Assembly: GCF_026011795.1 (NCBI RefSeq)
Contig: NZ_BRVS01000008.1
Span: forward strand, 186,001-250,000
Direction of reading: 5' to 3'
From: Arthrobacter mangrovi
GTDB taxonomy: Bacteria > Actinomycetota > Actinomycetes > Actinomycetales > Micrococcaceae
Length of the DNA stretch: 64,000 nucleotides
A model generated the notes under the pieces. That model saw only the letters and a list, made by a program, of their open reading frames with translations, made no database searches and had not been told where the DNA came from. Shown piece after piece: positions 1 to 64,000 of the stretch; the first letter of the stretch is position 1; each line of letters starts with the position of its first letter. A program made the translations under genes and the position numbers.

Positions 1-384
1 CTTCTCCTGCACCCAGGGTGCCCGGCTCATCGATTCCACACCGCCGGCGACGACGACATCCGCCGCTCCGGCCTTGATCATGTGTGAGGCCATGATGATG
101 GCGCTGAGGCCGGAGGCGCACAGGCGGTTCACGGTGATTCCGGGTACATGGTCCGCATAGCCGGCGAGCAGCCAGGCCATCCGCGCGACGTTGCGGTTCT
201 CCTCGCCGGCGCCGTTGGCGTTGCCGAAGATGACTTCGTCCACCGCGTCCGGATCGACGCCCGCCCGCTGGACGGCTTCCTTGACCACCAGCGCGGCCAG
301 GTCATCCGGCCGGACCGAGGACAAGGCCCCTCCGTAGCGGCCCACCGGGGTACGGGCCCCGCCAATCAGGAATGCTTCAGCCAT
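1..384 (-). CDS. Acetyl-CoA acetyltransferase (thiolase), N-terminal part, cut by window edge
   Basis: This is the first 128 residues of a thiolase; the rest lies to the left of the window. It opens with AFLIGGARTPVGRYGG, the usual thiolase start, and has VNRLCASGLSA with the nucleophilic cysteine at residue 89 that forms the acyl-enzyme. The stretch VVAGGVESMSRAPW follows near the cut. Thiolases join or cleave acyl-CoA and acetyl-CoA in beta-oxidation, aromatic degradation (PcaF type) or acetoacetyl-CoA metabolism. Which of these applies cannot be told from the N-terminal half. The ATG at 384 gives the standard N-terminus. The next gene upstream is nearly 200 bp away, so it probably has its own promoter. 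Confidence 0.93.
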   Translation of the reverse strand, partial: MAEAFLIGGARTPVGRYGGALSSVRPDDLAALVVKEAVQRAGVDPDAVDEVIFGNANGAGEENRNVARMAWLLAGYADHVPGITVNRLCASGLSAIIMASHMIKAGAADVVVAGGVESMSRAPWVQEK

Positions 385-578
385 TGAAAGTCCCTCGACT
401 CTGTGTTCTGTGGGTTCCGTCAGCCGGTTCGCGCGGGAGCAGCCCGGGCAGAAATTACCGACCGACCGTTCTATAAAGAATCCCATGCAGGGTTGCGGCG
501 GTCAACTGCGCCGAAAGGACGGCGCAACAATCCTGCGCCGGTTCGGCGCGGAACCGGCCGCCGCACCGGGGCCGTTGG

Positions 579-1067
579 CTAGTCCAGCGTCCGCTCGTAA
601 AATTCGACCAGTTCGGGAATCGGGGTCTGCGGGACCGGCTCCGCGTCCTCGCCGGAGAGCATGGCGGCGAGCTGTTCGAAACAGCTGTGCCAGCCGGCGG
701 CAACTTTGGCACTGGTCTGCGGATCCTGCAGCGTGTTGGTCATCATGAGCCGGCACCCCTCCCCGTCCGGGTGCAGCTGCCAGCGCAGGACTTCCTCGTC
801 CCAGGTGAAGGCCAGCCGGCTCTCGGACTCGTACTCCAGTACCTCGCCCTGGACGGGCTCCTCGCCGGGAAACAGGAATTCGATCCGCCCGCCGGCGCGT
901 TCCTCGAGCCGCACCTGGCAGGGGAACCAAGCGGACACCTGCTCGTCCACTGTCAGGGCCTGCCACACCCGGGACAGGCTCTGGCCGAACCGGCAGCGGA
1001 ACCGCAGCAGGGAGCCGCCGTCGATAGTGCTGTCGAGGCTCACGTGGATCCGGAAGGCGTCATTCAT
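579..1067 (-). CDS. SRPBCC (AHSA1-like) domain protein, second of a coupled pair
   Basis: A 162-residue protein of the START/Bet v 1-like SRPBCC superfamily, the AHSA1 (activator of Hsp90 ATPase homologue) branch. The pattern LSRVWQALTVDEQVSAWFP, then GGRIEFLFPGEEPVQGEVLEYE and LAFTWDEE, matches the helix-grip fold, which binds hydrophobic ligands. No catalytic residues can be named. The ATG at 1067 lies inside the end of the upstream SRPBCC gene (8-nt overlap), so translation is probably coupled. A longer in-frame reading back to 1283 exists but would be antisense-style low-complexity sequence inside the neighbour and is not used. The ligand and role are unknown. Confidence 0.85.
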   Translation of the reverse strand: MNDAFRIHVSLDSTIDGGSLLRFRCRFGQSLSRVWQALTVDEQVSAWFPCQVRLEERAGGRIEFLFPGEEPVQGEVLEYESESRLAFTWDEEVLRWQLHPDGEGCRLMMTNTLQDPQTSAKVAAGWHSCFEQLAAMLSGEDAEPVPQTPIPELVEFYERTLD

Positions 1068-1536
1068 GCGAGGCCTCCCGCCGGGCCTCCGCCGCGGCCG
1101 CGATGTCGTACAAGTCCTGGTTGATGGCCTTCCGGGCGGCGTGCATTCCCAGCTTGCCAAACAGCGCCATCGCCAGCCGGTGCTGCCAGCCGGGGTCCTG
1201 CGCCTCGGCTTCGAAGGACAACCGCAGCTTGGTGCCTTCCCCTGCCGGTGTGAGCGTGAACCTCGTCGTGTAGTCGGTGCCACCGGACGCCGCCTTAACC
1301 GTGGTCGAATGAGGAGCGTCCACGTCCGCGACCCACATTTCCTCGGTGGCTTCCTTGCCCAGCATCCGGCGGGTCTCGCGCCAGCGGAAGCCGTCCCGGT
1401 AGGCGCCCGGGGTCAGGACCTCGACGCCGGTCACTCCGGAGAGGGTCGACGGGGACCGGCCGATGTCGGTCAGCACGTTCCACACGACGTCGGCGGGCGC
1501 GTCAATATAGCGGTCCAGTTCCAGCCCATAGGTCAT
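1060..1536 (-). CDS. SRPBCC family protein, first of a coupled pair
   Basis: A 158-residue SRPBCC/polyketide cyclase-like protein. It starts LDRYIDAPADVVWNVLTDIGRSP, the typical beta strand and helix of this fold, and continues with GFRWRETRRMLGKEATEEMWV and a C-terminal helix. Such proteins bind lipids or small aromatic ligands; a specific function cannot be assigned. It overlaps the following SRPBCC gene by 8 nt, so the two are very likely one transcript. The two proteins are clearly different in sequence, so this is not a recent tandem duplication. Start at 1536 gives a natural N-terminus. Confidence 0.85.
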   Translation of the reverse strand: MTYGLELDRYIDAPADVVWNVLTDIGRSPSTLSGVTGVEVLTPGAYRDGFRWRETRRMLGKEATEEMWVADVDAPHSTTVKAASGGTDYTTRFTLTPAGEGTKLRLSFEAEAQDPGWQHRLAMALFGKLGMHAARKAINQDLYDIAAAAEARREASHE

Positions 1537-1689
1537 CGGCTTACCTCCCCCTCATCGCGGCGTTGCTTGCCATCACAGTAGCGGATGCCCCGCGGAGGGG
1601 CGGGTATGGCCACGGCGCGGTGGACAAGAAGACCCCGCAAAAGGACCGATTCTGTCCGGTATGCCCTGTCGCCGGAGGGCGCTCGCTCC

Positions 1690-1695
1690 TAGAGT
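1690..1695 (+). promoter_or_regulatory. Probable -10 box of a leaderless promoter (VOC gene)
   Basis: TAGAGT fits the actinobacterial TANNNT -10 consensus and lies 6 nt before the ATG at 1702. There is no Shine-Dalgarno sequence between them, so the transcript probably starts at the A of ATG. Confidence 0.5.
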
Positions 1696-1701
1696 CGGTG
1701 C

Positions 1702-2139
1702 ATGACCTTCAACATCCAGGTAGCCGTAGACAGCGCCGATCCGCACAAGCAGGCCGACTGGTGGGCGGAAACCCTGGGCTGGATCGTGGAGCCGACGGAC
1801 CAGGAGTTCGTCTCGGACATGATCGCCAGGGGCTATGCCACCGATGAGGACACGATCATCCACAACGGTGTCCGGGTCTGGAAACCCGGGGCGGCGATCT
1901 GCCCCGCCGGCGAGTCCGGCGTGCGCGGCCGCCGGCGCATCCTCTTCCAGGCCGTGCCGGAGCCCAAAACAACCAAGAACCGCGTGCACTGGGACGTGGA
2001 CCTCGCCGGTGAAGACAAGGACGAGGCCAGAGCGAGGCTGGAAGCGCGGGGGGCGAAGTTCCTGCATGACGGACGGGAAGGCCCGCACATCTGGTACACC
2101 ATGGCCGATCCGGAGGGCAACGAGTTCTGCATCTCCTGA
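1702..2139 (+). CDS. VOC/glyoxalase-like domain protein
   Basis: A 145-residue protein with the vicinal oxygen chelate fold of the glyoxalase-like type. The first beta-alpha unit is NIQVAVDSADPHKQADWWAETLGW, and the second half has RVHWDVDLAGED followed by TMADPEGNEFCIS, the usual ending of this family. Family members are metal-dependent lyases, dioxygenases or resistance proteins; many actinobacterial paralogues have no known substrate. It precedes menB by 57 bp but menB has its own -10-like box, so a shared operon is not assured. The start codon is supported by a TANNNT box 6 nt upstream and no Shine-Dalgarno. Confidence 0.85.
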   Translation: MTFNIQVAVDSADPHKQADWWAETLGWIVEPTDQEFVSDMIARGYATDEDTIIHNGVRVWKPGAAICPAGESGVRGRRRILFQAVPEPKTTKNRVHWDVDLAGEDKDEARARLEARGAKFLHDGREGPHIWYTMADPEGNEFCIS

Positions 2140-2183
2140 ACCGGGTGAACCGGCGGGACCACGGTCTGTCCGGCCGGCGGCGA

Positions 2184-2189
2184 TAGACT
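2184..2189 (+). promoter_or_regulatory. Probable -10 box of a leaderless promoter (menB)
   Basis: TAGACT lies 7 nt before the GTG start of menB at 2197, with no Shine-Dalgarno sequence in between. This is the pattern of a leaderless actinobacterial transcript and supports the GTG start. Confidence 0.5.
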
Positions 2190-2196
2190 CGAGGGC

Positions 2197-3174
2197 GTGA
2201 GTTCAGAACATGCCGCACCAGCACCAGCCGACGTCCTGCCCTCGAAGGTCTCGGACGTGTTCGACCCGACCCGGTGGCGGGAGGTCTCAGGCTTCGGCTT
2301 CCAGGACCTGACCTACCACCGCCAGGTGGAGCGCGACGCCGATGGCCGGGTACTTCGCGACCTGCCGACGGTGCGGATCGCTTTCAACCGTCCGGAGGTG
2401 CGCAACGCCTTCCGGCCGGGAACGGTGGACGAGCTCTACCGCGCCATGGACCACGCCCGGATGACCTCTGACGTTGCCACCGTCCTGCTCACCGGAAACG
2501 GCCCCTCCCCCAAAGACGGCGGACACTCGTTCTGCTCCGGCGGGGACCAGCGCATCCGGGGCCGCGACGGGTACCGCTATGCCGAGGGGGAAACCCAGGA
2601 GACCATCGACCCCGCCCGTGCCGGCCGGCTCCACATCCTCGAAGTCCAGCGGCTGATGCGCACGATGCCCAAGGTAGTCATCGCCGTCGTGAACGGCTGG
2701 GCCGCGGGCGGAGGGCACAGCCTGCACGTGGTCTCCGACCTGACGATCGCGTCGCGCCAGCACGGGAAGTTCAAGCAGACGGACGCCACGGTCGGCAGCT
2801 TCGACGCGGGCTACGGCTCGGCGCTGCTCGCCCGCCAGATCGGGCAGAAGGCCGCTCGGGAGATCTTCTTCCTGGCCCGCGAGTACTCGGCCGAGGATAT
2901 GGTCCGGATGGGCGCGGTCAACGAGGCCGTGGACCACGAGCGGCTCGAGGAAGTCGCCCTGGAATACGCCGCCGACATCGCGCGGCAGTCCCCGCAGGCC
3001 ATCCGCATGCTCAAGTTCGCCTTCAACCTGGCCGACGACGGCCTGGCCGGACAGCAGGTCTTCGCCGGAGAGGCGACCCGGTTGGCCTACATGACGGACG
3101 AGGCCGTCGAGGGCAAGGACGCCTTCCTGCAGAAGCGCGACCCGGACTGGTCCCGCTTCCCGTACTACTTCTAG
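2197..3174 (+). CDS. menB: 1,4-dihydroxy-2-naphthoyl-CoA synthase MenB
   Basis: MenB closes the naphthoquinone ring by converting o-succinylbenzoyl-CoA to 1,4-dihydroxy-2-naphthoyl-CoA in menaquinone synthesis, in the cytoplasm. The 325-residue protein is a crotonase-fold enzyme: FNRPEVRNAF at 63-72, the oxyanion loops SGGDQ at 114-118 and WAAGGGHSLH around 168-177, and the MenB signature VGSFDAGYGSALLAR from residue 199 with the catalytic Asp and Tyr. It has about 30 extra N-terminal residues, as in other actinobacterial MenB. The GTG start at 2197 is chosen because a TAGACT box lies just upstream. It is followed by menE after 9 nt and then menA, forming a menBEA operon. Confidence 0.96.
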   Translation: MSSEHAAPAPADVLPSKVSDVFDPTRWREVSGFGFQDLTYHRQVERDADGRVLRDLPTVRIAFNRPEVRNAFRPGTVDELYRAMDHARMTSDVATVLLTGNGPSPKDGGHSFCSGGDQRIRGRDGYRYAEGETQETIDPARAGRLHILEVQRLMRTMPKVVIAVVNGWAAGGGHSLHVVSDLTIASRQHGKFKQTDATVGSFDAGYGSALLARQIGQKAAREIFFLAREYSAEDMVRMGAVNEAVDHERLEEVALEYAADIARQSPQAIRMLKFAFNLADDGLAGQQVFAGEATRLAYMTDEAVEGKDAFLQKRDPDWSRFPYYF

Positions 3175-3183
3175 GCGCCGCCA

Positions 3184-4329
3184 ATGGAACTGGCAGCAGC
3201 GTTGGAGGCCTTGTCCGCGGCAATGGCCGGGCGGGGCCCCGCCATCGAACTGGCGGCTGACGGCACGCCCAACCCCGTAGTGTCCGGCGGCTTGGCCCCG
3301 GGAACCGCGGCCGTGGTGCGCACCTCGGGCTCCACCGGCACGCCCAAGGCCACGATGCTCGGCGCCGAAGCGCTGGCCGCATCCGCCCTCGCCACTGCGC
3401 AGCGGCTGGGCGGCGAGGGGCAGTGGCTCCTGGCACTCGGACCGAACTACGTGGCCGGCTTGCAGGTGCTGGCGCGCTCGATCCACGCGGGCACGCGGCC
3501 GGAAGTGATGGACCTGTCCGCCGGGTTTACGCCCGAGGCCTTCATGGAAGCCGCAGGGGGCCTGACCGGTCGCTTCCGCATCACGTCCCTGGTGCCGACC
3601 CAGCTGCACCGGCTGCTTGAATCCCCCTCGGAGGAAGCGGTCAAGGCACTGCGCCGGTTCGATGCGATCCTCCTCGGCGGCGCGCGGCTGCCGGACAGCC
3701 TGCGCGCCGAGGCCGCCCGGCATTCCCTCAAGATCGTGCGGACCTATGGCATGAGCGAAACCTGCGGAGGCTGCGTGTACGACGGCGTTCCGCTGGAGGG
3801 GGTGCGCCTGGCCTTCGACCAGGGCCGGATCCTGATCGGCGGCGACGTGGTTGCCGCCGGCTACCTGGACAACCCCGAACTGACGGCCGCCCACTTCCAC
3901 CACGCCGAGGGGACACGCTGGTTCCGAACCTCCGACCTCGGCGCCCTGCACGACGGCGTCCTCTTGGTCAGCGGGCGGGCGGACGATGTCCTCATCACCG
4001 GAGGCGTCAAGGTGTCGGCCGCAGCCGTCGCCGCCGCCATCGAGGCCGTGCCGGGGGTGCGGGCGGCCCTGGTGGCCGGTATCGACAACCCGGAATGGGG
4101 CACCCAGGTGGGCGCCGCCGTCGTCGGCACCGCCACCGAGGACGAGATCCGGGCGCACGTGCGCAGGGAACTCGGCGGACCGGCCGCCCCGCGCCACATT
4201 GTGCCGCTGGACGCGCTGCCGCTGCTGGAAAACGGCAAGCCGGACCGGCTGGCCGTCGCCGAGCTGCTGCGAAGCACGGCCAAGGTGCCGCCGGCTGGAC
4301 GCCGCCCGCCGCCGGGTGCGGGAGAATAG
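3184..4329 (+). CDS. menE: o-Succinylbenzoate-CoA ligase MenE
   Basis: MenE activates o-succinylbenzoate with ATP and CoA, giving the substrate of MenB. The 381-residue protein is an ANL-superfamily adenylate-forming enzyme. RTSGSTGTPKATML at 46-59 is the ATP-binding P-loop; RTYGMSETCGG is the A5 motif; FRTSDLGAL and GRADDVLITGGVKVS are the A7/A8 hinge region; ENGKPDRLAV near the C-terminus carries the A10 lysine. The protein is short for the superfamily, but many actinobacterial MenE proteins are. It begins 9 nt after menB and is followed by menA, which supports the assignment over other acyl-CoA ligases. Confidence 0.94.
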   Translation: MELAAALEALSAAMAGRGPAIELAADGTPNPVVSGGLAPGTAAVVRTSGSTGTPKATMLGAEALAASALATAQRLGGEGQWLLALGPNYVAGLQVLARSIHAGTRPEVMDLSAGFTPEAFMEAAGGLTGRFRITSLVPTQLHRLLESPSEEAVKALRRFDAILLGGARLPDSLRAEAARHSLKIVRTYGMSETCGGCVYDGVPLEGVRLAFDQGRILIGGDVVAAGYLDNPELTAAHFHHAEGTRWFRTSDLGALHDGVLLVSGRADDVLITGGVKVSAAAVAAAIEAVPGVRAALVAGIDNPEWGTQVGAAVVGTATEDEIRAHVRRELGGPAAPRHIVPLDALPLLENGKPDRLAVAELLRSTAKVPPAGRRPPPGAGE

Positions 4330-4384
4330 AACGTTGCGGCCGCGTGCCGCCCCCCTGAGCTTCGAGACTGAGAAGGACCTAACC

Positions 4385-5266
4385 GTGGCAACAGCCGGCC
4401 AATGGATTGAAGGCGCCCGCCTTCGTACCCTCCCGATGGGCATCGCGCCCGTGATCGTGGGCAGCGCCGCCGCCTACGACCTTGAGGCGTTCCACCCGCT
4501 GCGCGCGCTGCTGGCCCTACTCACCGCGCTGCTCTTCCAGGTCGGCGTGAACTACTCCAACGACTACTCGGATGGCATCCGCGGCACCGACGACGTGCGC
4601 GTGGGCCCGCTGCGGCTGACCGCCTCCGGCCTGGCCTCGCCCAAGTCGGTCAAGTACGCCGCCTTCGGCTGCTTCGGCGCCGCGATGCTGGCCGGGCTGG
4701 TGCTGATCCTGCTGTCCGGCACCTGGCCGCTGCTGCTCGTCGGGGTCGGCTGCGTGATCGCTGCCTGGGGCTACACGGGCGGCAAGAACCCCTACGGCTA
4801 CATCGGGCTCGGCGAGGTCTTCGTCTTCCTGTTCTTCGGCCTGGTTGCCACCATGGGCACGACCTATACGCAGGCCCTCACCGTCAGCTGGGCCTCGTTC
4901 CTCGGCGCCGTCTCGATCGGGCTGCTGGCCAGTGCCTTGCTCATGGCCAACAATGTCCGGGACATCCCCACCGACCGGGAGGCGGGCAAGCTGACGCTCG
5001 CCGTGCGGCTCGGCGACGAGGCGGCGCGGATCAGCTATGTCATGATGCTGGCGCTGGCGCTGCTGCTGCCGCTGCTGCTGATCAACGACCACCCGTGGAT
5101 CCTGCTGGTGCTGCTGGTGTCGCCGCTGTGCATCACGCCGGCCTGGGTGATGCTGCGCAGCCAGCGGCGGCAGGACCTGATTCCGGTGCTGAAGCAGACC
5201 GGAATCATCAGCCTGTGCTTTGCCGCCGCCTTCACGCTCGGGATGGTGCTGACCCAGCTGGTCTAG
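4385..5266 (+). CDS. menA: 1,4-dihydroxy-2-naphthoate polyprenyltransferase MenA
   Basis: MenA attaches the polyprenyl tail to 1,4-dihydroxy-2-naphthoate, making demethylmenaquinone in the membrane. The 293-residue protein has about eight to nine hydrophobic segments and the UbiA-family Asp-rich motifs: NYSNDYSDGIRGTD near residues 55-68 and NNVRDIPTDREAGKLTLAVRLG around 194-215, which bind the prenyl diphosphate through Mg2+. The GTG at 4385 gives the conserved N-terminus ATAGQWIEGARLRTLPM; the open frame extends further upstream inside menE but that part reads as shadow sequence. It is the last gene of menBEA, 55 nt after menE. Confidence 0.95.
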   Translation: MATAGQWIEGARLRTLPMGIAPVIVGSAAAYDLEAFHPLRALLALLTALLFQVGVNYSNDYSDGIRGTDDVRVGPLRLTASGLASPKSVKYAAFGCFGAAMLAGLVLILLSGTWPLLLVGVGCVIAAWGYTGGKNPYGYIGLGEVFVFLFFGLVATMGTTYTQALTVSWASFLGAVSIGLLASALLMANNVRDIPTDREAGKLTLAVRLGDEAARISYVMMLALALLLPLLLINDHPWILLVLLVSPLCITPAWVMLRSQRRQDLIPVLKQTGIISLCFAAAFTLGMVLTQLV

Positions 5267-5279
5267 CCGGGGCCGGGGG

Positions 5280-5597
5280 TCAGTCCTTCGTCGGCCTGGG
5301 CTTGCGGTCCGCATCCACGCCCAGCTGGCTATGGCGGTCGACTGCCTCGTCTTCGGCCATCGCGTCCGAGATCTCCGTCGAGGTGCGCAGCGGGGCAGCC
5401 TTCCCGGAGAAGCGGTGCTGCAGGCTGGCCGAAGCCGCGTCGCGCATCTTGCGGAAGAACAGGTAGGTCACGCACCAAGCGATCACCACGGCAACGATCG
5501 CGGAGTACACGATGCCGAGTTGCAGGAAGAGTCCAATAATGAAGACCAGGACGACAATCCCTAGCCTGAGTGCGGTAAATTTCCAGAAAGCCACCAC
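5280..5597 (-). CDS. DUF4229 small membrane protein
   Basis: A 105-residue protein with two hydrophobic helices in the first 50 residues (FTALRLGIVVLVFIIGLFL and GIVYSAIVAVVIAWCVTYLFF), followed by a basic and then acidic soluble tail ending in DADRKPRPTKD. This layout matches the actinobacterial DUF4229 family, often located beside menA or the System II cytochrome c genes. No function is known. It is convergent with menA, 13 nt away, and no terminator hairpin was seen between them. Confidence 0.8.
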   Translation of the reverse strand: MVAFWKFTALRLGIVVLVFIIGLFLQLGIVYSAIVAVVIAWCVTYLFFRKMRDAASASLQHRFSGKAAPLRTSTEISDAMAEDEAVDRHSQLGVDADRKPRPTKD

Positions 5598-5688
5598 ACA
5601 AGTTTACGCCGTCGCGGACGTCAGGGGCCGCCGTCGTGCCCTGAGCTGAATACGCCATCACGCCGCCCGGCTGCAGCCGCCGCTCAAC

Positions 5689-5694
5689 TACAAT
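5689..5694 (+). promoter_or_regulatory. Probable -10 box of a leaderless promoter (PLDc_N gene)
   Basis: TACAAT fits TANNNT and ends 6 nt before the ATG at 5701; there is no Shine-Dalgarno in the gap. This is one of the cleanest examples of the pattern in the window. Confidence 0.55.
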
Positions 5695-5700
5695 TTAGAC

Positions 5701-6090
5701 ATGGTTCGCGTGTACATTCTGCTCGTCGTGGTGGCTGTCGCAGTCATCGTCTATGCGCTCATCGAGTGCACCCGCTCACGGCCGCGGGAAGTGCGCAGCA
5801 TCTCCAAGCCTGCCTGGATCCTGACCATCCTGCTGGTACCGCTGATCGGCGCGCTGCTGTGGTTCCTCTTCGGCAGGCCGCGCTCCACGCCGCAGCCCCA
5901 GGTCCAGCAGCGCCGGCCGATGGCTCCGGACGACGACGTCGCCTTCCTGCGCAAGCTGGAGCACCAGCGCCGCGTGCAGCAGCGGGAGGCGGAGCGGCAG
6001 AAGCGCGAATACGAGGCCAGGAAGAAGGAGCAGGGCGGAGCAGCCGACAAGCTCGGCGAGCAGGATCCTGACAACCCGGGGCCGCGCTAG
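5701..6090 (+). CDS. PLD nuclease N-terminal (PLDc_N) domain membrane protein
   Basis: A 129-residue protein. Residues 1-60 carry two transmembrane helices separated by the short loop CTRSRPREVRSISKPAW, the layout of the PLDc_N domain seen at the N-terminus of cardiolipin synthases but here without the catalytic HKD domains. The rest is a charged Gln/Arg/Glu-rich cytoplasmic tail, probably helical (HQRRVQQREAERQKREYEARKKEQ region). Stand-alone PLDc_N proteins are common in Actinobacteria and of unknown function. Start supported by the TACAAT box 6 nt upstream. The gene ends before a strong bidirectional terminator. Confidence 0.85.
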   Translation: MVRVYILLVVVAVAVIVYALIECTRSRPREVRSISKPAWILTILLVPLIGALLWFLFGRPRSTPQPQVQQRRPMAPDDDVAFLRKLEHQRRVQQREAERQKREYEARKKEQGGAADKLGEQDPDNPGPR

Positions 6091-6149
6091 GCTTCCCCAC
6101 AGGCAGAAGGGAACGCACCCGCCCTTCCCCCCAGTCCCCGCACAAACCA

Positions 6150-6180
6150 AGAGCCCCGCAGAATCATCCTGCGGGGCTCT
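6150..6180. terminator. Bidirectional intrinsic terminator
   Basis: A perfect 12-bp stem (AGAGCCCCGCAG paired with CTGCGGGGCTCT) with a 7-nt loop lies between the convergent PLDc_N gene and ccsB. A pyrimidine-rich stretch follows on the plus strand and a T-rich stretch (CTTGGTTTG) on the minus strand, so it can serve both directions. Confidence 0.9.
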
Positions 6181-6234
6181 CTGCGTCTCTCTGCATCTTT
6201 CCGGTTTCTTCCCGGTCAGAGCAGTCCGTGCCGC

Positions 6235-7257
6235 CTACTGGAGTCCGGAGTAGCTGTGCAGGCCGGAGAAGAAGACGTTGACGATCGAGAAGTTGAAGAT
6301 CACGCAGAGGTAGCCGACGATCGACAGCCAGGCCGCGCGCGTGCCGGTCCATCCGCGGGTAGCGCGGGCGTGCAGGTAGCCGGCGTAGACAACCCAGATC
6401 ACGAAGGTCCAGACTTCCTTGGTGTCCCAGCCCCAGTAGCGGCCCCAGGCCTTCTCGGCCCAGATCGCGCCGGCCATGAGCGTGAAGGTCCAGAGGACAA
6501 AGGCGACGGCGTTGATCCGGTAGGCGACGTTCTCGAGGGTCAGCGCGGACGGTGCCAGGCGCATGAACGCCAGCCGGTCCGGCTGTCCGGCGCGGGCGCG
6601 GGCCTCGCGGTTCGCCTGCAGCAGCTGCAGCACGGACATCGCGAACGTCAGCGTGAACAGCGACGACGCGATCACAGCCACGGACACGTGAATGACCAGC
6701 CAGTAGCTCTGCAGCGCCGGGACGAGGTGGGCGACCGGGGTCGGGAACCCGATGGCGGCCGCGCACAGCATGATGACCACCAGGCCGATCACGAAGGAGC
6801 CGAGGAACCGCAGGTCCTTCTTGACCAAGGTCAGCAGGTACACCACGGCCACCACGAGGGCGCCGGTGGTGCAGAATTCGTACATGTTGCCCCACGGGAC
6901 GCGGTGCGCAGCGATGCCGCGGCTGATCACCCCCGCGGCCAGGATGACGGCGCCGAGGACGCTGACGGCGACGCCGATTCGGGCGGCATTGCGGCGTTCG
7001 CCGGCATAGTCCATGGACTCGTCCGCGACGGCGACGTCCGCCGGGGCGCCGGCGGCCGGCCCTGCGCCGCCCCCAACGGTGGCCGGGACCTTCTGCTCGG
7101 CGCGCTGTTCGGCCAGCCGGGCCTCCACCGCGCGGATGGTCTTGCTGGAAGTTGCCAGGTCCCAGCAGAAGGCGATGAAGGCCACGGTGAACGCCATGGC
7201 CGCCAGCAGTATGAACAGCTCGCTATATTGGCCGAGGGTTTCGTCAATGCTTGGCAT
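6235..7257 (-). CDS. ccsB: System II cytochrome c biogenesis protein CcsB/CcsA (ResC-type haem handler)
   Basis: This membrane protein carries haem to the outside and, with ResB, attaches it to apocytochrome c. The 340-residue protein has one N-terminal helix, a charged and Ala/Gly-rich linker (about 30-80), then seven or so hydrophobic helices. The hallmark tryptophan-rich WWD-type motif is WGRYWGWDTKEVWTF near residues 277-291. Conserved histidines flanking it (for example PVAHLVPALQSYWLVIHVS) are the expected haem ligands. It is the last gene of the leftward operon, 14 nt after resB, and ends at the terminator at 6150-6180. Confidence 0.94.
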   Translation of the reverse strand: MPSIDETLGQYSELFILLAAMAFTVAFIAFCWDLATSSKTIRAVEARLAEQRAEQKVPATVGGGAGPAAGAPADVAVADESMDYAGERRNAARIGVAVSVLGAVILAAGVISRGIAAHRVPWGNMYEFCTTGALVVAVVYLLTLVKKDLRFLGSFVIGLVVIMLCAAAIGFPTPVAHLVPALQSYWLVIHVSVAVIASSLFTLTFAMSVLQLLQANREARARAGQPDRLAFMRLAPSALTLENVAYRINAVAFVLWTFTLMAGAIWAEKAWGRYWGWDTKEVWTFVIWVVYAGYLHARATRGWTGTRAAWLSIVGYLCVIFNFSIVNVFFSGLHSYSGLQ

Positions 7258-7271
7258 GCTCGGGCACGTCC

Positions 7272-8915
7272 TTAGGATTCGTTGACGCCGACGGCGTCCC
7301 GGTCATTGTCGGCAGGCCGGTTCTCGGCAGCCAGCCACTCTTTCTCGAAAAGCTTGCGCAGCGCGGCCGATTCGGCGGCCAGCCGCGGATCCTCGCCGCG
7401 GGCCAGCAGGCCCCATTCGACCATGGTACGGCCGTCCTCGTGGGTTCCCGTCCGGACCCAGACGCGGCGCCGTCCGATGAACAGCGAGGCGCCCAGCCCC
7501 AGCAGCGCGAGCGTGGAGAACACCAGCGCCCCGCCCTGGCCGGGATCGTGGTCGATGTCCAAGGCGACGTACCGCCTGAGCCCGTCGAAGGTGATGCTCC
7601 CCAGGCCCTCCGGCAGCTTCGCGGTTTCGTAGGCGGCGAGTTCGATGCCGCCGGCTTCCTGCTTGCGGTCATTGAGGACCGTCAGGCCGCTGGTGTCGAG
7701 GACATAGACGTTCTTCGGATCGCCGTTGTCCAGGCCCAGGTCTCCCTTGTACGAGTTCAGGTACAACCGCGGATTGAACGGATCCGGATCGCTGCCCACG
7801 GCCACGCCGTCTTCGCCCTCGACCGCCGTCGGCAGGAAGAAGCCGACAAACCCGAGCTGCTCGGGCTTGGCGTCCGGCACCTTGATGGCCATGGTGGACG
7901 TGTAGGCGCCGTCGTTCGGCACCGCGACGACCGGGCCCTGGTACGCCACGTTGCCGTCGCCGTCGCGCACCGTCACCACGGGAGCGTAGCCGTTGCCGAC
8001 GAGGTAGACGTTGGTTCCGCCGATCGCCAGCGGCTCGTTCACCTTCAGGACCTGCTTCTTCGCCTCGGCCCCCGGAGCGTCGCGCGTGGTCATGGTCGCG
8101 GTGAAGTCCAGCGGCTGGCCGTAGTGGGTCTTGGACTCGCGGTCGAACTCCACCTCGAATTTGTCCAGCTGCAGCGAGTACGGCGCGAGCCGGTCCTCGT
8201 GGAAGTTGCTGCCCGGCGTGAAGTTGTCGTAGCTGACCAGCGTGTTGACGAAGGACTCGCCCTCCACAATGATCTTCTGCCCGCGGTAGCCGAACAGGCC
8301 TCCGACGGCCACGGATACCAGCACCCCGATCAGGGACACGTGGAAAACCAGGTTGCCGACTTCCTTGAACAGGCCGCGCTCCGCCCCGACGGACGGGCGC
8401 TCCGTCCCGGTGTCGCGCACATGGACGCGGTAGCCCCGGCGCTTCAGCATCCGGGCGGCATCTTCGATGGCGGACTGCCGGGTCACCGACGAGCCCGCCG
8501 GCAGCGCCATCGCCGCATACTCGGGCAGCCGGGAGAGCCTCCGGGGGGTCCGCGGCGGCTGTGCGCGCATGGCCTGCCAGTGCTTGATGGCGCGCGGGAT
8601 CACGCAGCCGATCAGCGAAACGAACAGCAGCAGGTAGATCGCGGAGAACCAGACCGAGGAGTACACGTCGAACAGCTGGAAGCGGTCCAGCCACGGTCCG
8701 GTCTGCGGATGGTCGGCGATGTACTGGGTCACCACGGCGGGATTGGCCGGGCGCTGAGGGAACAGCGAACCGGGGACCGCGGCCACCGCGAGCAGCAGCA
8801 GCAGGAACAGCGCGGTGCGCATGCTCGTCAACTGGGACCAGATAAAGCGCACGGTGCCGAGGAAGCCCAACTTGGGCAGCTCGACGTCGTACTTCTTGTC
8901 AGTTGTCTTGCTCAT
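7272..8915 (-). CDS. resB: System II cytochrome c biogenesis protein ResB
   Basis: ResB is the partner of CcsB in the haem lyase complex. The 547-residue protein has helices near the N-terminus (FIWSQLTSMRTALFLLLLLAVAAV, then two more), a large extracytoplasmic domain from about 230 to 490, and a final helix (GGALVFSTLALLGLGASLFIG) before a cytoplasmic tail. This is the normal ResB plan and length. Its ATG at 8915 shares one base with the TGA of ccdA (TGATG), so the two are translationally coupled. A longer frame continues upstream through ccdA but is a shadow. Confidence 0.94.
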   Translation of the reverse strand: MSKTTDKKYDVELPKLGFLGTVRFIWSQLTSMRTALFLLLLLAVAAVPGSLFPQRPANPAVVTQYIADHPQTGPWLDRFQLFDVYSSVWFSAIYLLLFVSLIGCVIPRAIKHWQAMRAQPPRTPRRLSRLPEYAAMALPAGSSVTRQSAIEDAARMLKRRGYRVHVRDTGTERPSVGAERGLFKEVGNLVFHVSLIGVLVSVAVGGLFGYRGQKIIVEGESFVNTLVSYDNFTPGSNFHEDRLAPYSLQLDKFEVEFDRESKTHYGQPLDFTATMTTRDAPGAEAKKQVLKVNEPLAIGGTNVYLVGNGYAPVVTVRDGDGNVAYQGPVVAVPNDGAYTSTMAIKVPDAKPEQLGFVGFFLPTAVEGEDGVAVGSDPDPFNPRLYLNSYKGDLGLDNGDPKNVYVLDTSGLTVLNDRKQEAGGIELAAYETAKLPEGLGSITFDGLRRYVALDIDHDPGQGGALVFSTLALLGLGASLFIGRRRVWVRTGTHEDGRTMVEWGLLARGEDPRLAAESAALRKLFEKEWLAAENRPADNDRDAVGVNES

Positions 8916-9697
8916 CAGATGGGGAGCCTCACTTCGTTGGCGAACCAGTCCTGCAGTTGCGTGACCCAGCTCCCCCACAGGCCGCTGGCCATCAGCAGGC
9001 CCAAAACTACCAGCAGGCCGCCACCGGCCCGCTGGAGGAACAGCCGGTGGCGGCGGAAGAAGGCCATCGCGCCCATGCCGCGCCGCACGCCGAGGGCAAT
9101 CAGCAGGAAGGGGACCCCGAGGCCAAGGCAGTAGACAAAGGCCAGAAAGGCGCCCTTCGTGGCGTCGGCGCCGCCGGAGAAGGCGAGCGCCTGGACGGCG
9201 GAGAACGTCGGCCCGATGCACGGCGCCCAGCCCAGGCCGAAGGTCATGCCCAGCACCGGCGCGCCCCAGAGGCCGGCCGGCGGGCGGGAGTGGATCTTCC
9301 GGTCCCGCTGGAACCAACTGAGTCCGCCCATGAAAACGATGCCCATGACAATAACGACGACGCCGAGCAGTTGCGTTACCCATGCGGCTTCCGTGCCCTT
9401 GAGCCAGGCGCCCAGTTGGCCGAAGACCGCTCCGATCGCCACGAACACGGCGGAGAAGCCAAGGACGAACAGTCCGATTCCGGCGAACATGCGGCCGCGC
9501 CGCTGGCTGTGCAGGTCGACGCCGGTCAGGCCCGTGACATAACCCAAATATCCCGGCACTAGCGGGAGCACGCATGGGGACATGAAGGACACGAGTCCCG
9601 CCAGCATGGCTACCGGAATAGCCAGCAGCACGGAACCGCTGAGCACGGTTTCGCCGAAGAGGTTGCCGACCGAGCCGGGGAGGTAGCCGATTCCCAC
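8915..9697 (-). CDS. ccdA: Cytochrome c biogenesis thiol transporter CcdA (DsbD transmembrane domain)
   Basis: CcdA passes electrons from cytoplasmic thioredoxin across the membrane to the extracytoplasmic thioredoxin-like protein, keeping the CXXCH motifs of apocytochrome c reduced. The 260-residue protein has six transmembrane helices. The two redox cysteines are in LVSFMSPCVLPLVPGYLGY (helix 1) and GLGWAPCIGPTFSAV (helix 4), the classic CcdA pair. The start is a GTG at 9697, two bases after the stop of the thioredoxin-like gene, with no clear Shine-Dalgarno, so it is likely translated by re-initiation. Order TlpA-like, ccdA, resB, ccsB is the same as Rv0526-Rv0529 in Mycobacterium tuberculosis. 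Confidence 0.94.
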   Translation of the reverse strand: MGIGYLPGSVGNLFGETVLSGSVLLAIPVAMLAGLVSFMSPCVLPLVPGYLGYVTGLTGVDLHSQRRGRMFAGIGLFVLGFSAVFVAIGAVFGQLGAWLKGTEAAWVTQLLGVVVIVMGIVFMGGLSWFQRDRKIHSRPPAGLWGAPVLGMTFGLGWAPCIGPTFSAVQALAFSGGADATKGAFLAFVYCLGLGVPFLLIALGVRRGMGAMAFFRRHRLFLQRAGGGLLVVLGLLMASGLWGSWVTQLQDWFANEVRLPI

Positions 9698-9699
9698 GG

Positions 9700-10308
9700 T
9701 CAGGCGGCCGCGGTGTCGCGGATCAGGGTCTTCAGCGTGCCTTTGTCGGCGACCCCGAGAATCCGGGCGGCAACGCGGCCTTCCTTGTCCAGCACCAGTG
9801 TGGTGGGGACGGCCTGCGGGGGGACGTAGCTGGTCATCGACAGCAGGATGCCGCCGTCCTTGTCCTTGAAGCTCGGGTAGGTCACACCGAAGTTGCGCTC
9901 GAAGGCCTCGGCGGTCGCCTTCTCGTCACGCACGTTCACGCCGTAGAACCGGGCGTCCTTGCTGAATTCCTGGCTCAGGGCCTGCAGGTCCTTGGCCTCC
10001 AGCCGGCAGGGCGCGCAGGCCGCGTACCAGAAGTTGAGCACCGTCACCTTGCCCGCCCAACCGGACGAGTCGACTTTGCTGCCGTCGAACAGCGTTCCGG
10101 TCAGCTGGACGGGTTCGCCGCGGCTGCCCGGGTCGTATTCGGTGACCGATCCGTCGCCGGCGATATAGTTCTTGTTGTCGCCGGCATTGGCCTGCTGGGC
10201 CAGCGAGTCCTCCACCGTGCAGGCGGCCAGCGGCAGCGCGAAGGCAAGCGCGGCGCTCATCTTGAGCAGGGACCGGCGGTTCAAAGGCTCAGGGGTATTC
10301 GCAGTCAC
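9700..10308 (-). CDS. TlpA/ResA-like extracytoplasmic thioredoxin, probable Tat lipoprotein
   Basis: A membrane-anchored thiol-disulfide reductase thought to reduce apocytochrome c. The N-terminus has a twin-arginine motif NRRSLLKMS followed by a hydrophobic stretch and lipobox LAAC, so the cysteine near residue 30 should be lipidated after Tat export. The thioredoxin domain has the active site WYAACAPCRLEAK (CXXC at about residues 98-101), and VPTTLVLDKEGRVAARI contains the cis-proline. It is the first gene of the tlpA-ccdA-resB-ccsB operon. I take the GTG at 10308, which has AGAAAAG upstream at good spacing; a GTG at 10314 is also in frame. Length 202 residues. Confidence 0.9.
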   Translation of the reverse strand: MTANTPEPLNRRSLLKMSAALAFALPLAACTVEDSLAQQANAGDNKNYIAGDGSVTEYDPGSRGEPVQLTGTLFDGSKVDSSGWAGKVTVLNFWYAACAPCRLEAKDLQALSQEFSKDARFYGVNVRDEKATAEAFERNFGVTYPSFKDKDGGILLSMTSYVPPQAVPTTLVLDKEGRVAARILGVADKGTLKTLIRDTAAA

Positions 10309-10367
10309 AATCACACTTTTCTACGTGGGCTGGGGGCTTCCCACTTCTACAACGCGTAGTAATTCTA

Positions 10368-11030
10368 TTACGCTCCCGGGATATTGGCCGCACCGGGCAG
10401 CAGGTCCGCGCTCGGCTCGCAATACTCCACCCCGGCGAGGTGCTCGCCGTCGAACTTCAGGCTGGTCACGGATGCCAGCGTGCACTGCCGGCGCCGCGGG
10501 TCGTGCCAGAGCCGGCGGCGCTCCGCAGCCAGGCGCGTGACCCAGATGGGCAGCTGGTGGCTGACCATGATGGCCTCCGCCCCCGGCCCGCCGATTTCCT
10601 CGGCGGCCTTCCGCGCATCCTCCGCCGCCGCCATCACCCGCAGGACCTGGGCCGTGTAGGCCTCGCCCCAGGAAGGCCGGATCGGATTGCGGAGGGAGGC
10701 CCAGTGCCGCGGATCGCGCAGCTGCCGCTTGATGTCCGCCAGTCCCTCGAAGCGGTTTTCCGCCTCGATGATGCGTTCGTCCGTGACGATTTCGAGGTTC
10801 AGCGCGGCCGCCGTCGGCTGGGCCGTCTCCTGCGCCCTGGTCAGCGGTGACGAGACGAGATAGCAGATGTTGGCGCCGTGGGCGACCCGGTCGGCGAAAT
10901 AGTCTGCCGCCCGCTGCGCCATCTTCTGGCCCAGCTCCGACAGATGGAACTCGGGCAGCCTGCCATAGAGCACTCGGCCCGGATTATGGACTTCGCCATG
11001 GCGGAGCAAATGAACAGTCGTTGGCGGCAT
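10368..11030 (-). CDS. Histidine phosphatase (phosphoglycerate mutase-like) family protein
   Basis: A 220-residue enzyme of the branch-1 histidine phosphatase family. HLLRHGEVHNP near residues 7-17 is the RHG catalytic motif with the phospho-accepting His; SSPLTRAQETA supplies the second Arg and IMVSHQLPIWV the second catalytic His. Substrate is unknown; members include cofactor-dependent phosphoglycerate mutases and many small-molecule phosphatases. In Mycobacterium tuberculosis a similar gene (Rv0525) also stands directly before the System II cytochrome c genes, so the linkage is conserved. The ATG at 11030 is used; reading on to 11147 would extend through an intergenic hairpin. Confidence 0.9.
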   Translation of the reverse strand: MPPTTVHLLRHGEVHNPGRVLYGRLPEFHLSELGQKMAQRAADYFADRVAHGANICYLVSSPLTRAQETAQPTAAALNLEIVTDERIIEAENRFEGLADIKRQLRDPRHWASLRNPIRPSWGEAYTAQVLRVMAAAEDARKAAEEIGGPGAEAIMVSHQLPIWVTRLAAERRRLWHDPRRRQCTLASVTSLKFDGEHLAGVEYCEPSADLLPGAANIPGA

Positions 11031-11092
11031 GGTCTTAAGTGTCTCAAAGGAGGCCGCTATTGCCCAAAGCGCGGGCCGCCGCAAGAATGGCC

Positions 11093-11124
11093 CTCGAAGG
11101 GCCCCCGAGCGCGGGCCCTTCGAG
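11093..11124. promoter_or_regulatory. Perfect 12-bp inverted repeat between divergent genes
   Basis: CTCGAAGGGCCC and GGGCCCTTCGAG are perfect complements separated by 8 nt. The element sits in the 138-bp gap between the divergent histidine phosphatase and YceI genes, 63 bp and 45 bp from their starts. It cannot be a normal 3' terminator for either gene. It may be an operator, a 5' UTR hairpin or a remnant of a small repeat element. Confidence 0.6.
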
Positions 11125-11168
11125 GCACGAACCGTCGATCCAGGCATCTACCGTTCCAGGAGTTCACG

Positions 11169-11714
11169 ATGACACTTCCCCAAGGCCTCACCGAAGGCGT
11201 TTGGAAACTCGACCAGGCCCACAGCGAGATCGGCTTCACGGTCCGTCACGCAGGCATCAGCAAGGTCCGCGGACGGTTCACCGATGCGGACGCCGAAGCG
11301 CGCGTCGGGTCGACGCTGGCGGACTCCACCCTCCACGCGACCGTCAGGACCGCCAGCTTCAACTCAGGCGAGGCCAACCGCGACGCCCACGTCAAGGGCC
11401 CCGACTTTTTCGATGTCGAGCAGTTCCCGGACATGACCTTCGTCGCGACGGGAGTTGAGGGCGACGGCGAGGCATACACCCTCACCGGCGACCTCACCAT
11501 CCGCGGCGTCACCAGACCGGTCGAGGTCGAGGTGGAATTCACCGGCGTCGCCGTCGATCCGTTCGGCGCCACCCGTGCCGGCTTCACCGGCGAAGCCGAG
11601 ATCAGCCGCAAGGAGTTTGGCCTGACCTGGAACGCGGCGCTCGAGGCCGGCGGCGTGCTGGTCAGCGACAAGGTTAAGATCAGCCTGGACGCAGCGCTCG
11701 TCAAGCAGTCCTGA
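11169..11714 (+). CDS. YceI-like family protein
   Basis: A 181-residue protein of the YceI family, a lipocalin-like beta barrel that binds isoprenoids or similar amphiphiles. It has the full family pattern: GVWKLDQAHSEIGFTVRH at the start, SKVRGRF, the central NRDAHVKGPDFFDVEQFPDMTF, LTGDLTIRGVTRPVEVEVEF, and SRKEFGLTWN near the end. No signal peptide is present, so it is probably cytoplasmic, unlike E. coli YceI. An AGGAG sequence lies 8 nt before the ATG. YceI proteins often accompany polyprenyl or redox functions, but no specific role is assignable here. Confidence 0.93.
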   Translation: MTLPQGLTEGVWKLDQAHSEIGFTVRHAGISKVRGRFTDADAEARVGSTLADSTLHATVRTASFNSGEANRDAHVKGPDFFDVEQFPDMTFVATGVEGDGEAYTLTGDLTIRGVTRPVEVEVEFTGVAVDPFGATRAGFTGEAEISRKEFGLTWNAALEAGGVLVSDKVKISLDAALVKQS

Positions 11715-11891
11715 TCCGTCGCCCGCGGGCCGGGAGCTTGTGCGTTCCGCCCTCCGCCGGCGGCACCGAATATCATCCTTTCGGGCTAGTCACAGCGCGC
11801 TCGGCGCCGCTGTAGTGTTGGCATAACAGGCCCTGCGAAGGCGCCTGCAAGCTTCCGCCGCTTCCTGTGCAGCCAAGAAAAGGATCCGACC

Positions 11892-12734
11892 ATGTCCACT
11901 CCTGAAAACCAGCCCGATCCCTCCGGCCAGCCGGAACAGCAGCGCGGCCAAGGCGCCAACGGTTCTGGCCAGGAGCAGCCCCGGTACGGGCAGAACCCGC
12001 CGCAGTACGGCCAGAATGCGCCCCATTACGGCCAGTCCGCCCCTCAATACGGGCAGAACCAGCCCCAGTACGGCCAGAACCAGCCCGGTCCCTACGGCCA
12101 GTCCGCTCCCCAGTACGGCCAGTCCGCACCCCAGTACGGGCAGAGCGCCCCGCAGTACGGGCAGAACGCACCCCAGTACGGCCAGCAGCCGGGCCCCTAC
12201 AGCTACCAGAGCGCACAGCCGGGCCAGTACAGCTACCCCTCCTCGCAGCCGCAGGCGGGAGCCATGCCGACCCGGCCGAAAGAAGTGGTCATCGCCTTCT
12301 GGCTGATCATCGCCGCGGCCGTGCTGACCGCCATCGGGATCATTACCTCGCTCGCCACTATGGATACCCTCCTGGCGGGCATGGCGGATGACCCCGCCGT
12401 GCGCGACGCCCTGGCCCAGACCGGCGGCGAGATCAGCGAACAGCAGTTCATGGACATGATGAGCGGCACGGCGGGCGTCGTCCTCGTCATCGCGGGCCTG
12501 ATCGTCATCGGCCTCTACCTGATGGTGGCCTTCGGCGTGAAAGCCGGCAAGAACTGGGCCCGCATCACCGGCACCGTTTTCGCGGCCCTGTCCCTCGTGG
12601 GCCTGGTGCCGTTCAGCCTCAACACGCTGACTGCGCTCCTGGGCATCGCGGCGATCGTGCTGCTGTTCATGCGGCCGTCCAACGAGTTCTTCAAGGCCGT
12701 CTCGGCCCGGAAGTACGGCATCTACGGCCGCTGA
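11892..12734 (+). CDS. Membrane protein with YGQ heptapeptide repeats
   Basis: A 280-residue protein of unknown function. Residues 1-30 are Gln/Pro rich; about 33-105 is a run of roughly ten imperfect seven-residue repeats of the form P-Q-Y-G-Q-N/S-A/Q, then GPYSYQ-type spacers. From about residue 137 there are hydrophobic helices (VVIAFWLIIAAAVLTAIGIIT, VVLVIAGLIVIGLYLMVAFGV, and two more near the C-terminus) giving four membrane spans. The repeat domain has no cysteine, almost no charge and many aromatic and Gln residues, like phase-separating low-complexity domains. The repeats are probably cytoplasmic. An ORF with AAAAGGATCC before the ATG supports the start. It is convergent with rex, 9 nt away. 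Confidence 0.8.
   Translation: MSTPENQPDPSGQPEQQRGQGANGSGQEQPRYGQNPPQYGQNAPHYGQSAPQYGQNQPQYGQNQPGPYGQSAPQYGQSAPQYGQSAPQYGQNAPQYGQQPGPYSYQSAQPGQYSYPSSQPQAGAMPTRPKEVVIAFWLIIAAAVLTAIGIITSLATMDTLLAGMADDPAVRDALAQTGGEISEQQFMDMMSGTAGVVLVIAGLIVIGLYLMVAFGVKAGKNWARITGTVFAALSLVGLVPFSLNTLTALLGIAAIVLLFMRPSNEFFKAVSARKYGIYGR
11985..12190 (+). repeat. In-frame 21-bp tandem repeats coding YGQ heptapeptides
   Basis: About ten imperfect copies of a 21-bp unit such as CCCCAGTACGGCCAGAACG encode the PQYGQ(N/S)(A/Q) repeats. The period is a multiple of three, so gain or loss of units would keep the frame. Confidence 0.85.
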
Positions 12735-12743
12735 CCCTCGGCT

Positions 12744-13457
12744 CTAGCGGGCGCTGCGGGCGCGGGATTGGGAACTTTGTTCCGATTCCTGCGCCCGTTG
12801 TGCGTGGTAGGCAAGAATCTGCAGTTCGGTGGCCATGTCCACCTTGCGCACCTCCACGCCGGGCGGCACCTGCAGGACGACCGGAGCGAAGCTGAGGATA
12901 CTGCGCACCCCGGCAGCCACGAGTTCGTCGCAGAGCTCCTGTGCGGACCGGGCCGGAACCGCCAGGACAACCATATTCACTCCGGTGCGCGCCAGCACCT
13001 TCTCCAGGTCCATCACCGCGCTGACTTTCAGCCCGCCGACCTCGGAACCGATGACGGCCGGGTCCGCGTCGAAGATCGCCGCCACCTCGAAGCCCCTGGT
13101 CGTGAAGCCGGAGTAGCCGGCCAGGGCCCGGCCCAGGTTACCGGCGCCGACAATGGCGACCCGCCACTCCTGGGTCAGGCCGAGGCGCGCGGCAATGGTC
13201 CGGGTGAGGAGCTGGACTTCGTAGCCGACGCCGCGCGTGCCGTAGGAGCCCAAATAGGACAGATCCTTGCGCAGCATGGCCGACTTCACGCCGGCGGCTT
13301 CCGCGAGTTCCTCCGAAGAAACGCGCTCGACGCCTTCGGCCAGCAAGGAGTTGAGGGCCCTGAGGTAGATGGTCAGCCGGGCCACCGAAGCGGGAGGAAT
13401 GGCCCGACCGCGCGTCTCCGGTCCCGCAGCGGGACCTGAAGGATCGTGGGTAGTCAC
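12744..13457 (-). CDS. rex: Redox-sensing transcriptional repressor Rex
   Basis: Rex senses the NADH/NAD+ ratio and represses respiratory and fermentation genes when NADH is low. The 237-residue protein has an N-terminal winged helix (about 20-80) with the family pattern VSSEELAEAAGVKSAMLRKDLSYLG, followed by GTRGVGYEV and a Rossmann domain beginning WRVAIVGAGNLGRALAGY (GAGNLG at 104-109). I use the GTG at 13457, preceded by AAGGAC; an ATG at 13520 is in frame but adds an unconserved tail. The glutaredoxin gene lies 76 bp upstream on the same strand. The C-terminus is a Ser/Arg-rich tail. No convincing Rex operator was found in this window. Confidence 0.93.
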   Translation of the reverse strand: MTTHDPSGPAAGPETRGRAIPPASVARLTIYLRALNSLLAEGVERVSSEELAEAAGVKSAMLRKDLSYLGSYGTRGVGYEVQLLTRTIAARLGLTQEWRVAIVGAGNLGRALAGYSGFTTRGFEVAAIFDADPAVIGSEVGGLKVSAVMDLEKVLARTGVNMVVLAVPARSAQELCDELVAAGVRSILSFAPVVLQVPPGVEVRKVDMATELQILAYHAQRAQESEQSSQSRARSAR

Positions 13458-13533
13458 GGTTCGGTCCTTACGGTATCGGTCTGTATCCCAACTGTAGGGG
13501 CTCGGTTCGGCGCCCACCAATCCGTCCGCACCG

Positions 13534-13791
13534 TCAGGCGGTGAGCAAACGCCGCAGCCGGTCCGGGTCGATGTGCCAGAAGTCCCGCTGCACGCCGTCG
13601 ATCATCACGACCGGAATTTCCTCCGCGAAGCGCCGCTCCAGCTCGGCATCGTCCAGGATCGACTGCTCGCGCCACTCCACCCCAAGTTCCCCGGCGACCT
13701 CGGCCACGGTGCGCCGTGCAGCCTCGCACAGGTGGCAGCCGGGCTTGGTCAGCAGCAGCAGGTCGTGCGAAGGTGCGGGTGATTCACTCAT
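13534..13791 (-). CDS. Glutaredoxin-like (DUF836) protein
   Basis: An 85-residue thioredoxin-fold protein. The redox motif is LLTKPGCHLCEAA with Cys19 and Cys22, and IPVVMIDGVQRDFWHIDPDRL has the cis-proline and C-terminal helix typical of the DUF836/glutaredoxin 2-like family. It lies upstream of rex on the same strand, which fits a role in thiol redox balance, although its partner thiol is unknown (mycothiol would be the expected actinobacterial one). Short gene with ATG at 13791. Confidence 0.88.
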   Translation of the reverse strand: MSESPAPSHDLLLLTKPGCHLCEAARRTVAEVAGELGVEWREQSILDDAELERRFAEEIPVVMIDGVQRDFWHIDPDRLRRLLTA

Positions 13792-13929
13792 GGCTCCAAG
13801 GTAGCGCGAGCCGTGCTCGGGGCGCCACGCGGCAGCACCGGACGGTCACAGCCTTGGCAGGGGCCCTGGTACGGCGGTCAGGCGGCACGGCGAGTTCCCG
13901 GTCGGTCTGCACCCGTGGACCTCGGTCGC

Positions 13930-13935
13930 TAGACT
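13930..13935 (+). promoter_or_regulatory. Probable -10 box of a leaderless promoter (HAD gene)
   Basis: TAGACT lies 6 nt before the ATG at 13942 with no Shine-Dalgarno. The hexamer and its next four bases (TAGACTCGAG) are identical to those before menB. Confidence 0.55.
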
Positions 13936-13941
13936 CGAGAC

Positions 13942-14760
13942 ATGCCGACAGCCGACCAGGATCCAGCCTCCCGTCCCTCCGGCCCACCGGAGCGGCAGGC
14001 AGCGGCCGCATTTTTCGACGTCGACAACACCCTGATGCGCGGGGCCAGCCTCTTCCATGTCGGACTGAAGATGTACCAGCGCGGTTCCTTCAGGCTGCGC
14101 GACGCCGCCGGTTTCGCCATCAAGCAGGGCCGCTTCCTGCTCACGGGCGAGAACCTCAAGGACATCCACGCCGTCCGCGATTCCGCGATGGCCATCGGAA
14201 CCGGCCTGCTGGTGAGCGACGTGAAGGCCCTGGGCGAGGAGGTCTACGACGAGATCATCGCCTCCAGGATTTGGCCCGGCACGCGCGCACTGGCCGACCA
14301 GCATCTGCGCGCGGGACGCCGCGTCTGGCTGGTCACGGCCACTCCCCTGGCAGTCGCCGAGGTCATCGCCGACCGCCTGGGCCTGACGGGTGCGCTAGGC
14401 ACTGTGGCGGAAATTGCCGACGGCGCCTACACCGGAGCGCTCGTCGGCGAGATTCTGCACGGACAGGCCAAGGCGGACGCCGTGGTGGAACTGGCCCGGC
14501 TGGAAGGGCTCAAGCTGGAGCGCTGCTGGGCGTACAGCGACTCGTACAACGACGTGCCGCTGCTGTCGCTGGTCGGCAATCCCGTGGCCATCAACCCGGA
14601 CGCCCGGTTGCGCCGTCACGCGCGCGAGCACAACTGGCCGGTCTACGATTTCCGCAGCGGTCGCCGTGCGGCGACGCTGGGCCTGAAGGCCGCGACCGGC
14701 GCGGGAGCCGTCTACGGCCTCTGGCGGGGCCTGAGCAAGGTCCGGCGTCCCCGCACCTGA
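13942..14760 (+). CDS. HAD-IB family phosphatase (SerB-like)
   Basis: A 272-residue HAD-superfamily subfamily IB hydrolase. Motif I is AAFFDVDNTLMRG with Asp26 as nucleophile and Asp28 as general acid; motif II is RVWLVTATP; motif III Lys is in GQAKADAVVELA; motif IV is YSDSYNDVPLLSLVG. A hydrophobic/basic C-terminus follows. The related Mycobacterium tuberculosis gene Rv0505c is called serB1, but phosphoserine specificity cannot be shown from sequence and several substrates are possible. Conserved nearby genes (glutaredoxin, bS22, HTH) match the Rv0500-Rv0508 neighbourhood. Confidence 0.88.
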   Translation: MPTADQDPASRPSGPPERQAAAAFFDVDNTLMRGASLFHVGLKMYQRGSFRLRDAAGFAIKQGRFLLTGENLKDIHAVRDSAMAIGTGLLVSDVKALGEEVYDEIIASRIWPGTRALADQHLRAGRRVWLVTATPLAVAEVIADRLGLTGALGTVAEIADGAYTGALVGEILHGQAKADAVVELARLEGLKLERCWAYSDSYNDVPLLSLVGNPVAINPDARLRRHAREHNWPVYDFRSGRRAATLGLKAATGAGAVYGLWRGLSKVRRPRT

Positions 14761-14841
14761 TTCCCGGGGCTGTCCGGCCGCGGGCGGCAGCCGAGCCGAA
14801 GGCCACGTCGGAGGCCATCTCGAAAGCCGGCCTTAAAGACA

Positions 14842-14872
14842 GCAGGCCCGCCGGTTTCCCGGACGGACCTGC
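14842..14872 (-). terminator. Probable terminator after bS22 gene
   Basis: GCAGGTCCGTCC and GGCCCGCCTGC-type arms form an imperfect GC-rich hairpin 19 bp past the bS22 stop on the minus strand, followed by TGTCTTTAAGG. It lies between convergent genes. Confidence 0.5.
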
Positions 14873-14890
14873 GAACTGCCGGCTGTGCGG

Positions 14891-14989
14891 CTACTTCTTG
14901 TTGCGGCGCTGGTGGCGGGTCTTGCGAAGCAGCTTACGGTGCTTCTTCTTGGCCATACGCTTGCGGCGCTTCTTGATAACTGAACCCAC
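14891..14989 (-). CDS. Small basic ribosomal protein bS22 (AURKAIP1/COX24 domain)
   Basis: A 32-residue, extremely basic peptide starting MGSVIKKRRKRMAKKKHR and ending RRNKK. This matches the actinobacterial bS22 family (AURKAIP1/COX24 domain), a small protein seen in mycobacterial ribosome structures near the decoding centre of the 30S subunit. The start is GTG at 14989, with GAGGAAC a few bases upstream. It is too short for most gene finders. The HTH gene on the same strand upstream (15166-15378) and this gene are also neighbours in Mycobacterium tuberculosis (Rv0500A and Rv0500B). Identification rests on the highly conserved sequence and linkage. Confidence 0.9.
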   Translation of the reverse strand: MGSVIKKRRKRMAKKKHRKLLRKTRHQRRNKK

Positions 14990-15165
14990 GAGTTCCTCAC
15001 AAATCACTTCGGTTGGCATCCGCCGGCCCCGACTGCCCGAAAGGCCGGGCAGGCCAGCAAATCTTACGACGACGTAAAACGTTCCTTAACAGGGTACCGC
15101 CTAATTCGGAACAGCTTTGACGCGGCCCGGACAACCCGACCGGCGCCGCGCCCCGTCCGACCGGG

Positions 15166-15378
15166 TCAGGCGGTGCCGCTCTGGCCGTCCACTACCGCTC
15201 TCTGCACATACTGCTCCACCGCGGATTCCGGAACGCGGTAGGAGCGGCCGAAACGGACGGCAGGCAGATCGCCGGCGTGGACCAGGCGGTAGACGGTCAT
15301 CTTCGAGACGCGCATGACCTCGGCAACCTCCGCGACGGTCAGGAAGCGGACGTTTGAGAAGTTCTTCTCCTCAGCCAT
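15166..15378 (-). CDS. Excisionase-like helix-turn-helix protein (Rv0500A type)
   Basis: A 70-residue DNA-binding protein of the MerR-like/excisionase HTH_17 family. The core is FLTVAEVAEVMRVSKMTVYRL followed by VHAGDLPAVRFGRSYRVPESAV, a winged helix-turn-helix without an effector domain. Although labelled excisionase family in databases, this version is a conserved chromosomal gene in Actinobacteria located next to bS22, with no integrase nearby, so it is more likely a regulator than a phage excision factor. It is 176 bp upstream of bS22. Confidence 0.9.
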   Translation of the reverse strand: MAEEKNFSNVRFLTVAEVAEVMRVSKMTVYRLVHAGDLPAVRFGRSYRVPESAVEQYVQRAVVDGQSGTA

Positions 15379-15556
15379 TGCACATCAATCCTTAGCTCCA
15401 GGCAGGCCCCTCGCTCCGGGCAAGGGCCCAACGGCGTGCCGCCTTGCCACGCGAGTAAGTGCCGTCTCACTCGATACTCTAGATGCATGAGTGGCCAAAG
15501 TGAAAGTTGTCCTTGTCGCTTAACCGTTAGATGACTAGGGCTTTTTATGGCCGAAC

Positions 15557-16666
15557 CTACGAGCGCCCTGCCGCTGCCCGGCTTGCGGCCGCCAGCTGCT
15601 CGAGGACCAGATCGGTCGTCTCCCACCCCATGCAGGCGTCCGTCACGCTCCGGCCGTAGACGAGCTCAGCCTCTCCCCTGGCCACCTCGGCGACGTCCAG
15701 CTTCTGCGCTCCGCCGGACAGGAAGCTCTCCAGCATGACGCCGGCCAGAGCACCGGTCCCGGCCTCGTCGGCCTCAAGCTGGGCAGCAAGCTCCAGCGCG
15801 ACTTCGGCCTGCCGGTGGTGGCTCTTTCCGCTGTTGGCATGGCTTGCGTCGACAATGACCCGCGGGTTCACACCCGCGGCGGCCAGTTGTCGGGAAGCCT
15901 CGAGCACGCTGGCCGCAGAGTAGTTCGGGCCGCCGCTGCCGCCACGCAGGATCAGGTGAGTGTCCGGGTTGCCGGGCGCCGCCACCACAGCCGCGCGCCC
16001 GTCGTCGTCCATGCCGAGGTAGGCCTGTTCCGCCGCTGCCGCCAGGCATGCGTCGACCGCAACCTGGATGCCGCCGTCGGTCCCGTTCTTGAAACCGACG
16101 GGCAGCGGCAGGCCCGCGGCGAGCTGCCGGTGGATCTGGCTCTCGGTGGTGCGGGCCCCGATAGCGCCCCAGCTGACCAGGTCGGCGAGGTAGGGGGCGC
16201 TGACCGGCTCGAGGAACTCGGTCGCGACGGGCAGGCCCAGCGCCGTCACATCCAGCAGGAAACGGCGCGCCGTGCGCAGTCCGGCCGCAACGTCGTGGGA
16301 GCCGTCCAGGTGCGGGTCGTTGACCAGGCCCTTCCAGCCAACGGTGGTGCGCGGCTTCTCGAAGTACGTCCGCATCACCACCAGCAGGTCGGCGCTGTGC
16401 CGCCGGGCCGCCTCCGCCAGCCGGGCGGCGTAGTCCAGCCCGGCCTTCGGATCATGGATCGAGCAGGGTCCTGCGATCACGAGCAGCCGGTCATCTAGTC
16501 CGTCGAGGATCGCCCGGATCCCCGTGCGTCCGCGTTCGACGGCGGCGATCGCCCCGGGCGCCGCCGGCAGTTCCGCCGTCAGCTCCCCCGGCGAGGGCAG
16601 CGCGCTGAACGTCGCGGCGCCGGTCGAAGGGCTGTGCGTGGCAGTGAGGCTGGATAGTGTCGGCAT
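15557..16666 (-). CDS. aroG: Class I DAHP synthase (3-deoxy-7-phosphoheptulonate synthase)
   Basis: This enzyme joins phosphoenolpyruvate and erythrose 4-phosphate in the first step of the shikimate pathway. The 369-residue protein is a class I (AroF/AroG/AroH-type) enzyme: LVIAGPCSIHDPK near 62-74, VMRTYFEKPRTTVGWKG around 96-112 with the PEP-binding residues, GARTTESQIHRQLA, PVGFKNGTDG, ILRGGSGGPNY and DASHANSGKSH with metal ligands. Which amino acid inhibits it cannot be read from sequence. The symbol aroG is used generically. Upstream lies a leader peptide rich in Trp and Tyr codons and an apparent attenuator (separate entries), so expression is probably tied to aromatic amino acid supply. 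SD-like CGGGAAC precedes the ATG. Confidence 0.95.
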   Translation of the reverse strand: MPTLSSLTATHSPSTGAATFSALPSPGELTAELPAAPGAIAAVERGRTGIRAILDGLDDRLLVIAGPCSIHDPKAGLDYAARLAEAARRHSADLLVVMRTYFEKPRTTVGWKGLVNDPHLDGSHDVAAGLRTARRFLLDVTALGLPVATEFLEPVSAPYLADLVSWGAIGARTTESQIHRQLAAGLPLPVGFKNGTDGGIQVAVDACLAAAAEQAYLGMDDDGRAAVVAAPGNPDTHLILRGGSGGPNYSAASVLEASRQLAAAGVNPRVIVDASHANSGKSHHRQAEVALELAAQLEADEAGTGALAGVMLESFLSGGAQKLDVAEVARGEAELVYGRSVTDACMGWETTDLVLEQLAAASRAAAGRS

Positions 16667-16670
16667 GTGA

Positions 16671-16714
16671 GTTCCCGTCTGGATAATGGCGGGAACGGTA
16701 GCCCAGAACCCGCC
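16671..16714 (-). promoter_or_regulatory. Mutually exclusive hairpins controlling the DAHP synthase ribosome-binding site
   Basis: On the transcript GGCGGG (16714-16709) can pair with CCCGCC (16693-16688). Alternatively GTTCCCG (16696-16690) can pair with CGGGAAC (16677-16671), which is the only Shine-Dalgarno-like sequence before the ATG at 16666. Both pairings use the same CCCG bases, so forming one frees or hides the ribosome-binding site. This is read from complementarity only. Confidence 0.5.
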
Positions 16715-16727
16715 GTGGAAATGGCGA

Positions 16728-16839
16728 AGGGCAGAGAATGATCTCTGCCCTGTTGGCTCTGGAGGTTCGTTGGATGCGTATGCCGCTAGGCAGTCACGTT
16801 AGGCCCCTCCAGAGCCAACGGAAAATACGCATACCAACG
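16728..16839 (-). promoter_or_regulatory. Putative attenuator of DAHP synthase gene: interleaved inverted repeats and hairpin
   Basis: Transcript order is segment 1 (16839-16826), 2 (16819-16806), 1' (16780-16768), 2' (16765-16752). Segments 1 and 1' pair over 13 bp with one bulge; 2 and 2' pair over 14 perfect bp. The pairs are interleaved, so they should be mutually exclusive (loops are too short for a simple pseudoknot). Segment 1 covers the Trp-Tyr-Ala-Tyr codons of the leader peptide. Directly after 2' is a third hairpin with a 9-bp stem and 6-nt loop (AGGGCAGAG, ATCATT, CTCTGCCCT; 16751-16728). The layout is what leader-peptide attenuation needs. Confidence 0.75.
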
Positions 16840-16848
16840 GGTTGTCAT
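16786..16848 (-). CDS. Aromatic leader peptide of DAHP synthase gene
   Basis: A 20-residue open frame upstream of the DAHP synthase gene, with Trp5, Tyr6, Tyr8 and Phe9 in the run RWYAYF. Trp, Tyr and Phe are exactly the end products of the pathway that DAHP synthase opens. Tyr and Phe are written TAT, TAT and TTT although this genome strongly prefers TAC and TTC, which would favour ribosome pausing. A TACCCT box ends 6 nt before the ATG, so the message is probably leaderless and starts with the peptide. The stop TAG lies 5 nt before pairing segment 1'. No homology can be claimed for such a short peptide; the evidence is composition, position and overlap with the RNA structure. Confidence 0.78.
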   Translation of the reverse strand: MTTRWYAYFPLALEGPNVTA

Positions 16849-16854
16849 GTAGCG

Positions 16855-16860
16855 AGGGTA
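16855..16860 (-). promoter_or_regulatory. Probable -10 box for leader peptide and DAHP synthase transcript
   Basis: On the minus strand TACCCT ends 6 nt before the leader ATG, in the 63-bp gap after the N-acetylglucosamine kinase-like gene. No good TTGACA-like -35 was seen. Confidence 0.5.
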
Positions 16861-16911
16861 CGCCTCGCGCAATCCGGGCCGCCACTTGTAACGGAAAATG
16901 ACGCGGCACCC

Positions 16912-17802
16912 TCAGGCCTGTTCCCGGTCCGCTTCCCAACCCGCCAGGAAGGCCGCTCCCAGCACCGGCGCCCGGTCGAGGGGCCGCACGCCGGTGATTC
17001 CGTGGGCGGCGACCTCGGCCGCGATGCCCTGCGCCATCCGGGGAACGTTGGCCCCGATGCTTCCGCCGAGGATGACCGGGCCGCTGCTGCCGATCCGGCG
17101 CGCCACCAGGACAATCAGTTGCGACAGCTCCGCGATGGCTTCCTCCAGCAACGCTGCCGCCGCGGGATCCGAGCCGGCCGCGTCGATCACCACGCGCGAT
17201 CTTTGCGCCCAGTACGCCCGGCCTGCCCCGCCATGGAAGGCGGCTATCAGTTCCACGGGTTTCGACAGGCCGCAGTCCGCCAGCAGTGCCCGGGTGAGTC
17301 CGTCCGGTTCCAGGCCCTGATCGCGGCGCCGAAGGGCATGCCGGACGGCCTCGCGGGCCAGCCAGTAGCCGCTGCCCTCGTCGCCGAGCAGGTAGCCCCA
17401 GCCGCCGGCGCGCGCCTCGCTTCCGGCGCCGTCGGTCCCCCAGACCGCGGACCCCGTGCCGATGATGACGGCGATGCCGCTGCCGGCGCGGCCCGCGGCC
17501 AGGATGAGCCGCGAGTCGTGGACGGCCTCGATCCTGGCCCCCGGCGCAAGGGGGGCGATAAGCGATACGAGGGCACCGGCGTCGTCCGCGGTATCAATGC
17601 CTCCGGCGCCGGCTACGACGCGGTGCGCCCCCGCACCCACCGCGGCGAACACCTTCGCCAAGGCTTCCGCGGCCTCTGCGCGCGAGACGTTCTGCACGTT
17701 CGCGCTGCCGGCCACGGCCTCGCCCACCGGCACACCGTCTTCGAAGCGGACGGCACGCGTCTTGCTGCCGCCGATGTCCAGCCCAATCAGGACGTCCGTC
17801 AT
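16912..17802 (-). CDS. BadF/BadG/BcrA/BcrD-type ATPase, probable N-acetylglucosamine kinase
   Basis: A 296-residue ASKHA-fold sugar kinase. LIGLDIGGSKTRAVRF at the N-terminus is the phosphate 1 motif, VVAGAGGIDTADDAG the second, and IAVIIGTGSAVWGTDGAG with GGWGYLLGDEGSGYWLAREA is characteristic of N-acetylglucosamine kinases (NAGK) of the BadF/BadG family. PVILGGSIGANVP is the adenosine motif. It probably phosphorylates an amino sugar from cell-wall turnover or uptake. It ends just before the promoter of the DAHP synthase leader transcript and is 23 bp after the gdhA stop on the same strand, so gdhA and this gene may be co-transcribed. Confidence 0.87.
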   Translation of the reverse strand: MTDVLIGLDIGGSKTRAVRFEDGVPVGEAVAGSANVQNVSRAEAAEALAKVFAAVGAGAHRVVAGAGGIDTADDAGALVSLIAPLAPGARIEAVHDSRLILAAGRAGSGIAVIIGTGSAVWGTDGAGSEARAGGWGYLLGDEGSGYWLAREAVRHALRRRDQGLEPDGLTRALLADCGLSKPVELIAAFHGGAGRAYWAQRSRVVIDAAGSDPAAAALLEEAIAELSQLIVLVARRIGSSGPVILGGSIGANVPRMAQGIAAEVAAHGITGVRPLDRAPVLGAAFLAGWEADREQA

Positions 17803-17825
17803 GGGCAGAGCCTACCGGGAAACTG

Positions 17826-19786
<1,961 letters not shown>

Positions 19787-19850
19787 TCCATTACCCTAAC
19801 CGCATATACGCTCTCTGGCATCCTCCTCGGCCGGGCGCGCCGCCGCATGT

Positions 19851-21062
19851 TCAGTCGAACCAGGGGTCCAGTCCGTGCAGCGGGAAGATTTCCTTGCGCG
19901 TAGCCATTACCGTGCGGTCGACGGCGTCGTTGGGGTCGTAGCCCACTTCCCATGAGCGCCACCAGAGCCGGGCGTCGTCATTCATGACCAGCGGCGCCGA
20001 TTGGCCGTACCGTTCATGGACGTAGGCGCGCCAAGGACGGGGCACCTCGGCCTGCAGGGGAACCGGGTGGCCCGAGACGATGGCCAGCAGATGGGTCCAA
20101 GCGCGGGGAACGACGTCGAAAATGTTGTACCCACCGCCTCCCGTGGCGATCCAGCGGCCGCCGGAGACCTGGTCAGCGAGCTCCGCGACGTCCAGCATCA
20201 TCTGCCGCTGCGCGTCGACGCTCAGCCGAAGACTGCTCAGCAGGTCCTGGGCGTGCCCGTCGCAGCCGTGCTGGCTGACGATGACTTCAGGCTGGAACGC
20301 CTTGGCCAATTGAGGTACGACGGCGTGGAAGGCACGCATCCACGCGGCATCTTCCGTGCGCGGCGGCAGCGCGACGTTGACGGCGCTGCCGAGAGCATCC
20401 GGCCCGCCAACCTCGTTCGAGAAGCCGGTACCGGGGAAGAGGGTCCGTCCGGTTTCATGCAGCGAGATGGTCATCACGCGCGGGTCGTTCCAGAAGATAT
20501 TCTGCGTGCCGTCCCCGTGGTGCGCGTCCACGTCCACGTAAAGCACCCGCTGCACACCGCCGTCGAGCAGCCGCTGGATCCCGACCGCGCAGTCGTTGTA
20601 GATGCAGAACCCGCTGGCCTTGCTGCGCGCCGCATGATGCATGCCGCCGCCGAAATTCACGCCGCGGACGGCCCGGCCGTCGAGCAGTGACTCGGCCAGG
20701 TGCAGGGTTCCCCCGGCCAGCCTGGCGCTGGCCTCATGCATCCCGGCGAACACCGGATCGTCCTCCGTCCCCAGTCCGCGGTCCTCGTCCGGTTCGTCCG
20801 GATTGGCGCTCACCTTCCGGACGGCCCGGACGTACTCGGGTTCGTGGACCGTTTCCAACTGGGCATCCGTAGCCACTTCGGGCCGGACCACGGTGACGTT
20901 GCGGCGCTCGAGGATGTCGAATTCTGCGGCCAGCCGGGCGGTCAATTCCAGCCGGATCGGCGACATCGGATGCTGCGGCCCGAAGTTGTACGCCAGCATC
21001 GATTCATTCCAGACGATTTCCGCAGGAAGGGCGGCTGCTGGGTTCTCGGACATCTCAGACAT
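19851..21062 (-). CDS. AcuC-like class I histone deacetylase-fold protein
   Basis: A 403-residue protein of the arginase/deacetylase fold, similar to Bacillus AcuC. Motifs: YNFGPQHPMSPIRLELT near the start, GVNFGGGMHHAARSKASGFCIYND with the paired catalytic His, YVDVDAHHGDGTQNIF with the Zn ligands Asp and His, MTISLHETG, VSQHGCDGHAQD with the third ligand, and the C-terminal IATGGGGYNIFDVVPRAW with the transition-state Tyr. AcuC deacetylates acetyl-CoA synthetase in Bacillus; no acetyltransferase or acs gene is nearby here, so the substrate is open. The ATG at 21062 gives the natural N-terminus. It is divergent from trkH. Confidence 0.9.
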   Translation of the reverse strand: MSEMSENPAAALPAEIVWNESMLAYNFGPQHPMSPIRLELTARLAAEFDILERRNVTVVRPEVATDAQLETVHEPEYVRAVRKVSANPDEPDEDRGLGTEDDPVFAGMHEASARLAGGTLHLAESLLDGRAVRGVNFGGGMHHAARSKASGFCIYNDCAVGIQRLLDGGVQRVLYVDVDAHHGDGTQNIFWNDPRVMTISLHETGRTLFPGTGFSNEVGGPDALGSAVNVALPPRTEDAAWMRAFHAVVPQLAKAFQPEVIVSQHGCDGHAQDLLSSLRLSVDAQRQMMLDVAELADQVSGGRWIATGGGGYNIFDVVPRAWTHLLAIVSGHPVPLQAEVPRPWRAYVHERYGQSAPLVMNDDARLWWRSWEVGYDPNDAVDRTVMATRKEIFPLHGLDPWFD

Positions 21063-21186
21063 CCCCGTCAGGGTACGCGAATCGGCGCCGAGGCGCATGA
21101 TTCTGCTCACTGTGACGAAGGGAGGATGATTTACTACTGCAAGGACCACCTTCCCGCCCGACCACCGACCCGTCAGAAGCGTATCC

Positions 21187-22596
21187 ATGACAGTAAACCA
21201 GCGGTCCCGCCTGCAGCAGGGCAACGGACTGCGTTCGGCCTTCGGCAACATCCGGGACTTCGTCGACCGGGTTGCCAACAGCTCCCCCGCGCGGCTGGCG
21301 CTGATCGTCTACGCCGCCGTCATCTTCGTTTTCGCGGGCCTGCTCTCCCTGCCCGTGGCGGCTGCGGACGGGCAAGTCACTCCGCTGCACGATGCCTTCT
21401 TCACGGCAGTCTCGGCCGTCTGCGTCACCGGGCTGACCGTGGTTTCCACCGCGACGCACTGGACCTTCTTCGGCCAAGCCGTCATCCTGCTCGGCATCTT
21501 CATCGGTGGCCTTGGCACGCTGACGCTGGCCTCCATGCTGGCGCTTATGGTGAGCAAGCGGCTCGGCGTCCGCGGCAAGCTCATCGCCCAGCAGGCCATG
21601 AGCAACGCCGGGCGGCTGGGAGAGGTCGGCACCCTGCTGCGGATCGTTATCACCACCTCCGTCCTGATCGAGGTGGTGCTGGCGCTGATGCTCATCCCGC
21701 GGTTCATCATGCTGGGCGAGCCCTTCGGCCAGGCAGTCTGGCATGGCATCTTCTATTCCATCTCCGCCTTCAACAACGCCGGTTTCACCCCGCATTCCGA
21801 CGGCCTGGTTCCATACGAGGAGGATCTCTGGATCCTTACTCCGTTGATGCTGGGCGTCTTCCTCGGCAGCCTCGGCTTTCCCGTGGTCATGGTCCTGCTC
21901 GAACGCGGCTGGCGCTTCAGCAGATGGAACCTGCACACCAAGCTCACCATTCAGGTCAGCCTGATCCTGCTGGTTGCCGGGACCCTCAGCTGGGGCGCCC
22001 TCGAGTGGAACAACGCCAACACCATCGGCGGACTGACCGATGGCGACAAGATCATCCACGCCGCGTTCGCCTCCGTCATGATGCGCTCGGGCGGATTCAA
22101 CCTGGTGGACCAAAACGCGATGGAGCAAACCAGCATGCTCCTGACCGACGCCCTGATGTTCGCGGGAGGCGGCTCCGCCTCCACCGCCGGCGGCATCAAG
22201 GTCACGACGATCGCCATCGTCTTCCTCGCCATCGCGGCGGAGGCCCGCGGCAACCGGGACGTGACCGTGCACGGCAGGACGGTCCCCGAAGGCGCCATGC
22301 GGGTGGCCATCTCCGTCATCGTCATGGGGGCAACCTTCGTGGCCGTCGCCGCCGGCATGCTGCTGACGATCTCCGGCGATTCCCTCGACCGCGTGCTGTT
22401 CGAAGTCATCTCGGCCTTCGCCACGGTGGGACTGAGCACCAACCTCAGCGCGGAACTGCCGCCCGAAGGCAAGTACATCCTCTGTATCCTGATGTTCGCA
22501 GGGCGCGTGGGAACGATCACCCTGGCCTCCGCCCTAGCGCTGCGCGAGCGGCGCCAGCTCTACCACTTCCCGGAAGAAAGGCCGATCATTGGCTGA
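21187..22596 (+). CDS. trkH: TrkH/KtrB-type potassium transporter membrane subunit
   Basis: The ion-conducting subunit of a K+ uptake system. The 469-residue protein has about ten hydrophobic segments and four selectivity-filter-like loops, each with a central Gly: VSAVCVTGLTVVS, ISAFNNAGFTPHS, VMMRSGGFNLVD and ISAFATVGLSTN. These are the four P-loops of the SKT superfamily and its size is that of KtrB. The last 8 nt overlap the TTG start of the RCK subunit gene, so the two subunits are made together. The upstream gap to the divergent acuC-like gene is 124 bp. Confidence 0.94.
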   Translation: MTVNQRSRLQQGNGLRSAFGNIRDFVDRVANSSPARLALIVYAAVIFVFAGLLSLPVAAADGQVTPLHDAFFTAVSAVCVTGLTVVSTATHWTFFGQAVILLGIFIGGLGTLTLASMLALMVSKRLGVRGKLIAQQAMSNAGRLGEVGTLLRIVITTSVLIEVVLALMLIPRFIMLGEPFGQAVWHGIFYSISAFNNAGFTPHSDGLVPYEEDLWILTPLMLGVFLGSLGFPVVMVLLERGWRFSRWNLHTKLTIQVSLILLVAGTLSWGALEWNNANTIGGLTDGDKIIHAAFASVMMRSGGFNLVDQNAMEQTSMLLTDALMFAGGGSASTAGGIKVTTIAIVFLAIAAEARGNRDVTVHGRTVPEGAMRVAISVIVMGATFVAVAAGMLLTISGDSLDRVLFEVISAFATVGLSTNLSAELPPEGKYILCILMFAGRVGTITLASALALRERRQLYHFPEERPIIG

Positions 22597-23272
22597 CAGA
22601 TCCTCAGGCAACCGCCCCTCGCACAACGCTCCGGTGCTCGTCATCGGACTGGGACGTTTCGGGGCTGCCACTGCCGAGCAGCTGGTCAAGCAGGGCCGCG
22701 AAGTCCTGGCGATCGAACGCGACCCCGCGCTGGTGCAGAAGTGGTCCGACCAGCTGACCCACGTCGTCGAGGCCGACGCGACCAACATCGACGCCCTCCG
22801 GCAGCTCGGCGCACAGGACTTCACCTCGGCCGTCGTCGGCGTGGGCACCTCGATCGAGTCCTCGGTGCTCATCACCGTAAACCTTGTGGACCTGGGCATC
22901 GAACATCTGTGGGTCAAGGCCATCACCGCTTCGCACGGGAAGATCCTGACGCGCATCGGCGCGAACCATGTGATCTACCCGGAAGCCGATGCCGGCCGCC
23001 GTGCCGCGCACCTGGTCGGCGGCCGCATGCTGGACTTCATCGAGTTCGACGACGGTTTCGCGATCGTCAAGATGTACCCGCCCAAGGAAACCCAGGGCTT
23101 CACGCTGGGCGAGTCCTCCGTCCGGTCCAAGTACGGGGTGACCGTCGTCGGCGTGAAATCACCGGGCGAGGACTTTACCTATGCCCGGCCGGAAACCAAG
23201 GTCTCCGGCCGGGACATGCTCATCGTTTCAGGCCACGTCGACCTGCTCGAACGCTTCGCCGCCCGCCCTTAG
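22589..23272 (+). CDS. trkA: TrkA/KtrA-type RCK regulatory subunit
   Basis: The cytoplasmic gating subunit of the K+ transporter. The 227-residue protein has an RCK_N Rossmann domain starting PVLVIGLGRFGAATAEQLVKQG, with the acidic nucleotide-binding residue in LAIERDP and HVVEADATNIDAL, and an RCK_C domain from about 145 (FAIVKMYPPKETQGFTLGES). One RCK pair means the single-domain KtrA form rather than the duplicated E. coli TrkA. The TTG start at 22589 overlaps trkH by 8 nt; it is the first start that preserves the domain and gives translational coupling. Confidence 0.93.
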   Translation: MADRSSGNRPSHNAPVLVIGLGRFGAATAEQLVKQGREVLAIERDPALVQKWSDQLTHVVEADATNIDALRQLGAQDFTSAVVGVGTSIESSVLITVNLVDLGIEHLWVKAITASHGKILTRIGANHVIYPEADAGRRAAHLVGGRMLDFIEFDDGFAIVKMYPPKETQGFTLGESSVRSKYGVTVVGVKSPGEDFTYARPETKVSGRDMLIVSGHVDLLERFAARP

Positions 23273-23276
23273 CGGG

Positions 23277-24134
23277 TCAGCCCAGCTCCCTCGAAAGTTC
23301 CGCGGCCCGGTCCGCCGCGGCGCGCATTCCGGCGGCGATAACGGCCGGCAGCCCGGCCTCGTCGAAGGCCGCGATCGCTCGTTCCGTCGTGCCGTTCGGG
23401 CTGGACACGGCCTTGCGCAGGGCCGTCGGATCCGCCCCTTCCTGGGCCAGCATGGCGCCCGCCCCGGCCACGGTTTCCTGCGCCAGAGTCAGCGCCAGCT
23501 CGGGCTCCAGTCCAAGCTCCGCGCCTGCCTTGGCCATAGCTTCCGCCAGGTAGAACACGTACGCCGGACCGGACCCGCTGACCGCGGACACCGCGTCCAA
23601 CTGGTCCTCCGGCACGACCACTACGGTCCCCGCGCCGGAAAACAACGCCTCGCCCAGCTTCAGCTGCTCCGGGCCGGCGTGGGTTCCGGCGGCGATTCCG
23701 ACGGCGCCGCGCCCCACCTTCAGCGGCGTGTTCGGCATGCTGCGCACCAGCGGCTGTCCCTCGGGCAGGGCGGCCTCCATGGTCTTCACGGTGATAGCTG
23801 CGGCAACACTAACGACGACGGTCTCCCGCGCCAGGTCATCCGAAATCCGCCGGCAGAGGTCGGCGATGCCAGCCGGCTTGACGCCCAGCACCACAAGCCC
23901 GGCACCCTGCACGGCCTTGCTGTTGGCCTCGGAATCTTCGTTCTCCGCCAGCACCGTCAGACCCGGATACCGGGTGCGCAGCTCCTCGGCGCGCTCGGTG
24001 CGGCGGACCGTAGCGGTGACTGATTGCGCATCTGTCCCGCTGGACAGCAGCCCCGCCAGAATGGCCTCGTTCATGGATCCGCAGCCGAGGAAGACGGTGC
24101 GGCCGGAAGAAGAAGTGGAAGTCTGTGCAGTCAT
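23277..24134 (-). CDS. proC: Pyrroline-5-carboxylate reductase ProC
   Basis: ProC makes proline from pyrroline-5-carboxylate with NADPH. The 285-residue protein has the N-terminal VFLGCGSMNEAILAGLLSSG nucleotide-binding motif, VVLGVKPAGIADLC, VRSMPNTPLKVGRGAVGIAAG, and the ProC signature SAVSGSGPAYVFYLAEAMAKAG followed by AQETVAGAGAMLAQ and SPNGTTERAI. It is convergent with trkA (4-nt gap). In mycobacteria proC is next to the HTH/bS22 pair; here they are 8 kb apart, so the region has been rearranged. Confidence 0.95.
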   Translation of the reverse strand: MTAQTSTSSSGRTVFLGCGSMNEAILAGLLSSGTDAQSVTATVRRTERAEELRTRYPGLTVLAENEDSEANSKAVQGAGLVVLGVKPAGIADLCRRISDDLARETVVVSVAAAITVKTMEAALPEGQPLVRSMPNTPLKVGRGAVGIAAGTHAGPEQLKLGEALFSGAGTVVVVPEDQLDAVSAVSGSGPAYVFYLAEAMAKAGAELGLEPELALTLAQETVAGAGAMLAQEGADPTALRKAVSSPNGTTERAIAAFDEAGLPAVIAAGMRAAADRAAELSRELG

Positions 24135-24294
24135 GCTGACATTGAATCACGGGTCGAAACCGGGCTCCGGCGAGAGAGCATTCACAGACTTCTTCCAGCT
24201 TCTTAAGGGTTTCGTCCCAAATTCTCTCCCTACAGTCTTAACTACCTCATAAAGGTGCGAGTGATTACGGATCAGGCTTCCTGGTCTGATCCGA

Positions 24295-24348
24295 GTACTG
24301 GCAGGTCAGCGGATGTCTCCCCCAACCGTCCGCAGGACCTGCCGGTAC
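24295..24348 (+). other. Long imperfect hairpin, possible structured RNA
   Basis: GTACTGGCAGGTC pairs with GACCTGCCGGTAC (12 of 13 Watson-Crick, one G-U), and GCGGA with TCCGC extends the stem around a C-rich loop (CTCCCCC). There is no gene in this stretch. It could be a small RNA, a 5' UTR element or a relic; the C-rich loop faintly recalls 6C RNAs, but only one such loop is present. Confidence 0.3.
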
Positions 24349-24532
24349 TTCTCTTTAACCAGAACCCATACCGGCCCCGGGGTCATCTCCCCGCCGCGGC
24401 CGCAAGCGAGCGGGGCATAGATACCGTCCGAGGGCGCCGGATTCCCAGGTCAACCGCCTCCTCGCAGGCCCCGTCTCAGACCCGATTCTGCCGTTTCACT
24501 CGTCCTACACTACGAAGATTTATCGTGCTATC

Positions 24533-24546
24533 AGAACATATCTTCG
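24533..24546 (+). promoter_or_regulatory. SOS-box-like sequence before DUF222/HNH gene
   Basis: AGAACATATCTTCG resembles the actinobacterial LexA box (CGAACRNRYGTTYG) with two mismatches, and lies one base before the TAGAAT -10-like hexamer at 24548-24553. LexA-controlled 13E12 genes are known in Mycobacterium tuberculosis, which makes the match worth noting. One mismatch is in the GTTC core, so binding is uncertain. Confidence 0.35.
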
Positions 24547-24558
24547 ATAGAATGAGGC

Positions 24559-26340
24559 ATGGCGATCGCACCACTCGAAGCGACTCAGGAAGCCACCGGC
24601 TTCCTCGCTTCGATGCGCGACGAACTGCGCGAATTCGCCGCCGGCTTCCGCGAGAACGCCGGCCTCCAAGACCCGCAAACAGTGGCTGAATGCGTGGGGC
24701 TCTTCGAGGACCTCTCCCGGACCGTCGAACAGCTCCAGTTCACCGGGGCCCACGCCATCGAACAAACCGGCGTCGCCGCGATCACCGGCCAGCCCCCGGA
24801 GGCGAAGTGCGAGTTCCGGGACACCGCGGACTACCTGCGCGCCCGGCTGCGGATCAGCCGCACCGAAGCCCGCCGCCGCCTCCGCCTCGGGGCCGGCACC
24901 ATGCCGCAGCCCCTGATCTCCGGCGGCGAAGCCCCGCCGAAATACGAACACCTCGCCGAAGCGCTGGCCGCCTCCGGGATCGGTTGCACGGCCGCGACCC
25001 TTATCCATGACACCCTCGAACGTGTCCGCCCGGCAGCGGCCCCCGAGGACCTGACCGCGATGGAACACCAGCTCACCCGGCAGGCCACCGAAACCGACCC
25101 CGACACCCTGCGCGTCATCGCCCGCTCCTGGGAAGCGGCCATCGACCCGGACGGACGCGAACCCTCCCCTGAACAGCTCGCCGCCCGGCAGGGCGTCTTC
25201 CTCAAAGGCAAACGCCGGGGGCTGCACCGCTTCGAAATCGCCGCGACCGACGAACAATACGAACACCTCATCACCGCGATGAACACCGCCACCAACCCCC
25301 GCCTCCACACCACCTTCGAACCCGAAGGCGACAAGGCTGGCACCAACGGAGGCTCCGAAACTGCCGGCAACGGGCACGACGGCACCGCCGAAGATGGAGC
25401 GCGCGGCACCGGGCACGACGGAGCCGGCACCGGACACGACGGCGCTGACGGCGGCGACGGGGACGGAGACGGGGACGCTCGGCCGCACCCGGGCTGGCCG
25501 ATGCCGACCCGCCCGCAGCAGCTGCTCGAGGGCCTGGTCGGTTCCTGCCGCATCGCGCTGACCACGGACAAGCTGCCCGCCAGCGGGGGCCACCGGCCCC
25601 AGGTCATGGTCACCATCGACTACCAGGACCTCGTCCAACAGATCGGCACCGAGACCGGCACTGAGACTGGCGGCTCCGGGCAGGCCGTGTTCGGCGGACT
25701 CATCACCCCGGCCACGGTCCGCAGAATGGCCTGCGACGCTGACCTGATCCCCATCGTGTTCGGCGGCAAGGGCGAAGTCCTCGACGTCGGACGCGCCCAA
25801 CGCCTCTTCACCCCCGCCCAGCGCCGCGCGCTCGTCGCCCGCGACAAAGGCTGCGCCTTCCCCGGCTGCACCATGCCCGCGCACTGGACCGAAGCCCACC
25901 ACATCCGCTACTGGAAGAAACACAAAGGCCGCACCTCCGTCGCCAACGGCGTCCTCCTGTGCTCCTTCCACCACCACCTCATCCACGCCGGCGACTGGAC
26001 CATCGAAACCATCGACGGCATCCCCTGGTTCATCCCGCCCGCCTACACCGACCCGTCCCAAGTCCCACGACGCAACCACTACCGGCACCCGCCAACATTC
26101 AAGAGAGCCGTACAACCGGCCACTCCCGCCCGCCGGATCGACCGCCCGAACCCCAAACCCGCAGGACCACCCCCGCGGACCGAAGGCAGAAGCCCCAATC
26201 GCGCCGCGTTGCTGCCCGCGGACGCAGCCCCGCAATCTCCTGCATCGTCGCCGGAAGCACCGGCACCAACCGCATCAACCGACGGCTGGAGCAGACCTTT
26301 CGACGACGGCCCGCTGCAACCGGACACACCACCTTGGTAG
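24559..26340 (+). CDS. DUF222 / HNH endonuclease protein (13E12 repeat family)
   Basis: A 593-residue protein of the actinobacterial 13E12 family. DUF222 spans about residues 30-330 (QLQFTGAHAIEQTGVAAITG, LRARLRISRTEARRRLRLGA and others). A Gly/Asp/His-rich linker at about 255-312 splits it. The HNH nuclease motif is in the C-terminal half: RDKGCAFPGCTMPAHWTEAHH then WKKHKGRTS and NGVLLCSFHHHLIHAG, with two Cys pairs' worth of metal ligands and the catalytic His. A Pro-rich tail ends the protein. Such genes are multicopy and variable between strains and behave like mobile or recombination-prone loci; no biological role is established. An SOS-like box lies before it. Confidence 0.9.
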   Translation: MAIAPLEATQEATGFLASMRDELREFAAGFRENAGLQDPQTVAECVGLFEDLSRTVEQLQFTGAHAIEQTGVAAITGQPPEAKCEFRDTADYLRARLRISRTEARRRLRLGAGTMPQPLISGGEAPPKYEHLAEALAASGIGCTAATLIHDTLERVRPAAAPEDLTAMEHQLTRQATETDPDTLRVIARSWEAAIDPDGREPSPEQLAARQGVFLKGKRRGLHRFEIAATDEQYEHLITAMNTATNPRLHTTFEPEGDKAGTNGGSETAGNGHDGTAEDGARGTGHDGAGTGHDGADGGDGDGDGDARPHPGWPMPTRPQQLLEGLVGSCRIALTTDKLPASGGHRPQVMVTIDYQDLVQQIGTETGTETGGSGQAVFGGLITPATVRRMACDADLIPIVFGGKGEVLDVGRAQRLFTPAQRRALVARDKGCAFPGCTMPAHWTEAHHIRYWKKHKGRTSVANGVLLCSFHHHLIHAGDWTIETIDGIPWFIPPAYTDPSQVPRRNHYRHPPTFKRAVQPATPARRIDRPNPKPAGPPPRTEGRSPNRAALLPADAAPQSPASSPEAPAPTASTDGWSRPFDDGPLQPDTPPW

Positions 26341-26398
26341 AAACGTAAATGCAGCACAACGACAACCCGATTCCGACCACGAAGATTGGTGACCATTC

Positions 26399-26695
26399 AT
26401 GCCCACCCAGGCGCAAGCAACTGTCCAGATCGACAACGAACATTTCCGTGTCACCGAATGGCGGTTCCAGCCCGGCACCGAGACCGGCTGGCACCGCCAC
26501 GAGCTCGACTACGTTGTCGTGCCACTGACGACTGGGCAGCTGAAACTGCAATTGGCTGACGGCGAATCCATCAATGAACTGACAACCGGGCAGTCCTACA
26601 CCCGGCCAGCCGGCAGCGAACACAACGTCATCAATCCCGGCCCGGAGGAGTTCGTGTTTGTTGAAATCGAAGCCAAGAATCGCACGCGAGACTAG
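26399..26695 (+). CDS. Small cupin-domain protein
   Basis: A 98-residue single-domain cupin. Motif 1 is FQPGTETGWHRHELDYVVVPLTTG with the metal-binding histidines and Glu; motif 2 is TRPAGSEHNVINPGPEEFVFVEIE with the last His. Such small cupins bind metal ions and may be enzymes or sensors; the substrate is unknown. It lies 58 bp after the DUF222/HNH gene on the same strand and is the last gene before the urease block, whose transcription comes from the right. Confidence 0.87.
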   Translation: MPTQAQATVQIDNEHFRVTEWRFQPGTETGWHRHELDYVVVPLTTGQLKLQLADGESINELTTGQSYTRPAGSEHNVINPGPEEFVFVEIEAKNRTRD

Positions 26696-26905
26696 GACCT
26701 GAGTCCGTCCATAGCCACTAGCGCATAGGAGGGACCGGGGGTACGACGGGACTGGTCGTCGGCTACCTGCTGGCTTGGACCTTTTTGGTGTGCTGGCCTA
26801 AGGGGCGGGGCACGCTAATGGGAAAGGTCGCTGTGGGGACCCCACCACCACCCCTTTGCGCCGCGGCACTCGGCGCAGACTACGGCACCGCAGCGCGCCC
26901 GCTAG

Positions 26906-27955
26906 TCACCCCAGGGCCGGGCGGCGGCGCCAGGCGAGGCGGGCGACGCCCCAGACGGTGAGGAATACCGCCACGAGGATGAGGCCCGCGTGGCCTAGGT
27001 CGAGTTCGCCGAGCCAACTGGTGACGGGGTCGGCCAGCCCGGCGCTGTGGAGCAGGCCGGCGATGGTAACGGCTGCGATGAACAGTGCCGAGAATGAGGA
27101 CAGGCCGGTGACGACCATGTTGAAGCCGATCTTCTTCTCCGGGTCGGAGATCGCCGTGCGGTACATCTTCATCATCGCGAGGCCGTTGGCGGTGTCGCAG
27201 AGGGTCATGGCGGCGGTGAAGCCGAGTGGCAGGGCCATGAGGGCCAGGGGCGAGACGCCGGCGAGGGCAGCGGAGGCGGTCAGGAGAAGGAATGCGATAG
27301 TGGTGGCGGTGTCGAAGCCTAGGCCGAAGAGGAAGCCGAGGACGTAGATGTCGCGCGGGCGGTTGATACGGGACAGCGGTTTGTCGAGCAGCCGGGCGAC
27401 GAGTCCCTGAGGGCGGAGTTCCTCGGCAGTGACGTGTTCGCCGGCGCGTACGCGCTGGAAGACATTGGCCGCCCGGCGGAAGGCGGCGCCGTTGAAGACG
27501 CCGATGGCCAGCAGGAAGGTGGCGGATACGATGGCGCCTGTCAGTCCGAGCGCGGTGTTGACGGGCGAGCCGTCGTCCAGCACAGTGGCCATGACGGCAG
27601 CGCCGCTTACCACGAGGATCCCTGCGACCAGGACGATGCTGCTGTGCCCGAGGCTGAAAGCGAAGCCGACGCTGACCGGCGAACGGCCTTGGGCGGCGAA
27701 TTTGCGGCTGGAGTTGTCGATGGCGGCGATGTGGTCCCAGTCGTAGCTGTGCTTGACGCCGGCCAGGTACGCGGAGAAGAACATGCCCAGCGCCAGGGGG
27801 CTGGCGTCCGCAGTGAAGGAATAGGCGAGCAGGCCGAGGCAGGCCAGATGGAGCAGGCCCACCGCGCCGAAGGTGGCTGCGATGCGTCGGGACAGCGGTA
27901 GTTGTTCCCGCTCGAGGTAGCTGAGGCGGGATGGGGAGAACGGCAGGGCGTTCAT
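26906..27955 (-). CDS. NiCoT family nickel/cobalt permease of the urease operon
   Basis: A 349-residue permease of the HoxN/NixA (NiCoT) family that imports Ni2+ for urease. It has about eight hydrophobic segments. The signature HSYDWDHIAAIDN (HX4DH metal-binding motif in helix II) is at about residues 68-80, followed by SVGFAFSLGHSSIVLV; LGFLFGLGFDTATTIAFL and GFTAAMTLCDTANGLAMM are the other two conserved NiCoT motifs. It is the last gene of the urease transcript, 56 bp after ureD. Co-location with urease favours nickel over cobalt as substrate. Confidence 0.92.
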   Translation of the reverse strand: MNALPFSPSRLSYLEREQLPLSRRIAATFGAVGLLHLACLGLLAYSFTADASPLALGMFFSAYLAGVKHSYDWDHIAAIDNSSRKFAAQGRSPVSVGFAFSLGHSSIVLVAGILVVSGAAVMATVLDDGSPVNTALGLTGAIVSATFLLAIGVFNGAAFRRAANVFQRVRAGEHVTAEELRPQGLVARLLDKPLSRINRPRDIYVLGFLFGLGFDTATTIAFLLLTASAALAGVSPLALMALPLGFTAAMTLCDTANGLAMMKMYRTAISDPEKKIGFNMVVTGLSSFSALFIAAVTIAGLLHSAGLADPVTSWLGELDLGHAGLILVAVFLTVWGVARLAWRRRPALG

Positions 27956-28011
27956 ACTTTGTCTCCTTTGGCCGGTCCTCCAGTCCAGGGGGCCAATGTC
28001 GAGGGACCGGA

Positions 28012-28862
28012 TCAGTACTTGCGAAGATTCAGTGGCTGCTGACGGTACCAGCGGTGGCGTAGCAGGTCGACGGCGGCGAACAGCGTTTTGTTCAGGGCGC
28101 CGGTGGAGCGGGACAACGCGCGCAAGGCGAAGCCGGGGCCGTTGAGCAGTGAGAGGCCGAGCTGCCCGCCGGGATCCAGCGGGGCGAGCAGATCCCGCAG
28201 CTCCTGCACCAGGCCGTCGTCCACCCGCGGGTCGACGACGAGCATCGAACCCAGGTGCGAATAGTCCTCGAGGAAGAGCATGCCGGAGAGCGGCGAGGCC
28301 GGATCGCCGGGGCGGATCAGCAGGTTGTCCAGGGCAAGCAGGCGGCCGTCCCTGTGGATCTCGTTGCGGAGGCGGACCTCCTCGTACCGGAATAGTCCGC
28401 CGTCCGGCGACCAGCCGGGGGTGACGACGTCGCACATCACCAGGGAGGAGTCCGCGGCGAGTTCGACGACGGTCTGCTGGCGGTAGGTGGCGTCCCGGTA
28501 GGCGATGATCTGGTCGGGCAGGTACTCCAGGCTGGCCCCGGGGCCGAGCCTGATTCGGGTGTGCTGCACGGCCGGGGCGCCCGGGGTCCGGTAGATCTTC
28601 GTGGCGGACTGCGTGGTCAGGAGCAGGCGGGCCTGCTCCTCGACCTGGATGTCGACGTCGTAAACGTCCCCTCCCAGGTAGCCGCCGCCGGGGTTGACGA
28701 TCGTGTACGCCACCTGCCCGGACGCGTCCAGGTAATGCGGCCGGATCACCCGGAGGGCGCCCTGGTAGTACTGCGAGGTGGCGACGCCGCGGCCGCCCCG
28801 CCGGCCGACCGCCAGGCGCAGCTCCCCGGTGGGCAGCTGCGGGCCGGCTGGTTGGGCCTCGG

Positions 28863-28866
<4 letters not shown>
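28012..28866 (-). CDS. ureD: Urease accessory protein UreD
   Basis: UreD (UreH) is the scaffold that, with UreF and UreG, delivers nickel to apo-urease. The 284-residue protein has the expected early pattern [57 protein letters not shown] and [18 protein letters not shown]. Its GTG start at 28866 overlaps the TGA of ureG (GTGA), giving tight coupling with the GTPase it works with. A longer reading to 28905 would run into ureG. Confidence 0.93.
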
Positions 28867-29477
<611 letters not shown>

Positions 29478-29594
29478 TGCGTCTCCTTGTTCTGGGGCCG
29501 CCGCGGACTGCGCGGCGGCGGAAGGTGGTCGGTAGGTGGGCTGGGTAGGCGGATCGGACGTGCGGGCCGAGTCAGCCGGACTGGCTACGGGCGG

Positions 29595-29706
29595 GTCAGC
29601 CGTGCCCGGCCCTGCCGGTCAGGTCAGCCGAGCCCGGCCCTGCCGGTCAGGTCAGCCGAGCCCGGCCCTGCCGGTCAGGTCAGCCGAGCCCGGCCCTGCC
29701 GGTCAG
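29595..29706 (-). repeat. Four tandem copies of a 28-bp unit between ureF and ureG
   Basis: Units begin at 29595, 29623, 29651 and 29679, plus a degenerate partial fifth at 29707. The unit is GTCAGCCGAGCCCGGCCCTG followed by CCGGTCAG; only one base differs (T for A in copy 1). Copies abut directly, so it is not a CRISPR array. The period is not a multiple of three and no gene covers it. It sits in the intercistronic part of the urease transcript. Confidence 0.92.
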
Positions 29707-29728
29707 GTCTGCCGGTTAGGTCGCGCGG

Positions 29729-30451
29729 TCAGGACATGAACATGCGGGCCCGCTGCCGTTCGTGGCGCATCTGCGCGATTTCCAGCCCCGGTGCCGTGGC
29801 GCCGAAGTCGCTGCGGTCCAGTCCGGCGATGCGCACTGTTGCTGCGGCGATGTCCGGATGGATGCGGCGCAGCACCCGCTGCCCCGCGTCCTGGCCGATC
29901 GGGATGCCGCGGATGGCATTCTGGGTCAGCGAGGTCGCCGTCGAAAACAGGTAGGTACTGACCAGTTCCGGAAGCGGAACCTGCAGGCTGCGCCCGGCGA
30001 GCGCGAACGCCAGCGCCGGGTGGCCGCTGCAGTCGCCGGCCGCCACGTCCTCTCGGTACTGTTCCACCTCGGCACTGTCGAGGATGGCGGAGGCGATCTG
30101 CAGCATCCGGGCACCCATTTTCACGCCGGCTTCCCGCACCTGCCGCGGCAGTGCCTGGGCCGTGAGCAGCGCGTCCAGCTCCCGCAGCTCGGCGGCAGAT
30201 CCGGCCTCCAGCGCCAGCCGGATAGCCAGTCCGTCACTGTGGGTCAGCTGGGTGTGGATGAAATGGCTGAGCCAGATCCGAAAGGTCTCCTCGTCGCGGA
30301 CCAGGCCTCGCTCCAGGAAGGTTTCAAGTCCGAACGAGTGGCTGAAGGCGCCCGTTGGCAGCGCGGAGTCGGCCAGCTGCAGCAGGGGCAGCCAGTACGA
30401 CGGCGGGCGGTGCGCGGGTGCCTCCCGCGGCTCAGTGCGTGTGTTCTGCAT
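29729..30451 (-). CDS. ureF: Urease accessory protein UreF
   Basis: UreF bridges UreG and UreD in the nickel-delivery complex and controls UreG GTPase activity. The 240-residue helical protein has the family opening LLQLADSALPTGAFSHSFGLET, then GHPALAFALAGRSL and the late SLTQNAIRGIPIGQDAGQRVL. The ATG at 30451 overlaps the end of ureE by 20 nt. The next gene, ureG, is separated by 251 bp with a tandem repeat, whereas all other pairs from ureB to ureD overlap or are near. Confidence 0.94.
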   Translation of the reverse strand: MQNTRTEPREAPAHRPPSYWLPLLQLADSALPTGAFSHSFGLETFLERGLVRDEETFRIWLSHFIHTQLTHSDGLAIRLALEAGSAAELRELDALLTAQALPRQVREAGVKMGARMLQIASAILDSAEVEQYREDVAAGDCSGHPALAFALAGRSLQVPLPELVSTYLFSTATSLTQNAIRGIPIGQDAGQRVLRRIHPDIAAATVRIAGLDRSDFGATAPGLEIAQMRHERQRARMFMS

Positions 30452-30905
30452 GTCGAAAGGGCACTGGCATGACCCGCTCCTGCCGCGAGTACGGCACGTG
30501 CATGTGCTGCAGGTAGTCCTCGACGGTGTGGTCGTACTGCACCACCATGACGTCCGCGCGGTAGTCGCTGGCGCCGTCGAAAAACTGCGCCTGCAGGTGC
30601 CGGTTGCCCAGGCTGTGGGCCACCACGCCCATTTCCCGGATGCTGCGCGGGGCGATGACCAGGACATCCGTGGGCAACACGCTGACGACGATCATGCTGG
30701 ACTCGTCGCGGAACAGGATGTCGCCGTCGCGCAGGTCGCCCGGCGTGGCCAGCCGGATGCCGATTTCGCGGCCATGGTCGGTGGTCACGCGCTGGACGCG
30801 TTTGACCAGTTCGCTGCTGGGAAGCGCCACCTTCTCTTCATGCAGGCTGGCCAGTTCCGTGTCCGGAAGATCGTGCCGGTTGGCGATGACGCGCTCAATA
30901 ATCAC
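30432..30905 (-). CDS. ureE: Urease accessory metallochaperone UreE
   Basis: UreE binds Ni2+ and hands it to UreG. The 157-residue protein has the N-terminal peptide-binding domain (LVKRVQRVTTDHGREIGIRL) and the metal-binding domain with YRADVMVVQYDHTVEDYL and RQERVMPVPF. The C-terminus HAEHTH is a short histidine tail, shorter than the His-rich end of Klebsiella UreE. The ATG at 30905 has AAAGGACGTAGCC before it. It follows ureC after 88 bp. Confidence 0.92.
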   Translation of the reverse strand: MIIERVIANRHDLPDTELASLHEEKVALPSSELVKRVQRVTTDHGREIGIRLATPGDLRDGDILFRDESSMIVVSVLPTDVLVIAPRSIREMGVVAHSLGNRHLQAQFFDGASDYRADVMVVQYDHTVEDYLQHMHVPYSRQERVMPVPFRHAEHTH

Positions 30906-30993
30906 TGGCTACGTCCTTTCGGGTAAGAATTCAGTTAACTCGGGAAGCCCGCACGCGGGTGCGGAGCGGGAACAGCGTCCGGAAGGGCACCGC

Positions 30994-32706
30994 CTAGAAC
31001 AGGAAGTACCGCTGGGCCATCGGCAGCGTGCTCGATGGTTCGCAGGTTGCCACTACGCCGTCGACCGTAACGGTGTAGGTTTCAGGGTCCACCTGGATGT
31101 CCGGTGTCTCCCCGTTGAACTTCAGGTCGGATTTGGCGAGGTTCCGGATGCCGTGGGCCGGGCGGACGGTGCGGCGCAGCTGCAGCCGTTCGGGGATGCC
31201 TTCGTCGATGGCGATCTGCGGCAGGAAAGTGATCGAGGACGAGTGCACCGCACGGCCCATGGCACCAAAGTTGGGCCGCAGCGTGCGCGGCTGCGGCGTC
31301 GGGATGGAGGCGTTGGCGTCGCCCATGATGGACTGCACGATCTGCCCGCCCTTGATGATCATTTCCGGCTTGACCCCGAAGAAGGCCGGGTCCCAGAGCA
31401 CCAGGTCGGCGAACTTTCCTACTTCGACGCTGCCGACCGAGTCCGCGATGCCGTGCGCGAGTGCCGGGTTGATCGTGTACTTGGCGACGTAGCGCTTGAG
31501 CCGGAAGTTGTCCCCGGTTTCGGGATCCTGCTCGAACTTGCCGCGCTGGCGCTTCATCGAATCAGCCACCTGCCAGGTGCGCAGGATGGTCTCGCCGACG
31601 CGTCCCATGGCCTGGGCATCCGAACTGGTGATCGAGAAGACGCCGAGATCGTGCAGCACGTCTTCCGCGGCGATGGTTTCCTTGCGGATGCGCGAGTCCG
31701 CAAACGCAACATCCTCGGGGATGTCCGGGTTCAGATGGTGGCAGACCATCAGCATGTCCAGATGCTCGTCGATGGTGTTGCGGGTGTACGGCAGCGTGGG
31801 ATTCGTCGAGGCCGGCAGGACGTTGGGAAGCCCTGCCATCCGGATGATGTCCGGGGCGTGCCCGCCGCCGGCGCCTTCGGTATGGAAGGTGTGGATGACC
31901 CTACCGCCGATGGCCCGGATCGTGTCTTCCACGAAGCCGCATTCGTTGAGGGTGTCGGTATGGATAGCGACCTGCACATCGAACTCGTCCGCGATGCGCA
32001 GCGACATGTCGATCGAAGAGGCCGTGGCACCCCAGTCCTCATGCACCTTCAGGCCGATGGCGCCGGCCCTGATCTGCTCCGCCAGCGGTCCGCGCGCGCT
32101 GGCGTGGCCTTTGCCGAAGAGACCGATGTTGATCGGAAGGTCGTCGACTGCCTGCAGCATCCGGCCGATGTGCCAGGCGCCCGGGGTTACGGTGGTCGCC
32201 TTGCTCCCTTCGCTCGGTCCGGTCCCTCCGCCGATCAGCGTGGTGATGCCATTGGCCAGCGCCACGGGCACCTGGTCGGGGCTGACAAAGTGGATGTGGG
32301 TGTCGATCCCGCCGGCGGTGAGGATCTTGTGCTCCCCCGCAATCACGTCGGTGGAGACACCGATGGTGATGTCGACGCCGTCGGAAATGTCGGGGTTGCC
32401 GGCCTTGCCGATCTTGAAGATGTGTCCGTCGCGCAGGGCGACGTCGGCCTTGTAGATCCCGGTGTAGTCCAGCACCACGACGTTGGTGATGACGGTGTCC
32501 GGAATATCCTGGTCCCGGGTCAGCCGGCCGTTCTGGCCCATGCCGTCCCGGATCACCTTGCCGCCGCCGAAGACCGCTTCTTCGCCGTAGCGGGTGTAGT
32601 CGTGTTCGATTTCCAGCAACAGCTCCGTGTCCGCCAGCCGGATGGCATCCCCTGTGGTGGGCCCGTACATCTCGGCGTAGTGCCTGCGGCTCATTTCGAA
32701 GCTCAT
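30994..32706 (-). CDS. ureC: Urease subunit alpha UreC
   Basis: The catalytic subunit, hydrolysing urea to ammonia and carbamate at a di-nickel site. All active-site residues are present: His137 and His139 in GIDTHIHF, the carbamylated Lys220 and His222 in [12 protein letters not shown], His249 in QVAIHTDT, His275 in [15 protein letters not shown], the flap Cys322-His323 in [20 protein letters not shown], and Asp363 in [14 protein letters not shown]. The 570-residue length is standard. Its ATG overlaps the ureB stop by 4 nt. Confidence 0.97.
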
Positions 32707-33290
32707 CGGTTGTCCTCCCCGCTGCCGGAAACCTGCTCCGCCGGTCCCCCGCCGTCGGACCCGCTGCCATCGCGGTCCGTCTCCGCGCCGTCGGGATCGG
32801 TCTGCGGCTGCGGGCCGCGCGACGGGTCCACGGGATCGCTGCCGAAGGTGGGGAGGAAGCCTTCCCGTTCCTTGCCGACGTTTGGCAGGTCGATGTCGTA
32901 CGCGGCGGCGACCTCCGGCTCGTTCTCGGCGTCGATGCCGGCGGTGCCGCCGATGGCCTCCGTGTGGACGGCGGGGACGCTTTCGCCCAGCGATCCGTTG
33001 ACCCGGTCCTGGAAGCCGTGAACCTCCCGATTACCGGAAATTTCCACGAGATGCACGCTGCGCGCGTCCCCCGGCTCGAACCGGACCGCAGTCCCGGCCG
33101 GGATGTCCAGGCGGAAGCCGCGGGCCGCAACCCGGTCCATGTCCAGCGCCGGATTCACCTCGGCGAAGTGGTAGTGGGAGCCGACCTGGACGGGCCGGTC
33201 GCCCCGGTTGACCACGTTCATGATCCTGGTTTCGGCGCCCTCGTTGCAGGCGATGGGCTCCTCGCGGAGGATGTACTCTCCCGGTTTCAT
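32703..33290 (-). CDS. ureB: Urease subunit beta UreB with long acidic C-terminal extension
   Basis: The structural beta subunit. Residues 1 to about 102 are ordinary Ure[57 protein letters not shown] and the end [16 protein letters not shown]. The usual protein stops soon after this. Here about 90 further residues follow, rich in Asp, Gly, Pro, Ser and Glu (for example [12 protein letters not shown]), probably disordered. The extension is in frame up to the ureC overlap, so it is not a sequencing frameshift read-through in an obvious way. It lies 14 nt after ureA. Confidence 0.95.
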
Positions 33291-33304
33291 TGGCGTGCCC
33301 TTCC

Positions 33305-33607
33305 TCAGCGGATCGGATGGTGGACGGTGACCAGCTTGGTGCCGTCGGGGAACGTGGCCTCGACCTGCACGTCGTGGATCATCTCGGGCACCCCCTCCAT
33401 GACGTCGTCGCGGCCGAGGATGGTGGCTCCGTAGCTCATCAGGTCGGCAACGGTCCGGCCGTCCCGCGCGCCCTCGACCAGTTCGTAGGTGATCAGGGCG
33501 ACTGCCTCGGGGTGGTTGAGCTTGAGGCCGCGCTGCTGCCGCCGCCGCGCCAGATCGGCGGCGACCACGATCATGAGTTTCTCGTGCTCACGGGGGGTTA
33601 AATGCAT
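33305..33607 (-). CDS. ureA: Urease subunit gamma UreA
   Basis: The 100-residue gamma subunit, first gene of the urease operon. It matches throughout: [65 protein letters not shown] and the end [25 protein letters not shown] lies 6 nt before the ATG. The upstream 208-bp gap to the divergent SRPBCC gene should hold the operon promoter; a palindrome CCGGTC-N8-GACCGG (33661-33680) lies there. Confidence 0.96.
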
Positions 33608-33660
33608 ATAGAACTCCCTGGTTCGTCAGGAACAAATAGGTGTCCACCCGTTATCTACAA

Positions 33661-33680
33661 CCGGTCAGAGACTAGACCGG
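33661..33680. promoter_or_regulatory. Inverted repeat upstream of the urease operon
   Basis: CCGGTC and GACCGG, separated by 8 nt, form a 6-bp dyad 54 bp upstream of ureA. It could be an operator for the urease promoter; the regulator is unknown. Confidence 0.35.
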
Positions 33681-33803
33681 GAGGCCCGTGGATATGGCAA
33701 GAGTAGCAGAGCTGGGCGAGCCTGCAACTCGGCTGCTTCGCGGCACGCCGGCGGCAGCCGGCTGCCCGCTGCGGGGGGATATCCTCGGCCGGCGGCCCGG
33801 GCC

Positions 33804-33809
33804 TACCAT
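33804..33809 (+). promoter_or_regulatory. Probable -10 box of a leaderless promoter (SRPBCC gene)
   Basis: TACCAT lies 6 nt before the ATG at 33816, with only GGAGCC between; GGAG there is too close to act as a normal Shine-Dalgarno. Confidence 0.45.
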
Positions 33810-33815
33810 GGAGCC

Positions 33816-34277
33816 ATGCCACGGACTGACAAGGCCTCCCGTGTGGTTGCGGCTGCGCCGGAGAGGGTGTTCGCCGCGCTCCTCGATCCGGGAGCGCTCG
33901 CAGCGTGGCTGCCGCCCGAGGGTATGGCCGGCAGGTTCGAGCGGTTCGATGCCCGGCCGGGCGGCTCCTACCGGCTGGTCCTCACCTACCCGGATGGATG
34001 GGCGGCATCGGGCAAGGCCACGGCCGACACGGACATCGTGGAAGCCCGCTTCCTCCAGATCGTGCCCGGCGTACGGGTGGTGCAGGCCGTGGATTTCGTC
34101 TCGGATGACCCGGCCTATGCCGGGACGATGACGATGACGTGGGAGGTGGCGCGGGCGGAAGGCGGGACGCGGGTGGAGATCCGGGCCGACGATGTCCCGG
34201 ACGGCATTTCCGCCGCCGATCACGCCGCCGGACTCGCCTCCTCCTTGGCCAACCTAGCGGCGCATGTCGAGCGGTAG
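33816..34277 (+). CDS. SRPBCC (AHSA1-like) domain protein
   Basis: A 153-residue START/SRPBCC-fold protein of the AHSA1 type. Typical elements are SRVVAAAPERVFAALLDPGALAAWLPP, the strand pair around RPGGSYRLVLTYPDG, FLQIVPGVRVVQAVDFVSDDP, then TMTMTWEVARAEGGTRVEI and a C-terminal helix ISAADHAAGLASSLANLAAHVE. The ligand is unknown. It is divergent from the urease operon and followed closely by the convergent small secreted protein gene. Confidence 0.87.
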   Translation: MPRTDKASRVVAAAPERVFAALLDPGALAAWLPPEGMAGRFERFDARPGGSYRLVLTYPDGWAASGKATADTDIVEARFLQIVPGVRVVQAVDFVSDDPAYAGTMTMTWEVARAEGGTRVEIRADDVPDGISAADHAAGLASSLANLAAHVER

Positions 34278-34285
34278 CGCCAGGA

Positions 34286-34519
34286 TTATTCGTCGGTCGT
34301 GAAGTACCACTGCCCGTTGGAATCGGTGCAGTCGCGGACGAGAGTGGTGTCGGGCTGGTTCAGGACGGACCACTGCTTGACCTTGCAGTGCATGTAGCTG
34401 GGCTCCCAATACACGTAGGTCATTCCTGCGGCGTTGGCGGCGGTCATTCCCACTGCGGCGAGGCCGGTGGCCAGGGTCGTGGCGGCGATGGCTCGCGTCA
34501 TCACGCTACGGATGGACAT
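34286..34519 (-). CDS. Small secreted protein, unknown function
   Basis: A 77-residue protein with a clear Sec signal peptide: MSIRSVMTR, a hydrophobic core IAATTLATGLAAVGMTAA and cleavage after ANA (about residue 31). The mature part is about 46 residues, has two cysteines (likely one disulfide) and three tryptophans. No family is recognised. GGAGAAGC precedes the ATG at good spacing, and this start gives the signal peptide; an earlier ATG at 34570 would not. Confidence 0.7.
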   Translation of the reverse strand: MSIRSVMTRAIAATTLATGLAAVGMTAANAAGMTYVYWEPSYMHCKVKQWSVLNQPDTTLVRDCTDSNGQWYFTTDE

Positions 34520-34741
34520 TGCTTCTCCGTTCGTTGTCGACAGCCAGGCTGGGACCCGACCGCCTACCATCCTAGATCACGTTTCCATAACGGCGGGCGA
34601 CAGTGGGAGAAAGCGCGGCGAACGCCCCATCACATCGTCTCGGCATCACCGCTGGTCACGGGCTTGTTCGAGACGGCTTCCGCTGCAGGGACAACAGGTT
34701 TCAGCTACGGGAGTTCCAGCTACGGGGAAGGAGCGACAGGG

Positions 34742-35818
34742 TCATGCCTGCGGGCGACCTGCCGGCACGGTTGCGGCGGCGAGCCCCAGTTCGTCCGGGC
34801 CAAGGTCGGCGAAGTAGGCCTCGACCGTCGCGCGGTCCACGTCGGCCAGAGTGGCGGGATTCCAGCGGGGGTTCCGGTCCTTGTCGATGACCTGCGCGCG
34901 TACGCCTTCGGCAAAGTCCGGGGCGTGCAGCAGGCGGATGCCGAGCCGGTAGTCCTGGTCCAGCACCTCCTCGAGCGTCGCCATGCCGCGGGCGCGGCGG
35001 AGGGCCTCGAGCGTGAGCTTCACGGAGGTGGGCGATTTCGCGGCGAGTTCGACGGCGGCCTGAAGCGCCTTGGGTTCGCCGCTGGACTCGAGGGCCGCGA
35101 GGATCTGTTCCGCGTCGTCGTGCCGATAGCAGTCATCGATCCAACGGCGGTCCTTGGCCAGGTCCGACGGCGGGACCTCCATGCGGGCGAAGTGGGCAAT
35201 GGCTTCGTCCGCGGAGGCTTCGGCGAGCGCCTCCACAAGGGCCGGCAGGTCGATGCTGTCCACGTAGTAGTCGGCCAAGCCCAGCACGATGGCGTCGGCT
35301 CCGGTGCCGGTGCCGGCGGTGAGGGCGAGGTGCGTGCCGAGTTCGCCCGGCGCGCGCGAGTAGAGGTAGCAGCCGCCGACGTCGGGGATGAAGCCGATCC
35401 GGGTTTCGGGCATGCCCACTGTGGAACGCTCGGTGACCACGCGGTGCGAGGCGTGCGCGGAGACCCCGATGCCGCCGCCGAGCACCACGCCGTCCATCAG
35501 CGACACGACAGGCTTGGGATAGCGGGAGATGTACGAGTTCATCCGATACTCGTCCTCCCAGAAGATCTCCTTGGAGGCGCCGGCCTGCACGTGCTTGTAG
35601 ATGGCGACGATGTCGCCGCCTGCGCAGAGCCCCCGCTCCCCCGCACCCGAGATGAGGACGGTGGCGACGCCGTCGTCCGTCTCCCAGTCCCGGAGGGCCG
35701 CGGTAATCGCGGTGATCATGGCGTCGTTGAGGGCGTTGATCGCCTTGGGCCGGTTCAGGACGATGTGCCCGACGTGGCCGCGGCGCTGCAGCAGAATCTC
35801 GTTCGTCTCCACAGGCAC
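34742..35818 (-). CDS. Enoyl-CoA hydratase/isomerase family, probable 3-hydroxyisobutyryl-CoA hydrolase
   Basis: A 358-residue crotonase-fold enzyme with the HIBYL-CoA hydrolase layout. HIVLNRPKAINALNDAMI is the N-terminal strand-helix, GAGERGLCAGGDIVAIYKH the first oxyanion loop, SLMDGVVLGGGIGVSAHASHRVVTE the second with the longer HIBCH insertion, and MPETRIGFIPDVGGCYLYSR the conserved downstream block (the Glu and Asp expected for hydrolases are present). The C-terminal domain of about 140 residues (SPTSVKLTLEALRRA, DYRLGIRL, EGVRAQVIDKDRNPRWNP) separates HIBCH from ordinary hydratases. It would act in valine breakdown. Start is GTG. Confidence 0.9.
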   Translation of the reverse strand: MPVETNEILLQRRGHVGHIVLNRPKAINALNDAMITAITAALRDWETDDGVATVLISGAGERGLCAGGDIVAIYKHVQAGASKEIFWEDEYRMNSYISRYPKPVVSLMDGVVLGGGIGVSAHASHRVVTERSTVGMPETRIGFIPDVGGCYLYSRAPGELGTHLALTAGTGTGADAIVLGLADYYVDSIDLPALVEALAEASADEAIAHFARMEVPPSDLAKDRRWIDDCYRHDDAEQILAALESSGEPKALQAAVELAAKSPTSVKLTLEALRRARGMATLEEVLDQDYRLGIRLLHAPDFAEGVRAQVIDKDRNPRWNPATLADVDRATVEAYFADLGPDELGLAAATVPAGRPQA

Positions 35819-35844
35819 AGCCTAGCGTGCCCCGCGAACCGGCA

Positions 35845-35911
35845 CCTGCCTTCTGCGGTTGCCGGAAGGTACCGGTCTCCGGTCCTGGCCCTGCCTTCAG
35901 CGGTTGCCGGA
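35845..35911 (+). repeat. Two direct copies of a 22-bp intergenic repeat
   Basis: CCTGCCTTCTGCGGTTGCCG (35845-) and CCTGCCTTCAGCGGTTGCCG (35890-) differ by one base over 22 bp and are spaced 45 bp apart, in the gap between the divergent HIBCH and MFS genes. It looks like a small dispersed intergenic element. Confidence 0.6.
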
Positions 35912-35974
35912 GCGTGCCAGAATGGTGTGAGCTACGCCGCAATCGCGGCAACTACTTCGGGCGGAGGTTGGGGG

Positions 35975-37171
35975 ATGACTGTGTCGGAGCAGACGAAGAC
36001 GGTGAGGACGGCGCGGCTGGGCTTCGTGTTCCTGGGCATCGTGCTCATCGCGGTCAACCTCCGGGTGGCGTTCGTCAGCGTGGGCCCGGTCCTTTCCGAC
36101 ATCAGCAGCGAATTCGGCTGGTCCGCGAGCACGGCGGGACTGCTGACCGGGCTGCCGCTGATCTGCTTCGCCGTCTTCTCGCCGGCGGCGCCGGGGGTCG
36201 CCCGCCGGCTGGGCCTGGACCGGGCGCTGTGGGTCTCGCTGCTGCTCCTCCTGGTCGGCATTCTCACCCGCTCGGTTCCGGTGGAGGCGGCGGTCTGGGC
36301 CGGCACCGTGCTGATCGGAACCGGCATTGCGTTCCTGAATGTCCTGCTGCCTTCGCTGGTCAAGCGGGACCTGCCCTCGCGCGTGAGCCAAGTGACCGGG
36401 GTCTACACCGCAATCCAGGGCGCGGTGTCCGCGGTGGGAGCCGCCGTCGTCGTACCTATCGCCCAGGCCACGCCCTATGGATGGCGGCTGGCGCTGGGCG
36501 TGTGGGCGGGGCTGGCGCTGATCGCGCTGGCTGTACTGCTGCCGCATCTGCGCGCGCGGAGCGCGGGACCCAACGACGGCGGGGGCCGGGCGGTGCGCTA
36601 CCGGTCGCCGTGGAAATCCGCGCTGGGCTGGCAGGTCACGCTCTTCATGGGGCTGCAGTCGCTGGCCTTCTTCGTGATGATTACCTGGCTGCCCGCGATC
36701 GAGCATGACCAGGGACTTTCGGCGATCACGTCGGGCCTGCATACGTCGGTGTGGCTGCTGGTGGGCGTGGGCGCCAGCCTGACCGCCGGCGCGGTGCTGC
36801 ACCGGACGTCGGACCAGCGGCCAGTGGCGCTGGCCAGCAGCCTCCTGGCCTTCTGTGCCTACGCGGGCCTGGCCCTCGCCCCTCAGCTGTCCCTGCTCTG
36901 GGTGGTGGTCGGCGCCGCCGGGTGCGGCAGCCTCATCGTGATCGGGCTGTCGCTGTTCAGCCTGCGCACCGAGCACCACGACCAGGCGGCCGAGCTCTCC
37001 GGCATGGCGCAGTCCATCGGCTATGGCATCGCCGCAGTCGGGCCGGTGGCGTTCGGCGCGCTGCACGACGCGAGCGGCGGCTGGACCGTGCCGCTGCTGG
37101 CGGGGGCGGGCCTCATGCTGGTCCTCTGCGTGACCGCGGTGCTGTCGGGACGGAACCGTTTCATCGGCTGA
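35975..37171 (+). CDS. MFS transporter, CynX/NimT type
   Basis: A 398-residue major facilitator with about twelve hydrophobic segments. It has the CynX/NimT-family start FVFLGIVLIAVNLRVAFVSVGPVLSDI and SASTAGLLTGLPLICFAVFSP, a cytoplasmic loop with basic residues after helix 2 (GVARRLGLDRALW), and the central loop HLRARSAGPNDGGGRAVRYRS. Relatives carry cyanate, 2-nitroimidazole or other small organics; the substrate here is unknown. The ATG at 35975 follows GGAGGTTGGGGG. A much longer open frame upstream is not coding. Confidence 0.88.
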   Translation: MTVSEQTKTVRTARLGFVFLGIVLIAVNLRVAFVSVGPVLSDISSEFGWSASTAGLLTGLPLICFAVFSPAAPGVARRLGLDRALWVSLLLLLVGILTRSVPVEAAVWAGTVLIGTGIAFLNVLLPSLVKRDLPSRVSQVTGVYTAIQGAVSAVGAAVVVPIAQATPYGWRLALGVWAGLALIALAVLLPHLRARSAGPNDGGGRAVRYRSPWKSALGWQVTLFMGLQSLAFFVMITWLPAIEHDQGLSAITSGLHTSVWLLVGVGASLTAGAVLHRTSDQRPVALASSLLAFCAYAGLALAPQLSLLWVVVGAAGCGSLIVIGLSLFSLRTEHHDQAAELSGMAQSIGYGIAAVGPVAFGALHDASGGWTVPLLAGAGLMLVLCVTAVLSGRNRFIG

Positions 37172-37323
37172 CCCGGGCCGCCCCTGCCGCCTGCCGGCCT
37201 CGACACGTCCGCCATTGGCCGCCACACTTTTGGTAGCACCACCCTTTGCGGACTCATGCCCGATCTGTTGCCCAAGCGGCCCTCTCCCCTGTGAACCGGT
37301 CCCCTGCGAAATGGTGAACTCCC

Positions 37324-37758
37324 ATGAGAAATGCAGCAATGGCCACCCTGGCCCTCGCAATCCTGCGGGTGGTCCTCGGCTACATCTTCGTCATGCACGG
37401 CTGGCAGAAGTACAACGACATTGGCATCGCGGGGATGCAGGCGGGGTTCAGCCAAATGGGCGTACCCAATGCCGAGGTCTTTGCCGTGCTCGTCATCCTC
37501 CTCGAACTGGTCGGCGGCGTGCTGCTGATCGTCGGCTTCCTGTCGCGGCCCATCGCGGCCCTGCTGGCCGTGGAGATGATCGGCGCCTGGGTCCTCGTCC
37601 ACGCACCGAACGGCTTCTTCGTCAACGAAAACGGCTACGAGCTGGTGCTCATCCTGGCCGCCGCCGCGCTGACGATCGCACTGGCCGGTCCGGGACGTTT
37701 CTCCCTCGACTACGCCGTGTTCGGCCGCAGGAAGTCGAAGCTGCGCGCCTTGGCCTGA
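37324..37758 (+). CDS. DoxX family membrane protein
   Basis: A 144-residue membrane protein with four hydrophobic helices. The DoxX pattern is seen: LALAILRVVLGYIFVMHGWQK, then FSQMGVPNAEVFAVLVILLELVGGVLLIVGFLSRPIAALLAVEMIGA, and a fourth helix ELVLILAAAALTIALAGPGRFSLDY. DoxX-like proteins in Actinobacteria are linked with thiol and oxidative stress defence in some species, but the precise role is unknown. It is a single gene between the MFS gene and a convergent small gene. Confidence 0.9.
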   Translation: MRNAAMATLALAILRVVLGYIFVMHGWQKYNDIGIAGMQAGFSQMGVPNAEVFAVLVILLELVGGVLLIVGFLSRPIAALLAVEMIGAWVLVHAPNGFFVNENGYELVLILAAAALTIALAGPGRFSLDYAVFGRRKSKLRALA

Positions 37759-37774
37759 CCCTCGAGGACGACCG

Positions 37775-38014
37775 CTACCTCCGCACAGGCTGGAAGGTTG
37801 TCGCCCGGCGGAGGATCTTGACCGGCCGGTCATGCGGAACCGAGACGGCTTCGGGAATGTCCTGCAGGTGGATGTCCACGGTTTCCTTGGTGCGGCGGAC
37901 GATGTAGCCGGCGAGCACCCCGGCGTGTTCGTCATCGTTGAAGCCAACTATGCTCACCGGGCGGCCCAGATCTTCCAGCCTGAGATCCGCCGCGAGCCTC
38001 TTGATGGTGGCCAT
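37775..38014 (-). CDS. Small conserved-looking protein, unknown function
   Basis: A 79-residue soluble protein with no recognised domain. It begins ATIKRLAADLRLEDLGRPVSIVGF and has a beta-rich look (VGFNDDEHAGVLAGYIVRRT, VDIHLQDIPEAVSVP, RPVKILRRATTFQPVRR), possibly a small SH3-like barrel. GAGGAGCCAGG precedes the ATG, supporting this start rather than 38107. It is divergent from the next small membrane protein gene. Confidence 0.65.
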   Translation of the reverse strand: MATIKRLAADLRLEDLGRPVSIVGFNDDEHAGVLAGYIVRRTKETVDIHLQDIPEAVSVPHDRPVKILRRATTFQPVRR

Positions 38015-38097
38015 CCTGGCTCCTCTAGGAGTTCTTATCGGTAGGGGAAGTCTATGCCCGGCAGTAGGCTGGGAGTACCTGCGACCAAGGAGAACAC

Positions 38098-38403
38098 ATG
38101 AGTTCACTGCTGACGCCGCTGATCACCAGCGCCGGGCTGATCGGCGGATTCCAGACCGCGCGAGCCACCAAGAACCGGCCGCTGGGCGGGGCCGTGCTCG
38201 CCGCCGCCGGAGCCGCGGCATTCACCCTGTGGAAGCGCGATGCCGGGACCGCGACCGCGTCGGCGCTGACCGCCGCGTACCTGGCCGCTTTCGGGCTGTC
38301 CCATCCGCTGGCGAAGAAAATCGGCGCGTGGCCGTCGGTCTACACCGTAACGGGGGCGACGGCGGTGCTCGCCGCGATCTTCGGCGGCCGCCGCCGCGCG
38401 TAG
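38098..38403 (+). CDS. Small membrane protein, unknown function
   Basis: A 101-residue, Ala/Gly-rich protein with three hydrophobic stretches (LITSAGLIGGFQTARATK, LGGAVLAAAGAAAFTLW, SALTAAYLAAFGLSHPLAKKIG, and the last AVLAAIFGG) and a basic C-terminus GRRRA. No family is recognised. AAGGAG lies 7 nt before the ATG and TAGGCT (38071-38076 area) may be a -10 box, so it is a real gene. Confidence 0.7.
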   Translation: MSSLLTPLITSAGLIGGFQTARATKNRPLGGAVLAAAGAAAFTLWKRDAGTATASALTAAYLAAFGLSHPLAKKIGAWPSVYTVTGATAVLAAIFGGRRRA

Positions 38404-38412
38404 CGGCAGCCA

Positions 38413-38494
38413 CGTAGCAGCATGCTGGACCGAACCCGGCGCGGGCGGGTCGGGGCCGTGCGTAGCAGCAGCCTGGACCGGAACCCGGCGCGGG
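38413..38494. repeat. Two direct copies of a ~33-bp intergenic repeat
   Basis: CGTAGCAGCATGCTGGACCG (38413-) and CGTAGCAGCAGCCTGGACCG (38461-) continue into a shared AACCCGGCGCGGG; copies are 33 and 34 bp, offset by 48 bp. It is in the 146-bp gap between convergent genes. Confidence 0.65.
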
Positions 38495-38549
38495 TCGGCC
38501 GCGGCTTGAGCGCCCAGGTTGCGCTCGCTCCGAAGAGCCGGGCGGGTTC

Positions 38550-39344
38550 CTACAGGCCGGCGAGGTAGCCCGCGAACCCCGCCGGCGTCCGGCCTTGCAG
38601 CCGCCCGGAGGTGACCGCCGTCAGCCCCGGGCAGCTGCGCACGGCAGCGCCGGCGGCCCGCAGCCTGGCCACCAGCCGGACGTCTTCATGCTCGGAGACG
38701 CTCTCGAACCCGCCGGCGCCCAGGTAGGCCGAAGCCCGGACGCCCAGGTTGGCTCCGTGGATTCGGCTGTGCCGGTCCTGCCGGGTGTACTGCCGGCGCC
38801 AGCTGCCCAGCCGGACCGCGTCCAGCTCGTCCGGATCGGGTTCCACGGTTCCGAGGACGGCATCGGCTCCGGCCTGCGCCAGCGCCGCCTGGACGCTAAG
38901 CCAGTGCCCCGGGACGCGGGTGTCCGCGTCGGTACACGCGATCCAGGTGGCCTCCAAAGCCGTGGTTCCGCCGGCAAGGCCGCTCCCCAAGGCGGCGGCG
39001 GCTCCGGCGGCCCGGGCGGCGCCGACCGACCCGAACTGCGCGTCGAGGATCCTGATGCGCGGGTCGCGGGCTGCCGCCGCGTCGGCGATCCGTCCGGATG
39101 TGTCGGTGCAGCTGTCCAGCACGAGCGTGAGCGCCGCGGAGCAGCCGGGGCGGGCTTCCGCCAGCCGGTCCATCGCCACCCGAATATGCTCGATGCAGGC
39201 TCCGAGGAGTGCTTCCTCGTTCCGGACCGGGACCACCACGAGGACCTGCCCGACCGGCACGGGACCGGAAGCCGCGGGTGACGCGGTGCGCTCGGGCCGG
39301 GATTCCGGCGTCGTTCCCGGCAGGACCCCCGCAAGCTCAGCCAT
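38550..39344 (-). CDS. Family 2 glycosyltransferase of the PIG-L/methyltransferase cluster
   Basis: A 264-residue GT-A fold glycosyltransferase. LVVVPVRNEEALLGACIEHIR is the nucleotide-sugar binding start; VLDSCTDTSG is the first Asp motif; RAAGAAAALG and ATWIACTDADTRVPGHWL is the DXD region; the later SEHEDVRLVARLRAAGA is the conserved ED acidic motif. No membrane helix is seen, so it acts in the cytoplasm. It overlaps the upstream PIG-L/methyltransferase gene by 8 nt and is last in a three-gene operon. Donor and acceptor are unknown. Confidence 0.85.
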   Translation of the reverse strand: MAELAGVLPGTTPESRPERTASPAASGPVPVGQVLVVVPVRNEEALLGACIEHIRVAMDRLAEARPGCSAALTLVLDSCTDTSGRIADAAAARDPRIRILDAQFGSVGAARAAGAAAALGSGLAGGTTALEATWIACTDADTRVPGHWLSVQAALAQAGADAVLGTVEPDPDELDAVRLGSWRRQYTRQDRHSRIHGANLGVRASAYLGAGGFESVSEHEDVRLVARLRAAGAAVRSCPGLTAVTSGRLQGRTPAGFAGYLAGL

Positions 39345-40716
39345 TGGTTTGTCCCGGCGCCTGCAGGACTTCCAGCAGGAAATCGCGTTCCCGGTGCTCG
39401 ACAACCACATCCCAGCCGGTCGTGGCGCGGGCCATGGCGTGGACCGTCTCGCCGTCGAGTTCCCAGCCCATGATGGGGTTCAGCCAGTGGCAGAGCACCA
39501 GGTGGCCGCCCGGCACCAGCGTCTCCTTGGCCCGCTCCAGGAGCCGGCGCAGTTCGGCCGCCTGGAGGAAGTAGCCGATCTCCGAAACCACCACGAGGTC
39601 CAGGTCCCGGGCGGCGTCCGGCCACCCGTCCGGAAGGTCGCCGCGCAGCAGCTTCACCTGGGTGCTGCCGGCGAGCCGTTCCGCGGCGCGCTGCAGGGCG
39701 ACCTCGCTGGCGTCCACGGCGGTTACCCGGCCGCAGCGCGCGGCCAGCTCCTCGGTGAGCAGGCCCAGCGAGCAGCCGGCTTCGAAGGCGTGCCGGTAGC
39801 GTTCGCGGGGCAGGGCCGCCATGGTCACCGCCCGCTTGCGCTGCTCGTACCAGCTGGAGAGGTACGACCACGGGTCTTTTTTGCGGCGGTAGAGCGAATC
39901 GAAGTCCTTGGCCGCCGTACCGGCTCCGCGCGGCGGCGGCGTCCAGCGGAAGACCTCGACGCCGCGGTCGAAGTAGGAAAGGAACCCTGGGCTCAGCAGG
40001 GCTTCGTCGCCCGGCTGCGGTGACAGCGGGCCGGTTTGGGACACGTGCGCGGCGAGGGCCTGCTGCTTGGCATCCAGCGCGGCGGGGTCCAGCGGGAGGG
40101 CGCACCAGTTGCGCCACTCCTCGTGCCCCGGCTCGGACCAGTGCCAGTACCAGATGGGGAATTCCAGCAGCCCGGCTCCGGCTTTGCGGGCCGCGCGGGC
40201 AGCCGAGCGGCCGACGGCCTCGTGGTCCGTGTGCCCGTCGTCGCGGTAGGTGGAAACGACGACGGCGTGGCGGCCGGCGGCGAGGAGTTCCGCCAGGGCG
40301 TCGTCCAGGTCCCCGGTCCGCCGGGCGACGCCGCTGTCCGGCAACCCCAGGTACCGCCAGGTCAGGGTCCCCGCGTCGGCGGTGTTCCGGGCGGCCGCCG
40401 ACAGTGTGTCCATGGCCCGTCCGAATTCGGCGAGCCGCAGCTCCGCCAGCTGGTCGGGGGTGGTCGAGGGCGATTCGGGATGGGATGCCTCGCCGGCCGT
40501 GCACAGGAGGACGGCCACGTCCGCGCCGGCACACAGGGTCCGGTGCACAAGGCCCGCGCCGCCGAGCGATTCGTCATCCGGATGCGCGGCGACGACGATC
40601 AGCAGGCCGCCGCGGCCTGGCAGCGCGTGCGCGTCGAGGGGCGGCAGGGCCTCGACGCCGGCCTCCTGCCAACTCTGCTCGGGCGTGCCTGCGTCCAGAT
40701 GCGAAAAGGTCACCAT
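39337..40716 (-). CDS. Fusion of PIG-L deacetylase and NodS-like SAM methyltransferase
   Basis: A 459-residue two-domain protein. The N-terminal half (about 35-240) is a PIG-L/LmbE metal-dependent N-deacetylase with LLIVVAAHPDDESLGGAG (AHPDDE at 44-49, zinc ligands) and YRDDGHTDHEAVGRSA (HXXH third ligand). The C-terminal half (about 280-455) is a class I methyltransferase: HAFEAGCSLGLLTEELA is motif I, VTAVDASEVALQRA the acidic loop, LDLVVVSEIGYFL motif II and GGHLVLCHW a later motif, most like NodS-type N-methyltransferases. Such a protein could deacetylate an amino sugar and methylate the free amine. It overlaps both neighbours (7 and 8 nt). Confidence 0.88.
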   Translation of the reverse strand: MVTFSHLDAGTPEQSWQEAGVEALPPLDAHALPGRGGLLIVVAAHPDDESLGGAGLVHRTLCAGADVAVLLCTAGEASHPESPSTTPDQLAELRLAEFGRAMDTLSAAARNTADAGTLTWRYLGLPDSGVARRTGDLDDALAELLAAGRHAVVVSTYRDDGHTDHEAVGRSAARAARKAGAGLLEFPIWYWHWSEPGHEEWRNWCALPLDPAALDAKQQALAAHVSQTGPLSPQPGDEALLSPGFLSYFDRGVEVFRWTPPPRGAGTAAKDFDSLYRRKKDPWSYLSSWYEQRKRAVTMAALPRERYRHAFEAGCSLGLLTEELAARCGRVTAVDASEVALQRAAERLAGSTQVKLLRGDLPDGWPDAARDLDLVVVSEIGYFLQAAELRRLLERAKETLVPGGHLVLCHWLNPIMGWELDGETVHAMARATTGWDVVVEHRERDFLLEVLQAPGQTNG

Positions 40717-41756
40717 GAGGATCCGTCCTCCGCCAGGACCAGGCGGCCCAGGGCGGCGTCGTCGCGGGCAGCGTGATGCTGGCGGATGTAAAGCGTGAGG
40801 TCGGCGACGCGGCGGGCGTGCTCCTCGTCGAAGGCAAGCGGCCCGGGGCCGAGGGCCTGTCCGCAGATGTCGATCATGCGGGCGCAGAGCCCGGCGATTT
40901 GACCGCGCACGCGGTGGGCTGCGGCAGCCCCGGCTCGGTCCCGGTCCACGAGGCCGGCGGCGGCCTCGAGCGCTACGGCGCCGGCGGCCAGCAGCCGGTC
41001 AGCCTCGCCCAGCCATGCGAGTGCCAGTTGGTCGGGTTCGCGGCGGCGGGCGGCCGCTTCGAGGGTTCGGAACAGTCCGACGGCGCCGCCAAACCAGCAG
41101 GCGGCCACGCCGATCCCGCCCCAGGCAAAGCCCGGCCGCGTGAGGTACCAGTCGGTGCCGCCGACCGGTCGGGCCGCGGCCCGCTCGAAGCGCACGGGGC
41201 CGCTGGGCAGCTGCCGCAGCCCATGGCTGGTCCACGCGCTTTCGACCGGCCGCACGCCCTCCTGCCGCAGGTCCACGGCGAAGGCGCGGCGTCCGCCGGG
41301 CACGTGGGCGGTGAGGACGGCGGCGTCCAGTTCCCCCGCGAGGGAGCACCACGGTTTGGTGCCGGTCAGCACCCAGCCCGGCGTACCGCCGTCGTCCGTT
41401 GCCTCGAGCCGTTCAGCGGCCGACTCCGCGGCGAAGACGCCCCACGCCGTCCCGGCGGGCAGCGCTTCGCCGGCCTGGTCAAGGATGGCGGCGGCGTCCA
41501 GGTGCGGTTCAACGGTCCTGGCCGCCGCGAGGTCCGCGGCCGCCAGCGCTGCCAGCAGCTCCCACAGCGCCAGTGTCCCTCCGGCTCCCGGCAGCGGCAC
41601 CGGCAGCCGGTTGCCGCGCAGCACGTCGAGCACCGGCTTCGGGTCGCCGGAGCAGTCGGCGGCGGCAGCGAGCAGGGGCCCGGCCGCGCCCCAGGCATGC
41701 TGGGCGGCGGGCCGGGCCCCGAAGGCGTGCCGCATTGGTCCTTCAGCGGACGTCAC
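40710..41756 (-). CDS. Acyl-CoA dehydrogenase-like protein of the PIG-L/methyltransferase cluster
   Basis: A 348-residue acyl-CoA dehydrogenase-fold protein, shorter than the usual 380-400. The middle beta domain is visible in WVLTGTKPWCSLAGELDAAVLTA and GRRAFAVDL; the C-terminal helical domain includes RRREPDQLALAWLGEADRLL and RIRQHH-like LYIRQHHAARDDAALG near the end. The family catalytic Glu is not evident, and the N-terminal helical domain is short, so it may be an oxidase or a non-classical member. It is first of a three-gene operon with the PIG-L/methyltransferase fusion and GT2, 7-nt overlap. The start ATG at 41756 is close to dps. Confidence 0.8.
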   Translation of the reverse strand: MTSAEGPMRHAFGARPAAQHAWGAAGPLLAAAADCSGDPKPVLDVLRGNRLPVPLPGAGGTLALWELLAALAAADLAAARTVEPHLDAAAILDQAGEALPAGTAWGVFAAESAAERLEATDDGGTPGWVLTGTKPWCSLAGELDAAVLTAHVPGGRRAFAVDLRQEGVRPVESAWTSHGLRQLPSGPVRFERAAARPVGGTDWYLTRPGFAWGGIGVAACWFGGAVGLFRTLEAAARRREPDQLALAWLGEADRLLAAGAVALEAAAGLVDRDRAGAAAAHRVRGQIAGLCARMIDICGQALGPGPLAFDEEHARRVADLTLYIRQHHAARDDAALGRLVLAEDGSSW

Positions 41757-41763
41757 GGCAGTG

Positions 41764-42354
41764 CTACTTGGACTTGCCGGATTTGCTGTCCTTCTCAGTC
41801 TTGCCGGCGGCGTCCTTTTCCGTCCTGGCGCCCTCCGACTCCAGCCGGCCCTCGGAGTTTTCGAGGTGTGCGCGGATGAACCACTGGAACAGCTCCAGCT
41901 CGGCCGTCTGGCCTATCAGCAGGTCTTCGGTGATCGGATCGAGGTCCCCAACAGCTTCGATAGCCTTGCGGTGGTCCTCGACGACGCCGTTGTAGACCAG
42001 GTTCAGCGCGGCCAAGTGCTCGGCGGTGCCAGCGCGGCCGATCGAGTAGTCATCCCAGGTTCGCTCGCTGACCAGCGCGCCGGGGAGGCCGTTGGGCGAG
42101 ACGCCCATGGTGGCCATGCGCTCGGCGACCGCGTCGATCATGGCGCGGACCTGCTCGATCTGGGGATCCAGCATCTCGTGGACACCGATGAAGTCCCGGC
42201 CCACGACGTTCCAGTGGGCATGCTTGAGAGTCAGCTGCAGATCGTTCAGGGCATGCAGCCGCATTTGCAGCGTCTCACCGACCTTGTAGCCGTCCTCCAG
42301 CTTCAGACCCGGTACCGTAAAGCCTGCCTTCGATCCGTTCTTCCCGGCCATCAA
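41764..42354 (-). CDS. dps: Dps-family DNA-binding ferritin-like protein
   Basis: Dps stores iron, removes peroxide and coats DNA. The 196-residue protein has the four-helix ferritin-like core with NDLQLTLKHAHWNVVGRDFIGVHEMLDPQIEQ, giving the inter-subunit ferroxidase His and Asp ligands, and the later TEDLLIGQTAELELFQWFIRAHLE. A C-terminal tail of about 30 residues is rich in Lys, Ser, Glu (KTEKDSKSGKSK), suited to bind DNA, as in mycobacterial Dps proteins with C-terminal Lys tails. It has an AGGAGG just before ATG. It precedes the three-gene operon by 7 bp and may be transcribed with it. Confidence 0.93.
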   Translation of the reverse strand: MMAGKNGSKAGFTVPGLKLEDGYKVGETLQMRLHALNDLQLTLKHAHWNVVGRDFIGVHEMLDPQIEQVRAMIDAVAERMATMGVSPNGLPGALVSERTWDDYSIGRAGTAEHLAALNLVYNGVVEDHRKAIEAVGDLDPITEDLLIGQTAELELFQWFIRAHLENSEGRLESEGARTEKDAAGKTEKDSKSGKSK

Positions 42355-42518
42355 AAACCTCCTTACTTGGCGCTGCCGCTTCTCGGCGCGTTGTGTTCCC
42401 CAACGTAATCAGCATGCTTAGGGAAGTCCATTCGAACGGCAGACAGTCCGCTCAGCGCGAAACCCGGACCGGCAACCTGAATTGCCTCGGTTTCGCTCCA
42501 TCCCCATCCGGCCGGTGC

Positions 42519-42524
42519 TAGATT
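42519..42524 (+). promoter_or_regulatory. Probable -10 box of a leaderless promoter (hypothetical gene)
   Basis: TAGATT lies 7 nt before the ATG at 42532. GGAG is present but only one base from the ATG, too close to act as a ribosome site. Confidence 0.4.
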
Positions 42525-42531
42525 GCGGAGC

Positions 42532-43029
42532 ATGACGGATGGATCACCCGACGAACCTGACGCGGCGCACCAGCGGCCGGCGGGTCTTGACGACGCGACT
42601 GTGGAAGCGCTCGGCAAGCTGTCCGAGGCACTTGAGGTCGTCGAGCACGCGCGCGGCAACCTCTACGGCTTCCACCGGCTGACCGGCAAGGCTGACCTCA
42701 ACCTTGGCGAGGCGGCCGAACTGCTCCGCAGAGCCGGACATTCGGACCTGGCGGACAGGATCGAAACCGAGCTCGTGGGACGCAACGTGATCGAGGGCCG
42801 CTGGACCTTCCAGATCGTGGAAGATTACGACGACGGCTACTACGCGGCGTTCAGGGAACTGGAACGGCTCGCGCGGGATGAGCTTGCCGGGGGCCGGCGC
42901 CACCTGTTCGAGGCGGAGATGAAGGAAGCGCGCCGGACCCACGGGCGGCGCCACCACGAGGCGAGGCCGCGGCAGGGACCGGGGCCGGAGGGCGAGGCCG
43001 AGCCTCGGAAAGGTCCGCGCGGCAGCTGA
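42532..43029 (+). CDS. Conserved-looking actinobacterial protein, unknown function
   Basis: A 165-residue soluble protein with no named domain that I recognise. The centre is helical and polar: ATVEALGKLSEALEVVEHARGNLYGFHRLTG, LNLGEAAELLRRAGHSDLADRIETELVGRNV, and WTFQIVEDYDDGYYAAFRELERLARDELAGGRRHLFEAEMKEARR. A charged Arg/Pro/Glu-rich tail ends it. ATG at 42532 is taken because of the -10-like box 7 nt before; a TTG at 42523 is in frame. It stands divergent to dps and convergent to the TspO-like gene. Confidence 0.75.
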   Translation: MTDGSPDEPDAAHQRPAGLDDATVEALGKLSEALEVVEHARGNLYGFHRLTGKADLNLGEAAELLRRAGHSDLADRIETELVGRNVIEGRWTFQIVEDYDDGYYAAFRELERLARDELAGGRRHLFEAEMKEARRTHGRRHHEARPRQGPGPEGEAEPRKGPRGS

Positions 43030-43044
43030 TCCCGCTACACCGGC

Positions 43045-43839
43045 TTAGGTCCGCCGTCCGCGGCACAGCCGGAGGACAATGCCGGCGATGAGGACCACGG
43101 CGGCGCAGATTCCGGCAGCCACGGCCACGCCGGTTGAGACCAGCCCGCCGTCCAGCCGGCCGACGCTGATCCAGGCGAGCCCCCAGGACAGGGCCAGCGC
43201 GGGTGCCAGCCGACCGCCGCCGAACCAGGCCGTGGCCACCCCGATCAGGGCCGCGGCAGCGAGCACGGCGGACGCGAGCGCGACGGGCATACCGAAGCCG
43301 TCGAAGCCGGCGGCACCCAGGACGGCAGAGGTGTTGGCGACGGTGGCAATGGTGACCCAGCCGAAGTAGAGGCCGAAGGTTCCGTCCGTGATGATCGCGT
43401 CCGCCGGCCCATCCGGGCGGCTGCGGCCCAGCAGCACGAAGATCCGGGCCAGCACCGCCAGCAGCACCACGATGACCGCCTGGCTCAGCCCCAGCCATCC
43501 GGCCTGCACCACCCAGATCCAGGCGGCATTCAGCAGCATGGCCGCCACCGCCCAGGGCCGCAGGACCTGCTGCCGCGCGGACCTTCGCTGGGCGGGCAGC
43601 ACTTGCCAGACCGAGTACACCAGCAGGCCCAGGTAGATCAGCGACCAGATCCGGAAGGCGCCCTTGGCCGGTGCCAGCGGGGTGGAATCCTCGTTCAGCC
43701 AGCCGCCGGCGGCCAGCTGGATGGGTGTCCCGCCCAGCACACCGCTGCCCAGGAAAGCGCCGATGATCGCGATCATCCCGCTGGCCAGCACCAGCACCGG
43801 GATCGCCAGACCGGTCCCGCTCCGTGTTGTGGTCTCCAT
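43045..43839 (-). CDS. TspO/tryptophan-rich sensory-like membrane protein
   Basis: A 264-residue protein with about eight hydrophobic helices. It contains two recognisable TspO/MBR-like pieces rather than the 150-residue single domain: LNEDSTPLAPAKGAFRIWSLIYLGLLVYSVWQVLP matches the start of the tryptophan-rich sensory family, and WAVAAMLLNAAWIWVVQAGWLGLSQAV is the W-rich helix. It may transport or bind tetrapyrroles or carotenoid-like molecules. GAGGAGGAACC precedes the ATG. It is divergent from the photolyase gene, sharing an operator palindrome in the 129-bp gap. Confidence 0.78.
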   Translation of the reverse strand: METTTRSGTGLAIPVLVLASGMIAIIGAFLGSGVLGGTPIQLAAGGWLNEDSTPLAPAKGAFRIWSLIYLGLLVYSVWQVLPAQRRSARQQVLRPWAVAAMLLNAAWIWVVQAGWLGLSQAVIVVLLAVLARIFVLLGRSRPDGPADAIITDGTFGLYFGWVTIATVANTSAVLGAAGFDGFGMPVALASAVLAAAALIGVATAWFGGGRLAPALALSWGLAWISVGRLDGGLVSTGVAVAAGICAAVVLIAGIVLRLCRGRRT

Positions 43840-43894
43840 GGTTCCTCCTCGGTTGGCGACCGGTCGCCCGGTGTGCTTGACTCGATCATAACCA

Positions 43895-43912
43895 TCTCGA
43901 TAATCGAGAGAT
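43895..43912. promoter_or_regulatory. Palindromic operator, copy 1 (TspO-like / photolyase promoter)
   Basis: TCTCGATAATCGAGAGAT, whose first 15 bases are a dyad with 7-bp perfect arms around one A. The same 18 bases occur between crtE and idi at 53055-53072. It lies in the divergent promoter region of the TspO-like and photolyase genes and so can govern both. Confidence 0.8.
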
Positions 43913-43968
43913 AAGGCAACTGTTCTTCCCGCGCCCGGGCCCGGCGGGACACCAGGAAGGGGCATCCC

Positions 43969-45471
43969 ATGACGACGTCGCTGGTATGGTTCCGCGACGA
44001 TCTGCGCGTTCGGGACAACCCTGCGCTGCTGGCCGCGGCCGCGGACTCCGCCGCGGTGGCGTTGTATGTACTGGACGAGGAGAGCGAAGGGGTCCGCCCG
44101 CTCGGCGGCGCCGCCCGCTGGTGGCTGCACCACGCGCTGGAAGACCTGCGCGGCGAGCTGGACCGCCTCGGCATTCCGCTGCTGCTGCGCCGCGGGGCCG
44201 CCGCCGGAATCGTTGGCGGGGTTGCGGCCGCTCTGGACGCGGAGGCCGTGTACTGGAACCGGCGCTACGGCGGGCCCGAGCGGCAGGTCGATGCCGAGGT
44301 CAAGGCGAAGGCGGAGGAGGACGGCCGCCACGCGGAGAGCTTCCAGGCCTCGCTGCTGCATGAACCGTGGCGGATCCAGACTGGCCAAGGCACGCCGTAC
44401 AAGGTCTTCACACCGTTCTGGAAGACCGTCTCCGAGCTGGATTTCCGCAAGCCGTTGGATGCGCCGGAACCGACGCAGCGCTTCCGCGGCAGGCTCCCGG
44501 AGTCCGAGGAGCTGGACGGCTGGGAGCTGCTGCCGCGCCGTCCGGACTGGGCCGGGGGCTTGCGGAAGGCCTGGACTCCGGGCGCCGCGGCCGGCCACGA
44601 GCTGCTCGAAGACTTTGTCGACGGGGCGCTGGCTGACTACCCGCAGGGCCGCGACCGCCCGGCCGTCCGGGGCACCAGCCGCCTCTCTCCCTACCTCCGC
44701 TGGGGCCACCTGAGCCCGTTCCAGGTCGGGCATGCGGTCGCCGCCCGGCGAGGCGCCAACCATGGCGAGGCCGTCCGCACCTACCTCGGCGAGCTGGGCT
44801 GGCGGGAGTTCTGCTGGCACCAGCTCTACCATCAGCCGCTGCTGGCGGAGCGGAACCTGCGTCCCGAATTCGACGCCTTTCCGTGGGAGCGTCCGGGCCG
44901 CAAACGGTCCGGTAACGACGGCGGCGCCTCGCCTTCCGGGCGGAATGCGAACCGTGGCGGTCCTTCGGCTGCCGCCCGGGTCCGAGCCTGGCAGCGGGGC
45001 AGGACCGGCGTGCCGCTGGTGGACGCCGGCCAGCGTGAGCTCTGGACCACCGGCTGGATGCACAACCGGGTGCGCATGGTCTCGGCCAGCTTCCTGGTCA
45101 AGAACCTCGGCATTGACTGGCGGGTGGGCGAGCAGTGGTTCTGGGACACCCTGGTGGACGCCGACGCGGCGAACAACCCGGCGAGCTGGCAGTGGGTTGC
45201 GGGCTCGGGGGCGGACGCGGCGCCGTTCTTCCGGATCTTCAACCCGCTGACCCAGCAGGCCAAGTTCGACCCCGAAGCCCGCTACGTTTCGCGCTGGGTG
45301 CCGGAGTATGCGAGCCCGGAGTATCCGGAGCCGATCGTGGACGTGAAGGAGTCCCGGCAGGCGGCGCTCGAGGCGTACCAGGCGCTGCGCGAGGACAACG
45401 CCCCGGCCCGGGACAAGGCCAGCCGGGGCAGAGCCAGCCAGGGCAGGACCGGTCGGGGCAGGGCCGGATGA
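43969..45471 (+). CDS. Cryptochrome/deoxyribodipyrimidine photolyase
   Basis: A 500-residue class I photolyase/cryptochrome. The N-terminal alpha/beta antenna domain begins LVWFRDDLRVRDNPALLAAA; the FAD domain carries GTSRLSPYLRWGHLSP, LGWREFCWHQLYHQPLLAERN, TGVPLVDAGQRELWTTGWMHNR and NNPASWQWVAGSGADAAPFFRIFNP, with Trp residues positioned for electron transfer. It repairs cyclobutane pyrimidine dimers with blue light, or is a cryptochrome light sensor; which cannot be told here. The end ATGA overlaps a GT2 gene. Upstream is the shared operator at 43895-43912. Confidence 0.94.
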   Translation: MTTSLVWFRDDLRVRDNPALLAAAADSAAVALYVLDEESEGVRPLGGAARWWLHHALEDLRGELDRLGIPLLLRRGAAAGIVGGVAAALDAEAVYWNRRYGGPERQVDAEVKAKAEEDGRHAESFQASLLHEPWRIQTGQGTPYKVFTPFWKTVSELDFRKPLDAPEPTQRFRGRLPESEELDGWELLPRRPDWAGGLRKAWTPGAAAGHELLEDFVDGALADYPQGRDRPAVRGTSRLSPYLRWGHLSPFQVGHAVAARRGANHGEAVRTYLGELGWREFCWHQLYHQPLLAERNLRPEFDAFPWERPGRKRSGNDGGASPSGRNANRGGPSAAARVRAWQRGRTGVPLVDAGQRELWTTGWMHNRVRMVSASFLVKNLGIDWRVGEQWFWDTLVDADAANNPASWQWVAGSGADAAPFFRIFNPLTQQAKFDPEARYVSRWVPEYASPEYPEPIVDVKESRQAALEAYQALREDNAPARDKASRGRASQGRTGRGRAG

Positions 45472-46238
45472 TGGGCTCCGGCGTCTCCGTGGTGATCCCG
45501 TGCCTCAACGATGCGGGGCCGCTGGAGGCCTGCCTCCGTTCACTCGCCGGCCAGCTGACGCCGCCGGACGAGGTCATCGTGGTGGACAACGGCTGCACGG
45601 ACAACAGCGCCGAGGTCGCCCGCAGGTTCGGCGCCCGGGTGGTCGCCGAGCCCGCTCCCGGCATTCCGGCCGCGGCGTCGAGAGGCTACGACGCCGCCGC
45701 CGGCGACATCATCGCGCGCTGCGACGCGGACTCCGTCCTGCCGCCGGACTGGATCCTTCGGATCGCCGCCGCCTTCTCCCGGGATCCCGGCCTGGCCGCC
45801 GTGACCGGGAACGGACGTTTCCATTCCCTCCCCCGCCCGGCCGCCGTCGTCCTTTCCGCCCTGTACCTGGGCTCCTACTACCTCGCCGCCGGGTCGGCGC
45901 TGGGCCACGCGCCGCTGTTCGGGTCCAATATGGCGCTCCGGCGCTCATGCTGGCTGCAGGTGCGGGAACAGGTGCACCGCTCGGACGCCGAGCTGCACGA
46001 CGACCTGTGCCTGAGCTTCCACCTCGGGCCGCTGCGGCGGATCCGGCTCGATCCGCGGCTGGCCGCCGGGATGTCGCCGCGGGCCATCGCCAGCCGGGCC
46101 AGCCTGGTGCTGCGCTTCCGGCGTGCCTTCCACACGTTGTCCGTACACTGGCCGGAGCAGGCGCCGGCGCGGCGCTGGCAGGCCCGCCTTGCCGCCGGCC
46201 GGACACTTCCCGCCAATCGAAGGAGACAGTCCGCATGA
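45468..46238 (+). CDS. Family 2 glycosyltransferase in photolyase operon
   Basis: A 256-residue GT-A glycosyltransferase. VSVVIPCLNDAGPLEACLRSL begins the nucleotide-sugar site; VIVVDNGCTDNSAEVARRFG is the first Asp motif; DIIARCDADSVLPPDWI is the DXD-type region and AELHDDLCLSFHL the later acidic motif. No membrane helix is obvious. The position behind photolyase and near the crt operon makes carotenoid glycosylation (decaprenoxanthin glucosides are known) one possibility; cell-wall or lipid glycosylation is another. ATGA overlaps both neighbours. Confidence 0.87.
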   Translation: MMGSGVSVVIPCLNDAGPLEACLRSLAGQLTPPDEVIVVDNGCTDNSAEVARRFGARVVAEPAPGIPAAASRGYDAAAGDIIARCDADSVLPPDWILRIAAAFSRDPGLAAVTGNGRFHSLPRPAAVVLSALYLGSYYLAAGSALGHAPLFGSNMALRRSCWLQVREQVHRSDAELHDDLCLSFHLGPLRRIRLDPRLAAGMSPRAIASRASLVLRFRRAFHTLSVHWPEQAPARRWQARLAAGRTLPANRRRQSA

Positions 46239-47737
46239 CACAACGGGTACTGGTCACCGGGGCCACCGGCTACATCGGCGGCCGGCTCGTCCCCCGGCTG
46301 CTCGAGGCGGGCTACACCGTCCGCGTGCTGGTGCGGTCGCCGTCGAAACTCAATGCCGTCCCCTGGCGCGACGACGTGGAAATCGCCGAGGGGGACCTGG
46401 GCGACGCGGAGGCGGCGGCGAAGGCCTGCGAGGGCGTGGAGACGTTCTTCTACCTGGTGCACTCGATGGGCTCCGGCGCCGGGTTCGAGCAGAAGGAACT
46501 CGCGATGGCCCGGACCGTGGCCGAGGCCGCCGCGCGCTCCGGGGTGAAGCGGATCGTCTACCTCGGCGGGCTGCATCCGGAGGGGGTGGAACTCTCCCGG
46601 CACATGCGCTCGCGGACCGCCGTCGGACGGGTGCTGCTGGAAGGCGAGGTGCCCGCGGTGGTGTTCCAGGCCGGCGTCGTGATCGGCTCCGGTTCCGCGT
46701 CCTTCGAGATGATCCGGCACCTGACCGAGAACCTGCCGGTGATGCCGGCGCCGAGCTGGGTGCGGAGGAAGATCGAGCCGATCGCCATCCGGGACGTGCT
46801 GCACTACCTGGTGCACGCACCCCAGCTGCCGGAGGGGCTGAACCGGACGTTCGACATCGGCTCGCGCGAGGTGCTGACCTACGCCGGCATCATGTACGGC
46901 TACGGGCACCAGGCGGGACTGACACGGCGCAAGGTCTTCTCGCTCCCGGTCCCGGCGCCGAAGCTGGCGGGCTGGTGGGTGGCGCTGACCACGCCGATCC
47001 CGCACTCGATGGCGGTGCCGCTGGTGGAGTCGCTGCAGCATGACGCGGTGGCCGCGGAGCACGACATCGACGGCTACATCCCGCAGCCCGACGGCGGGCT
47101 CACCGGCTACCGCAAGGCGGTGGAGCTGGCCCTGGGCAAGATGGCCGCGGGCGAGGTGGAGACCAGCTGGACCAACGCGTCGCAGGCGCCGCCGTCGGAC
47201 CCGCTGCCCAGCGACCCGGAGTGGGCCGGCCGCACCGTGTTCGTGGACGAGCGCACGCGCAGCACCGACGTGGCTCCCGAGCACGTCTGGCGGGTGATCG
47301 AAGGGATCGGCGGGGCCAACGGCTGGTACTCCTGGCCGGCCGCGTGGGCCATCCGCGGCGTGCTGGACAAGCTGGTCGGCGGGGCCGGGCACAACCGCGG
47401 CCGACGGCACGGAGACCGGCTCAGCGTCGGGGAGGCCGTGGACTGGTGGCGGGTGGAGGCCATGGAGGACTCGCCGGAAGGCAAGGTGCTGAGGCTGCAC
47501 GCGGAAATGAAGGTCCCCGGCCAGGCCTGGCTGGAGCTCTCCGCGCTGCCCGACGGCGCCGGCACCACCTACCGGCAGCGGGCCATCTACTTCCCCACCG
47601 GGCTCTCCGGCAAGCTGTACTGGTGGATCGTCCTGCCGTTCCACGGACTGATCTTCCCGTCCATGGCGCGCAACATCATTCAGCGGGCGGCGGCGTACCA
47701 GAGCAGCAGCATCGTCACAAAGAAACCGGTCACGTAG
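46235..47737 (+). CDS. NAD(P)-binding SDR / SRPBCC (DUF2867) fusion protein
   Basis: A 500-residue protein. Residues 1 to about 290 form an atypical SDR with RVLVTGATGYIGGRLVPRLLEAG (GXXGXXG at about 8-14), FFYLVHSMGSG, KRIVYLGGLHPEG and a Rossmann epimerase-like body. Residues about 325-495 are an SRPBCC/DUF2867 domain (VFVDERTRSTDVAPEHVWRVI, NGWYSWPAAWAIRGVLDKLVGG, VDWWRVEAMEDSPEGKVLRL, YRQRAIYFPTGL). Architecture is common in Actinobacteria; its substrate is unknown. It follows the GT2 gene with ATGA overlap, and its 3' end overlaps the convergent crtEb gene by 58 bp. Confidence 0.87.
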   Translation: MTQRVLVTGATGYIGGRLVPRLLEAGYTVRVLVRSPSKLNAVPWRDDVEIAEGDLGDAEAAAKACEGVETFFYLVHSMGSGAGFEQKELAMARTVAEAAARSGVKRIVYLGGLHPEGVELSRHMRSRTAVGRVLLEGEVPAVVFQAGVVIGSGSASFEMIRHLTENLPVMPAPSWVRRKIEPIAIRDVLHYLVHAPQLPEGLNRTFDIGSREVLTYAGIMYGYGHQAGLTRRKVFSLPVPAPKLAGWWVALTTPIPHSMAVPLVESLQHDAVAAEHDIDGYIPQPDGGLTGYRKAVELALGKMAAGEVETSWTNASQAPPSDPLPSDPEWAGRTVFVDERTRSTDVAPEHVWRVIEGIGGANGWYSWPAAWAIRGVLDKLVGGAGHNRGRRHGDRLSVGEAVDWWRVEAMEDSPEGKVLRLHAEMKVPGQAWLELSALPDGAGTTYRQRAIYFPTGLSGKLYWWIVLPFHGLIFPSMARNIIQRAAAYQSSSIVTKKPVT

Positions 47738-48564
47738 TTCAGCCAGAGGAACCGCTTCCAGCCGGCGTTGCTGCTCTCCGCTTCGGCGTCCGTCAGCGAC
47801 CGGAACGGCCAAATGTTCGCCAGGTACGGCAGGGCCAGCAGGGCGCCCAGAGCGCCCGGCCAGCCGCTGAAGAGCATCAGGATGCCGGCCAGCGCGTAGG
47901 CGGCGAGCGCATACCTGACCGTGGCGGCGGCGCCCAGCACCGTCGCCACGGAACCGACCCCGCCCTGCCGGTCCGCGTTGATGTCCTGAACCGCGCCGAA
48001 CGCCTGGCTGGCCATCCCCCAGAGGAAGAACGCCCCGAGCACGGCCCACAGCCCGGCGGTGAAGTCCGCGCCGGCGAGCACCAGCCCGAACAGCGCCGGG
48101 CTGACGAAGTGGAAACTCGACGTCATGGAGTCCACGAACGGGCGCTCCTTGAACCGGAGCCCGGGCGCACTGTAGGCGACCACGGCGAACAGGCTCAGTG
48201 CCAGCACCGCCGCGGACAGCCAGGTCCCGGCCGCCAGCAGGTAGGCCACGAACGGCAGCGGCAGCAGCACGGCGGCCAGCAGCGTGGTCCGGTGTAGCGA
48301 GCGGTCCAGCACGGCGCCCTCCGCGCCGCCCTTGCGCGGGTTGAGCACGTCGGACTCGTAGTCGAACACGTCGTTGATCCCGTACATCGCGAGGTTGTAC
48401 GGGACGAGGAAGAACAGCGTGCCGATGATGAGCGGAAGGTCCACCGTGCCGGCGGCGAGCAGGTAGGCGGCCGCGAACGGATAGGCTGTGTTGACCCACG
48501 AGACCGGCCGCGAGGAGACCAGCAGGTTCCGCAGGGTCGAACGGGGCTTGAGGTCATTCTCCAT
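47680..48564 (-). CDS. crtEb: Lycopene elongase/hydratase-type UbiA prenyltransferase CrtEb
   Basis: CrtEb adds two C5 units to lycopene, giving the C50 skeleton flavuxanthin. The 294-residue membrane protein has about eight to nine helices and the UbiA Asp-rich motifs NDVFDYESDVLNPRKGG (near 64-80) and QDINADRQGGVGSVATVLG (near 192-210), as in CrtEb/LbtC lycopene elongases. Also YSAPGLRFKERPFVDS. It is last in the crtE-B-I-Ye-Yf-Eb operon, the same gene set as in Corynebacterium glutamicum. Its start overlaps crtYf by 11 nt. Confidence 0.93.
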   Translation of the reverse strand: MENDLKPRSTLRNLLVSSRPVSWVNTAYPFAAAYLLAAGTVDLPLIIGTLFFLVPYNLAMYGINDVFDYESDVLNPRKGGAEGAVLDRSLHRTTLLAAVLLPLPFVAYLLAAGTWLSAAVLALSLFAVVAYSAPGLRFKERPFVDSMTSSFHFVSPALFGLVLAGADFTAGLWAVLGAFFLWGMASQAFGAVQDINADRQGGVGSVATVLGAAATVRYALAAYALAGILMLFSGWPGALGALLALPYLANIWPFRSLTDAEAESSNAGWKRFLWLNYVTGFFVTMLLLWYAAAR

Positions 48565-48952
48565 GCGCGTCCTTCCTCCCGGCCGCTTGCTTTCCGGCGG
48601 TTTGCCTGCCCGTCCTCTGCCGTCCGGCCGGCAGCAGCGTCCACAGGGCCGGCAGCAGCAGCGCCGCCGCGAGCACGTAGGCAAAATCCTCCAGCGGTGC
48701 GAGCCCGATCCGCCATCCCGACGTGTGCTCCGCACTGTACTCGAAGAGCCCGGCGGCGATCATGATGTTGTCGAACACGGCCGTCAGCACGCACAGCGCC
48801 AGCAGGGTGAGGACGACGGCGGCGCCCGCCGTGTGCGGCCGGCGCGCCCCGGTTCCGGCAGGAGTGCGCCTGCGGTGCCGGACGAGGACCGCGGCCAGGG
48901 CGACGGCCGCCGCGGCGGCGAGGAAGGCGGCGTTGAGCAGCCAGTACGTCAT
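48554..48952 (-). CDS. crtYf: C50 carotenoid epsilon-cyclase subunit CrtYf
   Basis: One of the two small membrane subunits that together cyclise flavuxanthin to decaprenoxanthin. The 132-residue protein has three hydrophobic helices (YWLLNAAFLAAAAAVALAAVL, AVVLTLLALCVLTAVFDNIMIAAGLFEY, GLAPLEDFAYVLAAALLLPALW). FDNIMIAAG and PLEDFAYV are lycopene cyclase-domain motifs conserved in CrtYf/LbtB-type proteins. The basic tail is low complexity. It overlaps crtYe by 4 nt and crtEb by 11 nt. Confidence 0.9.
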   Translation of the reverse strand: MTYWLLNAAFLAAAAAVALAAVLVRHRRRTPAGTGARRPHTAGAAVVLTLLALCVLTAVFDNIMIAAGLFEYSAEHTSGWRIGLAPLEDFAYVLAAALLLPALWTLLPAGRQRTGRQTAGKQAAGRKDAHGE

Positions 48953-49350
48953 GGGCGTGCCTCCTCGCGGGTGCCGCTTGGGCCGGACCGTTCGCGCCGG
49001 ACGCTACGCGCGGTGGCACTGGTGCCGGGCAGGAACGATCCGGTGGCGAGTCGGCGGGCGAAGAGCAGGTACAGGTTCATGGCCAGGTAGCAGAGGAAGG
49101 TCAGGAAGACGGCTTCCTCCAGGGGAAGTTCCGGCGCCAGCAGGAGGCCGGTCATGATGTCCGTCTGCCCGCGGTAGAAGATGCCGAGCGCAATGCCGGA
49201 CAGGTCCCACGCCAGGAAAAACGCCAGGCCGGCCAGCAGCACCAGGCCGGCACGCAGCGGGGCCGCGCGGAAGAACAAGCGCAGCCGCCAGTCCAGGATG
49301 GCCATGCCCGCCAGCGACACGAACAGCGCGGCCAGGTAGACAAACCCCAT
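48949..49350 (-). CDS. crtYe: C50 carotenoid epsilon-cyclase subunit CrtYe
   Basis: Partner of CrtYf in the heterodimeric epsilon cyclase. The 133-residue membrane protein starts MGFVYLAALFVSLAGMAILDWR and contains AFFLAWDLSGIALGIFYRGQTD and LLAPELPLEEAVFLTFLCYLAMNLYLL, the typical WD..GI and PLEE motifs of lycopene cyclase domains. Its ATG shares one base with the crtI stop (TGATG), so translation is coupled. An in-frame extension upstream to 49455 would run inside crtI and is not used. Confidence 0.9.
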   Translation of the reverse strand: MGFVYLAALFVSLAGMAILDWRLRLFFRAAPLRAGLVLLAGLAFFLAWDLSGIALGIFYRGQTDIMTGLLLAPELPLEEAVFLTFLCYLAMNLYLLFARRLATGSFLPGTSATARSVRRERSGPSGTREEARP

Positions 49351-50996
49351 CAACGCAACCCCGCACCCGAGGAGGCCGGCAGCGGTTCGGGCAGCGCCGC
49401 CGTCGTTAGGTCCCCGCGCACGCGCTTGAGCAGGATCTCCGCGCTGATCAGGCACATCGGCAGACCAATGCCGGGGATGGTGCTGCCGCCGGCATAGAAG
49501 AGGCCGTCGACCTTGCGGCTCTTGTTACTGCCGCGCAGGAAGGCGCTTTGCCGCAGGGTGTGTGCCGGGCCGAGGACGCCGCCCTGCCAGGAGTTGAAGT
49601 CGCGGGCGAAGTCCGCCGGGCCGACGGTCCGCCGTACGCGGATCCGGTTGGCGAGGTCCGGGATGCCGGCCCACCGGGCGATCTGGGCGATGACGCGGTC
49701 GGCGACCTCTTCGACGCGCGGGTCACCGCCGCCGTCGATACCGCCGCCGCCCAGGGCCGGGTCCGCCGGGACGGGAACGAGCACGAAGAGGTTCTCCTGG
49801 CCCGCCGGGGCAACTGACGGGTCGGTGGCGCTGGGCCGGCAGACGTAGACGGAGGCGGGATCCGGAACCCGGGTCGGCTGGCCGAAGATCGCCGCGAAGT
49901 TCGCGTCCCAGTCCGCGGTGAACATGAGCGAATGGTGGGCCAGCTCGGGCAGCCGGCCGTCGACGCCGAGCATCAGGAGCATGGCGCCCGGGCCCGGCAC
50001 GCGGCGCCGCCAGTAGCGCTCGGGGTAGCTCTGCAGCTCCCGCGGCAGCAGCGCGGTTTCGGTGTGGTGCAGGTCCGCGGCGGAGACCACGGCATCGGCG
50101 GCCAGCACGTGGGACCCGCCGCCGCCGTCCCGGTAGCTGACACCGAAGGCCCGCGCCCTGGTGCCGGCGCGCTCGGTCAGGATCCCGTCCACCTCGGCAC
50201 CGGTGACGATGCGGACGCCGTGGTCCTCGGCGAGCGCGCGGATGGCGCCGATGATCCGGGTGAAGCCGCCCTGCGGGTAGAGCACGCCGTCGTCCAGGTC
50301 AAGGTGGCTCATCAGGTGGTACATGCTGGGCGCGAGCTTCGGCGCCGAGCCGAGGAACACCGCCGGGTAGCCGAGGATCTGGCGCAGCCGCGGGTCCGTG
50401 ACGAAGCGGCCGGCCCAGGTGTCCAGGGACTCCAGCAGCAGGCGGCCCAGCTTCGGCGCGCCGCGCAGCACCTCACGCGTGAGCAGCGGCCGGAAGGAAG
50501 CGAAGGACGTGTAGAGGAAGTACTTCTTGGCCAGGCCGTAGGTCTCCTCCGCGGAATCGAGGTACGCGGACAGCCGGGCCCCGGCGCCGGGCTCCAGGGA
50601 TTCGAACAGTTCCTCGTTCAGCCGGCGTTCCCGGCGCAGGTCCACGGCGGGGCCGCCGCCTTCGAAGAACACCCGGTAGCCCGGATCCAGCACGCTCAGG
50701 TCCAGCTGTTCGGCGGAGGTGCCCAGCAGGCGGAAGAAGTGGTCGAAGACCTCCGGCATCAGGTACCAGGACGGCCCGGTGTCGAAGCGGAAGCCGTCGC
50801 GTTCCCAGCTGCCGGCGCGGCCGCCCACGTCGGCCTGCTTCTCCAGCACGGTGACCCGGTAGCCGTCGCGGGCCAGCAGCGCCGCCGACGCCAGCCCGGC
50901 GATGCCGCCGCCGATGACGCTGATCCGCCCGCCCGGTTCCACGGCAGCGCCGCCCCTGGCCGGCCTGCCCGGCCGCAGCGGAACGGGAGGCCTCAC
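49350..50996 (-). CDS. crtI: Phytoene desaturase CrtI
   Basis: CrtI desaturates phytoene in four steps to lycopene with FAD. The 548-residue protein has an N-terminal Rossmann motif VIGGGIAGLASAALLARDGYRVTVLEKQ (GXGXXG with acidic end) at about 34-61, the CrtI-type GFRFDTGPSWYLMP, a middle GGFTRIIGAIRALAEDHGVRI and the C-terminal signature GLFYAGGSTIPGIGLPMCLISAEILLKR. Start is GTG at 50996, which forms GTGA overlap with the crtB stop. It has about 30 extra residues before the Rossmann motif. Confidence 0.95.
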   Translation of the reverse strand: MRPPVPLRPGRPARGGAAVEPGGRISVIGGGIAGLASAALLARDGYRVTVLEKQADVGGRAGSWERDGFRFDTGPSWYLMPEVFDHFFRLLGTSAEQLDLSVLDPGYRVFFEGGGPAVDLRRERRLNEELFESLEPGAGARLSAYLDSAEETYGLAKKYFLYTSFASFRPLLTREVLRGAPKLGRLLLESLDTWAGRFVTDPRLRQILGYPAVFLGSAPKLAPSMYHLMSHLDLDDGVLYPQGGFTRIIGAIRALAEDHGVRIVTGAEVDGILTERAGTRARAFGVSYRDGGGGSHVLAADAVVSAADLHHTETALLPRELQSYPERYWRRRVPGPGAMLLMLGVDGRLPELAHHSLMFTADWDANFAAIFGQPTRVPDPASVYVCRPSATDPSVAPAGQENLFVLVPVPADPALGGGGIDGGGDPRVEEVADRVIAQIARWAGIPDLANRIRVRRTVGPADFARDFNSWQGGVLGPAHTLRQSAFLRGSNKSRKVDGLFYAGGSTIPGIGLPMCLISAEILLKRVRGDLTTAALPEPLPASSGAGLR

Positions 50997-51943
50997 CGGT
51001 GGCTCCGGAACAGGGCGGCGGCGGGCAGGTGCCGGAGCCGGGCGGCCGGAAGATGCACGGGCAGCCGCGCCGCCGGGACCTGCTGCCGGTACCACGCCGT
51101 GGCGATCAGGCGCAGCTTGACCTGGTTCGGCACCCGGACCCGCCGGAGCAGCAGGTCCCCGGCCGGGGTGCGCCGCAGCCGCGCGGAGAGCTCGGCGAAC
51201 AGCGCGTGCACGGCCGCGACGGCGGTGCGGCTGCCAGCGGGCAGCTCCGGCACCACCGCGCGGGCGGCGGCCAGGTCGGCGTCGATCCCGTCCAGCACGG
51301 CGTGCTTCTCGGCTTCGGTGAACCCGTCGACGGATATCCCGGGAAAGTAGCTGCGGCCGAGGTCGCGGTAGTCGTCCGCCAGGTCGCGCAGGAAGTTGAC
51401 CTTCTGGAACGCGGCCCCGAGCCGCCGGGCGCCGGCGTCGAGCCTGGCGAGGCGGTCCACGTCCACCGGCTTGCCCTGCAGGAAGGCGCGCACGCACATC
51501 AGCCCGACCACCTCGGCGGAGCCGTAAACGTACTCGTCGAAGCTGTCGGCGCTGTGCGCGGCGCGTTCCAGGTCGGCCCGCATGGAGGCGAAGAACGGCC
51601 TGACCAGGTCCGCGCCGATGCCGGTCCGCTTCGCCGTGAGGCCGAAGGCGTGCACCACCAGGTTGGAGCTGTAGGCGCCGGCCGCCGCCTCAAGCGCCTC
51701 CTGTTCCAGCTTGTCGAGGCACGCGCGGATGGCCTCCGGCGCCGATCCGCAGCCGGCGCTGGCGCCGTCGACGATTTCATCGGCGATCCGGACCAGCGCG
51801 TAGATGCTCTCCACGTCCCGCCGGACGGGCTTTTCCAGCAATCGGGTGGCCAGAGAGAAGGAACTCGAGTAGCGGCGGATGACGACGGCGGACGCCTCCT
51901 GGGCGACCGCCGCATAGAGTTCCGCCTGGGTCCGGTTATCCAT
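50993..51943 (-). CDS. crtB: Phytoene synthase CrtB
   Basis: CrtB condenses two geranylgeranyl diphosphates into phytoene. The 316-residue protein has the two Asp-rich motifs: VRIADEIVDGA at about 56-66 and FQKVNFLRDLADDYRDLGRSYFP further on, plus SSSFSLATRLLEKPVRRDVESIYALVR, the head-to-head synthase opening. Its ATG shares bases with the crtE stop (TAATG) and has AGGAGG inside the 3' end of crtE as its ribosome-binding site, so the two are closely coupled. Confidence 0.95.
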   Translation of the reverse strand: MDNRTQAELYAAVAQEASAVVIRRYSSSFSLATRLLEKPVRRDVESIYALVRIADEIVDGASAGCGSAPEAIRACLDKLEQEALEAAAGAYSSNLVVHAFGLTAKRTGIGADLVRPFFASMRADLERAAHSADSFDEYVYGSAEVVGLMCVRAFLQGKPVDVDRLARLDAGARRLGAAFQKVNFLRDLADDYRDLGRSYFPGISVDGFTEAEKHAVLDGIDADLAAARAVVPELPAGSRTAVAAVHALFAELSARLRRTPAGDLLLRRVRVPNQVKLRLIATAWYRQQVPAARLPVHLPAARLRHLPAAALFRSHR

Positions 51944-53031
51944 TACCGCCTCCTTTGGACAGCACGTTCCAGCACGCTTTCGAGGTCGGCCACCAGGGCC
52001 TCGGGCAGGGCGGATTCCGCCAGGGCCGCCCGGGCCCGGCTGGCATAGCACTCGGCAAGGTCCTCGACGTACTCCCGGGCGCCGCACTGCTCCAGCAGGC
52101 GGCGTGCCCGGGCCGCGTCCTGCCGCGTGGGCGTGCCGCCTAGCAGCTCCGCCAACTGCTCCCACTCCGGGCAGAGCCGCGCGTAGGCGATGAGCGGGGT
52201 GCACTTGCCCTCGGCCAGGTCGCCGGTAGTCGATTTTCCCGTCTCTGCCTCGTCTCCGAACATGCCCAGCAGGTCGTCCACTAGCTGGTAGGCGGTGCCG
52301 ATGCAGCGCCCCGCAGTTCCGACTGTCCTGAGCGCGTCCGCGGAGGCTCCCGCCATCAGCGCCCCGGCGCGCAGGGGGGCCTCGAAGGAATATACCGCGG
52401 TCTTCAGCCGCGACATCCTCAGGACCTCCTGCAGCGACGGCTGCTCGGGCGTGCCGGAGAACTCCACGTCCAGCAGTTCGCCGCCGGCCGAGGCGAAGAC
52501 CGCCGAGTCCAGCTCGTCCAGCAGAGTGAGCCGCAGGTCGGCGGCCAGCTCGGCACCGGCGATGAGCCGGTAGGCGCCGGTCAGGGCCAGGTCTCCGGCG
52601 ATGATGGCGGCGGACTGGCCGCGGTGCGCCGCTTCCTCGAGGCTCATCCCCTGCCCGGCGGCGCGGGCGCGGTAGACACCGGCCAGGTTCGGGACGCCCC
52701 GCCGCTTGAAGTCACGGTCGATCACGTCGTCGTGCAGGACCAGCGCGGTATGCAGCAGCTCGAAGGCGGCCGCCACCGGTGCCGCCGGCGCGGGATCCGG
52801 GCCGCCGAGTCCGGTGTATGCGGCCAGGACCAGGGCAGGCCTGACGCGTTTGCCGCCCCGTGCGGCCGAGCGCAGGGCCCGCCACAAGCCGGCATAGCCT
52901 GCGCCCAGGCGGTCGGCGCGGTCCATGCCATCGCTGAAGAACCGCTCAAGCGTCCCGTCCACGAGCCGCAGCCCATCAAACTCGGTTCCTCCGGACGCCG
53001 GAGGGTACTGTCGGGCGATGGGAATCGTCAT
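51943..53031 (-). CDS. crtE: Geranylgeranyl diphosphate synthase CrtE
   Basis: CrtE makes GGPP from IPP and allylic diphosphates, feeding the whole carotenoid operon. The 362-residue protein is a trans-polyprenyl synthase with the first Asp-rich motif LHDDVIDRDFKRRG around 96-109 and the second TAYQLVDDLLGMFGDEAETGK later. KRVRPALVLAAY precedes the first. It is the first gene of crtE-B-I-Ye-Yf-Eb, and divergent from idi, with the operator palindrome 24 bp upstream of the start codon. Confidence 0.95.
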   Translation of the reverse strand: MTIPIARQYPPASGGTEFDGLRLVDGTLERFFSDGMDRADRLGAGYAGLWRALRSAARGGKRVRPALVLAAYTGLGGPDPAPAAPVAAAFELLHTALVLHDDVIDRDFKRRGVPNLAGVYRARAAGQGMSLEEAAHRGQSAAIIAGDLALTGAYRLIAGAELAADLRLTLLDELDSAVFASAGGELLDVEFSGTPEQPSLQEVLRMSRLKTAVYSFEAPLRAGALMAGASADALRTVGTAGRCIGTAYQLVDDLLGMFGDEAETGKSTTGDLAEGKCTPLIAYARLCPEWEQLAELLGGTPTRQDAARARRLLEQCGAREYVEDLAECYASRARAALAESALPEALVADLESVLERAVQRRR

Positions 53032-53054
53032 GATTCATAGTAAACATGATTATT

Positions 53055-53072
53055 TCTCGATAATCGAGAGAT
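53055..53072. promoter_or_regulatory. Palindromic operator, copy 2 (crtE / idi promoter)
   Basis: TCTCGATAATCGAGAGAT, identical over 18 bases to 43895-43912. It sits between divergent crtE and idi. Its right edge abuts the idi Shine-Dalgarno region, so a bound repressor could block both transcription starts. Confidence 0.8.
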
Positions 53073-53088
53073 GGGGGAGGATGGCGTT

Positions 53089-53649
53089 GTGCGGAAGGAC
53101 GGCGGCGTGGCAGGCATAGAAGAAGTGGTACTGGTCGACGAGGCCGGCCGACCCATTGGAACGGCCAACAAGGCGACCGTGCATGGACCGGCCACTCCCC
53201 TGCATTTGGCCTTCTCCTGCCACCTCTTCAACGAGCGCGGCGAGTACCTCGTGACCCGGCGCGCGCTGTCCAAGAAGACCTGGCCGGGCGTATGGACCAA
53301 CTCCTTCTGCGGCCATCCCGGACCCGGCGAGGACACCGCCGATGCCGTGCTGCGGCGCGCGCCGCAGGAGCTGGGCGTCGAGGTGTCGGAACTGCGCCTG
53401 GCGCTACCGGATTTCCGCTACCGCGCCACCGACGCCGCCGGGACCGTTGAGAACGAGATCTGCCCGGTCTACGTGGCCCGCCTGTACGGCGACCCGGCCC
53501 CGGACGCGACGGAAGTCGCCGAATGGAAGTGGGCACCGCCGTCGTTAGCGCTGAAGGCGGTCACCGCCACGCCGTGGGCCTTCAGCCCCTGGCTGGCGCT
53601 TCAGCTGCCGTTGCTGGCCGAGGCTTCGCCCTCGCTGTTCTCCGGCTGA
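53089..53649 (+). CDS. idi: Type I isopentenyl-diphosphate delta-isomerase Idi
   Basis: Idi interconverts IPP and DMAPP to supply CrtE. The 186-residue Nudix-like protein has LHLAFSCHLFNERGEYLVTRRA, the catalytic Cys in WTNSFCGHPGPGED, and the catalytic Glu in TVENEICPVYVARL; also EVAEWKWAPP. I take GTG at 53089 because GGGGGAGG lies 8 nt before it; an ATG at 53071 lies within the operator. The 3' end overlaps the convergent MarR gene by 49 bp. Confidence 0.92.
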   Translation: MRKDGGVAGIEEVVLVDEAGRPIGTANKATVHGPATPLHLAFSCHLFNERGEYLVTRRALSKKTWPGVWTNSFCGHPGPGEDTADAVLRRAPQELGVEVSELRLALPDFRYRATDAAGTVENEICPVYVARLYGDPAPDATEVAEWKWAPPSLALKAVTATPWAFSPWLALQLPLLAEASPSLFSG

Positions 53650-54209
53650 CCCAAGGCGCGTTCCCGCGCCGCCGTCATCGCGTCGCGAAGCTCCTCCATG
53701 AACCCGGAGAGCATCTCGATCTCCTCGGGTGTGTGCCGGGTAACCACCTTCAGGAGCTCCTCGACCATCGGCGTGAAAATCTCCGAACCGCGCAGCCGCG
53801 CGCTGTCCGTCACGTCGAGGTGGACCCGCCGCCGGTCCTCCCCGCTGCGGGTGCGGACCATATGGCCCACCTTGCTCAGCCGGTCCACCAGGGCGGTGGT
53901 GGCGGCCGAGCTCAGCGACAGCTTTTCCCCCAGCACGCCGGGGGTGATCGGCTGGCCGGCGCGCCGCGCGTTGATCACCGCCGTGAGCGCGTTCAGGTCC
54001 GTACGGTGCATCCCGTACTTGTGGCCCAGCGCCTCGATGTAGCGGTCCGTCTCCGTGGTGAAACTCTGCAGCAGCAGCATCAGTTCGCGGCCGCGGTAGT
54101 CCGCGCCGGGACGGATCTCGCCGGCTTTGAACTCGACCTGCGGCCCATCGTGCCGGCTGACGCCGGGGGCAGCCGCGGAGGTGCTGGATGAGCTTGGCAT
54201 AGTGACCAT
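53601..54209 (-). CDS. MarR-family regulator, candidate carotenoid/photolyase repressor
   Basis: A 202-residue winged-helix regulator of the MarR family. The core is RYIEALGHKYGMHRTDLNALTAVINA, ITPGVLGEKLSLSSAATTALVDRLSKVGHMVR and RSGEDRRRVHLDVTDSARLRGSEIF (the D-R-R wing). The 49-residue N-terminal extension and the C-terminus are low complexity. In Corynebacterium glutamicum a MarR protein, CrtR, represses the crt operon, so this gene, convergent with idi and 50 bp from its stop, is the obvious candidate for the operator at 43895 and 53055. Start ATG 54209 or 54200 cannot be decided. Confidence 0.85.
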   Translation of the reverse strand: MVTMPSSSSTSAAAPGVSRHDGPQVEFKAGEIRPGADYRGRELMLLLQSFTTETDRYIEALGHKYGMHRTDLNALTAVINARRAGQPITPGVLGEKLSLSSAATTALVDRLSKVGHMVRTRSGEDRRRVHLDVTDSARLRGSEIFTPMVEELLKVVTRHTPEEIEMLSGFMEELRDAMTAARERALGQPENSEGEASASNGS

Positions 54210-54253
54210 ATTAAGCCTCGGTCCACCTTCCTGCCCGCGGCCGCCCAAATGGC

Positions 54254-54742
54254 CTAGTCGACGGCGAAGAACTCCAGCCGGACCGAATCCGGAGTGCGGA
54301 CCCCGCTGCCGACGAACAGCCGCGAATTGACCCAAGCGAAGGCACTGTCCGTCGCGGCCGTGATCCGCGGCGCGCAGCGGAAGTAGATCAGCGAGGGGTC
54401 GACCGTACAGCCGCTGACCATCCGGGCCAGGTCCTCGGGACGCCCTGCCCGGAGCGCCTTGTTTTCGACGAAGAGCCGCGTACCGTCCCCTGCCTCGATG
54501 ACGTAGGTGGCGGTGAGGTAGGCCGTGTCCGCGGACGGGTACAGCTGGAAGTCCGCGCCGGCGTCCAGCACCCGGCCCGACCAGCCGTTTCCGGCGACGC
54601 TTCCCCCGCGGATCGGAACCACGCGGCGCCGGCCGTCAATGGTTTCGCCCAGGTCCAGCACCTCACCGACCTCGACGGTCACGGACGCGAAGTGGGTCAG
54701 GGCCGGCCGGGGCACGGCGCCGGACATCCGGCTTCCCGTCAT
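54254..54742 (-). CDS. DUF3237 domain protein
   Basis: A 162-residue protein of the DUF3237 (UPF0311-like) beta-barrel family. It shows the family pattern: LTHFASVTVEVGEVLDLGETIDGRRRVVPIRGGSV, GRVLDAGADFQLYPSADTAYLTATYVIEAGDGTRLFVENKALRAG, and YFRCAPRITAATDSAFAWVNSRLFVGSGVR at the end. Function of this family is not established. It lies between the MarR gene and a GntR regulator, both on the same strand. Start at 54742 or an internal ATG at 54727 are possible. Confidence 0.85.
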   Translation of the reverse strand: MTGSRMSGAVPRPALTHFASVTVEVGEVLDLGETIDGRRRVVPIRGGSVAGNGWSGRVLDAGADFQLYPSADTAYLTATYVIEAGDGTRLFVENKALRAGRPEDLARMVSGCTVDPSLIYFRCAPRITAATDSAFAWVNSRLFVGSGVRTPDSVRLEFFAVD

Positions 54743-54758
54743 GGCCCGCCTCCCGTCA

Positions 54759-54800
54759 TTGCTGTTGCTGCTGTTGCTGCCGGCGCTGCTGCCGGACGTG
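54759..54800. repeat. GCTGTT trinucleotide-rich tract
   Basis: A tract of GCT/GTT triplets (TTGCTGTTGCTGCTGTTGCTGC, continuing into CGGCGCTGCTGCCG) lies in the 80-bp gap between the GntR and DUF3237 genes. It may be a slippage-prone microsatellite; no gene is affected. Confidence 0.45.
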
Positions 54801-54822
54801 CCCGATGCGCCGCCGCCGACAG

Positions 54823-55524
54823 CTACTTGAGCAGGGCGACATCCGAAACCAGTTCGATGTGGGACTGCATGGCCCGGGCGGCCACGTCCGCCTCGCCGGC
54901 CCGGATGGCCTCGGCGATCCGCCGGTGCGACGCCAGGGACTGCTCCGGCCGGCCCGGCTGCCCGAGCGACTCCAGCCGGGTCTCGAGCACCATCTCGGCG
55001 ATGAACGTCATCATCTGGGCCAGCACCGGCGAATGGGCCGCCTGCGTCACCGCCCGGTGGAACAGCTCATCGCCGTGCGCGCCCCGGTCCCCCGCGGCAA
55101 TTTCCCGTTCCATGGCCTCCAGGGCGGCGCCGATCGCGTCAAGGTCCTCGGGCGTCCGGCGGGACGCGGCCAGTTCGGCCAGCTTGACCTCCAGGGCGCT
55201 GCGGGCCTCCACGATCTCCGGCAGGCGGTTCCGGTGCTCCTGCAGCTCCTTGACGAGCTTGGCCACGCTGGGCCGGTAGACCAGCACGGCCCCCGTCCCG
55301 TGCTGGACATCGATCACGCCGAGCACTTCAAGGGCCACCAGCGCCTGCGCCAGCGTCGCGCGGGAAACGCCGAGGCTGTCCGCGAGCTCCCGCTCCGGCG
55401 GCAAATGGTCCCCGGGACCGAGCTGGGCGTCCTCGACGTACTCCAGGATCTGCTTCATGAGCTGCTCATAGAGCCGTTGGCGCGATACCCGCGCCAACGG
55501 CCGTGCCGTCTTCTTCTCCGCCAC
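54823..55524 (-). CDS. GntR/FadR-type (FCD) transcriptional regulator
   Basis: A 233-residue GntR-family regulator. N-terminal winged helix: QLMKQILEYVEDAQLGPGDHLPPERELADSLGVSRATLAQALVALEVLGVIDVQHG. C-terminal FCD effector domain: LPEIVEARSALEVKLAELAASRRTPEDL, then GDELFHRAVTQAAHSPVLAQMM with the metal-binding His, and SLASHRRIAEAIRAGEADVAARAMQSHIE with the second. FCD domains sense organic acids through a bound metal. It is divergent from the dicarboxylate operon. GTG start with AAAGGAACTGC upstream. Confidence 0.92.
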   Translation of the reverse strand: MAEKKTARPLARVSRQRLYEQLMKQILEYVEDAQLGPGDHLPPERELADSLGVSRATLAQALVALEVLGVIDVQHGTGAVLVYRPSVAKLVKELQEHRNRLPEIVEARSALEVKLAELAASRRTPEDLDAIGAALEAMEREIAAGDRGAHGDELFHRAVTQAAHSPVLAQMMTFIAEMVLETRLESLGQPGRPEQSLASHRRIAEAIRAGEADVAARAMQSHIELVSDVALLK

Positions 55525-55575
55525 GCTGCAGTTCCTTTCGGATCGAAGGCCTTTTGAGAACTTTACCCGGCTACC

Positions 55576-55622
55576 TTGACAAGGACAGCCACTCTCCTAG
55601 AGGCTAGGCCACTGAGACAGTG
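55576..55622 (+). promoter_or_regulatory. Promoter with two dyads ahead of dicarboxylate operon
   Basis: TTGACA at 55576 and TAGAGG at 55598 are separated by 16 bp. Two short dyads follow: CCTAG-AGG-CTAGG at 55596-55608, overlapping the -10, and CACTG-AGA-CAGTG at 55610-55622. They are good candidate sites for the GntR repressor encoded next door. Confidence 0.45.
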
Positions 55623-55660
55623 ATTCACTTCACAACTATCCTAATCCACGGAGGAGTGCG

Positions 55661-57025
55661 ATGTCCGCGCCAATTCTCTCCATCATCGTCCTCGCGGCGA
55701 TGTTCCTGTTGGCTACGGTGCTGCCCATCAACATGGGTGCCCTGGCCTTCGTCGGGGCCTTCCTGCTGGGAGCGGTCTTCCTGGGCATGGACCCGGATGC
55801 CATCCTGGACAACTTCCCCGGCGGCCTGTTCCTGACCCTGGTCGGCGTGACCTACCTGTTCGCGATCGCGCAGAACAATGGCACGATCGACCTGCTGATC
55901 CGCAAGGCCGTCAAGCTGGTCGACAACCGCGTGGCCCTGATTCCGTGGGTCATGTTCATCATTACCGCCGCCATTACCGCGGTCGGCGCGCTCGGCCCCG
56001 CCGCCGTGGCCATCATGGCCCCGATCGCGCTCAGCTTCGCGGCGAAGTACAAGATCAACCCGCTGATGATGGGCATGCTCGTGGTCCACGGCGCCCAGGC
56101 CGGCAGCTTCTCCCCCATCGCAGTCTACGGCGTGATCGTCAACGACCTGGTCAGCGGCGCGGGCTTCCCGGGCAGCCCGATGGCGCTGTTCCTGACCAGC
56201 CTCATCTTCAACCTCGCCATCGCCGTCGTCCTCTTCTTTGTCCTTGGCGGGCGCAAGCTGTCCTCCTCCCGGGTGGGGCAGTTCGTCGAGCAGGTCGCCG
56301 AGGCCCGCATGGCGGTCAGCGTGGGTGCGCACGCCGCCGACGTGAGCTACAAGGGCTCCGGCTCCGGCACCTACGGCCCGCGCGACCCGGCCGGCGAGGG
56401 CGTGCCGGCCATGAACACTCCGGCCGAGAAGTTTCCGCAGATCATGACCATCCTCGGGCTGGTCGCCCTGGCCGTCGTGGCGCTCGGCTTCAAGGTCGAC
56501 GTCGGGTTCGTCTCCATCACGATCGCCGTCATCCTCGCGCTGGTCTCGCCCAAGGCGCAGAAGGGCGCGGTCAATAAGATCAGCTGGTCCACGGTGCTGC
56601 TGATCTGCGGCATGCTGACCTTCGTCGGCGTCCTGCAGGAGGCAGGCACCATCGAGTACGTGTCCGACGGCGTGGCGAATCTGGGTGCCCCGCTGCTGGC
56701 AGCGCTGCTGATCTGCTACATCGGCGCCGTGGTGTCGGCTTTCGCGTCCTCCACCGCCATCCTGGCCGCCCTCATTCCGCTGGCCATCCCGTTCCTGGAT
56801 TCGGGCGCCATCAGCGCCGTCGGCGTGGTGTGCGCCCTGGCGATCGCTTCCACGATCGTCGACGTCTCGCCGTTCTCCACCAACGGTGCCCTCGTGCTGG
56901 CCAATGCGCCCGAGGGCACCGACAAGGACCGGTTCTACAAGCAGATCCTGGCCTACGGCGGCGTCGTCGTGGTCGCCGGACCGCTGCTCGCGTGGGCCAC
57001 GCTCGTCCTTCCCGGCCTGCTGTAG
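55661..57025 (+). CDS. MatC/SLC13-type dicarboxylate carrier
   Basis: A 454-residue membrane protein with about ten to twelve helices. The N-terminal half matches the MatC_N (dicarboxylate carrier) family: NNGTIDLLIRKAVKLVDNRVALIPWVMFI, ITAVGALGPAAVAIMAPIALSFAAKYKINPL, MLVVHGAQAGSFSPIAVYGVIVND. The C-terminal half repeats the ion-transporter plan (SWSTVLLICGMLTFVGVLQEAG, FASSTAILAALIPLAIPFLDSG). MatC carries malonate in rhizobia; related carriers take up other dicarboxylates. CGGAGGAGTGCG precedes the ATG. Confidence 0.9.
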   Translation: MSAPILSIIVLAAMFLLATVLPINMGALAFVGAFLLGAVFLGMDPDAILDNFPGGLFLTLVGVTYLFAIAQNNGTIDLLIRKAVKLVDNRVALIPWVMFIITAAITAVGALGPAAVAIMAPIALSFAAKYKINPLMMGMLVVHGAQAGSFSPIAVYGVIVNDLVSGAGFPGSPMALFLTSLIFNLAIAVVLFFVLGGRKLSSSRVGQFVEQVAEARMAVSVGAHAADVSYKGSGSGTYGPRDPAGEGVPAMNTPAEKFPQIMTILGLVALAVVALGFKVDVGFVSITIAVILALVSPKAQKGAVNKISWSTVLLICGMLTFVGVLQEAGTIEYVSDGVANLGAPLLAALLICYIGAVVSAFASSTAILAALIPLAIPFLDSGAISAVGVVCALAIASTIVDVSPFSTNGALVLANAPEGTDKDRFYKQILAYGGVVVVAGPLLAWATLVLPGLL

Positions 57026-57067
57026 CCGCCCGCACGCTTCCCATTCATCGAACCAGAAGGAGCCGTT

Positions 57068-58306
57068 TTGAGCACTGAAACGATGCCAGAGACCGATTCC
57101 CCGGCCGTTCCGGCCGCTGCCGGACCGCTGACCGGTTACACCGTCATCGACCTGAGCCGCGCGCTGGCCGGCCCGCACGCCGGAATGATGATGGCCGACC
57201 TCGGCGCCCGCGTGATCAAGGTTGAAAATCCGGGCCACGGGGACGACACCCGCGGCTGGGGGCCGCCGTTCGTCGGCCCCGACGAGGACCCGATCGCCAC
57301 ATACTTCCTCTCCTGCAACCGGAACAAGGAATCCATCGCCCTGGACCTCAAGTCCGATGAGGGCAAACGGCTCCTGTCGGCACTCATCGAGCGCGCCGAC
57401 GTCGTGCTGGAAAATTTCCGCCCCGGGGTGCTGGACCGGCTGGGCTTCAGTACCGAACGCATGCACGAACTGAACCCGGGACTGGTGATCCTCTCCATCA
57501 CCGGCTTCGGCCATGACGGCCCGGAATCGCACCGCAGCGGCTACGACCAGATCCTCCAGGGCGAGGCCGGCCTGATGTCGCTGACGGGCTCCGGTCCCGA
57601 TGACCCGCAGCGCGTCGGCGTCCCGATCGCCGACCTGCTGTCCGGAATGTACGGGGCCTACGGCGCCCTGGCCGCGCTGTTGGAGCGCGAGCGCACGGGA
57701 CGCGGCCAGGTGGTCCGCACCTCGCTCCTGGCGGCGCTGGTCGGCGTGCATGCCTTCCAGGGCACCCGGCACACCGTCGCCGGCGAGATCCCGCGGGCCC
57801 AGGGCAACCAGCACCCGTCGATTGCCCCGTACGGCCTGTTCAAATGCGGCGACGGCCACGTGCAGATCAGCGTGGGCAGCGAGAAGCTCTGGACGGCCTT
57901 CGCGCAGGCCTTCGGCATCGACCCGATCCGGGAGGACTTCGCCACCAACGCCCGCCGCGTGGCGCACCGGCCGGAACTGATCGCGGAGATAGAAAAGGCG
58001 TTCAGTGCCTATGGCGCGGAAGAACTGCTGGCCAGGCTCAACGACGCCGGTGTCCCCGCCGGCAAGGTCCGCACCTTGGACGAGGTCTACGCCTGGGACC
58101 AGGTGAGGTCCCAGGGCCTGACGGTCGACGTCGAGCATCCCGTCCTCGGCAAGGTCACCTTGCCCGGGCCGCCCCTGCGGTTCTTCGCTCCCGACGCGAG
58201 TGAAACAACCAAGGCCGCGCATCAGGCACCGCCGCTGCTGGACGCCGACGGCGAGGCCATCCGCCGCTGGATTTCCGGAGCCGAGTCCGACGGCGAGGCC
58301 GCCTGA
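57068..58306 (+). CDS. CaiB/BaiF family (type III) CoA-transferase
   Basis: A 412-residue type III CoA-transferase. It shows YTVIDLSRALAGPHAGMMMADLGARVIKVENPGHGDDTRGWGPP with the conserved Arg and the LGA..IKVE block, SCNRNKESIALDLKSDEG, NFRPGVLDRLGFS, and the catalytic Asp, probably Asp189 in RVGVPIADLLSGMYG. These enzymes move CoA between carboxylic acids. Start is TTG at 57068, with AGAAGGAGCCG upstream. It lies between the MatC-like carrier and the carboxyltransferase gene in one operon, so it may activate the imported dicarboxylate. Confidence 0.93.
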   Translation: MSTETMPETDSPAVPAAAGPLTGYTVIDLSRALAGPHAGMMMADLGARVIKVENPGHGDDTRGWGPPFVGPDEDPIATYFLSCNRNKESIALDLKSDEGKRLLSALIERADVVLENFRPGVLDRLGFSTERMHELNPGLVILSITGFGHDGPESHRSGYDQILQGEAGLMSLTGSGPDDPQRVGVPIADLLSGMYGAYGALAALLERERTGRGQVVRTSLLAALVGVHAFQGTRHTVAGEIPRAQGNQHPSIAPYGLFKCGDGHVQISVGSEKLWTAFAQAFGIDPIREDFATNARRVAHRPELIAEIEKAFSAYGAEELLARLNDAGVPAGKVRTLDEVYAWDQVRSQGLTVDVEHPVLGKVTLPGPPLRFFAPDASETTKAAHQAPPLLDADGEAIRRWISGAESDGEAA

Positions 58307-58307
58307 T

Positions 58308-59807
58308 ATGCCCACCCTGGACAAGACCCGCCGCCTGGACGCAATGGAGCTCATCGGCACCGTCCTCGACGCGGGATCGTTCCGGTCGTGGGACGTGCCC
58401 GCCGCCGCCCGGGAGGTGGATGCCGAGTACCTCGACGACCTAGCCAAGGCCCGCGCCAAGTCAGGCACCGACGAGTCCGTCATCACCGGCGAAGGCCTGA
58501 TCCGCGGGCGCCGCGTCGCCGTCATTGCCTCCGAGTTCAATTTCCTCGCGGGCTCGATCGGCCAGGACGCGGCCGAACGCATCACGGCCGCGATCGAGCG
58601 GGCAACCGCGCAGGCCCTGCCCCTGCTGGCCGGGCCTGCCTCCGGCGGGACGCGCATGCAGGAAGGCACCCCGGCGTTCCTCGCGATGGTCAAGATCACC
58701 GCCGCCGTGCGCAGGCACCGCCAGGCCGGGCTGCCCTACCTCGTCTACCTGCGCCACCCCACCACCGGCGGCGTGATGGCATCGTGGGGCTCGCTGGGAC
58801 ACATGAGCGTCGCCGAACCGGGTGCCCTGCTCGGATTCCTCGGCCCGCGCGTCTACTCGGCCCTGCACGGAGAGCCCTTCCCGCAGGGCGTCCAGGTTGC
58901 CGAAAACCTCTTCGACAAGGGACTGGTCGACGCGGTCGTACCGCCGGAGGAGCTGGCGGGAATCCTCGACCGCGCCCTGCGCATCCTGATGCCGGAACCG
59001 GCCGAAGCCGTACCCGCCCCCGCCACGGTCGATGTCGGGCCTTCCCCCGTGGATGCCTGGACTTCGATACAGCTCTCCCGCAATCCCCGCCGGCCGGACC
59101 TGCGCTGGCTGCTCTCGGCGGGAGCGGACGACGCGCTGCCGCTGAACGGCACGGGCCAGGGCGAAAACGACCCCGGCCTGCTGCTCGCGCTGGCACGGTT
59201 CGGCAGCCAGTCCTGCGTGGTCCTCGGACACGACCGGCCCCGGCATCCCGGCGGACCTGCCATGGGCCCCGGGTCGCTGCGCGAAGCCAGGCGGGGCATG
59301 CGGCTGGCCGAGGAACTCAAGCTGCCGCTGCTGACCGTCATCGACACCCCGGGTGCCGACCTGTCGAAGGAGGCCGAGGAGGGCGGGCTGGCCAGCGAGA
59401 TCGCCCGCTCGCTGTTCGACCTGATCGGGCTGGAGTCCCCCAGCGTCTCGGTACTGCTGGGCCAGGGCGGCGGGGGCGGAGCGCTGGCCCTCCTCCCGGC
59501 GGACCGCACCATCGCGGCGCAGCATTCCTGGCTTTCCCCGCTGCCGCCCGAAGGGGCCAGCGCCATCCTGCACCGCAGCACCGAGTTCGCGCCTTCGATT
59601 GCCGCGGCCCAGGAGGTCAACGTTGCCGGCCTGCGGCGGGTCGGCCTGGTGGACCACATCGTGGACGAACACCCGGACGACAGGCCCCGGGACTTCTGCA
59701 GCCGGATGGCCACCGCCATCGAGTACGAATTGTCCCGCACGGCGGCCGCCCCCAGGGATGAGCGGCTCCAGCGCCGGTGGGAGAAGTTCCGCTACCTTGG
59801 CGGCTGA
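58308..59807 (+). CDS. Fused beta-alpha carboxyltransferase (AccD/AccA-like), no biotin domain
   Basis: A 499-residue crotonase-fold carboxyltransferase. The first half is AccD-like without the Zn finger (GEGLIRGRRVAVIASEFNFLAGSIGQDAAERITAAIERA, PASGGTRMQEGTPAFLAMVKITAAV, PTTGGVMASWGSLGHMSVAEPGALLGFLGPR); the second is AccA-like (GPGSLREARRGMRLAEELKLPLLTVIDTPGADLSKEAEEGG, VLLGQGGGGGALALLPADR, SWLSPLPPEGASAILHR). There is no biotin carboxylase or biotinyl-carrier gene nearby. It could use a carrier from elsewhere, or decarboxylate malonyl-CoA-like substrates as in MdcDE. It starts 2 nt after the CoA-transferase. Confidence 0.9.
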   Translation: MPTLDKTRRLDAMELIGTVLDAGSFRSWDVPAAAREVDAEYLDDLAKARAKSGTDESVITGEGLIRGRRVAVIASEFNFLAGSIGQDAAERITAAIERATAQALPLLAGPASGGTRMQEGTPAFLAMVKITAAVRRHRQAGLPYLVYLRHPTTGGVMASWGSLGHMSVAEPGALLGFLGPRVYSALHGEPFPQGVQVAENLFDKGLVDAVVPPEELAGILDRALRILMPEPAEAVPAPATVDVGPSPVDAWTSIQLSRNPRRPDLRWLLSAGADDALPLNGTGQGENDPGLLLALARFGSQSCVVLGHDRPRHPGGPAMGPGSLREARRGMRLAEELKLPLLTVIDTPGADLSKEAEEGGLASEIARSLFDLIGLESPSVSVLLGQGGGGGALALLPADRTIAAQHSWLSPLPPEGASAILHRSTEFAPSIAAAQEVNVAGLRRVGLVDHIVDEHPDDRPRDFCSRMATAIEYELSRTAAAPRDERLQRRWEKFRYLGG

Positions 59808-59862
59808 CCCCGGTCCGTCCCCGCGCCGCGGCGGATTCGGGCACGGACCCGCCGCGGCGCCG

Positions 59863-60423
59863 TCAGTCCGTTGACCGCACTGCGGCGAAAAGCAGCACGT
59901 CCTTGCGCTCGCCGCCGATCACCTGATGGCTGCGGAGCAGGCCCTCGCGCTCGTAGCCCGCGGCAACGGCCGTGCGGACCGAGGCCTCATTCCACGGCTC
60001 GATGTACAGTTCGACGCGATGCAGCGCGGGCAGCGTCCAGGCGAACCGGGTCAGCGCAGTCAGGGCCGCGGCGGCCACGCCCTGGCCGCGGGCGGAGGGC
60101 GCCACGATATACCCCGCCTTCGCCCGGCCGGTATCGACAGCCTTCAGCCACAGCCCGATCTGCCCGAGTGCCTGATCGGTGGCGGCGTCGGCGATGGCGA
60201 ACGAATAGCCCATCCCCTGGGTGAACCGGCCGTTCTGGCGCAGGATCCACTCCGTGCCCTCTTCCTCCGAGGCATCCGCAGGGACTGTGCTGATCAAGGG
60301 AACGTACGGGTCGCGGGACAGTTCGGTCACCACCGCCGCATCCGTTTCCCGGAACGGACGCAGCACCACCGATCCATGCGACGGCGGGGTCCGGGGCCAT
60401 TCCAGCGGCAACTGCACGTCCAT
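59863..60423 (-). CDS. GNAT acetyltransferase, RimJ/RimL type
   Basis: A 186-residue GNAT N-acetyltransferase of the Acetyltransf_3 kind. SVVLRPFRETDAAVVTELSRDPYVPL is the N-terminal strand-helix; FAIADAATDQALGQIGLWL the second; AGYIVAPSARGQGVAAAALTALTRFAW is motif A with the acetyl-CoA pyrophosphate loop (RGQGVAA); LHRVELYIEPWNEASVRTAVAAGYEREGLLR completes the fold. The acceptor (protein N-terminus, sugar or antibiotic) is unknown. The ATG at 60423 is used; the frame extends a little further upstream. Confidence 0.9.
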   Translation of the reverse strand: MDVQLPLEWPRTPPSHGSVVLRPFRETDAAVVTELSRDPYVPLISTVPADASEEEGTEWILRQNGRFTQGMGYSFAIADAATDQALGQIGLWLKAVDTGRAKAGYIVAPSARGQGVAAAALTALTRFAWTLPALHRVELYIEPWNEASVRTAVAAGYEREGLLRSHQVIGGERKDVLLFAAVRSTD

Positions 60424-60482
60424 GCCAGCGATTCTGCCACGGCCCCGTGGCGGGCGACGGAATCCGACGACTTCGGCGCCGC

Positions 60483-60863
60483 CTATTTCTTGTTCTCCCA
60501 AAGGCCCATCACGTTGCCCTCCGTGTCGCGGAAGTAGGCCGCGAAGCCCATGTCCATCACGGCCTGCTTGGCGAGCACAGTGGAGCCGCCCAGGCTGCCG
60601 ATCTTCTCCAGCGTGGCGTCGATGTCCTCGACCTCGACCGTGATGACCGGCGTGGCCAGGTCCCCTTCGCGGGCAAACATGCCCCCGTTGATGGAGCCCG
60701 GTTCGGACGGCATGCCCTGGTCGTTGACCGGCGAAGTCATGACCATGTGATAGTTGATGTCCGGAACCTCGCTGATATTCCAGTCGAACGCGGACTGGTA
60801 AAAGTCCCGCGCGCGGTTCTGGTCATCAGCGGGAATCTCGAAGTGCACTACCCGTCCAGCCAT
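60483..60863 (-). CDS. VOC/glyoxalase-like domain protein
   Basis: A 126-residue single-domain VOC protein. It begins GRVVHFEIPADDQNRARDFYQSAFDW, the usual first module, then INGGMFAREGDLATPVITVEVEDIDATLEKIGSLGGS and ends FAAYFRDTEGNVMGLWENK, typical of glyoxalase/bleomycin resistance-like proteins. Substrate unknown. AGGTGAGCACA precedes the ATG at 60863; an ATG at 60881 is also in frame. It is 60 bp from the GNAT gene and on the same strand. Confidence 0.88.
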   Translation of the reverse strand: MAGRVVHFEIPADDQNRARDFYQSAFDWNISEVPDINYHMVMTSPVNDQGMPSEPGSINGGMFAREGDLATPVITVEVEDIDATLEKIGSLGGSTVLAKQAVMDMGFAAYFRDTEGNVMGLWENKK

Positions 60864-61272
60864 TGTGCTCACCTGCTCCATCGAAGGTCGGCCATAAGCG
60901 GGCGCGGGCGGCCCGCGCCACAGGTCCAAGTGTAGGGCCGCATGCACCTCGCCGCCCCGGCCATTCGGGGGCGAAGTTCAGGCAATATTCACGTGCAGCT
61001 GACCGCAAGGGCAAGGGCACCAAATGCGGGTTCCGGGCCGGCCGCCAACAGGGCACGGCAGCTCGGCCAGGCCGCCAAGCGGCCAGTGAGGAGCGGCAGG
61101 CGCGGGAACGGCCGCCCGCCGCGGATGATCCGCGTCACTCCAACCCCTCCCGTGCGGGTAAACGGCAGGTAAACAGCCCGGAGTAGCACCTGCTCAGGCG
61201 GCGATGAAACCTTTGGACGCACGGAGTGGCTGCCCCGCTTCCGCTCAGGATGGTCCCCTACACTGGGCTGAC
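60864..61272. other. 409-bp gap with no supported gene
   Basis: Open frames in all orientations here look like GC-rich shadows without ribosome-binding sites. It contains the palindrome CGCGGATGATCCGCG (61120-61134, 7-bp arms) and, at the right end, the TACACT box of the next gene. The VOC gene promoter should also lie at the left end. Confidence 0.6.
61259..61264 (+). promoter_or_regulatory. Probable -10 box for the repeat-bearing GNAT gene
   Basis: TACACT lies 8 nt before the ATG at 61273, fitting a leaderless start; alternatively it serves a short leader to the GTG at 61309. Confidence 0.4.
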
Positions 61273-62283
61273 ATGTATGACTCGTCAACCACGGAAGGGG
61301 GGCCGCACGTGACACAGCTCGGCTCCGACCCCCTTTCCACGGGCGGGTCTTCCTCCCCTCAGGAAGGGATGCCTGCCTCCCGCGAAACAGGCCCGGCCGC
61401 CTCCCGCGAAACAGGCCCGACCGCCTCCCGCGAAACAGGTCCGCCCGCCGACCGCGAAGCAGGCCCGCCCGCCGACCCCGAAGGACCCTTGCTCCACTCA
61501 GCCGAAGCTCCAGCCCTTTCCCGCGCCGCCCCGACAGTCACGATCCGCCCGGCCATGCCGGCGGACCTGGCAGCGATGGCCGGCTGGCAGTGCCGCCACG
61601 TTCCCGACGGCCTCTTTCCGCAGATGGGCGAGCGGTTCGTGCGGCGCTGGCACGCCAGTTTCCTGGACAGCCCCTTCGGCGTCGCGCTCGTGGCCGAACG
61701 GCACGACGGGTCCGGTGCCGGCGGAGCCGCTGCCGGAGGCGGCCCGGACGGCGGCGCCCCTGCCGGCGGCGCCCCGGCGGAGCCGATTGGTTTCCTGGTC
61801 GGTTCCACCGACCAGGTCCGCCACGTGGCGGAAGTCGTCCGTCGCCACCGCGTCGGGCTGGCCTTCGGCGGACTGGTCGCGCTCGCCGGGCGGCCGCGGC
61901 TGGCCGCCCACTTCATCCGCACCCGCGGACGCTCCTACCTGAGCCGAATCTTCCGCAACGCCAACGCACGCGGCCGGCAACCTGCGGATTCCGCTGCTTC
62001 CGGAGCGCCCGCGGCAGCAGTAACGACGGCGGCCGACCAGGTCGCGGTGATTACCGCGGTGGCCGTGGACAACGCCGCCCGGGGTTCCGGGGCCGGACAG
62101 CTGCTGGTGGAGAGGTTCCTCGAGGAAGCCCGGGCCGCCGGCGCCCCGCGGGCGGAGCTGGTCGCGATGCTCGGCGAGGGAAGCGCGGCCCCGTTCTACG
62201 ACCGGCTGGGCTGGATCGCGGTGGGCGAGCATTCCTCGCGCGATGGCAGCCTCGCCCGGACCTACCGCTACAACCTCTCCTAG
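61273..62283 (+). CDS. GNAT acetyltransferase with N-terminal 8-residue repeats
   Basis: A 336-residue protein. Residues about 35-70 are four copies of an eight-residue repeat, ASRETGP(A/T)-like, then a Pro/Ala-rich stretch. The GNAT domain covers about 88-335: VTIRPAMPADLAAMAGWQCRHVPDGLFPQMG at the start, GFLVGSTDQ, an Ala/Gly-rich insertion (about 154-172), then VITAVAVDNAARGSGAGQLLVERFLEEARAAGAPRAELV (motif A) and FYDRLGWIAVGEHSSRDG. Substrate unknown. The ATG at 61273 has a -10-like box 8 nt before it; the GTG at 61309 with GGAAGGGGGG upstream is an equal alternative. Confidence 0.8.
   Translation: MYDSSTTEGGPHVTQLGSDPLSTGGSSSPQEGMPASRETGPAASRETGPTASRETGPPADREAGPPADPEGPLLHSAEAPALSRAAPTVTIRPAMPADLAAMAGWQCRHVPDGLFPQMGERFVRRWHASFLDSPFGVALVAERHDGSGAGGAAAGGGPDGGAPAGGAPAEPIGFLVGSTDQVRHVAEVVRRHRVGLAFGGLVALAGRPRLAAHFIRTRGRSYLSRIFRNANARGRQPADSAASGAPAAAVTTAADQVAVITAVAVDNAARGSGAGQLLVERFLEEARAAGAPRAELVAMLGEGSAAPFYDRLGWIAVGEHSSRDGSLARTYRYNLS
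61375..61470 (+). repeat. Four tandem 24-bp repeats inside the GNAT gene
   Basis: Units of the form GCCTCCCGCGAAACAGGCCC plus GRCC start at 61375, 61399, 61423 and 61447; the last is the most diverged. The 24-bp period keeps the reading frame and codes ASRETGP(A/T)-type octapeptides. Confidence 0.85.
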
Positions 62284-62376
62284 CCGGCCGGCGGGCCCGG
62301 CTGGAGGTGCCGGCCCTGCGGGACCCGGACTAGAGTTGGTACCAGGCAGGCAAGCACCTCCAAGGCCGGTGGCGCC

Positions 62377-63486
62377 ATGGATTCCGACGCGATCTCGATC
62401 TTCCTCGCCGGCGACGTGATGACGGGCCGGGGCATCGACCAGCTGCTGCCCGCACCGAATCCGCCCGGGCTCCGGGAGTCCTTCATCCGTGACGCCCGGG
62501 ACTACATTGCGCTGGCCGAGGCGGCCAACGGCCCGATCCCCCGCCCGGTCGCGCCCGAGGTGCCGTGGGGCGAGGCGCTGGCACTGCTCGACGAGGCCGC
62601 CCCGGACCTGCGGATCATCAACCTCGAAACCAGCGTGACCACCAGCGGCCGCTTCGCTCCGGGCAAAGGCATCCACTACCGCATGCATCCCGGCAACATC
62701 GGCTGCCTCACCGCGGCCGGGATAGATGCCTGCGTGCTGGCCAACAACCACGTGCTGGACTTCGGTGTGCGCGGGCTCGAGGAGACGCTGGACGTCCTGC
62801 ACACCGCAGGCCTGCGGACCGCGGGCGCCGGCCGGGATGCCACCGAGGCATGGGCGCCCGCCGAGCTCCGCACACCCAACGGCCGGGTCCTGCTCTTCGC
62901 CGCCGCGCATTCCTCCAGCGGCGTGGCCCGCGGCAACAGCGCCCTGGGGGAACGGCCGGGCCTGGCCTTCCTGCCCGACCTCTCCGAGGCAGCAGCGGAA
63001 TCGCTGCTGGAGCGGATCCGGGCCGAGCGCCGGCCGGACGACGCGGTTATCGTGTCGCTGCACTGGGGCTCGAACTGGGGCTATGGGGTTCCGCCGGCGC
63101 AGACCCGTTTCGCGCACCGGCTCATCGACGGCGGGGCCGACATCATCCACGGCCACTCCTCGCACCATCCGCGGCCAATCGAAATCTACCGCGGCCGGCC
63201 GGTGCTGTACGGCTGCGGCGACCTCATCAACGACTACGAAGGCATCCGCGGCTACGAGGAGTTCCGCGACGACCTGCGCCTGCTGGTGCTGGTGACGCTC
63301 GAGGCCGGAACGCCCGGGCTCCGCGGGCTGCGGCTGGTCCCCGTACGCTCGCGGCGGCTGCGGCTGGAACGCGCCGGCCGGGAGGACTCGGAGTGGCTTC
63401 GCCGCACCCTCGCGCGCGCCTGCTCGCCCTTCGGTACGCGCTTCGAGGACGACGGCGATGGCGGCTTCCGCTGCGGCATCCCCTAA
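62377..63486 (+). CDS. CapA-family metallophosphatase-like protein
   Basis: A 369-residue protein of the CapA (PGA_cap) family, a calcineurin-like fold first known in poly-gamma-glutamate synthesis. The start SIFLAGDVMTGRGIDQLL gives the first metal motif; IINLETSVTTSG and CVLANNHVLDFGVRGLEETLDVL (NNH-D) the middle ones; DAVIVSLHWGSNWGYGVPPAQTRFAHRLIDGGADIIHGHSSHHPRPIEIYRGRPVLYGCGDLIND has the HWG and GHSSH-HP motifs. No capB/capC genes are nearby, so polyglutamate synthesis is not suggested. TAGAGT (62331-62336) may be its -10 box. No signal peptide is seen. Confidence 0.9.
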   Translation: MDSDAISIFLAGDVMTGRGIDQLLPAPNPPGLRESFIRDARDYIALAEAANGPIPRPVAPEVPWGEALALLDEAAPDLRIINLETSVTTSGRFAPGKGIHYRMHPGNIGCLTAAGIDACVLANNHVLDFGVRGLEETLDVLHTAGLRTAGAGRDATEAWAPAELRTPNGRVLLFAAAHSSSGVARGNSALGERPGLAFLPDLSEAAAESLLERIRAERRPDDAVIVSLHWGSNWGYGVPPAQTRFAHRLIDGGADIIHGHSSHHPRPIEIYRGRPVLYGCGDLINDYEGIRGYEEFRDDLRLLVLVTLEAGTPGLRGLRLVPVRSRRLRLERAGREDSEWLRRTLARACSPFGTRFEDDGDGGFRCGIP

Positions 63487-63670
63487 CCGCCGGTCCGCGG
63501 GCGGCAACATGAGCGGGCCTCGGCGTCTTACGCGCCCCGTTCCGTTCATAGGCAAAACCGTTGAACTTGGGCAGTTATTACAGTTTTACAGGGGTGGTTG
63601 TGACACGGATCATGGAAGGCAGAACAACCGGCCGAAGCCGGAACAGCTCATCCTAAGGACTTCCCATTCC

Positions 63671-64000
63671 ATGAAGACTTCCCTGAATCCGCATGTCGTC
63701 ACGCTCGGCACCGCGGGCGGCCCGCGCTGGTGGACGGGCGAGAATGCCGGCCGCCGCACCGGCATCGCCACGGCGGTCGTCGTCGGCGACGCCGTGTACC
63801 TGGTGGACGCCGGCAGCGGAGTCGGGCGCCAGCTCATGAAGGCCGGCCTGCCGATCTCGTCCCTGCGCGGCATCTTCCTCACCCACCTGCATTCGGACCA
63901 CACCATCGACCTGGCCAGCCTGGCCATCTTCGGCATGTTCACGCTCAAGCAGGACCAGCACACCATCCGGATCGTCGGCCCCGGCAACCGCGGGGAACTT
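63671..64000 (+). CDS. Metallo-beta-lactamase-fold hydrolase (RNase Z-like), cut by window edge
   Basis: The first 110 residues of an MBL-fold hydrolase; the rest lies to the right. PHVVTLGTAGGPRWWTGENAGRRTGIATAVVVGDAVYLVDAGSGVGRQL is the N-terminal half with the RNase Z/arylsulfatase-type opening, and GIFLTHLHSDHTIDLASLAI holds the HXHXDH zinc motif. The 3' half is needed to say whether it is tRNA-processing RNase Z or a small-molecule hydrolase. AAGGA is about 15 nt before the ATG, rather far. It is preceded by a 184-bp gap. Confidence 0.9.
   Translation, partial: MKTSLNPHVVTLGTAGGPRWWTGENAGRRTGIATAVVVGDAVYLVDAGSGVGRQLMKAGLPISSLRGIFLTHLHSDHTIDLASLAIFGMFTLKQDQHTIRIVGPGNRGEL

Follow-up and report, generated by a model that had tools for sequence, protein, structure and literature searches.

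A putative leader-peptide attenuator rich in aromatic codons, conserved upstream of class I DAHP synthase genes in Arthrobacter and other members of its class

A putative ribosome-operated attenuator was located in the window (the whole stretch of Arthrobacter mangrovi DNA analysed, 64,000 nucleotides), in front of a class I DAHP synthase gene. Judged from its anatomy and its conservation, the synthase would be made chiefly in cells running low on charged tRNA for Trp, Tyr or Phe, a reading to which we give a probability of about 0.85. The attenuator observation itself is real and far from chance: 16651-16860 had a folding energy of -90.8 kcal/mol, whereas 200 shuffles averaged -59.7 (sd 4.2; z -7.4) and none of them folded as well. 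Comparison among relatives showed that the leader ORF, the helices 2:2', 2':3, T and 3:4, a widespread 1:1' complementarity and the linkage to the synthase gene are conserved, and that segment 2' is common to two exclusive partners. The features, in the order in which they would be transcribed, were:

16855-16860, minus strand: TACCCT, a -10-like box (TANNNT), six bases 5' of the leader ATG
ATG at 16848 to TAG at 16788-16786, minus strand: leader ORF MTTRWYAYFPLALEGPNVTA, 20 codons, read directly
16825-16839, minus strand: segment 1, overlapping the Trp/Tyr codons; partner 1'
16822-16836, minus strand: putative sensor codons TGG TAT GCG TAT TTT (Trp-Tyr-Ala-Tyr-Phe), read directly
16806-16819, minus strand: segment 2, in the last third of the leader; partner 2'
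16768-16782, minus strand: segment 1', directly 3' of the leader stop
16752-16765, minus strand: segment 2', common to two pairings, with 2 (proposed ON) or 3 (proposed OFF)
16728-16751, minus strand: T, a terminator-like hairpin with a perfect 10-bp stem, abutting 2'
16727-16717, minus strand: tail of T, TCGCCATTTCC, 3' of the T stem
16711-16726, minus strand: small hairpin CGCC-loop-GGCG, filling with T a three-way junction closed by 2':3
16703-16714, minus strand: segment 3, GGCGGGTTCTGG; pairing with 2' through GGTTCTGG and with 4 through GGCGGG
16688-16696, minus strand: segment 4, GTTCCCGCC; partner 3 or 5
16671-16677, minus strand: segment 5, CGGGAAC, SD-like; partner GTTCCCG within segment 4
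15557-16666, minus strand: class I DAHP synthase, 369 aa (Pfam PF00793 DAHP_synth_1, E 5.5e-80)

Pairing 1:1' (16839-16825 with 16782-16768) was 14 bp with a one-base bulge, and pairing 2:2' (16819-16806 with 16765-16752) was a perfect 14 bp. The order along the RNA was 1-2-1'-2', i.e. the two long pairings were interleaved, as the initial annotation of this DNA had stated. That annotation had given the pairing on the WYAY codons as 13 bp and a third hairpin as 9 bp; both were found, the overlap with the codons included, and only their lengths had to be corrected, the third hairpin being T with its 10-bp stem (16751-16728). An alternative that it had lacked was the pairing of GGTTCTGG (16710-16703) with CCAGAGCC of 2', and the TACCCT box was likewise absent from it. 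Further downstream, its two mutually exclusive hairpins, GGCGGG/CCCGCC (3:4) and GTTCCCG/CGGGAAC (4:5, covering the SD-like CGGGAAC), could both form. The small hairpin appeared in the window's fold when the leader was blocked.

The leader peptide MTTRWYAYFPLALEGPNVTA carries Trp5, Tyr6, Tyr8 and Phe9 and was present exactly as first described (16848-16786, minus strand, Trp5-Tyr6-Ala-Tyr8-Phe9); with its W-Y-A-Y-F run it is a short ORF rich in codons for the pathway products. The identification of the gene behind it as a class I DAHP synthase was borne out by the Pfam match. To compare relatives, a named set of 80 loci (the best 80 of 541) was taken from a synthase search, and a leader was scored by three clustered aromatic residues, by which poorer leaders could be missed. 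Leader ORFs with clustered aromatic codons were found upstream in 66 of these 80 loci, and with the window they made up 67 sequences. The leader was MTNRWYAYFSLALEGPASN in most Arthrobacter and relatives, RWYAYFESALEGP in most Microbacterium, RWFTYAMSAPEGP in Brachybacterium, YWRFISAPGGA in Mycolicibacterium, and VQRWYRFT or similar in Pseudonocardia, Actinomycetospora and Asanoa. Such a leader was lacking at 14 of the best 80 loci (L052, L060, L062, L063, L066 and L072-L080), three of which were labelled actinobacterial (L052, L078 and L079). Other aromatic-rich short ORFs (YWYRL, WFYYF, WFPLFF), unlike the window leader, lay upstream at L066, L075 and L080, labelled Pseudogemmobacter and Aeromonas. 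A contig titled Sporosarcina beigongshangi (L022) carried an Arthrobacter-type synthase and leader; its label or assembly may be wrong.

A TANNNT box was present 6-8 nt 5' of the leader start in 66 of the 67 sequences, the exception being L038. The leader is therefore most likely translated from the extreme 5' end of the RNA, and the window's leader transcript is probably leaderless, its transcription start being placed by the position of the box. Codon choice in the leaders was also distinctive. Tyr and Phe were written TAT 114 : TAC 6 and TTT 61 : TTC 11 in the 67 leaders, and TAT 2 : TAC 311 and TTT 6 : TTC 450 in the synthase genes behind them. Five genes of the window, the synthase among them, gave TAT 2 : TAC 37 and TTT 1 : TTC 48, in line with the earlier remark that TAT and TTT are unusual in this genome. 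With their synonymous bias, the putative sensor codons are a natural case in which to see whether leader-peptide switches are tuned by rare codons.

Conservation of the RNA was followed on two alignments. A1 held 36 sequences: the window and 35 of the 66 leader loci, left after near-duplicates and the most divergent sequences had been removed. For the structure 2:2' + T + 3:4, 95.2% of its cells were paired against 91.2% in shuffles (at most 61% with slid partners), 52 cells had changed on both sides against 15.3, and 9 pairs showed two-sided change against 5.9. For 2':3 + T + small hairpin, 96.5% were paired (slid, at most 61%) and 39 cells had two-sided change against 10.1; the 2':3 helix itself contributed one such pair, and T held most of them. 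The number of further standard pair types was not above shuffles for either structure on A1. A4 consisted of 40 matches fitted to a covariance model, hence favoured by the model; 94% of its cells were paired (slid, at most 52%), and 24 of its 33 pairs showed compensatory changes, against 14.4 in shuffles. Helix by helix, 2:2' was paired in 97% of cells (36 sequences) with compensatory changes at 7 of its 14 pairs (40 sequences), and T had them at 6 of 10 pairs on A1 and 8 of 10 on A4. Paired cells amounted to 97% for 2':3 (36 sequences), to 97% for the small hairpin, where three sequences had U-A for C-G, and to 91% for 3:4 (36 sequences), where one pair was A-U instead of G-C in five sequences.

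Since pairing could be an artefact of alignment, an alignment-free duplex test was also employed, a pass meaning that no more than 5 of 100 shuffles scored equally well. Six of the 67 sequences, in which the script found no T, were dropped. Passes among the remaining 61 were 56 for 2:2', 46 for 2':3, 39 for 1:1' and 23 for 4:5, so that 1:1' failed in 22 and 2':3 in 15. T was misplaced by the script in six more sequences (L039, L065 and L067-L070), which passed for no pairing apart from 2:2' in L069; with these six removed, the counts were 55, 46, 39 and 23 of 55. The 4:5 pairing of the window did not pass (26 of 100 shuffles as good), and this SD helix is weakly supported in relatives. Mutually exclusive pairings with compensatory changes were thus found for 2:2' and 2':3 by covariation, and 1:1' recurred by the shuffle test (39 of 61). 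The comparison that the initial annotation had proposed as its own check, covariation and conserved aromatic codons among relatives, came out in its favour: the pairings covary, and leaders stood at 66 of the best 80 loci.

The element was then sought with covariance models. A model built from 30 sequences (R1) was run on 245 genomes of the window's family and matched in 101, and the synthase was found in the identical 101. Element and synthase lay on the same contig and strand, 16-154 nt apart, in all 101; the matching biosynthetic gene was thus directly downstream in every element-bearing family genome. The window's own genome held one full copy and two partial reverse-strand echoes of its own hairpins. 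Its synthase was the only PF00793 match found there; the same genome encodes a class II DAHP synthase (G000:C21:8173-9465, L195; PF01474, E 1.6e-200), the class I enzyme thus being a second one. A broader model (R2), run on 394 genomes of the class, matched in 68 at E 0.001, and 78 of the 394 had the synthase. In the 46 genomes of this sample with both, the two were adjacent in every case (19-185 nt). No R2 match was present in 32 of the 78 synthase-bearing genomes. Twenty of these 32 were inspected: 15 had no such leader, and five had a leader and a shorter version that, by eye, has no T, 2' and 3 making a single hairpin. The T-less version was seen by eye at L157-L160 and L162, and also at L065 and L067-L070, with leaders such as VQRVYFWFSKPALGG. 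In a sample of the phylum, 3 of 198 genomes matched at E 1e-5, all inside the class. At G091:C1:2819440-2820491 the synthase match behind the element was split in two adjoining pieces, perhaps by a frameshift or a sequencing error.

Another 22 genomes gave an R2 match but no synthase, and 15 of them were inspected. Two matches were false or doubtful: L141 was the terminator of a tRNA operon, and L142 had no aromatic leader by the three-residue criterion. At the other 13 (L118-L122, L124 and L131-L137) the element preceded a degenerate DAHP-synthase/chorismate mutase protein, or a relative matching by its mutase part only. This fusion combines a partial, weak DAHP-synthase domain with a type II chorismate mutase, as seen by Pfam at two loci and by tblastn matches at all 13, and its synthase domain has possibly lost activity. 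Leaders were counted at 12 of the 13 loci, L124 standing outside the count, with a finder that required TANNNT, so that they are no evidence for the box. Trp occurred in none of the 12, and Phe was present, mostly with Tyr, which fits an enzyme of the Phe/Tyr branch. Before the synthase, which serves all three aromatic amino acids, Trp occurred in all 67 leaders of the named set (drawn from the best 80 loci) and in 22 of 34 leaders of the survey, in three of the 22 in the tail only; these counts ignore relatedness.

From this anatomy the following switch is proposed. Transcription would start at the leader ATG, where a ribosome would load directly. With aromatic amino acids plentiful, the ribosome would run through the leader and segment 1 would pair with 1'; the loop with segment 2 would then be tied up, and 2' would pair with 3 in a three-way junction enclosing T (OFF). 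In a shortage, the ribosome would stall on the TGG, TAT or TTT codons and, to judge by position, mask segment 1, so that segment 2 would be free to pair with 2' and 2':3 could not form (ON). Being rare among synonymous codons, TAT and TTT may make the ribosome pause longer. The pairing of 2' with either 2 or 3 would thus make a ribosome-controlled switch. That a stalled ribosome frees segment 2 for 2' had already been suggested, and it fits the anatomy of the segments. The accompanying proposal that 2:2' alters the downstream folding did not hold as worded, 2:2' having no base in common with the next hairpin; a link does exist through 2':3. Folding with the leader blocked gave the three-way junction of 2':3, T and the small hairpin in 12 of 14 sequences, but not in L040 or L047. 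The ribosome-free predicted fold contained 2:2' in the window and the Arthrobacter-type sequences examined, and 1:1' with 2':3 in others (e.g. L039, L034 and L058). Since these equilibrium folds differ between sequences, the default state would depend on kinetics.

Other explanations of the conserved element were weighed against a ribosome switch. The peptide itself might act, as an arrest peptide or a small protein, with the C-terminal ALEGP/APGGP as its conserved part, and this motif does recur widely. At L056 and L106, though, a two-base alignment gap shifts the frame of segment 2, so that the peptide ends in ...GSGGA and not in ALEGP while the RNA is retained, and the nucleotides of segment 2 covary with 2'. 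The tail of the leader is therefore kept as RNA and not as peptide, the aromatic codons being conserved as codons, and an acting peptide is improbable. Control by a regulatory protein bound to the RNA, or by a metabolite riboswitch, is even less probable. A strongly conserved RNA with several helices would suit either of these, but the conservation of aromatic codons and of their unusual synonymous choice speaks against them, as does the absence of Trp codons before the chorismate mutase fusion; no Rfam family reached its gathering score in the element.

The step at which a ribosome-operated switch would act is the least certain part of the model; transcription ending at T or immediately beyond it has a slight edge in likelihood over a translational block, and the two may act together. 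T may be an intrinsic terminator, with the 2:2' helix at its foot deciding whether it closes, a reading that we favour tentatively, at somewhat less than even odds. Its 10-bp stem is conserved with compensatory changes, and among 101 usable gaps from 108 sequences the 2:2' helix abutted T at 0 nt in 70, lay within 3 nt in 88 and more than 3 nt away in 13. The tail UCGCCAUUUCC is U-poor in the window, as are those of L121 and L137 in the chorismate-mutase set, which speaks against termination, as does the T-less version seen by eye in some relatives (five of 20 loci, and L065 and L067-L070). In several other chorismate-mutase loci, however, the tail is a U-run (e.g. UUUUUGUUUC at L136). A survey of 30 of the 51 tRNA matches in the window's genome, several of them neighbours in one cluster, found stems of at least 10 bp behind 13 of 30 tRNA genes; 3 of the 13 tails start with TTCG or TTTCG, like that of T, and a similar tail follows the tRNA-Glu of a relative (L141). 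The earlier argument that a missing U-run favours translation is therefore weak. In addition, a review (PMC11802643) states that transcription of C. glutamicum aroF rises on ribosome stalling. If the output were translational only, a reading that we find rather unlikely, OFF 2':3 would keep 3 from 4, so that 4 would hide the SD-like CGGGAAC, and ON would free 3. The exclusive 3:4 and 4:5 can both form in the window, 3:4 is kept in relatives (91% paired, A-U for G-C in five), and 3 and 4 are transcribed before 5, so that kinetics could favour 3:4. Equilibrium folding gave the opposite of simple SD hiding: the mean unpaired probability of SD and start was 0.40 stalled and 0.47 blocked, and among 59 of the 67 sequences SD and start were more open when stalled in 12 only (Wilcoxon p 8e-7). 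Here the OFF proxy was a leader held unpaired, and the test, being of equilibrium only, lowers but does not exclude the translational reading, which was kept as a rival. The claim that the SD-hiding stem favours translational control was not supported by this test, the SD region being no more open, and slightly less, when stalled. By eye, most folds examined also retained 4:5 in both states, and 4:5 passed the duplex test in 23 of 61 sequences only. Less likely still, T may constitutively terminate part of the transcripts, or pause the polymerase, and so yield a separate small leader RNA, regulation falling on the read-through transcripts alone. T does stand in the predicted fold of both switch states, and attenuator transcripts, one of them at aroF, are reported for C. 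glutamicum (PMC4046766), but the flush placement of 2:2' against T would be left unexplained.

No antiterminator overlapping T was found: T begins at 16751, the base after the end of 2' at 16752, and inspection by eye of the window, its relatives and distant versions revealed no competitor for the arms of T. A cruder hairpin scan of the window yielded nothing useful. Three foot-end pairs of 2:2' are not used by 2':3; one of them was compensatory on A1 (U-A in 20 and C-G in 11 of 36 sequences) and two on A4. Together with the flush arrangement, these changes suggest that 2:2' acts on T by its position. One speculative form of this, to which we would give only a small chance, is antitermination by a blocking helix: 2:2', lying flush at the foot of T with no base in common, would stop T from closing fully near the exit channel of RNA polymerase, an arrangement kept from the window's family to the distant chorismate-mutase lineages. 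If true, control would be exerted by a blocking helix and not by competition for the same bases. The flush ON helix and terminator-like hairpin pose a clean mechanistic question.

In the trp and pheA attenuators of E. coli, the stalled ribosome covers one segment so that the next becomes free, and the antiterminator has bases in common with the terminator. Here, by contrast, 2:2' lies flush against T with zero bases in common, and 1:1' and 2:2' appear, unlike the E. coli helices, to exclude each other by interleaving. As far as tested, the element has the sequence hallmarks of leader-peptide attenuators (an ORF with codons for the pathway products, exclusive covarying pairings and a matching gene downstream) and lacks the textbook overlapping antiterminator; it is hence best regarded as a variant of leader-peptide attenuation.

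An aroR leader of aroF was reportedly described in Corynebacterium glutamicum by Neshat and co-workers in 2014. The AroR leader peptide with Phe-Tyr-Phe before aroF is treated in PMC4046766, PMC7356990 and PMC11802643; the control is called translational in PMC7356990 and transcriptional in PMC11802643, which also names the E. coli trp and pheA attenuators. Like the window element, aroR is an actinobacterial aromatic leader before a DAHP synthase gene, and stalling is said to raise expression. The two were compared by description alone: aroR has Phe-Tyr-Phe, Trp is unmentioned and Tyr supply is said to be irrelevant, whereas the window leader has Trp. By these descriptions, the window element may work like aroR. 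The trp attenuators of Corynebacterium and Streptomyces (PMC1262725; S. lividans trpL, PMC8079986) likewise combine a short ORF with regulatory codons, alternative hairpins and a biosynthesis gene downstream, and S. lividans trpL is leaderless, as the window leader probably is; unlike the window element, they sense Trp only and have terminators with poly-U tracts. The motif uORFC-13-1, upstream of aroF in Acholeplasma, is another candidate attenuator with a leader ORF at the gene of a DAHP synthase. It was compared from its description in PMC8632094, where it covers 24 sequences from Acholeplasma and environmental DNA only and includes a terminator stem.

In the 2005 survey of Seliverstov et al. 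(PMC1262725), no conserved RNA structures are reported upstream of the phenylalanine/tyrosine operons of Actinobacteria. The eight leader peptides described for S. lividans in PMC8079986 include none for Phe or Tyr, and the terms aroF, aroG, DAHP, aromatic and chorismate are all absent from the main text of PMC6429828. In the literature covered, in which subscription papers are thinly represented, C. glutamicum was the one actinobacterium met with an aromatic leader ahead of a DAHP synthase gene, which is no proof that others lack it. The element, with matches in many genera of the class, is much wider spread than this single published case. The route to Trp, Tyr, Phe and many actinobacterial aromatic products begins with DAHP synthase, and a conserved attenuator at its gene would be a ready engineering target. 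It would also account for the control of a second DAHP synthase in a genome that has a class II enzyme as well.

The Rfam scan argued against a known Rfam RNA as the identity of the element, its sole weak match there being a snoRNA (E 1.5) on the opposite strand. Elsewhere in the window, RF02514 (5_ureB_sRNA) matched at 32261-32553 on the plus strand with 84.6 bits against a gathering score of 40, unrelated to the element. A perfect 12-bp hairpin, AGAGCCCCGCAG...CTGCGGGGCTCT, perhaps a terminator, lay at 6150-6180, outside the large ORFs as called by a crude script.
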